This document shows, piece by piece, positions 1-38,307 of a DNA stretch of 38,307 bases. The translations under genes and the position numbers were made by a program. The stretch spans positions 1 to 38,307 of the forward strand of contig CALUWA010000020.1 of NCBI GenBank assembly GCA_944324365.1, written 5' to 3'. The stretch's first letter is position 1, and each line of letters begins with the position of its first letter. The notes under the pieces are model-generated. The model made no database searches. It had not been told where the DNA came from and was given only the letters and a program-made list of their open reading frames with translations. The DNA is from Candidatus Gastranaerophilales bacterium. GTDB lineage: Bacteria > Cyanobacteriota > Vampirovibrionia > Gastranaerophilales > Gastranaerophilaceae.

Positions 1-7
1 TTTCAAG

Positions 8-260
8 GCTCACTATCGCACTTCGTGCACGTTCGCCTGAGGCAATTCTACCAGACGTCATTGCGAGCGTAAGCGAAGCAATCCAGGAAAAAGATCGCGC
101 AACAGAGTGCGCGATGACAGATTTTTGTGCATTCTACCAGCCACATGTCATCACGGAAGGCGAAGCCTGTTCGCGGTTTATGGATTGCTTCGTCGCGTTG
201 CTCCTCGCAATGACGTGAAATGCGCTGCGTTGTCCTTAGCAGCGCTTAAAGATTTCGTTT
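8..260 (+). repeat. Dispersed palindromic element, copy 1
   Basis: The core (56-215) starts with CGTCATTGCGAGC and a GAAGCAATCC motif and ends with GGATTGCTTCGTCGC and CTCGCAATGACG, so its ends are imperfect inverted repeats like a MITE- or REP-type element. A closely similar copy, including flanking sequence, lies in reverse orientation at about 27630-27875, and a more diverged core lies at 15364-15527. The short open frame that crosses it is not treated as a gene, because the same peptide pattern recurs in the other copies. The stretch 261-334 holds a perfect 7-bp hairpin (256-262 with 266-272) and nothing else recognised. Confidence 0.85.
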
Positions 261-334
261 GCGAAGCAAACGGAACGTACGTCCATTTGGTCAGAGCGAT
301 GCCGAAGGCAGCGCAGAAATCTTTTGCGTGTTTT

Positions 335-443
335 TTCTTTTTCGGTTCACTTTTTCTTTTTGCACCGCAATTAAAAAGAAAAAGTGAACAATGAATACAT
401 AACTTATGTATGTGTTCGATAGATGCACATATTATGAATTATG
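335..443 (+). repeat. 109-bp inverted repeat, left arm
   Basis: This segment is the reverse complement of 38199-38307, the last 109 bases of the window, with about three mismatches by eye. It contains a perfect 17-bp stem (345-361 with 373-389) around an 11-nt loop GCACCGCAATT, with arms GTTCACTTTTTCTTTTT and its complement. Because the right copy runs into the window edge, the true element may extend further there. It may be a dispersed repeat at which an assembly stopped, or a real chromosomal inverted repeat. Confidence 0.9.
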
Positions 444-475
444 AAAAATTCGTAAAGAGTGAAGAAGGTGATGCA

Positions 476-547
476 ATGTTTTTCAATGTAACCGAAAAAG
501 CACTAGTATTAATCTTACCGATAAAACTAGTGCTAAAACTGAAATAA
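476..547 (+). CDS. Possible 23-residue hydrophobic peptide
   Basis: A short frame starts at ATG 476, preceded by AAGAAGGTG at 462-470, and ends at TAA 545-547. It encodes a hydrophobic peptide rich in Leu, Val and Ile with lysines at its end. An in-frame ATG at 434 would give 37 residues. A 9-bp inverted repeat (AGCACTAGT 499-507 with ACTAGTGCT 526-534) lies inside the frame. It could be a small membrane peptide of the kind seen in type I toxins, or a chance frame over a structured RNA. No relative was recognised. Confidence 0.2.
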   Translation: MFFNVTEKALVLILPIKLVLKLK

Positions 548-548
548 T

Positions 549-584
549 GGGGCGTTTAATGAGAGGATAGCAATCCTCTCGCCC
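549..584. other. Hairpin downstream of the small frame
   Basis: GAGAGGAT (561-568) and ATCCTCTC (573-580) form a perfect 8-bp stem with an AGCA loop. Flanking GGGC and GCCC (550-553, 581-584) can extend it across a 7-nt bulge. It is followed by pyrimidines but not a clean T-run, so a terminator role is only possible. Confidence 0.4.
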
Positions 585-636
585 TTCTTATGCATTATTA
601 TATATTTTGAGATTTTTTCAAGCCCATGAAAATTCC

Positions 637-825
637 CTATTCAAGCAGCTCTTCTAATAATTCGGCATTCCTGCTTGCGGTTGTGGATTGACGGATTTTC
701 TGTTTGTAAATATAAGTTCTGAGTGCCTCTCGAATAAGTTCGCTGCGCGACCGGTTTTCACCTTCCGCAACGTTGTCAATCATGTTCAAAAATTCTTCGG
801 GCATTGAAATAAGTACTCTCGCCAT
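637..825 (-). CDS. Ribbon-helix-helix (CopG-like) DNA-binding protein
   Basis: This 62-residue protein has the RHH pattern: an N-terminal strand (RVLISMP), a first helix (EEFLNMIDNVA), the turn NRSRSELIREAL and a basic or acidic tail. Such proteins bind DNA as dimers and commonly act as antitoxins or small autoregulators. The start is supported by AAGGAG about 9 nt upstream. It stands alone: no toxin frame lies downstream on its strand before the repeats, and upstream it is divergent from pyrH. Its target is unknown. It could be the remnant of a toxin-antitoxin pair or a free regulator. Confidence 0.75.
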   Translation of the reverse strand: MARVLISMPEEFLNMIDNVAEGENRSRSELIREALRTYIYKQKIRQSTTASRNAELLEELLE

Positions 826-930
826 ATATAAGTCTCCTTTTCGCTATTAATAAATTGCTCTGTATATATATAAAAACAATTAGATATAAAAAAGTGCTAG
901 AAAATATCTACTAATTATATACTATTTTTT

Positions 931-955
931 AAAACCCTTTCATAGCAAGGGTTTT
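931..955. terminator. Hairpin with T-run between divergent genes
   Basis: AAAACCCTT (931-939) and AAGGGTTTT (947-955) form a 9-bp stem with a 7-nt loop, with A- or T-rich flanks on both sides. It looks like a bidirectional rho-independent terminator, but it lies between the divergent RHH and pyrH genes, where neither unit ends. It may insulate the two units, attenuate one of them, or end an antisense RNA. The rest of the 250-bp gap is AT-rich; TTTACA (971-976) and TAATAA (994-999) are a weak candidate pyrH promoter. Confidence 0.45.
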
Positions 956-1075
956 TGCGAGGAACAGAAGTTTACATTTGTTTACATTTTAGATAATAAA
1001 ATAGATTGAGTTTAGCCCACCTCTTTACTTTAAGATTGTTTTAAGATAATATTTATAAATAAAAAAGGACATCTT

Positions 1076-1798
1076 ATGGAAACTAATTTGAAATATAAAC
1101 GCGTACTGATAAAAATCAGCGGAGAAGCTCTTTTAGGGGAACAACAATTCGGAATAGACCAGAAGCCTGTACAAAAAATTGCTCTTGAATTAAAAAAAGC
1201 AATTAATTTAGGTGCACAGGTTGCGGTAGTTGTGGGCGGCGGGAACATTTTCCGCGGCATGAGAAACAGCGCAAAGCTTGGTATGGATCAGGCAAGCGGT
1301 GATTATGTCGGAATGCTCGCAACTGTTATGAACGCGATTGCCCTTCAAAGTGCATTAAACCAGATAGACGTACCGTGCAGAGTGCAGAGTGCACTTGCGA
1401 TTAATCAAGTAGCGGAACCATACATCAGATACAGAGCAATCAGACACCTTGAAAAAGGCAGAGTTGTTATATTTGCAGCCGGAACAGGCAATCCGTTCTT
1501 TACAACGGATACTGCTGCGGCACTAAGAGCTTCCGAAATTAACGCAGAAGCAATGCTTATGGCTAAAAACGGCGTGGACGGGGTTTATACGGATGATCCT
1601 AAAATCAACCCGAATGCGAAAAAAATTGAAAAAATGGCTTACGATGACATAATCAAAAACGAATTAAAAGTTATGGATACATCTGCTTGCGCGCTGTGCA
1701 AACAAAATAATATTCCTATTATCGTATTTGATTTTGATGCAGAGGACGGAATTACAAAGATATTAAATTCCGAAAAAATTGGAACATATATTAGTTAA
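1076..1798 (+). CDS. pyrH: UMP kinase PyrH
   Basis: This enzyme phosphorylates UMP to UDP in pyrimidine nucleotide synthesis. The 240-residue length is usual for bacterial UMP kinase of the amino-acid kinase fold. Visible motifs are the N-terminal Lys13 with SGE at 15-17, the nucleotide loop GGGN at 54-57, GDYVGMLATVMNA, and the C-terminal nucleotide segment GTGNPFFTTDTAA followed by NGVDGVYTDDP. The ATG is supported by AAGGA upstream. It heads a tight operon with frr (21 bp apart), a pairing common in many bacteria, followed by cdsA, rnc and rpe. Confidence 0.97.
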   Translation: METNLKYKRVLIKISGEALLGEQQFGIDQKPVQKIALELKKAINLGAQVAVVVGGGNIFRGMRNSAKLGMDQASGDYVGMLATVMNAIALQSALNQIDVPCRVQSALAINQVAEPYIRYRAIRHLEKGRVVIFAAGTGNPFFTTDTAAALRASEINAEAMLMAKNGVDGVYTDDPKINPNAKKIEKMAYDDIIKNELKVMDTSACALCKQNNIPIIVFDFDAEDGITKILNSEKIGTYIS

Positions 1799-1819
1799 TT
1801 TATAAAGAAAGAGGTTAAA

Positions 1820-2398
1820 ATGTCTGAACTTTCAAGTGAAGCTTTAGAAGAATTATTTTTATTCGGCGAAGAAAAAATGGAAAAAGCGATTACGCAGCTT
1901 AAGCGTGAATTCGGCTCTATCCGTTCAGGACGTGCAAATCCGATGATTTTAGACAAAGTTATAGTGGAATATTACGGCGCACCTACACCGTTAAGACAAA
2001 TGGCGCAAGTTAATGTTCAGGAAGGAACAACACTTGTTATAACCCCTTATGACAAGTCTATTCTGAAAGAAATCGAAAAAGCCATAATCAAGGCTGAAAT
2101 TGGTATCACTCCGAATAGTGACGGTATTTGTATCCGTTTGGCATTTCCGCCTCTAACCGAAGAAAGAAGAAAAGAAATCGTCAAAGACGTTAAAAAAATC
2201 GGTGAAGAAGCTAAAGTTGCAGTTAGAAATGTACGCCGCGATATGACTGACGATTTAAAGAAAATTGAAAAAGAACACAAACTTCCTGAAGATTCCGTAA
2301 AAGATAACCAGGATAAAATCCAAAAACAAACAGACAAATATACCGGTATAGTTGACAGTTTGGTTTCCGAAAAAGAAAAAGAGGTTATGACCGTATAA
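1820..2398 (+). CDS. frr: Ribosome recycling factor
   Basis: This protein works with EF-G to split the post-termination ribosome. At 192 residues it is a few longer than the usual ~185 because of a short N-terminal extension. Recognisable segments are RSGRANP near residue 36, GAPTPLRQMA, ITPYDKS, PPLTEERRKE and RNVRRD, which span the two-domain RRF fold. AGAGG lies upstream of the ATG. Its stop codon overlaps the start of cdsA by one base (TAATG), which suggests translational coupling. Confidence 0.97.
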   Translation: MSELSSEALEELFLFGEEKMEKAITQLKREFGSIRSGRANPMILDKVIVEYYGAPTPLRQMAQVNVQEGTTLVITPYDKSILKEIEKAIIKAEIGITPNSDGICIRLAFPPLTEERRKEIVKDVKKIGEEAKVAVRNVRRDMTDDLKKIEKEHKLPEDSVKDNQDKIQKQTDKYTGIVDSLVSEKEKEVMTV

Positions 2399-3273
2399 TG
2401 GATGAAGAGAAAAAGGGCTTAAATAAAAACGCCACAAGAATGCTCACCGGGTTTATTCTCGGGACAATTGTTATGACTTGTATTATATACGGCAAGATAG
2501 CAATGCTTGCTATGGTTTTAACAATTATCTTTTTTGCAACAAAAGAGTATGTAAAAATTCTTGAGCTAAAAGGATTTTTCCCGAGTTTCAAAGTAATGAT
2601 TCTTGCAGAAATTCTTTTAGCGTGGGTAGCATATTTGCAGCGTTTTGATATGGCAGCCCTTGTTCTTACTCTTTGTTCCGTAGGTTCGTTTATGTGGGTT
2701 TTGTTCCGCGGCAGACAGCCGTATATCGCAAACGTTGCTACAACGCTTTTGGGAATTATATATTGCGGATGGTTTCCTCTTCATTTGCTGTTCCTGCGCA
2801 ATATGCACAGTGAAAGATTTGACAGCGGATTGGGATTTGTAGTTTTAATGTTCACTGCAATTCTTTTGACAGATATCGGATGTTATTACGTTGGAACAAA
2901 GTTCGGCAAACGCAAACTGGCACCTGTAATCAGTCCGAACAAGACAATTGAAGGGTCAATCGGCGGAATAATTTTTGCAATAATCGGAGCTGTTGTCGTT
3001 GGGGCCTGCTTCCAGCTTGAATGGTATTTATCTGTTTTAGCGGGGCTTTTGTGTACAGTATTTGCCCAAATAGGAGATTTATCGGAATCACTCATTAAGC
3101 GTGACGCGGGGGTTAAAGATTCCGGTCATTCCCTGCCGGGACACGGAGGGTTTTTAGACAGAGCAGACAGCTTTATTTTCACAATTCCTTTGATGTACTA
3201 TTTCTGTTACTACTTTATTTTTTCTAATAATCTGTTAACAGATACTATCCAATTTTTCAGAGGTTTATTTTAA
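2398..3273 (+). CDS. cdsA: Phosphatidate cytidylyltransferase
   Basis: This membrane enzyme makes CDP-diacylglycerol from phosphatidate and CTP, the branch point of phospholipid synthesis. The 291-residue protein has several hydrophobic segments in its first 220 residues. The C-terminal family signature is clear: KRDAGVKDSGHSLPGHGG followed by LDRADS. The first ~15 residues are polar and basic (DEEKKGLNKN), followed directly by membrane helices. It starts within the frr stop codon and ends within the rnc start codon (TAATG at both joints), so its translation is probably coupled to both. Confidence 0.95.
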   Translation: MDEEKKGLNKNATRMLTGFILGTIVMTCIIYGKIAMLAMVLTIIFFATKEYVKILELKGFFPSFKVMILAEILLAWVAYLQRFDMAALVLTLCSVGSFMWVLFRGRQPYIANVATTLLGIIYCGWFPLHLLFLRNMHSERFDSGLGFVVLMFTAILLTDIGCYYVGTKFGKRKLAPVISPNKTIEGSIGGIIFAIIGAVVVGACFQLEWYLSVLAGLLCTVFAQIGDLSESLIKRDAGVKDSGHSLPGHGGFLDRADSFIFTIPLMYYFCYYFIFSNNLLTDTIQFFRGLF

Positions 3274-3980
3274 TGAATGAAAATATTATTTCTGCTATAG
3301 AAAAAATTTTCTGTATAAGAATAGAAAAATCTGAATACTATATTCATGCGTTAACACATTCTTCTTATACTAAAGAAAACGACCTTCCGTATGACGAGTG
3401 CTACGAACGCTTGGAATTCTTGGGTGATGCTGTTTTAAAACTCATAGTATCCAATATTTTATATAATATGTACCCGGATTATTCGGAAGGCGAAATGTCA
3501 AAAATCCGCTCTATCATAGTTTCTGATGCCACGCTTGCACAGATTACAGAAGAAACAGGAATAGATAAATACATAATTGCAGGAAAACATGACACAAAGC
3601 AAGGTGTAACCAAAATTGAATCCGTCAGAGCTTGCGCATTTGAGGCTCTTTTGGGCGCGTATTATTTGGATGGCAGATTTCCGGAACTTATGGAATTCCT
3701 CGGGGAAATTCTGCTGCCGTATATAAAAGAGGTTGATAATAATTTTGCAAAATATAATGCAAAGGCAATTTTGCAAGAATACACACAGGGGCTTACGAAA
3801 GAAACACCCGTTTACAATCTTATAGATTCAAAAGGTCCAGACCATAACAAAACCTTTGAAGTTGAGGTGTTATACCAAAATAAAGTTATCGCATCTGGTG
3901 AAGGAAAGACAAAAAAAGATGCCGAACAAAAAGCTGCCTATGCTGCCTGCATAAAGTTGGGAGCAATAAAAGATGAGTAA
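3273..3980 (+). CDS. rnc: Ribonuclease III
   Basis: This endonuclease cuts double-stranded RNA in rRNA and mRNA processing. The catalytic domain carries the family signature ERLEFLGDAVL near residues 45-55, preceded by HSSYTKE, and later acidic residues in FEALLGAYYLD. The C-terminal double-stranded-RNA-binding domain covers roughly residues 160-232 (ILQEYTQ through KDAEQKAAYAAC). At 235 residues the length is standard. The ATG overlaps the cdsA stop by one base, and the 3' end overlaps rpe by 8 bp. Confidence 0.97.
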   Translation: MNENIISAIEKIFCIRIEKSEYYIHALTHSSYTKENDLPYDECYERLEFLGDAVLKLIVSNILYNMYPDYSEGEMSKIRSIIVSDATLAQITEETGIDKYIIAGKHDTKQGVTKIESVRACAFEALLGAYYLDGRFPELMEFLGEILLPYIKEVDNNFAKYNAKAILQEYTQGLTKETPVYNLIDSKGPDHNKTFEVEVLYQNKVIASGEGKTKKDAEQKAAYAACIKLGAIKDE

Positions 3981-4617
3981 TATTATTGTTTCGCCTTCAA
4001 TATTATCAGCAGACTTTGCGAATTTGGAACGGGATATAAAAAGAGTGGAAAAAGCCGGAGCAGACTGGCTACATATTGATGTTATGGACGGGCATTTTGT
4101 GCCGAATATTACAATCGGAGTTCCGGTTACAGCATCTATAAAAAAAGTTGCAAATATACCCTTAGATGTGCATTTGATGATTGAAAACCCGCAAAAATAT
4201 ATTGAACCGTTTGCAAAAGCCGGGGCTGATATTCTCACATTTCACTACGAAGCGGTTTTGCCGGATGAAGTTACGCAATTAACAGAATATATCAAGACAT
4301 TTGGAATAAAAGCAGGAATGTCGATTAAGCCAAAAACCCCCGTTGAAGAAGTTTTAAAATATCTTCCAAACCTTGATATGCTGCTTATTATGACAGTAGA
4401 ACCCGGTTTTGGCGGGCAGAAATTCATGTCTGATTGTGCGGAAAAGATTAAACCGGCACGCGAAATTGCTCCTGATTTAATTATCCAGGTAGACGGCGGA
4501 ATTAATGCCGAAACAGGGAAAATCTGCAAAAACTTTGGCGCAAATTCGCTTGTTGCGGGCAATTATATCTACAATTCGGAAGATATTAACCGGGCAATAG
4601 CACTATTAAAAGCTTAA
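3973..4617 (+). CDS. rpe: Ribulose-phosphate 3-epimerase
   Basis: This enzyme interconverts ribulose-5-phosphate and xylulose-5-phosphate in the pentose phosphate pathway. The 214-residue TIM barrel shows SPSILSADFANL, the metal and catalytic segment HIDVMDGHFVPN, DVHLMIENP, MTVEPGFGGQKF and the phosphate-binding QVDGGIN. It overlaps rnc by 8 bp and is the last gene of the pyrH operon. No clear terminator follows: only an 8-bp inverted repeat with a long loop (4620-4627 with 4674-4681), the second half of which lies in the convergent gene. Confidence 0.97.
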   Translation: MSNIIVSPSILSADFANLERDIKRVEKAGADWLHIDVMDGHFVPNITIGVPVTASIKKVANIPLDVHLMIENPQKYIEPFAKAGADILTFHYEAVLPDEVTQLTEYIKTFGIKAGMSIKPKTPVEEVLKYLPNLDMLLIMTVEPGFGGQKFMSDCAEKIKPAREIAPDLIIQVDGGINAETGKICKNFGANSLVAGNYIYNSEDINRAIALLKA

Positions 4618-4640
4618 TAGCCGGAAATATTTATAAGCAT

Positions 4641-4874
4641 TTACGAATTAAAATAATCGCAGATTAGTGTCTTTTTCCGGCGCGGGAAAAGGCGTACAAC
4701 TTTCTCTGCAAATTTATTTTTGTTTAAATCGTCAAGCTGCTTTTTTAATATTGCTTTTTCAATAACAACCTTATTATACAATTCGGAGCAGATAACACTT
4801 TTGTCAACATGAGCAGCCAATTTTGCCAATTGCACTTCTTTCTCTTTTATTGATTTAATTAGTTCTTTTTTCAC
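4641..4874 (-). CDS. Small basic coiled-coil protein, unrecognised
   Basis: This 77-residue protein has a Lys-rich helical first part with heptad-like spacing (residues ~1-55), then a basic segment RLFPRRKKTLICDYF at the C-terminus. There is no signal peptide or membrane segment. The start is GTG at 4874, with AGAGG about 11 nt upstream. It lies downstream of the oxidoreductase genes on the same strand, 108 bp after the gamma subunit, and converges with rpe. The function is unknown; the basic tail would fit nucleic-acid binding, but this is only a guess. Confidence 0.5.
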   Translation of the reverse strand: MKKELIKSIKEKEVQLAKLAAHVDKSVICSELYNKVVIEKAILKKQLDDLNKNKFAEKVVRLFPRRKKTLICDYFNS

Positions 4875-4982
4875 TTCAAAAAAACCTCTTTAAAATGTAT
4901 GTCTTTGATAAACCTTTTATAATCCTTTGCATTATTAGGATAATATCAAGTTCAAAATTTTAAATCGACTTTTTAGGTGATT

Positions 4983-5537
4983 TTATGCCCTGGCAAGAGA
5001 TAAATCATACTCATAACCGATTTTTAAAGCTTTACAGTTTAAAGGCAATAAATTCTTTCTGTGCGGAGGAAGCACCTGATCTAAAGCATTTTCCAAGAGT
5101 TTTGGATCAGTCAAACCGCTGGCTTTAGCCAATACGCCCAAAGAAAGTATATTTGTCATCTTCGTATTACCCAAATCATCTGCAAGCTTTGTCATCGGAA
5201 CAAACATGTAATTTATGTCACTTCTGGTTTTTGCTTCAGTAACAAGGGAAGAATTAGCAATCATCCAGCCGCCTTTTTTCACTTTAGGCAAAAATCTGTC
5301 AAAAGATGCCTGATTTAACGCAACAATAAAATCAGTTTCCGCTTTATTTACGGAGCTGACATCTTCAGAATCATTCATTACGATTTCGCAGTTAACGGTT
5401 CCGCCTCTCATTTCCGCGCCATAACTCGGATACCAGGTAACATTCTTGTTATCCAGCATAAATGCATTTGCCAGAACCTCTCCAGCCAGCAAAACGCCCT
5501 GACCGCCAAAACCTGCTATTATAAAATTTTTCTCCAT
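4983..5537 (-). CDS. korC: 2-oxoacid:ferredoxin oxidoreductase, gamma subunit
   Basis: This subunit belongs to the pyruvate/ketoisovalerate/2-oxoglutarate oxidoreductase family. The 184-residue length is normal for a separate gamma subunit. The N-terminal GFGGQGVLLAGEVLA and the segment WYPSYGAEMRGGTVNCE are characteristic. It is the last gene of the four-gene set, 2 bp after the beta subunit, with AAGGA before its ATG. The sequence does not settle whether the complex uses 2-oxoglutarate or branched-chain 2-oxoacids, so the kor symbol is provisional. Confidence 0.88.
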   Translation of the reverse strand: MEKNFIIAGFGGQGVLLAGEVLANAFMLDNKNVTWYPSYGAEMRGGTVNCEIVMNDSEDVSSVNKAETDFIVALNQASFDRFLPKVKKGGWMIANSSLVTEAKTRSDINYMFVPMTKLADDLGNTKMTNILSLGVLAKASGLTDPKLLENALDQVLPPHRKNLLPLNCKALKIGYEYDLSLARA

Positions 5538-5539
5538 AA

Positions 5540-6301
5540 TTACAATTCCTTTTCAGTAATATCTTTATACACTCCCGGCTTAAATACAGGCATCATTTCT
5601 TCTCTAACGCGATTATGAGCCTGCTGCGGAGACATTCTCCAATTTGTCGGACAAGTTGATAATATTTCTACAAAACTAAAACCAAGCCCTTTTAATTGAA
5701 TTTCGCAAGCTTTTTTTATTGCGGCTTTTGCCTTTTTAATATTCGGAACAGTATCAAGAGAAACTCTTGCGGAATAAGCGGTTCCGTCGCACAGAGCAAC
5801 ATGTTCTGCAATTTTTACAGGATAGCCGTAATATTCAACATTTCTCCCGGTAGGAGAAGTTGTCGTAACCTGTCCCAAAAGAGTAGTAGGTCCCAGCTGG
5901 CCGCCTGTCATACCGTAAGTTGTATTGTTTATACAAATTGCAGTAACATTTTCTCCGCGAAGCGCACAGTGCATACTTTCCGCCATCCCGATTGAGGCAA
6001 AGTCGCCATCACCCTGGTATGTAAATACAAACTTATCAGGTCTGGCTCTTTTTATACCTGTAGCTTCTGCAAGCGCTCTCCCGTGAGGAGCCTCCAGACT
6101 GTCTACTTCCAGAAAATCATACAATGTGACTGAACATCCGATAGATGCGACCGCAATGGTATTTTCTCTTAAGTTCAATTCGTCAAGCACTTCCGCAACG
6201 AGCCTTACTGCAACACCGTGATCACATCCGGGACAAAATGAAAACTTTGAACCCTTCTTAATACTTTCAGGAACTTTAAATGTTTGAGTTAATGTTGTCA
6301 T
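5540..6301 (-). CDS. korB: 2-oxoacid:ferredoxin oxidoreductase, beta (TPP) subunit
   Basis: This is the thiamine-diphosphate-binding subunit. It shows FCPGCDHG near the N-terminus and the TPP/Mg motif in GDGDFASIGMAE followed by INNTTYGMTGGQ. At 253 residues it matches short KOR/VOR-type beta subunits rather than pyruvate oxidoreductases. Its ATG directly follows the alpha subunit stop (TAAATG), so translation is coupled. With the alpha subunit it decarboxylates a 2-oxoacid and passes electrons to the small ferredoxin encoded at the head of the operon. Confidence 0.92.
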   Translation of the reverse strand: MTTLTQTFKVPESIKKGSKFSFCPGCDHGVAVRLVAEVLDELNLRENTIAVASIGCSVTLYDFLEVDSLEAPHGRALAEATGIKRARPDKFVFTYQGDGDFASIGMAESMHCALRGENVTAICINNTTYGMTGGQLGPTTLLGQVTTTSPTGRNVEYYGYPVKIAEHVALCDGTAYSARVSLDTVPNIKKAKAAIKKACEIQLKGLGFSFVEILSTCPTNWRMSPQQAHNRVREEMMPVFKPGVYKDITEKEL

Positions 6302-7378
6302 TTATTCTTCACTTTCTTTTTTAATTCTCTCAACTATTTCCTCAACCGAAGGAGGATTACCCACCGGTCTGTTAATTAGTTCAACAGGAACTTTACCGTT
6401 TACTGCGAGTTTTATATCTCTAATCATCTGTCCCATATTGATTTCGACAGATATAAATTTCTTTGCGGTATCGGCAAGTTCCGAAATTCTCTTTGACGGG
6501 AACGGGAACAAGGTAATCGGTCTTAACAAGCCGACTTTTATACCTAATTTACGGCATTCTTTCATCGCGGATTTTGCATTTCTTGCAGGGGAACCAAAAC
6601 TTACAAGAATAATATCCGCATCTTCCGTGTTAATTTCTTCCCATTCGGTTTCGTTTTCTTCAATAAGCTTATATTTTGCGTGTAACTTTTTCAGAAATTC
6701 GCATTGGTTATCCGCAAGAGGTGCGTATGAACGAATAATTCTGCCAGGTCGTCCTTTTGCACCGGTCAGTGCCCAATCAGAATTATCAACTTCCGGATAC
6801 GGATATTCTTTGAACTCGACAGGCTCCATCATTTGACCTAACAAACCATCAGCCAAAAGTACAGTCGGATTTTTATATTTTTGAGCCAGATAAAATGCTT
6901 TATATGTCAAATCCACGCATTCCTGAACAGTTGCAGGAGCAAGTACAATTAACTTGTAATCTCCGTCGCCGCCGCCTATTGTTGCCTGGTTATAATCACC
7001 TTGTGAAGGATAAATATTACCTAATCCCGGGCCGGCACGCATTACACTCACCAAAACAACAGGTAATTCATCAGCCGCAGCATAAGATAATGCCTCCTGC
7101 ATCAAAGCAACGGCGCATGAAGATGATGATGTCATAGCTTTAGCACCCGTAGAACAAGCCCCAAGCACCATATTGATAGCCGCAAGCTCACTTTCTGCGG
7201 AAACATAAGCTCTTTTCAACTCTTGCATTTTACCGCTCATAAATTCGCCTATTTCACTCTGCGGTGTAATCGGATATCCGAAATAACACTCACAGCCAGC
7301 AAGAACAGCGGCATTCGCTATAGCATAATTACCTTTTGTTAAAACTTTTTTACTTGTCTTTGTTAAACATTCTGTCAT
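6302..7378 (-). CDS. korA: 2-oxoacid:ferredoxin oxidoreductase, alpha subunit (KorA/VorB-like)
   Basis: This 358-residue protein holds the pyrimidine-binding half of the TPP site: GCECYFGYPITPQSE near residue 35, then SSSSCAVALMQEALSY, VMRAGPGLGNIYPSQGDY and LADGLLGQMMEP. The segment order and length resemble subunits usually annotated VorB (ketoisovalerate) as much as KorA, so the substrate may be a branched-chain 2-oxoacid. It sits 14 bp after the ferredoxin gene, with only a weak ribosome-binding site. The C-terminal transketolase-like domain (about 240-340) is present. Confidence 0.9.
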   Translation of the reverse strand: MTECLTKTSKKVLTKGNYAIANAAVLAGCECYFGYPITPQSEIGEFMSGKMQELKRAYVSAESELAAINMVLGACSTGAKAMTSSSSCAVALMQEALSYAAADELPVVLVSVMRAGPGLGNIYPSQGDYNQATIGGGDGDYKLIVLAPATVQECVDLTYKAFYLAQKYKNPTVLLADGLLGQMMEPVEFKEYPYPEVDNSDWALTGAKGRPGRIIRSYAPLADNQCEFLKKLHAKYKLIEENETEWEEINTEDADIILVSFGSPARNAKSAMKECRKLGIKVGLLRPITLFPFPSKRISELADTAKKFISVEINMGQMIRDIKLAVNGKVPVELINRPVGNPPSVEEIVERIKKESEE

Positions 7379-7392
7379 AATTTTATTTACTC

Positions 7393-7605
7393 TTATCCTC
7401 TATACACTTCTTTTATCGCCATATCAGGACATCTGGTTGCACACATTGCACATCCCAAACACTCATGATTTGGATCGCAAAACTCAACAAGATGAACTCC
7501 AAGACTGTTTACATCCTTCCCGACCTTCAACAGCTTTTTCGGGCATTCATCTATACAAAGATAACAACCTTTGCATCTTTCTTTATCAATAACAATATGA
7601 CTCAT
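7393..7605 (-). CDS. korD: 4Fe-4S ferredoxin subunit of 2-oxoacid oxidoreductase
   Basis: This 70-residue protein carries two 4Fe-4S clusters, shown by CKGCYLCIDECP and CLGCAMCATRCP. It is the electron-accepting delta subunit of the complex encoded downstream. The start at 7605 is preferred over an in-frame ATG at 7695, because GAGGAAG lies 6 nt upstream of 7605 and the extra 30 residues do not resemble a ferredoxin. A TATAAT (7638-7633, minus strand) lies 27 bp upstream and probably is the operon's -10 box, though no clear -35 was seen. Confidence 0.93.
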   Translation of the reverse strand: MSHIVIDKERCKGCYLCIDECPKKLLKVGKDVNSLGVHLVEFCDPNHECLGCAMCATRCPDMAIKEVYRG

Positions 7606-7696
7606 CACAACTTCCTCTCTACCATGCCTTTTATTATAGCACGTAATATATATTTGACCTTTTTTCTTTACATTTGTAATACATTTACTTAACATT

Positions 7697-7726
7697 TTGC
7701 TTTATATACAATTGTTCTGCTAAAAT
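7697..7726 (+). promoter_or_regulatory. Promoter of the giant coiled-coil gene
   Basis: TTGCTT (7697-7702) and TAAAAT (7721-7726) are separated by 18 bp. The transcript would have a leader of about 30 nt, with AAGGA at 7751-7755 placed 9 nt before the ATG. Confidence 0.55.
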
Positions 7727-7764
7727 GATATTGGGAAAATGTGTATTTTTAAGGAAACAATATA

Positions 7765-10700
7765 ATGGCAGAAAAAGTTGATGAAATTGCGGCACTTTTA
7801 GAAAGATTAAAGATAGAAAACGATTTGAATATAAACGAATTTAACAGTATTCTCCTCGATATGAAAACAAAACTGGAGAATATGGATTTTGATAACAGCC
7901 AGATAGGCTCGTTAATCAATGATATTAATGACACAGTAAATTCAAAAATTTCCAAAGATGAAGAAAAGTTTATTGATATAGAAACAACTCTCAGACATCT
8001 GCAGAATTTAGTAGAGAGCGCTAACGATACGGAAAAATATTCAAAACTTCAAGATGAAATAGAAATATTATCTTCAAATTTCAAAGAAGCCGTAGAATCC
8101 ATCGTAAAATTTGCAAACCAGGATGCAGATTCCAAGAATATATTATTTGAAAAAGTAACTTCTCTTGAAACTGCCGTTAAGAATAATGAAGTTATAGATG
8201 TTGTAAAAGAAAAAAGCGAAGATTTAGTAAACAGCTTTGAACATTATACAGCGGATTCTAATTTGCGCCACGGTAACGTTATTTCCGCCATCGCAGACTT
8301 AAGGCATGTTATTGATGATTATTCCGCCAAAAATACATACTTAATTAACACTCTTGAAAATACTGTTTCCGGCAATACACAGCAGCTTGCAAACCTTGAA
8401 GGAACTGTTTCCGCGCAAATGGGGACAGTTAATTCCAAATTATTCACGCTCAGCGATGATATTCATAAAACACTTGATGATGGGTTTGAGCATCTTAAAT
8501 ATTTAAGTACAAATTTGTCCGAATACATGAACAGTAATTCCATTGATATGAAAACAAGTATGGAATGTTTAAGAGCAAATTTGTCTGATTATTCGGAACA
8601 ATTGAAAACGCAGGTTGATAATTTTACCGGAGCTTTTGATCAGAAATTTGCAGATGCATCAAATATTCAAACAAGAAATACACAATCTATTATTGATGAA
8701 ATTACAGCGGCTTGTGCCAAAATTGACGAAAAAGCAATAGAATACGAAAACTCACTCAATGAAAAAACTTCAAAAATATATGAATTTTTGACAGCGTATA
8801 AAGATGCCGTGTCTGTTTTGCAAGATGACAACAAAGACTATTTTGATAAAAAACTTGTGGAATTTGAAACCGGAATAAATGATATATGTTCCGAATATGA
8901 AAATTTATTAAACTCTATTCGCACAAGTCTGGATGAATATTCCTCACAAGTGTCAGAAACGGCAGATTCTGTCGTATTAGGCGTCGTTAACCATAATCAG
9001 GAGTCTATAAACACGCTAAAAGGGGAATTGCTTGCTTCTTCAAATAAAAATTTAGATTCCATAATAGGCAAAATTGACGAAACATCAACTTCAATTAATA
9101 ATTTTAAGGAAGATGTTGCAGATAATTTATCGCAATATTTATCTGCAATAAAAGACTTGTTTGTAGACTATTCAAACCGCATGGATGAGTCTATGCAAGA
9201 TGAAGAAATTATCAATAAGTTATACAAGGTTGAAGAATTAATAAACAACTCAAATGCAGAAAGAAACTCTAATTTTGACATAGTAAGAACAAGTCTTGAA
9301 GAAACAAAATCTTCAATTGCAAATCTTAATTCAACTGTAGAAAACAATCAAAATGAATATATTAACAAATTAAACGAACTTCAAATGATGGTTTCTGATA
9401 ATTCATCAAAAGATGAAATTATCTCAAGATTAAATGAATTGATTTTTAACTCTGACACAGAAAGAAATGCCAATTTTGATATCGTAAGAACAAGTTTAGA
9501 AGAGTCAAAATCCGCTGTTTCAAATCTTGCAGAATTAACTCAAAACTTTAAGGATGATAATTTTAATGAGTTAAGTGAGTTAAAAATGCTTATTGCATCA
9601 TCTTCTGAAAAAGATGAAATCATATCAAGACTTGAAAATTTAATAAACGAAAAAAGTTTAAGCAAAGATGAACAGCTAAAAGAACTAAAAAGAATTGTCG
9701 AAGAATACAATATTCGTATAGACGATATTGCGAACCATAACAAATACCAAAACGATGAAATTTTAATAAGATTTGATGAACTGAAAGGTTTAATCTCTCA
9801 ATCCTCAGAGAGCCGGACAAATTTTGAAAGGATTGAAAACCTTATTAACAATACAAGTGAAGATAAGAACGAAAAGTTGGAATCTTTGCGGAATATCCTT
9901 GCAGAATATAAAAATTCGGTTGAAAAATTAACCGAAGATTTACAGATTCAAAACGGCAACACAACTTCTGATTTGTACGAAATCAAATCTTATTCAAAAG
10001 ATATTCTTCCAAAGCTTGAAGCTTTGCAAAATATTGAGTCTTTAATTCAGAATAAAGCTTCAGATTACAAAGAAAATTTAAGGGCAGAAGTCGGCGCAGT
10101 TCAGGAATCTATCCGGGAAATCATAAAAACAATAAATGAAATTTCAGGAACGGACAGTCCGGAACTTACGGGCAAGCTTGCTTCATTTGAAATGCAGCTT
10201 GGTGAAGCGTCGCACAATTATGAGCAGGGACTGGATGCGCTAAAAACAAGTATAAATGATTATATTTCCGGAATTGAAAAAATCAATACGGAAACGCATT
10301 CGAAACTTGATTTATTCACCGGGGATATTGAAAATATTAAAAATAACTTTGAAGATATTTCTTCAAAAATGTCCACGCTTATCGGAGATTCCGGCCTGAT
10401 TGAAATTTTGGCAAATATCCGCCAGCAGTTCAATCCGATTTTGCAGGCGCTTCATAATGAAAAAGAAGATCTGCACAACTCATTAAATGACGGTATCGAA
10501 TCTGTCAGCAGTAATCTGTACTTAATCGGGCAAAATTTAGAAGAAGTCAGAGTTAAACAAAGTGAAAATGCAGAATATTTAAGAAGCAATTTTGAAGAAA
10601 AAATGCTAGGGCTTCAAGCTGATATAGAACATACCGTTTCAAATATAAAAGAGACCGTTAGCAGCCAGGCAAATGACTTTGCAGAGCAGTTCAACTCATT

Positions 10701-13700
10701 AAAAGAAAATGTTAACGGATTTTTAGGGCTGAATTACGGGCAGTTGATATCCGAAATTAAGGAACAGGTTGAAATTTCTTACGTAAATCTTACCAATCAG
10801 CTAAACAGCTCACTGGAAAATTTCAACTCATTTGAAAAAATCGACAGCTCATACCAAAATGCCGTTGAAAAATTTAATTCATTAGAACAATTTATTCACG
10901 AAACAACAGAAAGCAATATCGGCGAAATTAACCAATCACTTTTAAACCTAAGCACAATGCTTCAGAATAATTTCACGATAACCGAAAGTATTCAAAACTC
11001 GCTGGAAACCGGTATTTTAAAACTCCAAAGCGATATTCAGGAAAATAAAGTTGCAATAAAGAGTTCGCTGGTTGACTTGCTGGAAAATATTAAGTCTTTC
11101 ATAAACGAAAAGAAAACCGGTGATATGGAAGATTTAAGAAGCGCAATTCTGCCGCTTCTGGATAATGAAGAGATGCTTGATGTTATCAAAAGTCTGAATA
11201 AAAACCTTGCGGAAAGACTTGAAGAATGCAGTAAAGAAAACACCCTTGCTTTTCAGGATATTCTTGACATCATAAACTCTGTAAGTAACACCGTAAATTA
11301 CACTATAGAAGTTATTAATGAAAAATTTGAAAATACCGCAGCTTCAAATCAGGAGATTAACCAAAAACTTGACGCGGTAAATTCAAAACTGGATATTATC
11401 GCACTTGATGATAATTCCGAAATAACAGAAACAATTTCCGGCATTGATGAGAGTATATCAGATATAAAAGAAATTATCAGAAATGTTAACAATCTGATTA
11501 CGGAAATAAATGATAATACTACATCCGGCAATTCGGTTATTCCTGCAATACAAATGGGAATTGACCAGCTAAAAGAAGCAGTTTCTCACGCGAAAGAAGA
11601 AATTAAATCAAATCTTGTATATGAGAACGCGTTTAATGAAATTAATTTAAAACTTGATACAATAAATGCTTCCAGCGGAGAAAATATCGAACGTGAATTA
11701 ACCGGGATAAAAAATATTTTATCTTCTGTTGACAACAGGGTAGAAAATACTCTAACTCTGCTTGATTTAGTAAAAGTGCTGGATAACAAGCTGGATATAA
11801 TTGCTCTGAATGATAACTCCGAATTGGAAGAAGATATCCAAACTATAAAAAATGATATCGAAATTATTCGGGAAAGTCTTGAAACAACTAATAAATCCGA
11901 AGAACTGCTAAAAGTTATCAACAACAAACTTGATATTCTGGCGCAGGACAGTGATATTGATTTTGATTTTGAAACAGATATTGAAGCGTACATAAAACCT
12001 AACCTGCTTTCTATTGAAAGCAAGCTGGATAGTTTGGCACAAGCAGATAATATACGCAATATTGACGAGAAATTAAACAGCATCCAATCAAATATTGATT
12101 TAATTCATTCAGTTAACAATAAGCTGGATCTTCTGGCGCAAGCCGATAACAGCGAAATTTTAGACAGCGTTGAAACTATTCACAATGACACTAAAAATAT
12201 TGACGAAAAATTAAATAATATCCAATCAAATACGGATTTAATTCATTCGGTTAATAACAAGCTGGATATTTTGGCGCAAGCTGATAACAGCGAAATCTTG
12301 GACAGTGTTGAAAATATTCACAACACTACGCAGAACATTGACGAAAAATTAAATAATATCCAATCAAATACGGATTTAATTCATTCGGTCAATAACAAGC
12401 TGGATATTTTGGCGCAAGCTGATAACAGCGAAATCTTGGACAGTGTTGAAAATATTCACAACACTACGCAGAACATTGACGAAAAATTAAATAATATCCA
12501 ATCAAATACGGATTTAATTCATTCGGTCAATAATAAGCTGGATATTCTGGCGCAAGCTGATAATAGCGAAATTATAGATAGTGTTGAAACTATTCACAAT
12601 GATACTAAAAATATTGATAATAAGCTGGAAATTATAAAAGCAAATACCGAGTCAAATCCTAAACTTGAAGAGTTAATAAGCACTCTTCACAATAAGGTTG
12701 ATGTTCTGGCAATGTCTGATGACAATGATATTCAGGAAGGCATTACCGAAATCAGAGATTTGATTGAAGAACATATTGCAACGGTAAATTCTGCAAATGT
12801 TCAGGAAGCTTTGCAAAAATTACTCAACCAGATTTCTGCAATTGATTTATCGAAACAGGCAGGCGACATTAAAGATGCCGTAATTTCCGCCGTTATTTCC
12901 GTTTCAAACGAAATATCATTTGTAGAAGAAACAGAAGAAATAAAAGATTTTGTGAACGAAAAAACAAATGAGCTTCACAGAACAATGATGGATGTAAAAC
13001 GCCAGTTATCAACACTAACCTGCAGCGGGGATGATATGGATATTTATTCATATACCCTCCAGGATGTTGAATCAGATATCGCAAAACTGCGACTTATCTT
13101 GAAAGATATGTCCGGCGACTCATCCTCAAACGAAATATGCGTAATATCAAATAATATTTCGAAAATCTCCAGAACGCTGGAACACTTACAGGAAGCTTTC
13201 ACACAAGCAGAACTCAACAAATTTAAAGATGAAAACTTTAATGAACAGATTCTGAGCATCAGTTCAAGACTTAATCAGCTTTTACTAAGCAGAAAAGAAG
13301 TTGATAATATGGTGCTTGCATATCTTAAACAGGCCGCAGGCAGACTTGAACAAATAGATAACAGCGATGTCACCAAAGGGATTGAAGAAGTTCTTGTCGC
13401 GATGGATAAAAAGTTGGAATATTCCAACAACTTAAATACAATCCTTAAAAATGTAATGATGTATTTGGGTGAATGGATGGACGGAACAACCGAAACCATT
13501 TCAAGCATTTACGATAAGAGTTCAAAAATCAATTCACTCACCGACGCAATAAATGACTTGCGCAAATCCGCTCCTGACAGACGAGAACTGGTTGATTTTA
13601 TAGAAGCCAGATTTACTGAACAGGAATCAAAGATTGACAGACTGGAGCGTCAATTGGAAAAAGTTTCCAATGCTCTTGCAATACAGAACCAATCGGCAGT

Positions 13701-13782
13701 TTTGGACAGAATGGATTTAATCGACAATAAACTCGAAAAATTAACTAAAAACATAGAAAAGCTGGCATCGTATGTTGAATAG
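7765..13782 (+). CDS. Giant coiled-coil protein with internal tandem repeats
   Basis: This protein of 2005 residues is predicted to be almost wholly helical, rich in Glu, Asp, Asn, Lys, Ser, Leu and Ile, with heptad-like hydrophobic spacing. No signal peptide, membrane helix or enzymatic motif was seen. Residues ~1432-1615 consist of four 46-residue repeats containing NKLDILAQADNSEI, with a fifth diverged unit; looser forms of NKLDxLAxxDN occur from ~1210 to 1670. A ~70-residue duplication around NFDIVRTSLEE lies near residues 500-600. Scaffold, cytoskeletal or motor-adaptor roles are possible, but none is shown. It is divergent from the oxidoreductase operon and overlaps the next gene by 11 bp. 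Confidence 0.9.
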   Translation: MAEKVDEIAALLERLKIENDLNINEFNSILLDMKTKLENMDFDNSQIGSLINDINDTVNSKISKDEEKFIDIETTLRHLQNLVESANDTEKYSKLQDEIEILSSNFKEAVESIVKFANQDADSKNILFEKVTSLETAVKNNEVIDVVKEKSEDLVNSFEHYTADSNLRHGNVISAIADLRHVIDDYSAKNTYLINTLENTVSGNTQQLANLEGTVSAQMGTVNSKLFTLSDDIHKTLDDGFEHLKYLSTNLSEYMNSNSIDMKTSMECLRANLSDYSEQLKTQVDNFTGAFDQKFADASNIQTRNTQSIIDEITAACAKIDEKAIEYENSLNEKTSKIYEFLTAYKDAVSVLQDDNKDYFDKKLVEFETGINDICSEYENLLNSIRTSLDEYSSQVSETADSVVLGVVNHNQESINTLKGELLASSNKNLDSIIGKIDETSTSINNFKEDVADNLSQYLSAIKDLFVDYSNRMDESMQDEEIINKLYKVEELINNSNAERNSNFDIVRTSLEETKSSIANLNSTVENNQNEYINKLNELQMMVSDNSSKDEIISRLNELIFNSDTERNANFDIVRTSLEESKSAVSNLAELTQNFKDDNFNELSELKMLIASSSEKDEIISRLENLINEKSLSKDEQLKELKRIVEEYNIRIDDIANHNKYQNDEILIRFDELKGLISQSSESRTNFERIENLINNTSEDKNEKLESLRNILAEYKNSVEKLTEDLQIQNGNTTSDLYEIKSYSKDILPKLEALQNIESLIQNKASDYKENLRAEVGAVQESIREIIKTINEISGTDSPELTGKLASFEMQLGEASHNYEQGLDALKTSINDYISGIEKINTETHSKLDLFTGDIENIKNNFEDISSKMSTLIGDSGLIEILANIRQQFNPILQALHNEKEDLHNSLNDGIESVSSNLYLIGQNLEEVRVKQSENAEYLRSNFEEKMLGLQADIEHTVSNIKETVSSQANDFAEQFNSLKENVNGFLGLNYGQLISEIKEQVEISYVNLTNQLNSSLENFNSFEKIDSSYQNAVEKFNSLEQFIHETTESNIGEINQSLLNLSTMLQNNFTITESIQNSLETGILKLQSDIQENKVAIKSSLVDLLENIKSFINEKKTGDMEDLRSAILPLLDNEEMLDVIKSLNKNLAERLEECSKENTLAFQDILDIINSVSNTVNYTIEVINEKFENTAASNQEINQKLDAVNSKLDIIALDDNSEITETISGIDESISDIKEIIRNVNNLITEINDNTTSGNSVIPAIQMGIDQLKEAVSHAKEEIKSNLVYENAFNEINLKLDTINASSGENIERELTGIKNILSSVDNRVENTLTLLDLVKVLDNKLDIIALNDNSELEEDIQTIKNDIEIIRESLETTNKSEELLKVINNKLDILAQDSDIDFDFETDIEAYIKPNLLSIESKLDSLAQADNIRNIDEKLNSIQSNIDLIHSVNNKLDLLAQADNSEILDSVETIHNDTKNIDEKLNNIQSNTDLIHSVNNKLDILAQADNSEILDSVENIHNTTQNIDEKLNNIQSNTDLIHSVNNKLDILAQADNSEILDSVENIHNTTQNIDEKLNNIQSNTDLIHSVNNKLDILAQADNSEIIDSVETIHNDTKNIDNKLEIIKANTESNPKLEELISTLHNKVDVLAMSDDNDIQEGITEIRDLIEEHIATVNSANVQEALQKLLNQISAIDLSKQAGDIKDAVISAVISVSNEISFVEETEEIKDFVNEKTNELHRTMMDVKRQLSTLTCSGDDMDIYSYTLQDVESDIAKLRLILKDMSGDSSSNEICVISNNISKISRTLEHLQEAFTQAELNKFKDENFNEQILSISSRLNQLLLSRKEVDNMVLAYLKQAAGRLEQIDNSDVTKGIEEVLVAMDKKLEYSNNLNTILKNVMMYLGEWMDGTTETISSIYDKSSKINSLTDAINDLRKSAPDRRELVDFIEARFTEQESKIDRLERQLEKVSNALAIQNQSAVLDRMDLIDNKLEKLTKNIEKLASYVE
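12058..12747 (+). repeat. 138-bp in-frame tandem repeat (about five units)
   Basis: Units begin at 12058, 12196, 12334, 12472 and 12610, each exactly 138 bp apart (46 codons). Units two (12196) and three (12334) differ at only two positions by eye, unit four (12472) at more, and units one and five are clearly diverged. The near identity includes third codon positions, so duplication was recent. The repeat lies inside the giant coiled-coil gene and preserves the frame. Confidence 0.93.
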
Positions 13783-15157
13783 CAAACCTCTTATAAAAGA
13801 ACTAAAAAAAGCATTAACCCCCGAAAATGTGTTAACAACAGTCGAGGAATGCTATGCATACGCACAAGATGCCGCAAATACCAGGAAAATTAAAAATATT
13901 CCGGATGCTGTCGTTTTTGTAAAAACCGTTGAAGAAGTTCAAAGAGTTATAAAAAACGCTGCAAGATATAAAATTCCGGTTATTTGCCGCGGGGCCGGAA
14001 CTAATGTTGTAGGCGCCTGCCGGGTCGAACATGGCGGAATTATTTTAAATTTTTCAAAAATGAACAAAATTCTTGATATTAATCCGGAAAACATGACGGC
14101 AAGAGTACAGCCCGGAGTTATTTTGGGGGACTTACAGCAAGCCGTTGAAGATGTCGGATTATTTTATCCGCCGGATCCGTCAAATCTAAAAGTATCCACT
14201 ATCGGCGGAAGCATTGCACAGGCCTCCGGAGGAGCGAAAACTTTTAAATACGGCTCTACAAAAGATTACGTATTAGACTTGCAAGTCGTAACGGCTCAGG
14301 GGAAAATTTTGCGCACAGGTTCAAACACGGTTAAGAATGCAACCGGGTATAATCTTTCCAGCTTATTTATAGGTTCTGAGGGAACCCTCGGGGTTGTAAC
14401 CGAAGCCACGCTTAAGCTTATCCCAAAACCCGAAGCAAAAAAAGTTTTGATGGCGTATTTTGATACCGTTGAAACCGCAATACAGGCCGTTAATATGATT
14501 ATTGCACTGAGAATTTTCCCGGCAACCATTGATTTTATGGATAAAAATGCAATTCAAACAGTTGAAAAGTTTTATCCGGCAGGACTTTTGTGTGACAAAG
14601 ACTGCGCACTTGTTATTGAAATAGACGGATTTGAATGCGCAATACCTTATCAGCAAAATATAATAGAAAATATACTAAAAAAATGCAAAGCTTCCCAAAT
14701 TCAAATTTCACATAACGATGAAGAATACGATAGGATTTGGACAGCAAGGCGTTCATCTATGGGAGCTTGTGCAAAGTTAAAACCAAATGTAACAACTGAT
14801 GACGTTATCGTACCGAGAGAAAACCTTGCAAAACTCGTCCGCGGAATAAGAAAAATTTGCGATAAATACGACTTGACAGCTTGTCTGGTTGGGCACGTCG
14901 GCGACGGAAGCGTTCATCCGCAGATACCAATAAATTACAATGATGAAGATGAATACCGGCGGTATAAGCTTGCAAAAGCCGAAATATATAATTTAACTGC
15001 AAAACTCGGCGGGATTTTATCCGGCGAACACGGCATCGGAGCAGATAAGAGAGAACATATTTCGCAGGTTATAAACAGCGTGGCAATAGATTACATGCGC
15101 ATGATAAAGAAAACCTTTGATCCTGATAATATTTTAAATCCGTATAAAATATTTTAA
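13772..15157 (+). CDS. glcD: FAD-linked oxidase, glycolate oxidase GlcD-like
   Basis: This 461-residue flavoprotein oxidises a 2-hydroxyacid such as glycolate or D-lactate. The N-terminal FAD-binding PCMH domain shows CRGAGTNVVGACRVEHGG (about residue 72), PPDPSNLKVSTIGGSIAQ and SEGTLGVVTEATLKL. The C-terminal domain has GHVGDGSVHPQIP and GILSGEHGIGADKRE, both typical of GlcD and bacterial D-lactate dehydrogenases. No GlcE or GlcF partner is adjacent. It starts 11 bp inside the giant coiled-coil gene, so translation is probably coupled. The exact substrate is unknown. Confidence 0.9.
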   Translation: MLNSKPLIKELKKALTPENVLTTVEECYAYAQDAANTRKIKNIPDAVVFVKTVEEVQRVIKNAARYKIPVICRGAGTNVVGACRVEHGGIILNFSKMNKILDINPENMTARVQPGVILGDLQQAVEDVGLFYPPDPSNLKVSTIGGSIAQASGGAKTFKYGSTKDYVLDLQVVTAQGKILRTGSNTVKNATGYNLSSLFIGSEGTLGVVTEATLKLIPKPEAKKVLMAYFDTVETAIQAVNMIIALRIFPATIDFMDKNAIQTVEKFYPAGLLCDKDCALVIEIDGFECAIPYQQNIIENILKKCKASQIQISHNDEEYDRIWTARRSSMGACAKLKPNVTTDDVIVPRENLAKLVRGIRKICDKYDLTACLVGHVGDGSVHPQIPINYNDEDEYRRYKLAKAEIYNLTAKLGGILSGEHGIGADKREHISQVINSVAIDYMRMIKKTFDPDNILNPYKIF

Positions 15158-15177
15158 ATTAGTTTTGCATCTGATAC

Positions 15178-15231
15178 TTGAATTCCATCCGAAAATAGTT
15201 TATACTAAGAAAATAAAGGAGGTTGAATATG
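15178..15231 (+). promoter_or_regulatory. Promoter, Shine-Dalgarno and start codon of the prepilin locus
   Basis: TTGAAT (15178-15183) and TATACT (15201-15206) are 17 bp apart. AAAGGAGGT (15215-15223) precedes ATG 15229 by 5 nt. This is a complete expression signal, but the frame it opens ends after 17 codons at TAA 15280-15282, just past a run of eight G (15265-15272). Confidence 0.7.
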
Positions 15232-15250
15232 CAAAATGCAAGAATAGTCA

Positions 15251-16390
15251 ATGTTTTACAGGGAGGGGGGGGCTCCTTCTAAGTTAAAACAAGGGTTTGC
15301 ACCCATTAGCCATTGCGGCAATTTCGGGATTTTAAGGGGTTTAATCAGAAGGTTTTATAAACTCGTCATTGCGAGGCCGAAGGCCGAAGCAATCCAGGAA
15401 AAAAGATCGCGGACAAACCTTTGGTTTTCCGTGATGACATGTGGCTGGTGGAATGTGCCAAAATATGTCATCGCGCACTTGTTGCGCAATCTATGGATTG
15501 CTTCGTCGCAAGCTCCTCGCAATGACGGGGAAATTTTGCTTAGCAACCCTCTAATCCGACATCGCAATGACATTAACGGTCATTCTGAGGGTGGAGCCCG
15601 AAGAATCCCGTTTAATAAGAGATCCTTCGCTGTCGCTCAGGATGACGGGAAAAAGAGATCCTTCGGATTTCATCCTCAGAATGACATAGAGAAGCAAGCA
15701 GCATTCACGCTTGCGGAAGTGCTTATTACTTTAGGCATAATCGGCATTGTTGCGGCGATGACTTTACCGACGTTATTAAGCAATGTTCAGGACAAGATAT
15801 TGGAAAGCGAGAGCAAAAAAGCTGCAAATATTGTCGCGAACGGTTACAAACTTATGATGGCGCACGATGAGATTTTTAGAATTTCAGATATTCCTTTTTG
15901 GAACTGCAACAGCATAGAGTGCGTATCTGTCGAACACAAAAAAGTGTTTAACATCTCTAATGATAATCAAGCTGTTTTAGAGAACTTGAAGAATGTAAAG
16001 TATTACAATTCGAAAAACCAGGCGATACCGTTTAGCTGGGAGCGGGAACCCGTTTATGCATTTATAACAACTGACGGTTTTGCGTACGGAGTGCTGCAAC
16101 CCGATTTTGATGCCTTGGGCTATGTAAACACATTTGACATAATAGCTGATGTTAATGCGAACAACAACCCGAACAGAGTTGCTAAAGATTTGCACAAATA
16201 CCGTTTCAGCGGTGAGGGAGGACAGTTGTTTGATGTAACTGATGAGCTGGAACAGGTATCGGAATGCAGTATTGATAACCCTGAAGGCTGTACTACAAGA
16301 GAAGAATGCTTTTCATTGCCAACAGGTGTTGGTGTCTGTGCTCAATGGAAGAATAATAAATGTTCTATTATTAATAATTGTGCAGTATGA
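15251..16390 (+). CDS. Prepilin-like protein with element-filled, out-of-frame 5' region
   Basis: From the Phe codon at 15704 the product has a type IV/II pilin N-terminus (FTLAEVLITLGIIGIVAA, then a hydrophobic helix) and a ~229-residue globular part with six or more cysteines towards the C-terminus. No in-frame ATG, GTG or TTG lies near that core. The open frame reaches back to ATG 15251 through two palindromic elements (15364-15527, 15581-15683), but the codon with promoter and Shine-Dalgarno is 15229, in another frame. Loss of one G from the G8 tract would fuse them into one ~386-residue product. It may be phase-variable, frameshifted or a decaying gene. The normal short basic leader is missing. 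Confidence 0.6.
   Translation: MFYREGGAPSKLKQGFAPISHCGNFGILRGLIRRFYKLVIARPKAEAIQEKRSRTNLWFSVMTCGWWNVPKYVIAHLLRNLWIASSQAPRNDGEILLSNPLIRHRNDINGHSEGGARRIPFNKRSFAVAQDDGKKRSFGFHPQNDIEKQAAFTLAEVLITLGIIGIVAAMTLPTLLSNVQDKILESESKKAANIVANGYKLMMAHDEIFRISDIPFWNCNSIECVSVEHKKVFNISNDNQAVLENLKNVKYYNSKNQAIPFSWEREPVYAFITTDGFAYGVLQPDFDALGYVNTFDIIADVNANNNPNRVAKDLHKYRFSGEGGQLFDVTDELEQVSECSIDNPEGCTTREECFSLPTGVGVCAQWKNNKCSIINNCAV
15364..15527 (+). repeat. Dispersed palindromic element, copy 3 (within prepilin frame)
   Basis: This segment begins CGTCATTGCGAGG, has GAAGCAATCCAGG, and ends with GGATTGCTTCGTCGC and CTCGCAATGACG, the same core as the copies at 56-215 and 27667-27825 but more diverged inside. It lies in the 5' part of the prepilin frame and keeps that frame open. 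Confidence 0.8.
15581..15683 (+). repeat. Second palindromic element family (within prepilin frame)
   Basis: The ends are CATTCTGAGG (15581-15590) and CCTCAGAATG (15674-15683), perfect inverted repeats of 10 bp. Inside are two GATCCTTCG motifs and a CTCAGGATGAC motif. It is unrelated in sequence to the CATTGCGAG element beside it and ends 20 bp before the pilin core codon. Confidence 0.7.
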
Positions 16391-16396
16391 GCACAC

Positions 16397-16427
16397 AAAA
16401 AAGCCGGATATATATCCGGCTTTTTTT
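16397..16427. terminator. Bidirectional rho-independent terminator
   Basis: AAGCCGGATAT and ATATCCGGCTT form a perfect 22-bp palindrome (16401-16422), flanked by A-runs and T-runs. It ends the prepilin unit on the plus strand and the foldase unit on the minus strand. Confidence 0.9.
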
Positions 16428-16441
16428 ATTTGTTTTACAGT

Positions 16442-17611
16442 TTATTTTTTATCTTTAGTTGCGGCTTGCTTTTTAGCTTCTGCTTCTTTTTTCAATTGTT
16501 TTGCAGTTTCACCGCTTTTCTGGATACTTTCCTGAACTTTTTGCTGAATAAATTCAGGATCATATTCTTTATTTACGTATTCAATTTTTGCATTTTTCTT
16601 CAAAGATTCAACAAGTTTGTCAATTTGTTCAAGCTGTTTTTGGTTTGTTAGGAATTCTTTAATACTGCTTTTAACTTTTTCGAAAGGTTCCTGACCAGCA
16701 GCCATTCTATCTTTTACGTAAATAATATGATAGCCGAACTGGGTTTTAACAGGCCCAACAACTGTATTTGGTTTTGCACCGAATGAAGCTTTAGAAAATT
16801 CCGGCACCATTTCATTTGCCGCAAAGAAGCCCAATTCTCCGCCTTTTTCAGCAGATGTCGGATCTTCTGAATTTTCTTTTGCTAATTTTGCAAATGCAGA
16901 AGGATCTTTTTTAGCTTCTTCGAACAATTTTTTGGCTTTAGCTTCTTTTGCTGCTATTTCCTGGTTAACCTTAGCCTTTATTTCGGCTTCAGACAAATTT
17001 GCATTTTTAGGGTCAGACTTAACAACTTCTGTCATTTCCTGAGGGTTTACCGCAATCAAAATATGTGAAGCTCTGACTTTTTCAGGATATTTAAATCTGT
17101 CAATATTTCTGTCATAGAAAGCTTTAACTTCGGCATCGGAAACTTCGTAGTTACCCAAAGATTCTGCAAGTTTTTTCATTCTGACCTGTTCTTTCAAATC
17201 TTTTTTGAAATCGCTTGCCTTAACGCCGTTTTCTTTGAGGATTTTATCCAATTGCTCTTTTGAACCAACCTTATCAACGATAGTTTTCATTGCTTCTTCC
17301 ATATCATCGTTGTTAATTTTGATATTACGTTTATCCATTTCCTGGTCTAACATAGTCTTGATAACAAGTTCGTTAACAACTCTTGTTTTGATAAGATTAT
17401 ACATAAAATCATTCTTACCGTTTTTAAGATCAACACCCAATTTAGCTATCATGCCTGATTGAGCTTCTCTGTCAAAAACTTCATCAAACTGAGCCTGAGA
17501 AATTTTTGTATCATTAACCTTAATAATAGTCTGGGCAGACTTCAAACCGCAGCCTGTAAATAATATCGCTGAAACTGCGACAGTTGCCAATAATTTTTTT
17601 CCCTTCATCAA
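16442..17611 (-). CDS. prsA: PrsA/SurA-like peptidyl-prolyl isomerase lipoprotein
   Basis: This is an extracytoplasmic foldase. The first 21 residues form a lipoprotein signal (basic MMKGKK, hydrophobic stretch, FTGC with Cys21). A SurA-like N-terminal helical domain follows (about 30-175). The parvulin domain spans roughly 180-300 (ASHILIAVNP through GELGFF, EFSKASF and GYHIIYVKDR), with a long Lys- and Ala-rich insertion after its first strand. The C-terminus is charged and Lys-rich. It follows mfd by 15 bp and is probably cotranscribed. Anchoring in the inner or outer membrane cannot be told from the sequence. Confidence 0.88.
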   Translation of the reverse strand: MMKGKKLLATVAVSAILFTGCGLKSAQTIIKVNDTKISQAQFDEVFDREAQSGMIAKLGVDLKNGKNDFMYNLIKTRVVNELVIKTMLDQEMDKRNIKINNDDMEEAMKTIVDKVGSKEQLDKILKENGVKASDFKKDLKEQVRMKKLAESLGNYEVSDAEVKAFYDRNIDRFKYPEKVRASHILIAVNPQEMTEVVKSDPKNANLSEAEIKAKVNQEIAAKEAKAKKLFEEAKKDPSAFAKLAKENSEDPTSAEKGGELGFFAANEMVPEFSKASFGAKPNTVVGPVKTQFGYHIIYVKDRMAAGQEPFEKVKSSIKEFLTNQKQLEQIDKLVESLKKNAKIEYVNKEYDPEFIQQKVQESIQKSGETAKQLKKEAEAKKQAATKDKK

Positions 17612-17626
17612 ATTCTCTCTTTCTTT

Positions 17627-20600
17627 TTATTTTGAGTAATCATGACTAACTTTATGTATATAATAAAACAAATCAGTTAAAATGTTAAATACTTCATTAA
17701 AATTCATATAAGAATTGTTAAGCAGCAGTATTGATACGCCTTCCCGGCAAGATGCCGGAGCAAGAGTAAACTTTATTTTCTTCAATATTTCAGACGGCAG
17801 ATGCGGCTGGATAAGCTTCCATTCAGCCTGCGTATACGGGGTATAAATCCGTATATTATCTGCGGTTTCTCTGATAACTGATATTTTAACATCACTTGCG
17901 GCAAGTCTTAGGCGGATAAGTTTTATTAAATTTTCAACGCTTTCAGGCGGTTTGGCAAAGCGGTCTTTCCACTCCTCCGTAATATAATCAAGCTCGACAT
18001 CATTTTTTACATCCGCCAGACGTTTATATTCAATCATTTTTTGTTCTTTTGAGCCGACCCACTCATCCGGAATAAACGCAGTAACATTTATATCCACAAT
18101 CGTAGAAATCTGCTGTTCAATATGTTCGCCCTGAAGTTCGTGAACAGTTTCTTCCAAAAGCTGGCAATACGTATCAAATCCGACATTAATCATATGTCCG
18201 TGCTGTTTGGTACCCAAAATATTGCCGACACCACGAATTTCAACATCTCTCATAGCAATTTGATACCCGCTGCCAAGGGTTGTAAATTCTTTAATAGCCT
18301 TTAATCTCGCGATTGCTTCTTTTGTCATTTCTTTTGTGCGTTTATAGAAACAATAGCAGTATGCCTGCCTTTGGCTTCTTCCGACACGTCCTCTCAACTG
18401 GTATAACTGCGCAAGCCCAAACCTATCCGCATCATGGATAATCATTGTATTGGCATTCGGGATATCAATACCGTTTTCAATAATTGTTGTTGCCAAAAGC
18501 ACGTCATACTCGTGGTTTGCAAAATCAATAATAACCTGCTCAAGCTGCTTTTCATCCATCTGACCGTGCCCGATTGCAATACGCGCATTCGGCACAAGCT
18601 GTTTGAGCTGCATGCGAAATTCATCAATCGTTTCAACCCGGTTGTAAAGATAAAACACCTGACCTTCCCTGTCGAGCTCGTGAACAATAGCATTTTTAAC
18701 CATGTTTTCGTTCCAAACTCCGACAAATGTTTTAATAGGAAGCCTGTTTTTAGGCGGAGTGTTAATTACGGACATATCCTTTATCCCGGACAGCGACATA
18801 TAAAGCGTTCGCGGAATAGGGGTTGCCGACATCGTGATAATATCTATATTTTCCCGGAGCTGCTTTAATTTTTCTTTATGGCGAACCCCAAATCTGTGCT
18901 CTTCGTCTATAACAAGAAGTCCTAAATCCTTAAAAATAATTCCGTCCTGCAAAAGCCTGTGAGTACCGATTACGACATCACATTCACCTGTTGCAAGATG
19001 TTTTATTGTTTCCTTTTGTTCTTTATGCGAACGGAATCGGGACAAAAGTTCTACTTTAACCCCAAACGGCTGGAATCTTTCGCTCATCGTCTGAAAATGC
19101 TGAAACGCCAGAATAGTTGTCGGCACGACAACCGCAACCTGCTTGCCTGACATAACAGCCTTAAAAATACCGCGCATAGCAACTTCTGTTTTACCAAACC
19201 CGACATCTCCGCAGATAAGTCTGTCCATAGGATTTTCGCTTTCCATATCCGATTTTACATCCGTTATGGCTTTCATCTGGTCAGGGGTTTCAGTATATTC
19301 AAATGCCTCTTCCATTTCCACCTGCCAATTAGTATCCGAAAGAAACTGTATGCCTTTTTGCATTTTACGCCTTGCATAAAGCCTTAGAAGGTCATAAGCA
19401 ACCTGTTCAACTTCTTTTTTAACACGGGCCTTTGTATTTTCCCAATCCTTACCGCCCATTCTGGAAAGTTTCGGTTTTATATTGCCCGAACCTCTGTAAC
19501 GGCATAAAAGATTTATTTGTTCTGCCGGAATATGAAGCTTATCTTTGGCCGCATATTCAATTGTCAAATAATCCTTAAGCTGCCCGTCAATTTCCTGCTG
19601 GCTTAAGCCTCTGTAAATACCGACACCGTGTATCGAATGCACAACATATTCACCCTCCTGAATATCGTTTATGTTTTCGATATATTCAGGTTTTTCCTTA
19701 TAATAAGAACGTTTTGAGGAGGTAATTTCTTTATTGCGCCTGTTAAAAAGTTCCCTGTCCGTCAGAATAATTGTTTTAAAATCATCCAGCACACCGCCGT
19801 GAGAGGCAAGACTTTCGGAATATTGGATATCGCAATATACTTCCCGCTCTTCAAGAATTTCACGTACTCTATCCGGATAATCTGTGGCGATAACAATTTT
19901 ATAACCCGCATTATCCTTTATAAATTGGGCAATCTCATCAAAATTCGCCGTAAAGTTTCTGACCGGAAGCGTATTAAATTCGATAATTTCTTCAACATTG
20001 GTATCAAGAAAATTATCCAGCCCGATTCTCATAAACCGCGCCATCTTTTTCACAAATTCTTCATACGTAAAATGATTGCGTTCTTTAAGCTCCTTGAGCA
20101 ATTCAAGCTTTAAATTTTCCTGATACTGTTCTTCGTAATTTTGGTCAAAAAATTCATATTTTGCGTAAACCTCCGACGTTTCATCGGTTACTATTATGTA
20201 ATCCTTAAAATAGTCCAAAACACTTGCCAGTTCAGAATTAAAGAAGCTTTGATAAACTTCAATACCTTCAAAATACCCTTCTTCTTCGCTGAATTTTGAC
20301 GTATCACCGGCTAAAAACTTATACACAGGAAGAATTTCTGCCTCTTTTACTTTTTCAACAGACTTTTGGGTTTCGTTGTTAAAATATCTGATATCCACAA
20401 CTTCATCCCCCCAAAGCTCAATTCTGACTGGGTTTTGATCGAGAGAGAAAACATCTATGATATCCCCTCTTACGCTGAATTCCGCGATATCGCTTACCAT
20501 CGTTGCGCGTTTGTAGCCGAGGTTTACAAGTTTTTGTGCAAAATCTTTTGTATCAATTTCATCTCCGACTTTAACAGTAATTTTGTTTTTTAACAGAAAA

Positions 20601-20974
20601 TCCGGGGACGGGAATTTTTCCAGCAGAACTTTTACCGGAGCAATAACAATATCCGGTTTTTGAAGTAATATTTTTATCTGTTCGGCATATTCATATTTAT
20701 TGGAATTGACGGTTTCGTACATTGAAATATTTTGAAACGGCAAAATCGCAGCATCCGCATTATACGCATGTTTCAAATCATTTTGATACTTTAGGGCATT
20801 TTGCTCGCTGGAGGTTATAAAAAGCACTTTTTTCTTTGAAATCTCAGCCGCCTGCTGCACAAGGAAAAGTCTTAAAAGCGCAACAAGCCCCGTCACGGCA
20901 AACGGAATCCCGCTTTTAACATTATGCCGGAACAGCTTAAAACTCTCGTTATCTAAATTTTTTAACGAAATCAT
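17627..20974 (-). CDS. mfd: Transcription-repair coupling factor Mfd
   Basis: This ATPase releases RNA polymerase stalled at DNA lesions and recruits UvrA. At 1115 residues it is within the family range. The UvrB-like N-terminal part is followed by the RNA-polymerase-interacting domain (VHSIHGVGIYRG, about 440-500), then RecG-like motors with Walker A GDVGFGKTEVA near residue 590, DEEHRFGV near 690, SATPIPRTLYMSL and GRVGRSQRQAYCY, and a C-terminal TRCF domain. The ATG lies 6 nt after an extended -10 box (TGCTAAAAT), and no Shine-Dalgarno is present. Confidence 0.96.
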   Translation of the reverse strand: MISLKNLDNESFKLFRHNVKSGIPFAVTGLVALLRLFLVQQAAEISKKKVLFITSSEQNALKYQNDLKHAYNADAAILPFQNISMYETVNSNKYEYAEQIKILLQKPDIVIAPVKVLLEKFPSPDFLLKNKITVKVGDEIDTKDFAQKLVNLGYKRATMVSDIAEFSVRGDIIDVFSLDQNPVRIELWGDEVVDIRYFNNETQKSVEKVKEAEILPVYKFLAGDTSKFSEEEGYFEGIEVYQSFFNSELASVLDYFKDYIIVTDETSEVYAKYEFFDQNYEEQYQENLKLELLKELKERNHFTYEEFVKKMARFMRIGLDNFLDTNVEEIIEFNTLPVRNFTANFDEIAQFIKDNAGYKIVIATDYPDRVREILEEREVYCDIQYSESLASHGGVLDDFKTIILTDRELFNRRNKEITSSKRSYYKEKPEYIENINDIQEGEYVVHSIHGVGIYRGLSQQEIDGQLKDYLTIEYAAKDKLHIPAEQINLLCRYRGSGNIKPKLSRMGGKDWENTKARVKKEVEQVAYDLLRLYARRKMQKGIQFLSDTNWQVEMEEAFEYTETPDQMKAITDVKSDMESENPMDRLICGDVGFGKTEVAMRGIFKAVMSGKQVAVVVPTTILAFQHFQTMSERFQPFGVKVELLSRFRSHKEQKETIKHLATGECDVVIGTHRLLQDGIIFKDLGLLVIDEEHRFGVRHKEKLKQLRENIDIITMSATPIPRTLYMSLSGIKDMSVINTPPKNRLPIKTFVGVWNENMVKNAIVHELDREGQVFYLYNRVETIDEFRMQLKQLVPNARIAIGHGQMDEKQLEQVIIDFANHEYDVLLATTIIENGIDIPNANTMIIHDADRFGLAQLYQLRGRVGRSQRQAYCYCFYKRTKEMTKEAIARLKAIKEFTTLGSGYQIAMRDVEIRGVGNILGTKQHGHMINVGFDTYCQLLEETVHELQGEHIEQQISTIVDINVTAFIPDEWVGSKEQKMIEYKRLADVKNDVELDYITEEWKDRFAKPPESVENLIKLIRLRLAASDVKISVIRETADNIRIYTPYTQAEWKLIQPHLPSEILKKIKFTLAPASCREGVSILLLNNSYMNFNEVFNILTDLFYYIHKVSHDYSK

Positions 20975-20980
20975 ATGGAC

Positions 20981-20989
20981 ATTTTAGCA
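20981..20989 (-). promoter_or_regulatory. Extended -10 box of mfd (leaderless)
   Basis: Read on the minus strand, TGCTAAAAT ends at 20981, 6 nt before the mfd ATG at 20974. The expected transcription start is therefore at the start codon itself. No convincing -35 was seen, as expected for an extended -10. Confidence 0.55.
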
Positions 20990-21006
20990 TAAAAAACCAC
21001 CCTAAC

Positions 21007-21519
21007 TTACACTTCAAAAAATTCTTTCGGATATTCAATAGTTCCGCATATTTGAGATGACGGTTCAGCTAAAAATTTTACCATTAAATTTTCATCAGGT
21101 ACATTAAAAGGAGCAAATATGCCATATTTAGACGCAGGTTCATATCCAAATTTAGGGTAATAAAATTCGCTTCCGAGAACTATAGAACAAATATATCCCT
21201 GCTTTTTGGCAATTTCATGCCCGGTCTGAATAAGAGCACTGCCAATCCCCCGCCTTTGAAACTCCGGCAGCACGGAAAGCGGCGCTAAAATCAGAACATC
21301 ACACCCGTTGACCCTGCCTTTGGTGAACATTACGTGTCCGGCAATTTTGTTATCGATTTGAGCAACAAGAGATAAAACGGGAATATATGACGAACTTTTC
21401 CGCAAAGCATTAACCAGCTCCTGCTCATTGCCGTCTTTATGTTCTGCAGAGGCAAAAGCTTGTTTTACAACTTTATAAATTTCTGCGATATCAGAACTAC
21501 GTTCCTGCCTTATAATCAT
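21007..21519 (-). CDS. GNAT family N-acetyltransferase (YhbS-like)
   Basis: This 170-residue GNAT-fold acetyltransferase uses acetyl-CoA. The acetyl-CoA loop is visible in VLPEFQRRGIGSALIQTGH (about 92-110), preceded by the strand ILAPLSV and followed by FYYPKFGYEPA, a pattern seen in YhbS-like proteins. The N-terminus IIRQERSSDIAEI is typical of the fold. It starts one base after the yajQ stop codon, so the two are probably cotranscribed. The substrate is unknown. Confidence 0.85.
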   Translation of the reverse strand: MIIRQERSSDIAEIYKVVKQAFASAEHKDGNEQELVNALRKSSSYIPVLSLVAQIDNKIAGHVMFTKGRVNGCDVLILAPLSVLPEFQRRGIGSALIQTGHEIAKKQGYICSIVLGSEFYYPKFGYEPASKYGIFAPFNVPDENLMVKFLAEPSSQICGTIEYPKEFFEV

Positions 21520-21520
21520 A

Positions 21521-22021
21521 CTATCTGTAATTTGTAAACTGAAGCGGATAATCGTACTTTTCTTCGTTTCCGCGAAGCATTTTTATAACTTCCTGAAGAT
21601 TATCCTTATCTTTGCCGGAAACACGCACCTGATCACCCTGAATAGATGCCTGAACTTTTATTTTGGAATCTTTAATATCCGCTACGATTTTTTTCGCGAG
21701 CTCTTGTGTAAGGCCTTTCTTAAGATTATAAACTCTTCTCACTCTGCCGCCGAGAGCATTTTCAACAGGCTGCGGATCCAGAATTCTTATATTAAGGTTT
21801 CTTTTTACAAGTTTTGTCTGCAAAATATCGTAGATATTACGAAGCTTCATATCATCACTTGTCGTAATAGTTATGGACTTGTCCCCGTCAAGTTCTATTT
21901 CCGAATTGGAATCTTTCAAATCAAACCTTGAAGAAACATCTCTTTTCACCTGATCAACCGCATTAACAAGTTCTTGTCTGTCAAACTCCGATACTACATC
22001 AAAACTGCAATCTTTCGCCAT
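21521..22021 (-). CDS. YajQ family nucleotide-binding protein
   Basis: This 166-residue protein has the family N-terminus DCSFDVVSEFDRQELVNAV, the SRFDLK segment, LDPQPVENALGG and the C-terminal VRVSGKDKDNLQEVI. Members have two ferredoxin-like domains; some bind cyclic di-GMP and act with transcription factors, others have been reported to bind nucleic acids. GGAGG lies just upstream of the ATG. Nothing in the neighbourhood reveals its partner. Confidence 0.93.
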   Translation of the reverse strand: MAKDCSFDVVSEFDRQELVNAVDQVKRDVSSRFDLKDSNSEIELDGDKSITITTSDDMKLRNIYDILQTKLVKRNLNIRILDPQPVENALGGRVRRVYNLKKGLTQELAKKIVADIKDSKIKVQASIQGDQVRVSGKDKDNLQEVIKMLRGNEEKYDYPLQFTNYR

Positions 22022-22075
22022 AATAACCTCCTGTTTTTATTTTATCCTAACACAGGAGAAAAAATTTGTGAAGAA

Positions 22076-22456
22076 TTATGGCGTTTTGTTGAATAAACTT
22101 CTGAACTTTTTAGCAAATGCGCTGCCGCCGCCGGAACCGGAGCCTGACTTCTTAAACAAATTTTTCAGACCTTTAAAGCTCTTAAAACCGATTAAGTCCA
22201 GAACAGCAAACCCGCCGATTACGGCAAGTACTTTCGTCAAAAATCCGTAATCTTTCTTTTTGCGTTTTTGGTAGCTCTCAAAAACATCTTCATGAGCGCC
22301 GGGCTGCATGGTTACACCGCCTAATAAATTGGTTGAATAAGGATACATTCCGTACATACCGCCAAGGCCGTACATTCCGCCCATAGGTGTATTGGCAGGT
22401 CCCATAATGTCCCTGTATAAAAGAGGTTTTAAGAATTCATCATTGCTAAAATCCAT
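22076..22456 (-). CDS. Small membrane-anchored protein, unrecognised
   Basis: This 126-residue protein has three parts: a Gly-, Met- and Tyr-rich N-terminal half with repeated GGMYG, a basic linker (YQKRKKKDYG), and one hydrophobic segment (about 73-92, LTKVLAVIGGFAVLDLIGF) followed by a basic Gly/Ser-rich tail. There is no signal peptide. The ribosome-binding site is weak. It stands 54 bp from yajQ on the same strand. The composition suggests a low-complexity protein held at the inner membrane; no function can be assigned. Confidence 0.7.
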   Translation of the reverse strand: MDFSNDEFLKPLLYRDIMGPANTPMGGMYGLGGMYGMYPYSTNLLGGVTMQPGAHEDVFESYQKRKKKDYGFLTKVLAVIGGFAVLDLIGFKSFKGLKNLFKKSGSGSGGGSAFAKKFRSLFNKTP

Positions 22457-22547
22457 TTTCTTTTACCAACCAATATTTTCCCAACTATATATATAAACAA
22501 AATTTTTGCCATAAAATTGCACAATTGTAACGTTTTGTTTACAAAGC

Positions 22548-22579
22548 AAAAGACCTCCGAAAAAATCCGGAGGTCTTTT
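22548..22579. terminator. Rho-independent terminator of rpmI-rplT
   Basis: AAAAGACCTCCG (22548-22559) pairs with CGGAGGTCTTTT (22568-22579) in a 12-bp stem with an 8-nt loop. It lies 23 bp past the rplT stop on the minus strand. Confidence 0.9.
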
Positions 22580-22601
22580 ATTAAATTAAAATCCGTAAGA
22601 T

Positions 22602-22952
22602 TTATTTTGCAGCTTTAGCAGCTTCGAAAACTACATCAAAAGCTTCTTTGTCATTTACAGCAAGCTCTGCAAGCATTTTTCTGTTTACAACAATGTTAGC
22701 TTTTTTGCATGCGTTAACAAATCTTGAATAGCTCATACCGCGTTCTCTTACTGCAGCATTAATTCTGACAATCCAGAGTCTGCGCATATTACGTTTTGTA
22801 GTACGTCTGTCTCTGTAAGCATATTTCAATGCTTTCATAACAGCTGTATTAGCTACTTTAAAAATTCTGCTTCTTGCACCAATAAATCCTTTAGCAAGTT
22901 TTAATATTTTCTTATGTCTTTTGCGACTTACATTTCCGCGTTTAATTCTCAT
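22602..22952 (-). CDS. rplT: 50S ribosomal protein L20
   Basis: This 23S rRNA-binding protein is needed early in large-subunit assembly and in many bacteria represses its own operon. At 116 residues it has standard length. The basic N-terminus [22 protein letters not shown] and the central [14 protein letters not shown] are diagnostic. It follows rpmI by 12 bp and ends at a strong terminator. infC, which usually precedes this pair, is absent here. Confidence 0.98.
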
Positions 22953-22964
22953 CTTTCACTGCTC

Positions 22965-23174
22965 CTATCTTGCGTACTTCTTGTATGGTAACTCTCTGGA
23001 TACCAGTTTAATGTGTGACTCAGATACATCAACCATCTTGAAAATTCTGCGTTTTCTAGATCCTGATTTGTGTTGGAGCAAGTGTCCGATACCTGCTTGT
23101 CTTTTTTGGATTTTACCTGTTGCAGTAACTTTATAGCGTTTTGCAGCAGATTTGTGTGTTTTTAATTTTGGCAT
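22965..23174 (-). CDS. rpmI: 50S ribosomal protein L35
   Basis: This small basic ribosomal protein (69 residues) begins MPKLKTHKSAAKRYKVTATGK, has QAGIGHLLQHKS and the typical KRR segment. AAGGAGAAG lies just before its ATG. It is the first gene of a two-gene unit with rplT. Its own promoter and a structured leader lie between it and the bioF-like gene. Confidence 0.97.
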   Translation of the reverse strand: MPKLKTHKSAAKRYKVTATGKIQKRQAGIGHLLQHKSGSRKRRIFKMVDVSESHIKLVSRELPYKKYAR

Positions 23175-23208
23175 TTTCTTCTCCTTTATTAAGTTAAGTA
23201 GTTACAAA

Positions 23209-23241
23209 AAAGTTTCAGGCATACCAAAGCCGTAAAACTTT
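23209..23241 (-). promoter_or_regulatory. Leader hairpin of rpmI-rplT, attenuator-like
   Basis: On the minus strand, AAAGTTT (23241-23235) pairs with AAACTTT (23215-23209), and GGC (23231-23229) pairs with GCC (23220-23218) across a small internal loop. A run of six T begins in the stem's last three bases (23211-23206). It lies at the very 5' end of the predicted transcript. It may be a premature terminator or an L20-binding leader. Confidence 0.5.
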
Positions 23242-23250
23242 CGTAAAAAC

Positions 23251-23279
23251 ATATTATTACGACGGAAAGAGTTTTGCAA
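23251..23279 (-). promoter_or_regulatory. Promoter of rpmI-rplT
   Basis: Read on the minus strand, TTGCAA (23279-23274) and TAATAT (23256-23251) are 17 bp apart. Transcription would start near 23244, just before the leader hairpin. Confidence 0.6.
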
Positions 23280-23283
23280 GTGT

Positions 23284-24420
23284 TTATTTATTATTATTAA
23301 GCAACTCAAAAAGCCCGGCAAGGTCTTTTTCTGTCATATCCGCAGTCAAAGAAAGCCTTAAGCGGGAAGTTCCGGCAGGCACAGTCGGCGGACGAATCGG
23401 AAGCGTAAAATAACCGTTTGCATATAAAATATCACTTAATGCCGCAGTTTTGTCGTTTTCGCCTACAATATAAGGGATTATGTGGCTTTGACCGCCAAGT
23501 TTTTTCCCTAACGCAAGCATATTTTTTCTTGCATCAAGCGTATAAGGCAGTTTGTTTTCAATAATCCATTTTGAAAATGCAATATTTACCGGCGGCAAAG
23601 CTGTTGAAAAAATAAACGAACGGGCCTTATTTATCAAAAAATCAATCAGCACTTTTTTGCCGGTTACAAAAGCACCGACAGAGCCGATAGCTTTCCCGAA
23701 AGTTCCGACAATTAAATCTATCTCCTTTATTATTCCCAATTCTTCGCAAACACCGAGCCCCTTTTTGCCAAAAACCCCGAAAGCATGCGCCTCATCCACT
23801 ATAAGCAGACAATTGTATTTATTTTTAAGCTCCACAAGCCGTTCCAAATCCGCAATATCCCCATCCATACTGAAAACACTCTCTGTAACAATTACCGCAT
23901 TTTTAAAATTATTTCTTTCGCGCTTCAAAAGTGTTTCCAGATTTGCCATATCATTGTGTTTATAGCGGAAAAATTTTCCGCGTGACAACTGCATACCGTC
24001 AATTATGCTTGCGTGATTTAACTTATCCGAAAAAATAACATCCCCGCTTCCCGCAATAGAACTGTTTACCCCTACATTTGCGTGATACCCGCTGTTAAAA
24101 ATAAGAGCAGCGTCAGTTTGGAACAAATCACATAGAAGATTTTCCAAATCCTTATACACAGGCAAAGTTCCTGTCAAAAGACGCGCAGATGCACTGCCAA
24201 AGCTGTATTTTGCACCGGCAGTGTTCAGGAACTCTTCAGTAATCCTCTCGTTATCCGCAAACCCTAGATAATTATTTGAGGAAAGATTGAGCAGCTTTTT
24301 CCCGTCTATAAAAATAAACTTGCCGTCCTTGCGCTCAAAATTTTTTATTGAACGCAAATGGGAATTATCCTCCAAAGTATTTAGAATATCAGCATAACTT
24401 TCGAACATAAAACTACTCAT
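23284..24420 (-). CDS. bioF: Alpha-oxoamine synthase, 8-amino-7-oxononanoate synthase-like
   Basis: This PLP enzyme condenses an acyl thioester with an amino acid; BioF uses pimeloyl thioester and alanine in biotin synthesis. The 378-residue protein shows LNLSSNNYLGFADN, FNSGYHANVGVNSS, DEAHAFGVFG and the PLP lysine in VGTFGKAIGSVG (about Lys243). The end GTSRLRLSLTAD fits BioF better than glycine C-acetyltransferase (Kbl), but neighbours are not biotin genes. It overlaps cysK by 8 bp, so a link to amino-acid metabolism is also possible. Confidence 0.8.
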   Translation of the reverse strand: MSSFMFESYADILNTLEDNSHLRSIKNFERKDGKFIFIDGKKLLNLSSNNYLGFADNERITEEFLNTAGAKYSFGSASARLLTGTLPVYKDLENLLCDLFQTDAALIFNSGYHANVGVNSSIAGSGDVIFSDKLNHASIIDGMQLSRGKFFRYKHNDMANLETLLKRERNNFKNAVIVTESVFSMDGDIADLERLVELKNKYNCLLIVDEAHAFGVFGKKGLGVCEELGIIKEIDLIVGTFGKAIGSVGAFVTGKKVLIDFLINKARSFIFSTALPPVNIAFSKWIIENKLPYTLDARKNMLALGKKLGGQSHIIPYIVGENDKTAALSDILYANGYFTLPIRPPTVPAGTSRLRLSLTADMTEKDLAGLFELLNNNK

Positions 24421-25330
24421 ACAATCCGCTTGACAGATATCTTTCGCCTGAATCCGGCAAAATTACAACAATAAGCTTATCTTTATTTTCCGGCCTTTTG
24501 GAAAGTTCAATCGCAGCCCAGAGATTTGCACCGGAAGATATTCCCGCTAAAATCCCCTCTTTTTTTGCCAGCTGCCTTGCCGTTTCAAATGCATCTTCGT
24601 CCTTTACCGGAATAATTTCATCTATAACTGACCCGTCAAAATTTCCCGGAATAAAATTTGCTCCGATACCCTGAATCTTATGAGGCCCGGCCTCTTTCCC
24701 CGCAAGAAGCTGAGAAGAAAAAGGTTCAACCGCAACTGCTTTTATCTCAGGATTTTTCGCCTTCAAACCTTTTGCAATCCCGCAAATTGTTCCCGCCGTT
24801 CCAACACTTGCAACAACAATATCAACCCTCCCGTCAGTGTCATGCCAGATTTCTTCTGCGGTAGTTTTAATATGACTTTCAGGGTTAGCCGGGTTAGAAA
24901 ACTGCTGCGGAATAAACGAATTTTTAATTTCCTTATGCAGTTCTTCCGCCTTATCAACAGCCCCCTGCATGCCTTTCGCCCCGTCCGTTAACACAAGTTC
25001 CGCACCGTATGCACTAAGAAGCATTCTTCTTTCCTTACTCATTGTTTCAGGCATTGTAAGAATCATACGGTATCCCTTAATAGCACAGACAAAAGCAAGT
25101 CCGATTCCGGTATTACCGCTTGTCGGCTCTATTATAACCGTGTCTTTATTTATTAATCCCTCTTTTTCTGCCTGTTCAATCATATTTAAAGCAGGTCTGT
25201 CCTTAATTGAACCCGCAGGATTTTTGCTTTCTATTTTTGCAGCAACAAAAGCTGTTCCTGTATTAAGTTTGTTAATTTTTACAAGCGGGGTTTGACCGAC
25301 AAGTTCCAGCAGGCTATTAGCAATTTTCAT
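24413..25330 (-). CDS. cysK: Cysteine synthase
   Basis: This PLP enzyme makes cysteine from O-acetylserine and sulfide. The 305-residue length is normal. The N-terminus has VGQTPLVKINKL; the PLP lysine is Lys43 in NPAGSIKDRPA; EPTSGNTGIGLAFVCAIKG is the substrate loop and SVGTAGTICG the phosphate cup. The end LPDSGERYLSSGLYE is typical of CysK. GGAGA precedes the ATG. It is the first gene of a pair with the bioF-like gene. Confidence 0.95.
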   Translation of the reverse strand: MKIANSLLELVGQTPLVKINKLNTGTAFVAAKIESKNPAGSIKDRPALNMIEQAEKEGLINKDTVIIEPTSGNTGIGLAFVCAIKGYRMILTMPETMSKERRMLLSAYGAELVLTDGAKGMQGAVDKAEELHKEIKNSFIPQQFSNPANPESHIKTTAEEIWHDTDGRVDIVVASVGTAGTICGIAKGLKAKNPEIKAVAVEPFSSQLLAGKEAGPHKIQGIGANFIPGNFDGSVIDEIIPVKDEDAFETARQLAKKEGILAGISSGANLWAAIELSKRPENKDKLIVVILPDSGERYLSSGLYE

Positions 25331-25426
25331 AAACTCTCCTTTTCCATAATATTAATACAAAAATTTCGTTTGCAAAATTTTGTCTTTTGAAATAGAATAT
25401 GGCAATAGCATAAGGAAGTTAGGAAA

Positions 25427-26056
25427 TTGTTAGCAAATATTAGAAATTTTATAAAATCACACTGTGATTTTAAAGTTTATACATGCACTATTGTTGCAGT
25501 AATGGCAGCTCTTGCTGTAGCACCTTGTATATGGTTCATGCCGGAAAAATACGGATACGAAAACGGGCTGCTTGAAAATTTACAAATGTTAACACTTTTA
25601 GCAGCATTTATATTTGCGATAAAAGCAAAGGTTAACAGAAAGTTTTTCAATTTCGTAGCAATGGTAGTCGTTATCCTTGCAATACGAGAAGTAAACTGCG
25701 GACGGACAATATTTTTCCCGGTACCCGGTGAAGTAAACGAATTTTACAGATGGAAAGATATTAAATACGGCTGGCTTGCGCACCCTATTTACGGCCTATA
25801 TATGGCATACGTTGCAATTTATTTTCTCAAAAATAAATTGTTTATCACGTTATGGGATTTGATTAAAAACATCAAACTGCCGGTTTGGAATATTGTATTA
25901 ATGCTTGCTGGTATGATACTCGGCACTTATGCGGAAGAAGTCGCACACAATATGGTCTTTGAAGAAATAACCGAATTATTATTTTATGTAGCCTTAACCG
26001 GAATTATCTGGCTTTATGCATTTAATAAAGATTTTCAGCTTACAAAAGAGGACTAA
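25427..26056 (+). CDS. Polytopic membrane protein, unrecognised
   Basis: This 209-residue protein has about six membrane segments (near residues 18-37, 49-66, 72-89, 118-136, 151-169 and 180-200). Acidic and polar residues lie in or next to the membrane: ENGLLENLQ before the second segment, REVNCGR after the third, and YAEEVAHNMVFEEITEL between the last two. Such fixed charges suggest a metal or substrate site, but this is inference. The start is TTG at 25427, with AAGGA about 10 nt upstream. Its end overlaps tatD, on the other strand, by 4 bp. Confidence 0.75.
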   Translation: MLANIRNFIKSHCDFKVYTCTIVAVMAALAVAPCIWFMPEKYGYENGLLENLQMLTLLAAFIFAIKAKVNRKFFNFVAMVVVILAIREVNCGRTIFFPVPGEVNEFYRWKDIKYGWLAHPIYGLYMAYVAIYFLKNKLFITLWDLIKNIKLPVWNIVLMLAGMILGTYAEEVAHNMVFEEITELLFYVALTGIIWLYAFNKDFQLTKED

Positions 26057-26811
26057 ATTTTAAAAACTCTTTGCGCATTTGCACAAGTCGCGGATACAAC
26101 TTCTTCAAAAGATATTCCGCGAAGATTTGCAATCTCCTGGGCAACAAACTTTACGTATGCAGGCTGGTTTTCTTTTCCTCTATAAGGTACCGGCGTCAAA
26201 TACGGGGCATCTGTTTCCAGCAGCAGTCTGTCAAGCGGAATATCTTTAGCAACTTCTTTTGTTTTAACAGCATTTTTAAATGTTACAACCCCGCCGAGCG
26301 CTATATACCAGCCCTCCTTAATACATTCCCTTGCAAATTCGACACTGCCCGAAAAACAGTGCATTACAATTGTCGAGCCCGTATTATATTCTTTTAAGAT
26401 ATCAAACGTATCTTTATGAGCTTCCCTATCGTGAATTGAGATTGGAAGATTAAGCTTGTTTGCAAGTTTAATTTGTTTTATAAAAACATCTTTTTGAACG
26501 TCATTAAAACTCTTATCCCAATAATAATCAAGCCCGATTTCACCTATCGCAACTATCTTACTGCTTTGTGAATATTTTTTAATCTTTTCTGTTAAACCGT
26601 CATCCCAATCGCGTGCTTCAGAAGGATGGACGCCGAGCATTCCGTATACATTTTCATATTTTTGAACCAAATCATAAATTTTATCAACATCTTTCGGATA
26701 TGCACAAGGAACAATAATTTTCCCCACGCCGTTTTCAGAAGCATTTTTCAAAATCTCTTCTATAGACAAACCTTCTATCATATCAATATGAGTATGAGTA
26801 TCAATAAGCAT
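26053..26811 (-). CDS. tatD: TatD family metal-dependent hydrolase
   Basis: This 252-residue TIM-barrel metallohydrolase belongs to a family whose members are reported to be DNases. Metal ligands are visible in DTHTHID at the N-terminus, GEIGLDYYW (about 92), SIHDREA, MHCFSGS and LLLETDAPYLTP near residue 205. An AGAAGG site lies just before the ATG. A minus-strand TATAAT at 26837-26832 may be its -10 box, back to back with that of gatD. Confidence 0.95.
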   Translation of the reverse strand: MLIDTHTHIDMIEGLSIEEILKNASENGVGKIIVPCAYPKDVDKIYDLVQKYENVYGMLGVHPSEARDWDDGLTEKIKKYSQSSKIVAIGEIGLDYYWDKSFNDVQKDVFIKQIKLANKLNLPISIHDREAHKDTFDILKEYNTGSTIVMHCFSGSVEFARECIKEGWYIALGGVVTFKNAVKTKEVAKDIPLDRLLLETDAPYLTPVPYRGKENQPAYVKFVAQEIANLRGISFEEVVSATCANAQRVFKI

Positions 26812-26856
26812 TAGAACCTTCTTTCAAATAAATTATACCACGCAAATAATTTGTGC

Positions 26857-26862
26857 TATAAT
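26857..26862 (+). promoter_or_regulatory. -10 box of gatD (leaderless)
   Basis: A consensus TATAAT ends 7 nt before the gatD ATG at 26870, so transcription should begin at or next to the start codon. No Shine-Dalgarno and no strong -35 are visible. Confidence 0.5.
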
Positions 26863-26869
26863 CTGGAAT

Positions 26870-27604
26870 ATGGAAGAGAAACATTTAAAAATTTCAATCG
26901 CGCATCTTTATCCGAAACTTTTAAACCTGTATGGCGATATCGGAAATATTATTACCCTCAAAAAACGCTGCGAATGGCGCGGGATAGATGTCGAATTTGA
27001 AGAAATTAACATCGGCAATGAAATAAAAGAACACGATATTTATTTTATCGGCGGCGGACAGGACAAACAGCAGGAAGAAGTTGCGGCAGAACTTTACAGC
27101 CACAAAGAATTTTTGACGGAAGAACGCGACAGAAATGCTGTATTTTTAGGAATTTGCGGAGGATATCAGCTGTTCGGGCATTATTACCAGCCGCATGATA
27201 AAGAAAAACTTCCGGGAATAAGCCTTATGGATGCATACACTGTCGCCGGAAACAAAAGATTTATCGGAAATGTAACTGCAAAAACAGATTTTTTAAATCC
27301 GCCAACCCTTGTAGGTTTTGAAAATCACAGCGGCTTGACATATCTGCAAGGCGAAACAAAACCGCTTGCAACAGTCACAGTCGGGAACGGCAACAACGGA
27401 AAAGACAAAACAGAGGGCGGAAGATATAAAAACGTTTTCGGGACATATTTGCATGGCTCTTTTCTTCCTAAAAATCCGCATTTTGCAGATTATATGATAA
27501 AACTTGCACTCGAAAAACGCTATGGCGAAAAAATTGAGTTAAAAACTCTTGATGATAAGCTTGAAATTCAAACACATAATTCCCTAATAGGGAAAGCGTA
27601 TTAA
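26870..27604 (+). CDS. gatD: CobQ-type glutamine amidotransferase, GatD-like
   Basis: GatD supplies ammonia to MurT, which amidates the D-glutamate of lipid II. This 244-residue protein has the catalytic Cys96 in FLGICGGYQLFG and His195 in GTYLHGSFLPKNP, plus FIGGGQDKQQ and the N-terminal HLYPKLLNLYGDIGN typical of GatD. MurT is normally next to it but is not in this window, so the partner is either elsewhere or absent. It is flanked by divergent tatD and a palindromic repeat. Cobyric acid synthase would be longer and have an extra N-terminal domain. Confidence 0.88.
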   Translation: MEEKHLKISIAHLYPKLLNLYGDIGNIITLKKRCEWRGIDVEFEEINIGNEIKEHDIYFIGGGQDKQQEEVAAELYSHKEFLTEERDRNAVFLGICGGYQLFGHYYQPHDKEKLPGISLMDAYTVAGNKRFIGNVTAKTDFLNPPTLVGFENHSGLTYLQGETKPLATVTVGNGNNGKDKTEGGRYKNVFGTYLHGSFLPKNPHFADYMIKLALEKRYGEKIELKTLDDKLEIQTHNSLIGKAY

Positions 27605-27629
27605 TATTTTATGTCGTTGCTGGTATTTT

Positions 27630-27875
27630 AAACGCTGCGCTGCTAAGGACAGCACAGCGCATTTTCCGTCATTGCGAGGAGCAACGCGACGAAGCAATCT
27701 ATAGATTGCGGACAGGCTCCGCCTTTCGCGATGACATGTAGCTGGTAGAATGCACAAAAATCTGTCATCGCGCACTCTGTTGCGCGATCTTTTTCCTGGA
27801 TTGCTTCGCTTCGCTCGCAATGACGCCTGGTATAAGTCAGGCGAACGTGCACGAAGTGCGATAGTGAACATAAAC
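27630..27875 (-). repeat. Dispersed palindromic element, copy 2
   Basis: The core (27667-27825) and its flanks are the reverse complement of the element at 8-260, with high identity by eye, including GTGCACGAAGTGCGA and the TGCTAAGGACAGC flank. It fills most of the 358-bp gap between gatD and the FliI/SctN gene. The remaining ~80 bp carries that gene's promoter. Frames crossing the element are not called genes. Confidence 0.88.
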
Positions 27876-27928
27876 GAGACCTTTGCATATCAAAAAAGGT
27901 ACCGACAAAATATCTTTTAGTAAACTTC

Positions 27929-27956
27929 TTGTATTTTTGCAGAAAAATATTATAAT
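27929..27956 (+). promoter_or_regulatory. Promoter of the FliI/SctN gene (leaderless)
   Basis: TTGTAT (27929-27934) and a consensus TATAAT (27951-27956) are 16 bp apart. The ATG at 27963 is 6 nt past the -10 box, which is where transcription should start. No Shine-Dalgarno is present. Confidence 0.65.
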
Positions 27957-27962
27957 CTTACT

Positions 27963-29315
27963 ATGAGCGAGCTTAATATTGACACATCATATATAGACGA
28001 CTTGAAAGTCCGTGTGCACGATAAACTTGAACAAACTGAATTATTTAAATTCAAGGGAACAGTATCAAAGCTATTGGGTTTGACAGTAGAAGTTAAACTT
28101 CCCGGATTAAAAGTCGGAGATTTGTGCTATATTGAAACAAATACCGGGGAAAGAAAACCGGCAGAAGTTCAGGCTTTTAAAGGTGAAGTTGCGCAGCTGC
28201 TGCTTTTGCTTGACGGAAACGGTATCGGGCAGGGCAGTAAAGTTATTGCAACGGGCAAACCTATTATTATCCCTGTCGGAGATTTTCTTTTAGGCAGATT
28301 AATTAATCCTATGGGCGAACCGATTGATGGAAAACCGCTTGATACAACAGGCGCAACCTGGCGCCCGATTGAAGGGCCGCCGCCGGGGCCGTTTGAAAGA
28401 CCTATTATTACGGAAATATTCTCAACAGGAGTAAGAGCAATAGATTCTTGTATGACAATGGGCTGCGGACAGCGTTTAGGGTTGTTTGCCGGATCCGGTG
28501 TCGGTAAAAGTACGCTTCTCGGTATGATTGCAAGAAATTCCGATGCTGATGTTAACGTTGTTGCGCTAATCGGAGAACGCGGAAGAGAAGTTAAAGAGTT
28601 CGTAGAAGATTCTCTTGGCGAAGACGGTATGGCAAAATCGGTTCTTGTATGCTCTACAGGCGACCAGCCTCCGTTGATTCGTCAAAAAGCTCTTTTGACC
28701 GCAACCGCAGTTTGTGAATATTTTAGGGATCAAGGCAAAAAAGTTTTCTTAATGACAGATACTGTAACCCGTTGCGCAATGGCAGGACGTGAAGTTGGCC
28801 TGTCGCTCGGCGAACCGCCTACTATGAAAGGCTATCCGCCGTCAATTTTTTCCTGGCTTCAAAAAGTTCTTGAACGCGCGGGCAACAGTCCGAAAGGCTC
28901 TATAACCGCACTGTATACGGTTTTGATGGAAGGGGATGACATTTCAGATCCTATCGTTGATATTGTTCGTGGTATTGTAGACGGTCACATATTCTTATCA
29001 AGAAAAGTCGCAGAAAGCAACCATTACCCTGCAATAGACGTTTTGGGAAGTATTTCAAGGCTTATGTCAGCAATCGCAACCCCTGAACACAAAGAAGCAG
29101 CTGCAAAAATGAGAAAAATCCTTTCAATGTACAGAGAAAACAAAGACCTTATTGATGTTGGGATGTACCAGCCGGGTTCAAACCCGAAACTTGATATTGC
29201 AATTCAGATGATGCCGCAGGTTAACGCATTTTTACAACAGAGGACATCGGATATAGTTTCAATGGACACAACCGTCCAAACATTAGTTGAAATGATGAAA
29301 GATGTGGATATCTAG
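27963..29315 (+). CDS. fliI: Type III export ATPase, FliI/SctN family
   Basis: This F1-beta-like ATPase drives export through a flagellar or virulence type III apparatus. The 450-residue protein shows Walker A GSGVGKST near residue 180, VVALIGERGREVKEF, STGDQPPLIRQKALLTATAV, TRCAMAGREVGLSLGEPP and GYPPSIFSWLQKVLERAG. The last group, with GYPPS and LERAG, distinguishes it from F-type ATP synthase subunits. No other flagellar or secretion gene is in the window, so flagellar FliI versus injectisome SctN cannot be settled. It stands alone and converges with the next gene, overlapping it by 4 bp. Confidence 0.85.
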   Translation: MSELNIDTSYIDDLKVRVHDKLEQTELFKFKGTVSKLLGLTVEVKLPGLKVGDLCYIETNTGERKPAEVQAFKGEVAQLLLLLDGNGIGQGSKVIATGKPIIIPVGDFLLGRLINPMGEPIDGKPLDTTGATWRPIEGPPPGPFERPIITEIFSTGVRAIDSCMTMGCGQRLGLFAGSGVGKSTLLGMIARNSDADVNVVALIGERGREVKEFVEDSLGEDGMAKSVLVCSTGDQPPLIRQKALLTATAVCEYFRDQGKKVFLMTDTVTRCAMAGREVGLSLGEPPTMKGYPPSIFSWLQKVLERAGNSPKGSITALYTVLMEGDDISDPIVDIVRGIVDGHIFLSRKVAESNHYPAIDVLGSISRLMSAIATPEHKEAAAKMRKILSMYRENKDLIDVGMYQPGSNPKLDIAIQMMPQVNAFLQQRTSDIVSMDTTVQTLVEMMKDVDI

Positions 29316-30403
29316 ACATCTAATAATATAGGTTGAGATAATGCTATTTGCTTCCACTTGTCAAGCCATTCTCCATGTAAGTCCATCGGAGTATCTCTGC
29401 TAACATACCTGCCATTATTTTTTAGATAAAGAATATTACCCCAGTTTTCCAGTGTTTGAGAATGTAAGATAGTTTTGCCATCCACAACTTTTGAAACTAT
29501 ATTTTTTTTCAAAGTTTCTGCATCAATACCGGAACGTTCAACCCAATTATTTAAAACTCTATTCAATCTTTCTTGAGTAACTTCAATTTCCATCGGAATA
29601 ACTCTAAAACCACTTTTGTAATGAAAAGGATAAGCTTGAGCTTCTGCACAAATTTCAACAGTTCTCAAATTTTCCTGCATCATACGCTCAACACCAATTT
29701 GATGAGCTCTTAGCCCAATACCTGCATACCTCTCGTTACCGCCAACAGAATCCATCCAATCAGGTAAAATCTTTCCTGCATCCCGATCTATTTTAAACCT
29801 TCTCTGTCCTACAAGTTCATATTTTCCCGCAGAATTTTTTACATAAATTCCCCAAGCCTCATTAACATTATTAATTTCAAGAGGTTTTACATAGGCTTCA
29901 ACTGGTTTTCCTGTTGTTTTATCAATAAGTGTTGTTACATGTAAGCCATCTTCATTAAAACGCCTTGAGGGCTTATATTCCGGAGAAAACAATTTTTTCA
30001 TGGTTTTTGACTCAAGCGCAGATTTCGGCAGCTCTTTAGCATTTTTAAAATAATCAACAACATTTTTTTCAAATGCTTTGACGCGGGCTGTTATTGTTTT
30101 TATGTTTATATCTTTTCCAATAAAAGATTGAGTATTTTTCCTAACATAAAAATCACCTACATTCGCAGGAAAATTCAATAAAAATTGCCCGTCACGCATT
30201 CTTAATGAAATTTCTCCGCTTGGAATAAAAATTTTATGCCCCGTTCTTGCCAAACTTGGGATATCAGAATTATGTCTGTCTAAGCACTCATAAGCTTTAC
30301 CAAGCTTAGTAAATTCATCTTTTCCGATAACTTTTGCAAGTGCTTTTCTATTGGCAATAGTCCAGCCATTATAAACTAAACTCCTTAGAGAACATATATT
30401 CAT
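29312..30403 (-). CDS. Unrecognised protein with GNAT-like segment
   Basis: This 363-residue soluble protein has no signal peptide or membrane segment. Residues ~222-270 read YAGIGLRAHQIGVERMM, then AEAQAYPFHYKSGFRVIP, resembling the acetyl-CoA loop and the following helix-strand of GNAT acetyltransferases. The N-terminal half (about 50-190) was not recognised. AAGGA lies upstream of the ATG. Its stop codon lies within the shared CTAG that also ends the convergent FliI/SctN gene. It could be a divergent acetyltransferase, but the catalytic assignment is only inference. Confidence 0.65.
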   Translation of the reverse strand: MNICSLRSLVYNGWTIANRKALAKVIGKDEFTKLGKAYECLDRHNSDIPSLARTGHKIFIPSGEISLRMRDGQFLLNFPANVGDFYVRKNTQSFIGKDINIKTITARVKAFEKNVVDYFKNAKELPKSALESKTMKKLFSPEYKPSRRFNEDGLHVTTLIDKTTGKPVEAYVKPLEINNVNEAWGIYVKNSAGKYELVGQRRFKIDRDAGKILPDWMDSVGGNERYAGIGLRAHQIGVERMMQENLRTVEICAEAQAYPFHYKSGFRVIPMEIEVTQERLNRVLNNWVERSGIDAETLKKNIVSKVVDGKTILHSQTLENWGNILYLKNNGRYVSRDTPMDLHGEWLDKWKQIALSQPILLDV

Positions 30404-30473
30404 AACGCAATTTCCTTATTAAAATCCCCTTACAAATATAATAAAACATTTTGGCCTTAAAAATTGCTCAACA

Positions 30474-31898
30474 TTACTTAATCACTTCAATGAAATCATA
30501 ATCAGTTAAATACGGCAGGTGTTCTTCCGTAATAAGCTCACCAGGAAGTAAAATTGCAATTCCCGGAGGACATTCTGCGATAACTTCCGCCGAAATTCTG
30601 CCTATTGCCAAATCTTTCGGAACAGTTTCTTTTTCGGAGAAAAACGCTTCCCTTAAGCTCATCTCTATCTGAGGAGTAAGCATCGGCATATGTTTTTTCT
30701 TTTCAAGATAATAAATATCTGAATAATTCGAACTGTCAATTTTTTGCAGGCATTTTACAAGATATTCCATATCAGCTCTTGTGTTTCCTAAATTTGAAAG
30801 CAAAAGTAATCCTGCATCCGATGCACTTTCGACTTCAATGCCAAAATCAATTTCCAAAATAGATTCCAATCTTTTGCCAGACAGTCTGTCATCGCGAATA
30901 AATATCTTTGTAACATCTGTCATATAGCCGAAATCCGGTTTTAAGTCCTGAATATGTTCTAACTGTTCAATCTCGCGGCGCAAATATTTTGCGTTAGCGA
31001 TTGCGCGCTCAAGCTGTTTTCTGCCTCTTTGGCTGTCTAAATTTGCACGAGCCGCATCAAGACTTGCAAGCAAAATCAAAGAAGGGCTTGTTGTATGTAG
31101 AAGTTTCAAAGCTTTTTCAACAGCATCAACATCAAGCATAGAATTTTCTGCAATATGAAGCATTGAACTCTGGCTCATACTGCCGCCTGTTTTATGAAGA
31201 GAATGTACAACAGCATCCGCCCCTAATTGTAATGCAGGAGTCGGCAGGTGCTTGCTGAAATTCCACAAACACGCATGCGCTTCATCAACAATTAAAGGCA
31301 CATTATATTTTTTACACACCGCAGAAATAGATTTTATATCGGACACAACCCCTTCGTACGTAGGGTTAGTAATCCAAACCATCGAAACATCGTCATGTGT
31401 CGAAAGCATTTCATCAACACTTTCAGGAGTAACATTTCCCCAGATACCCCAGTCATCAAACTTTTTAGGTATCAGCCAAAGAGGTTCGGCTCCCGATATA
31501 ATCATGCCGGTCAATACTGATCTGTGACAATTACGGTTAGTTAAAATTCTCTGTCCTTTTTTGGTTAAACCCATTGCGATTGCAAGATTACCCGCAGTGG
31601 AACCGTTCAAAAGGAAAAAGGTTTTCTTTGCTCCGAATGCCTGTGCTGCAAGTTCCTGAGCTTCTTTTATAGGCCCTGTTGCAGGATGAAGCGTTCCAAG
31701 ATTATCAAATTCATCCGTCGTATCAATGGATAAAGCCTTTGCACCGATTAATTTTTTAAATTCAGGCAGCGAACCGTTACCCTTTGTATGACCGGGTATG
31801 TGAAACTGATATGTAGGGTTTTCATATGCTTGTTTCAGGGCTTCAACAATTGGGGCTTTTACTTTAACCGTTCTTTTATTCTTTGTTACATTTGTCAT
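30474..31898 (-). CDS. Orn/Lys/Arg decarboxylase-like PLP enzyme
   Basis: This 474-residue fold-type I PLP enzyme is of the short decarboxylase class (arginine, lysine or ornithine), which feeds polyamine synthesis. The N-terminus has YQFHIPGHTKGNGSLPEF, then FLLNGSTAGNLA, VDEAHACLWNFS and the PLP lysine Lys236 in VHSLHKTGGSMSQSS. The C-terminal small domain ends with AECPPGIAILLPGELI. The substrate cannot be told from the sequence; arginine decarboxylase is common for this length. The ATG is 6 nt from the -10 box, with no Shine-Dalgarno. Confidence 0.87.
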   Translation of the reverse strand: MTNVTKNKRTVKVKAPIVEALKQAYENPTYQFHIPGHTKGNGSLPEFKKLIGAKALSIDTTDEFDNLGTLHPATGPIKEAQELAAQAFGAKKTFFLLNGSTAGNLAIAMGLTKKGQRILTNRNCHRSVLTGMIISGAEPLWLIPKKFDDWGIWGNVTPESVDEMLSTHDDVSMVWITNPTYEGVVSDIKSISAVCKKYNVPLIVDEAHACLWNFSKHLPTPALQLGADAVVHSLHKTGGSMSQSSMLHIAENSMLDVDAVEKALKLLHTTSPSLILLASLDAARANLDSQRGRKQLERAIANAKYLRREIEQLEHIQDLKPDFGYMTDVTKIFIRDDRLSGKRLESILEIDFGIEVESASDAGLLLLSNLGNTRADMEYLVKCLQKIDSSNYSDIYYLEKKKHMPMLTPQIEMSLREAFFSEKETVPKDLAIGRISAEVIAECPPGIAILLPGELITEEHLPYLTDYDFIEVIK

Positions 31899-31904
31899 AA
31901 TGAA

Positions 31905-31934
31905 AATATACTATAAAGAAATCATGAAAATCAA
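31905..31934 (-). promoter_or_regulatory. Promoter of the decarboxylase gene (leaderless)
   Basis: Read on the minus strand, TTGATT (31934-31929) and TATATT (31910-31905) are 18 bp apart. The ATG at 31898 lies 6 nt past the -10 box. Confidence 0.5.
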
Positions 31935-31942
31935 GTATTTTG

Positions 31943-31951
31943 TGATATAAT
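31943..31951 (+). promoter_or_regulatory. Extended -10 of the porin gene (leaderless)
   Basis: TGATATAAT (31943-31951) is an extended consensus -10 ending 8 nt before GTG 31960. It lies in the same 61-bp gap as the divergent decarboxylase promoter, so the two promoters overlap. Confidence 0.5.
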
Positions 31952-31959
31952 TAATATTT

Positions 31960-33357
31960 GTGAACAGGATTATCGGAATTATTCTATTTACCTTACTGTT
32001 GCTTTCTTCTTGTAACAATGTTTTTGCTATTGAAAACTCTAACAAAAACATACAAACAGAAGAAGAAATAATTCTTGATGTGCCGGAACATAAATTTCTT
32101 TCTCCCGATAACCTTGAACAAGATACCAAAGACTACACGACAGAGAAAGAAATTCGTGAATACACAAATAACCCTGAAGATGTAGATCTTGATGCAATCG
32201 ATGATGAATTGCCTGAAAACAATAATGAAATTCAGTCTTACACACCACCCAAAAGAAAAATAAAAGATGTTGAAAGCAATATAGAATCAGAATTCAATTT
32301 GTTTGATAACTTTGATCTGGATAAAGATGATGACAATAAAATTGATGAAGACACCCTTTTGGGGAAATTAATAGCCAGAGATATTATAAGAACGGACGTT
32401 CCGTCTTATCTTTTAAGAGATGAGTTAACATTCCATCCTAAAAAAGGTCCTGTAAGTAAAGTACAGTTTTTTGGTGCATACAACGGATACATATCAAATG
32501 ATTGGCAGCCGGGAGATTACGATACAGGGTATGATTTCGGTTTTATACAAGTAGGCGCTATAGGAAAAATCAGAGGAACAAATACAGATTTTAAAATTAC
32601 TCTTAACCCGAGGAAATCTGCTGAAAGAAATTATATGCAAAACTTTGTTGCAGATGCATATCTGATTAACAGTTCAATCCCGCACCATAAAATAGTTATC
32701 GGCTATTCCAGAAACCAGATTGGCAAAGAAGGCGGTTCAAGTTCCTATATTCTGCCTTTTATTATGCGTTCTCAAATTTCAAGAAATTTTGGTTCGACAA
32801 GAGCTCTCGGAGTCAGACTTATCGGGAATTATGATTTAATAGATTATAACTTTGCGTTCAACAGCTCCGACAGATTTTTTAGGGAATGGTTTGCCGGCCC
32901 CGAATTTACGGGCTGGGTAGACTTAAAGCCGCTTGGCAAAACCGACGGCAGGTATGGAAGGCTTATTATAGGCGGCGGTTTGAACGCCGGACATAACCAC
33001 ACAACATACACTGTCGGAAGTTTGTATCTCGGGTATAAATATAAAAAATTCTGGTCAAGTTTTGAATTTGCAGCAGCAGACGGATATAACGGAAGCTATG
33101 TTGTTGATAAAAAAGCCTCAGGCTTTTACGGCACAATCGGGTATAAAATTCACCCGAGATTACAAATTATCGGAAGATACGATCAATTTGACCCAAACCG
33201 TGATGTTTCCGGAGATACAAGAAGAGAATATACTGCAGGTATAAACTGGTTTATAAAAGGGCAGGCATTAAGGCTTATTTTGAATTACATTTTCTGCCAA
33301 AACCATGATATGGAGGACAGCCACCGCTTTTTAATCGGAACCCAGATATTGCTGTAA
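31960..33357 (+). CDS. Porin-like outer-membrane beta-barrel protein
   Basis: This 465-residue protein starts at GTG with a hydrophobic signal (RIIGIILFTLLLLSS). Cleavage is possible either after VFA (about 27) or at the lipobox LSSC. An acidic, low-complexity linker covers about 30-130. From ~150 to the end alternate hydrophobic and polar residues with many Tyr, Gly and Phe, ending FLIGTQILL, as in OprO/OprP-type porins. The predicted role is transport across an outer membrane, which supports a two-membrane envelope. Ligand unknown. Confidence 0.75.
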   Translation: MNRIIGIILFTLLLLSSCNNVFAIENSNKNIQTEEEIILDVPEHKFLSPDNLEQDTKDYTTEKEIREYTNNPEDVDLDAIDDELPENNNEIQSYTPPKRKIKDVESNIESEFNLFDNFDLDKDDDNKIDEDTLLGKLIARDIIRTDVPSYLLRDELTFHPKKGPVSKVQFFGAYNGYISNDWQPGDYDTGYDFGFIQVGAIGKIRGTNTDFKITLNPRKSAERNYMQNFVADAYLINSSIPHHKIVIGYSRNQIGKEGGSSSYILPFIMRSQISRNFGSTRALGVRLIGNYDLIDYNFAFNSSDRFFREWFAGPEFTGWVDLKPLGKTDGRYGRLIIGGGLNAGHNHTTYTVGSLYLGYKYKKFWSSFEFAAADGYNGSYVVDKKASGFYGTIGYKIHPRLQIIGRYDQFDPNRDVSGDTRREYTAGINWFIKGQALRLILNYIFCQNHDMEDSHRFLIGTQILL

Positions 33358-33362
33358 AAAAT

Positions 33363-34007
33363 TTATTTTATATCCGGGAATAAATACTTAACGCCGTCAT
33401 CACTTCTCCAGCGGATATAACCGGTCTTTGGGGTGCCATCAGCATCAACAACGGTAACAAGCATCCAGTTTCCGCGGATAAGATTTAAGTTAATAAGCTT
33501 TGGCTGATTTATAGTTGAAATAGCTTTTTCGTTATCTTCAGGAGTTCCGAAAAGACTGTAAACAAATTCGGGCGCTCCTTTTAAAATAACAAGCCCGTAT
33601 TTTCTTCCGTACATATTATAAAAATTCATCCAGGTATTAAATTTGAACGGGTCATCTTTCTTTATCCAGCCTTTCAGCCCTTTGCGGTTGTCGTAAATAA
33701 CCTCCACCCAATCATCGGTTTCATCAGTAACCGACATTAACGCAAGATCCTTTTTCCCGATATAAACCGCAAATAAATCCGCAAAAGTTAAATCATTCGG
33801 AATAATTCCCTCTGTATTCCAGGTAATTTTCTTTACAACAGGAGCCTTATCATTCGGCTCGGAATAAAGTGCAATTCCATGCCCTACCTGATAAACCCCG
33901 TATGTAATCGGAGCCGCAGGAATTACAAATTCAGGCAAAATATCAACCGCTAACGCTGAAGCCGCAAGTGAGAAAAATAAAATTGCCGTGAAAATTATTT
34001 TCTTCAT
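33363..34007 (-). CDS. Secreted SH3-like domain protein
   Basis: This 214-residue protein has a clear signal peptide (KKIIFTAILFFSLAASALA, cleavage after residue 20). Residues ~38-118 form a bacterial SH3-like unit (GIALYSEPNDKAPVVKKI, then WVEVIYDNRKGLKGWIKK). A second similar unit may cover 165-210 (GNWMLVTVVDADGTPKTGYI). Such domains often bind cell-wall peptides, but no catalytic domain is attached. It follows pheT by 3 bp, with AGGGAG before its ATG, and is probably cotranscribed. The function is unknown. Confidence 0.75.
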   Translation of the reverse strand: MKKIIFTAILFFSLAASALAVDILPEFVIPAAPITYGVYQVGHGIALYSEPNDKAPVVKKITWNTEGIIPNDLTFADLFAVYIGKKDLALMSVTDETDDWVEVIYDNRKGLKGWIKKDDPFKFNTWMNFYNMYGRKYGLVILKGAPEFVYSLFGTPEDNEKAISTINQPKLINLNLIRGNWMLVTVVDADGTPKTGYIRWRSDDGVKYLFPDIK

Positions 34008-34010
34008 AAA

Positions 34011-36491
34011 TTACTCCCTGAAAGAAATATCAGCATAAGCTTTTTGAAGTTTTTCTCTGACAGATGTCATATTTCTTTCAATAATATCATCAGTTAAAGT
34101 TGCGTTTTCGTCCAGCATTTTTATTCTGAAAGCTAAACTCTTGTAGCCCTTTTGAATGTTTTCACCGTGATAAACGTCAAAAACTTCACAGCCCTGATAG
34201 ATATTCTGCTGAACACCGCTTTTAATAACACGTTGTATATCATCAAACGGTACATCTTCATTGATTACAAACGCCAGATCACGTCTTACTTCAGGGAACT
34301 GTGCCAAATGCTTAAATCTAGGAACAGTTTCTTTTACAATGGAAATAATCGCATCCATATCAACTTTGAAGATGTATGCATCCTGATTTAATTTCATTTT
34401 ATCCTTCAAAATAGGATGAATCTGTCCCAAATATCCGATAGAAGTCAAATTCTTGCCAAGCAGGCATATTGCAGCGCTTCTGTAAGGATGAAGAATGATA
34501 TGCGATTTCGCCAAATCAGATTTATCAAGCGGAACAAATTTGATACGTTTTTCAACACCCAATTCTTCAAACATACTTTCTAAAATACCTTTGACAGTGA
34601 AGAAATCAGATTGGGTCTTAACCTGCCATTTTGAATTTTCAACTTCACCGGAAATTATACCTTCAAGAACCTGAGTTTCTCTAACTCCGGAATATTTTTC
34701 ATCCGCAGGAGCGGCTTTTTTATAAGTTTTCCCGATTTCATACGCCCAGAAAGTCTTTTGACCGTTATCATAGTTATATTTCAAACAGTTTAATACACTG
34801 ACGGCAAGCGTTTGACGAAGCATTGTACTTTCTTCACTCACAGGATTGCAAACCTTAACCGCATTTTCATCGTCATAAGGTATCATATATTTGTCTAAAA
34901 GCGGCTTCCCGATAAGAGAAGTTGTCACAATTTCATTCAAGCCGGAAGCCCTCATTAATCCGTGCACCTTACCGATAACTTTTTCCTCAACAGAAATAAC
35001 CGGAGTCAGCATCTTTTGTGGCAAAGTATTTGAAATCTTATCATAACCGTTTATACGGGCAATTTCTTCTATCAAATCAATTTCACGGGTAACATCATAT
35101 GCGCGGAATGAAGGTACTAAAAATTTTGCCGCAGCAACATTTCCGCCAAGCTTTTTAAATCCTAAATTTATAAGAATGGAATCACATCTTTCCGGAGCAA
35201 TTTCTGTTCCCAAAATTCTTTTAACCTGAGCATATCTTAAAGTAATTTCAATAGGCTCAAGCTTGTTCTGACCAGCTTCCACAACACCGATAATTTCAGC
35301 ATCCGCAAGTTCTACAAGCAGCTGCATTGCCCTCATTAGAGCCGGTTTAACCGCTTCGATATCAACTCCGCGTTCATATCTTGCACAGGCTTCGCTTCTG
35401 TAACCTACGCTTCTTGAACTTTTTCTGTTTGATGCCGGAGGGAAATAAGCCGCTTCAAGCGCAATTGCCGTTGTATTATCGTCAATTTCGGAATTCAAGC
35501 CGCCAAATACACCGCCAAGACAAACCGGTTCATCTTTAGTAGCAATAACAACAGTATCTGACGTTAAATCCCGTTCAACTCCGTCCAGTGTAACAAGTTT
35601 TTCACCCGGTTTAGCACGTCTTACACAAAGATATCCGTCAAGCTTGTTATAATCAAAAGCATGAAGCGGGCAGCCATATTCCAACAAAACGTAGTTTGTA
35701 ATATCAACAACGTTGTTTATTGCACGAATACCTGAAGAAATTAATCTTTTCTGCATCCAGTCAGGCGACGGCTTTATTTTAATATTCTTTAAAAGTCCCA
35801 ATGAATAATATTTACAAACATCTTTGTCCAAAATTTCAACTTCAAATTTATCAGTAGATAAATCCCTTGTAGCTTCAAGAGGCGAAAATTTTAGCGCAGT
35901 ATTGAATAGAGAACTTAATTCTCTTGCAATCCCAACAACAGACATTTGATCTCCGCGGTTTGCGGTAGGAGCAACATCAAGAATGGTATCTTTCTCAAAC
36001 CCTAAAACATCAACAAGATTTTGTCCGATTTTCACATCAGGCAAAAATCTGTTCAAAATTAGAATGCCGTCCTCTTCCTGATAATTTCTTTCGACAACTC
36101 CGAGTTCATCGGCAGAACAAAGCATTCCCTGAGATTCCACACCGCGGATAACAGCAGGAGTCAGAGTAAACATCTCACCTGTTTTGCGGTTTAAAACCTG
36201 GCTGCCTACAGATGCGTAAGGAACAATCTGCCCTTCTTTAATATTTTGAGCGCCGCAAACAACTGTCTTTAAACCCGAACCCGTATTAACCGTTACAAGA
36301 TGCAAGTGATCAGAATTAGGATGGTTTTCGATTTTCTCTATTTTCACCGTTATTATGTTGGTAAATTTCGGGGTAACCTCTTCCATTCCCTCAACTTCTA
36401 ACCCGCTCATTGTAAGTTCATGAGCCAGTTGAGCATCTTCAACATTTGATAAATCTACAAATTCATTCAACCAATTTACTGATACCTGCAT
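34011..36491 (-). CDS. pheT: Phenylalanyl-tRNA synthetase beta subunit
   Basis: This subunit pairs with PheS to charge tRNA-Phe. The 826-residue length is standard. Domains in order are an EMAP-like tRNA-binding fold (about 40-150, with ENHPNSDHLHLVTV and VVCGAQNI), the B3/B4 editing region, B5, a catalytic-like core, and the C-terminal anticodon-binding FDX-ACB domain (FPEVRRDLAFVINEDVPF). GAGGGAAG lies before the ATG, and a TATAAT further upstream is a probable -10 box. pheS, usually adjacent, is not in the window. Confidence 0.97.
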   Translation of the reverse strand: MQVSVNWLNEFVDLSNVEDAQLAHELTMSGLEVEGMEEVTPKFTNIITVKIEKIENHPNSDHLHLVTVNTGSGLKTVVCGAQNIKEGQIVPYASVGSQVLNRKTGEMFTLTPAVIRGVESQGMLCSADELGVVERNYQEEDGILILNRFLPDVKIGQNLVDVLGFEKDTILDVAPTANRGDQMSVVGIARELSSLFNTALKFSPLEATRDLSTDKFEVEILDKDVCKYYSLGLLKNIKIKPSPDWMQKRLISSGIRAINNVVDITNYVLLEYGCPLHAFDYNKLDGYLCVRRAKPGEKLVTLDGVERDLTSDTVVIATKDEPVCLGGVFGGLNSEIDDNTTAIALEAAYFPPASNRKSSRSVGYRSEACARYERGVDIEAVKPALMRAMQLLVELADAEIIGVVEAGQNKLEPIEITLRYAQVKRILGTEIAPERCDSILINLGFKKLGGNVAAAKFLVPSFRAYDVTREIDLIEEIARINGYDKISNTLPQKMLTPVISVEEKVIGKVHGLMRASGLNEIVTTSLIGKPLLDKYMIPYDDENAVKVCNPVSEESTMLRQTLAVSVLNCLKYNYDNGQKTFWAYEIGKTYKKAAPADEKYSGVRETQVLEGIISGEVENSKWQVKTQSDFFTVKGILESMFEELGVEKRIKFVPLDKSDLAKSHIILHPYRSAAICLLGKNLTSIGYLGQIHPILKDKMKLNQDAYIFKVDMDAIISIVKETVPRFKHLAQFPEVRRDLAFVINEDVPFDDIQRVIKSGVQQNIYQGCEVFDVYHGENIQKGYKSLAFRIKMLDENATLTDDIIERNMTSVREKLQKAYADISFRE

Positions 36492-36635
36492 TTAATCTTC
36501 CCTCTTTTATTCTTAACTATGCAAAAATATTATAACAAACAGTAATCATTGTAAACATTACGTTATATTTACAAATTTTATTAAAGTTTTTAGACATTAT
36601 GTCCGATAAAGATGTAGTAGTTTGTAGGAGGCATA

Positions 36636-38186
36636 ATGGACAATAATATTATCTCAAGTTATAACGAATATCTGAAAAAATACCCTCTGTATTCCAAGGA
36701 TGCCATTGTAAATCTTATGGTAGAGGATGGCGTTATAAGCCCGAAAGTTGCCAAAAAGATTAAAGCCGGCGTAAGTTTGTTTTTACTTGAGAAACCGAAA
36801 TGGGGTAATGAAATTTCGGAAGATTTATCATATACAAAAGCAATGGGAGCAACTTTTACCGGAACAAAAACCAAACAGCAGGCTCCTGCAACAAACTTTA
36901 ACCGGAAAATAGAAAACACCTTTCAATCAGACACCCAGGGTGACTGCTGGCTTCTGTCCGATATTAATGCCATGAGGCTTACACCTTGGGGCAGACAGAT
37001 TATTCATGATGCAATAGTTCCGGACGGTAAAGGAGGAGTCACAGTAAAACTGCCGGGCTCACCGCTTCCGCAGAAAAATTTCCATATATCGCCGAAAGAA
37101 ATTGCAGAAGCTAAAGCAAGCGGACATTATTCCAAAGGGGATGACGATATGATTGCTTTAGAACTTGCAACAGAAAAATTAAGCAAACAACTGGTCAAAA
37201 AAGGATTGGCAGAACGGGTTGACCAGTTTGACGATGTAATAGGCTACCCGTCATACTTAACCAATATTAAACTTGATAAAAACAAGATTGATAACTCGTA
37301 TCTTTCAATTTCAACCCTGCTTACGGGAAGGAAAAGAGTTGAAACGGACTTTTTACTGGAGGTTAATAATTCGGAAAACATTTTAAAATTCATCTCCCAA
37401 AACCCGGGCAAAACTGCTGCGGTCTGCACTTTTAATCACTATAAAGACACATTTGGCTCAAGAGATGATAACGATCCGGTTCACGGAAATCATGCCTATG
37501 CAATTCAAAAAATAGACTACGGAAAAGAAGTAATTGTAATTGACCCTTATCACACAGATAAGCCCATCAGACTGACCTGGAAAAAATTTATTGAAGATAT
37601 TGAAACAATATACGTAGCAGCTCAGGATAATACAACCTATAACGCATTAAAAAAATCTGTTCCGCCCGAACATGATAAAATCAGGCAGAAGGATCACGAA
37701 AGACGGCTAAATGATCTTAAAAAACTTAAACAGGAACAAACTGCCGCACAAATCAGATTTAAAAATGAAAAAATCAATAGTGAAGTTACAAATATTCTTG
37801 ATAACTTAAAAAACTTAAAAGACGATATTAAACGAAATGAAGAAAGATTCGGCCCGGATTTACACCTCAATTATGATGATTACAAATCCGGAATGTCCAA
37901 AGTAAATAAAGATAATGTCATAAAACTTTTGGAAAAATATCCGGATCTTATAAAGGATTTAGACACCTACAAATCCGGCTGGGGCAACGGCGAAGATAAA
38001 AAAACATTAATTGAACCGATTATCAATGCCCTTGTACAACGAGCACAGGAAGCAAAATTGGATAAAAATACAATAGAAAATTTCCGCAAAAAATGTATGA
38101 AAGAACTCGACGCAATATTTTATACAGATATTGATGTTGTTATCACAGAAGTCCGGAATTTATTGCAGTTGTTGAAAAATAAATAA
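36636..38186 (+). CDS. Calpain-like cysteine protease (peptidase C2-like)
   Basis: This 516-residue protein has the calpain-type catalytic segment QGDCWLLSDINAM, with Cys104. The second half has GNHAYAIQKI, with His286. The third position, normally Asn in an NPWG-like motif, reads IDPYHTDKPI, so Asp303 may replace it. Residues ~340-516 form a charged helical, probably coiled-coil, tail. There is no signal peptide. GGAGG lies just before the ATG. The N-terminal ~80 residues are unrecognised. It could be an intracellular protease or an effector exported by an unusual route; neither is shown. Confidence 0.78.
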   Translation: MDNNIISSYNEYLKKYPLYSKDAIVNLMVEDGVISPKVAKKIKAGVSLFLLEKPKWGNEISEDLSYTKAMGATFTGTKTKQQAPATNFNRKIENTFQSDTQGDCWLLSDINAMRLTPWGRQIIHDAIVPDGKGGVTVKLPGSPLPQKNFHISPKEIAEAKASGHYSKGDDDMIALELATEKLSKQLVKKGLAERVDQFDDVIGYPSYLTNIKLDKNKIDNSYLSISTLLTGRKRVETDFLLEVNNSENILKFISQNPGKTAAVCTFNHYKDTFGSRDDNDPVHGNHAYAIQKIDYGKEVIVIDPYHTDKPIRLTWKKFIEDIETIYVAAQDNTTYNALKKSVPPEHDKIRQKDHERRLNDLKKLKQEQTAAQIRFKNEKINSEVTNILDNLKNLKDDIKRNEERFGPDLHLNYDDYKSGMSKVNKDNVIKLLEKYPDLIKDLDTYKSGWGNGEDKKTLIEPIINALVQRAQEAKLDKNTIENFRKKCMKELDAIFYTDIDVVITEVRNLLQLLKNK

Positions 38187-38198
38187 ACCCTAAAACTA

Positions 38199-38307
38199 CA
38201 TAATTCATGATATGTGTATCTATCGAACATATACATAAGTTATGTATTCATTGTTCACTTTTTCTTTTTAATTGCGGTGCAAAAAGAAAAAGTGAACCGA
38301 AAAAGAA
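38199..38307 (-). repeat. 109-bp inverted repeat, right arm
   Basis: This is the reverse complement of 335-443, with its own 17-bp stem at 38253-38297. It begins 13 bp after the calpain-like gene stop and runs to the window edge, so its outer end is unseen. Confidence 0.9.

Follow-up and report, generated by a model that had tools for sequence, protein, structure and literature searches.

A prepilin gene whose start codon and pilin core lie in different reading frames, on either side of a run of eight G, raises the question of whether it is switched on and off, recoded during its expression or simply dead. The locus lies in a window of 38,307 nt (the whole stretch of DNA analysed here), on contig C20 of a 2.05 Mb, 99.8% complete genome (G000, the own genome in what follows) of Gastranaerophilales, uncultured gut relatives of cyanobacteria whose surface biology is almost unknown. 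A sequence-only reading had left the three explanations side by side. Going beyond it, the system is found to be genome-wide and family-wide, with a linker made of dispersed repeats, and sequence comparison makes it probable that the window gene is a member of a large poly-G phase-variable, default-OFF type IV prepilin-like repertoire.

Anatomy and reading frame of the window gene

On the forward strand, a sigma-70-like promoter (TTGAAT-N17-TATACT, 15178 to 15206) and a Shine-Dalgarno (SD) sequence (AAGGAGG, 15216 to 15222) can be read in the window ahead of an ATG at 15229. The leader starting there has 12 codons (MQNARIVNVLQG, 15229 to 15264) and ends in GGGA (15261 to 15264), which adjoins the G8 run (15265 to 15272), so that the window run is really an interrupted G3-A-G8. 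Sequence and family comparison designate the G8 as the putative switch site, OFF in this assembly: the frame opened by ATG 15229 reads MQNARIVNVLQGGGGSF, 17 codons through the G8, and is then closed by a TAA (15280 to 15282). The linker that follows on the same strand (431 nt, 15273 to 15703) holds no stop in the pilin frame versus 7 and 12 in the two others, and most of it consists of dispersed genomic repeats (CGTCATTGCGAGG..., TCATTCTGAGG... and GGATCCTTCG-like, 15364 to 15720, forward strand), which match the genome at about 100 sites. The prepilin core FTLAEVLITLGIIG begins at 15704 in the neighbouring frame, inside an ORF of 379 codons (15251 to 16390); translation gives a body of 228 aa plus stop (15704 to 16390, forward strand) with the FTLAEVLITLGIIGIVAAMTLP core, a C-terminal head and A at position -1. 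Past its end, a palindrome AGCCGGATATATATCCGGCT followed by a T-run (16402 to 16421, assigned to neither strand and read by eye) is terminator-like and lies between convergent genes.

Promoter, SD, ATG, stop after 17 codons, G8, core and ORF all lie where the sequence-only reading had placed them. Its statement that the two frames are joined by removing one G or adding two also holds, since ATG and core are separated by a distance of 1 mod 3. The window gene is therefore OFF by one G in this sequence, and its run, short and interrupted, may be locked. A lone G8 in the 38-kb window is weak evidence in itself (0.22 expected; at least one in 15 of 100 shuffles), and its significance comes from the genome-wide pattern and not from the window alone.

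The window core fits the class III signal peptide pattern, with G/A(-1), F(+1), E(+5) and a hydrophobic core (AFTLAEVLITLGIIGIVAAMTLP), and the PF07963 N_methyl match to the gene scores 15.4 bits against a cut-off of 21.2, thus falling short of it. The structure model of the protein, a poor one with a mean pLDDT of 62, has a helix at residues 4-54 and then strands, and a fold search with this low-confidence model against the PDB gave no significant match. A prepilin peptidase is encoded in the own genome (PF06750, C23:19144-19392, 121 bits). Among the genes sampled, 145 carry A at -1 and 68 carry G; most of those with long linkers have A rather than the usual G.

G-runs and prepilins in the own genome

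A search with the window pilin revealed about 58 prepilin cores or genes in the own genome, the window paralogues being 53-77% identical, and about 100 matches to the leader-linker DNA, which comprise leader regions 5' of other prepilins and the dispersed linker repeats. The dispersed palindromic repeats (CGTCATTGCGAGG and TCATTCTGAGG types, about 100 places) are read in frame as prepilin linkers. The survey covered 91 stretches, in which 37 runs of at least 8 G explain 148 of the 149 overlapping G8 words of the genome. Such runs lie between an SD/ATG leader and a prepilin-type gene in 32 of the 37 cases. Of the five others, one falls in between other genes or at their edge and four are in glycan genes, named from reading their translations: runs of G11-G13 occur in three adjacent glycosyltransferase-like genes (L089, G000:C1:205500-211000), and a G14 inside a pyruvyl-transferase-like gene leaves its halves out of frame (L091, C4:67500-71500). 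These glycan runs likely mark phase-variable surface glycans. About a dozen prepilins of the genome have no run and carry a normal short leader, with the ATG directly before the core.

The leaders fall into families, tallied by the author's own grouping of the listed loci. Family A (MQKxSIARxY-Gn-TATCTACATC) is in frame at G9 and has mostly G10; family B (MLKSENTDYT..ILQ-Gn-CTAGACTC) is in frame at G11 and has mostly G12; the other leaders have G11-G14. A TTTATACT(A/G)A(G/A)... stretch of the window promoter region recurs 5' of MQK-type family A leaders.

The same design in relatives

The relatives in the collection are mostly Candidatus Gastranaerophilales MAGs. The SD-ATG-N20..45-G8 pattern was found in 20 of the 57, with dozens of sites in several genomes, and the reversed pattern, used as a control, gave near-zero matches. 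Leaders differ between genera and the design is the same; a leader similar to that of the window gene is present in G011 (MQNAIIVRISPI). Only leaders with an SD entered the analysis, and the SDs are mostly strong. The prepilin family is very large in three genomes of about 2 Mb, with 150 cores in G011, 113 in G018 and 84 in G033, not all of which have runs. Outside the family, one G10 run lies 5' of a prepilin-type gene in G051, which belongs to another family of the same order. Synteny was followed through the upstream FAD oxidase at 80 loci, one of which (L096) has a G-run prepilin directly 3', with a body not close to that of the window gene. In the window, this oxidase adjoins a 2005-aa protein (7765 to 13782) with only a weak, below cut-off Apolipoprotein match.

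A different layout is seen in about 20 pilins of G021 (L285-L304, L471-L481), where leader, G11 and stop are followed by a conserved, roughly 160-nt spacer that contains a terminator-like hairpin, and then by a separate SD-ATG pilin start. Since stops are present in all frames after the leader and G-run, and the pilin has its own start, the G-run cannot switch the pilin frame there; the conserved leader ORF may have another role, perhaps attenuation. Separately, one contig end (L186, G031:C149) carries runs of 31-41 G, which are probably a sequencing artefact.

Reading frames and linkers across 12 genomes

A uniform script applied to 12 genomes, G021 excluded, found 191 genes with leader, run and core. 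The linker is stop-free in the pilin frame in 181 of them, a count that may be slightly biased toward open linkers, as the script picks the frame with fewest stops when there is more than one core match. Of the 113 linkers of at least 90 nt, 103 have no stop in the pilin frame, compared with 0 and 1 in the other two. There is thus strong sequence evidence that linker and pilin, the former from 1 to more than 600 nt long and often repeat DNA, would be translated as one, with the leader as their start. Re-initiation past the leader stop was considered and rejected, as inspection of the family linkers by eye showed no usable pilin-frame start beyond the run.

The 181 intact genes divide into 22 in frame, 145 in the commonest OFF frame of their genome and 14 in the other frame. 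That commonest frame corresponds to one G too many in the own genome, G011, G020, G024 and the small samples, and to one G too few in G017, G018 and G033. Run lengths in the family range over 7-15, mostly 8-13, and the phase is constant even where edge substitutions alter the run length. With constant phase and one dominant OFF frame, the runs do not seem to be hypermutating freely in the long term. A universal favoured run length was rejected as the origin of the single OFF phase, because lengths of 10, 12 and 14 in G000 and of 11-15 in G024 keep the same phase. Shared descent of a few leader families explains much of the single OFF frame, not clearly all of it; it is a speculation that the default OFF state lies a single step away from ON, along the direction that slippage favours.

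The main rival of a DNA-level switch is programmed recoding, whereby the G-run would be slippery for the ribosome or RNA polymerase and allow low-level expression from a DNA sequence fixed out of frame. The dominance of one OFF frame in each genome (145 versus 14), kept while the run length varies, is what such recoding would produce, as are the stops that most genomes show in this frame 0-5 codons past the run. The needed shift, however, is uniform within most genomes and opposite between genera, instead of having a conserved site and direction. The dominant frame of G018 is not the one with the tighter stop, which also removes the tight stop as a universal cause of the OFF frame. In-frame copies exist, interrupted runs hold phase with the genes mostly intact, and transcriptional slippage usually takes place on A/T runs (PMC3711429). 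Recoding is consequently held to be unlikely.

Selection and run-length differences between paralogues

Full-length bodies of at least 190 aa are found in 169 of the 181 intact genes, some of the shorter ones being cut by locus ends. The median dN/dS is 0.22 in 40 OFF-OFF pairs and likewise 0.22 in 16 ON-OFF pairs, these pairs being not independent and some coming from G021; for one pair of the own genome, both OFF (L018/L081), it is 0.06 at a dS of 0.39. As full-length pilins under purifying selection, the OFF genes are not pseudogenes. The dead gene of the sequence-only reading, or a sequencing error in the G-run, would agree with the error-prone nature of poly-G and with a window run that is interrupted and off by one. 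It is nevertheless very improbable, given that about 190 genes in 12 genomes share the same design, that OFF paralogues keep intact pilins and stop-free linkers under this selection, and that Campylobacter runs are read accurately on Illumina (PMC6321876).

A second alternative is that out-of-frame copies form a silent library whose sequences feed, by recombination, into a few expressed pilin loci, like pilS into pilE in Neisseria. Leader families and bodies are indeed mixed, as the nearest relative of the window body (on C14, 77% identical) carries a family A leader, a different family from that of the window leader; the shared linker repeats would provide homology, and the 22 in-frame copies could serve as expression sites. 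Donors, however, would need neither SD nor ATG nor a kept G-run, and the selection on the bodies fits direct expression, which leaves a pure donor role improbable. Recombination may act in addition to direct expression.

Run lengths were compared between paralogues, with one consensus assembly per species, and vary within leader families in most well-sampled genomes. In the own genome, family B has G11 (ON) and G12 (OFF) and family A has G9 and G10; within leader families of relatives, G11, G12 and G13 occur in G020 and G8, G10 and G11 in G017. Two pairs have nearly identical flanks: L037 and L038 of the own genome, with 5 mismatches in 120, have G11 (ON) and G12 (OFF), and a tandem pair in G033, with 3 mismatches in 120, has G10 and G12. 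Most close pairs share their run length, so that long-term length change appears constrained. A search for same-species variation in viral contigs with two leader sequences gave no match. Loss of mismatch repair was rejected as an explanation, since MutS1 occurs in relatives whether or not they have runs, and nothing points to a general rise in slippage.

Among the explanations of the sequence-only reading, the on/off switch is the best supported, because paralogues with near-identical flanks differ by one or two G, in-frame copies exist and glycan genes have G-runs as well.

Proposed mechanism and known systems

In the proposed poly-G switch, the promoter and a strong SD would drive a leader of about 10-14 codons into the G-run, where slipped-strand mispairing during replication in living populations would gain or lose single G's and so set the frame. 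In the ON state, translation would continue as oligo-glycine and then across the linker, whose length ranges from nearly nil to over 600 nt, until it reaches the prepilin; cleavage before F(+1) by the prepilin peptidase would subsequently remove leader and linker. Both would be disposable after cleavage, and any linker length would therefore be tolerated provided that it is open. In the OFF state, translation would mostly end within a few codons of the run. With most copies OFF and one G from ON, each cell would display few of its many pilins.

In Neisseria, poly-G switches the adhesin gene pilC on and off, and the pilin varies by recombination between pilE and pilS. Pilus-related surface variation and poly-G slippage in a 5' coding region are common to both systems, but unlike pilC alone, many prepilin genes here each have their own G-run. 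Rickettsia palindromic elements are translated inside genes and are, like the present linkers, dispersed repeats read in frame within coding sequence; here, on the other hand, the repeats lie 5' of the core, in the part that the prepilin peptidase should remove.

The Campylobacter phasome, analysed with PhasomeIt, comprises 5-81 switchable genes per strain with G9 and G10 as the commonest lengths (PMC6321876), and shares with the present system coding G-runs in many genes, single-G frame switching, narrow lengths and disrupted runs. The narrow run-length distribution and interrupted runs were counted in favour of the proposed switch because of this resemblance (PMC6321876). In Campylobacter, many unrelated genes are concerned, largely glycan-modifying (PMC8437040), whereas here one paralogous prepilin family has a shared leader cassette, tens of copies, a strong OFF bias, a repeat-built linker and the orientation lock described below.

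For a termite-gut member of the group, pilA-D genes have been listed (PMC5877343). Searches of the open-licence literature yielded no description of phase variation or of pilins with G-runs for the group, an absence that is not proof, and no precedent for the scale, host group and leader-linker design. If the proposed switch is real, tens to perhaps more than 100 pilins each held off by a G-run would make an unusually large single-family phase-variable repertoire, and roles in adhesion, immune evasion or phage avoidance could be tested from existing metagenome reads.

Orientation of the runs relative to GC skew

The finding of 33 of 34 G018 runs on one strand triggered an orientation test, in which the strand of each run was compared with the GC skew of 20-kb stretches, then with the pilins masked, and then with a codon-third-position skew balanced over coding strands, GC skew serving as a proxy for replication direction. 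In G017, G018, G021, G024 and G033, 68 of 70 runs lie on the G-rich, presumed leading strand by the codon measure; for long ORFs taken from the same regions in five genomes, the share is only 63% (377:226). Prepilins without runs are mixed in orientation (13:10). In the own genome, total skew puts all 5 family A leaders on the leading strand and codon skew puts 4 of them there, with the fifth close to zero, and the 11 family B leaders and all 7 others, the window gene included, are on the opposite one (0:18), family borders having been drawn there partly after the orientation was seen. The families of G011, named beforehand, are an independent check: MEK/MGK leaders give 12:0 and MLK/MQN leaders 0:9. 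Pooled over oppositely oriented families, the runs do not differ from the ORFs (p 0.11), so that the effect is family-specific.

Such a lock suggests that the cassette is subject to a process at the DNA level, which could be replication slippage, fork-linked spread or the purging of copies liable to cause harmful inversions, and was for that reason counted in favour of the poly-G switch; recoding does not predict it. One may tentatively go further and regard leader and G-run as a modular 5' cassette passed from one pilin gene to another by a DNA process linked to replication, with each family orientation-locked to the fork and a default-OFF switch set on up to about 150 pilins per cell, although this extended scheme is rather less probable than not. 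The single OFF frame per genome and the orientation lock bear on the birth, spread and default state of contingency loci.

As a separate observation, contigs C1-C8 of G018 (L451-L462) have a positive forward-strand GC skew in 12 of 12 sampled stretches of 18-20 kb on six contigs; these contigs seem pre-oriented, or the assembly unusual.
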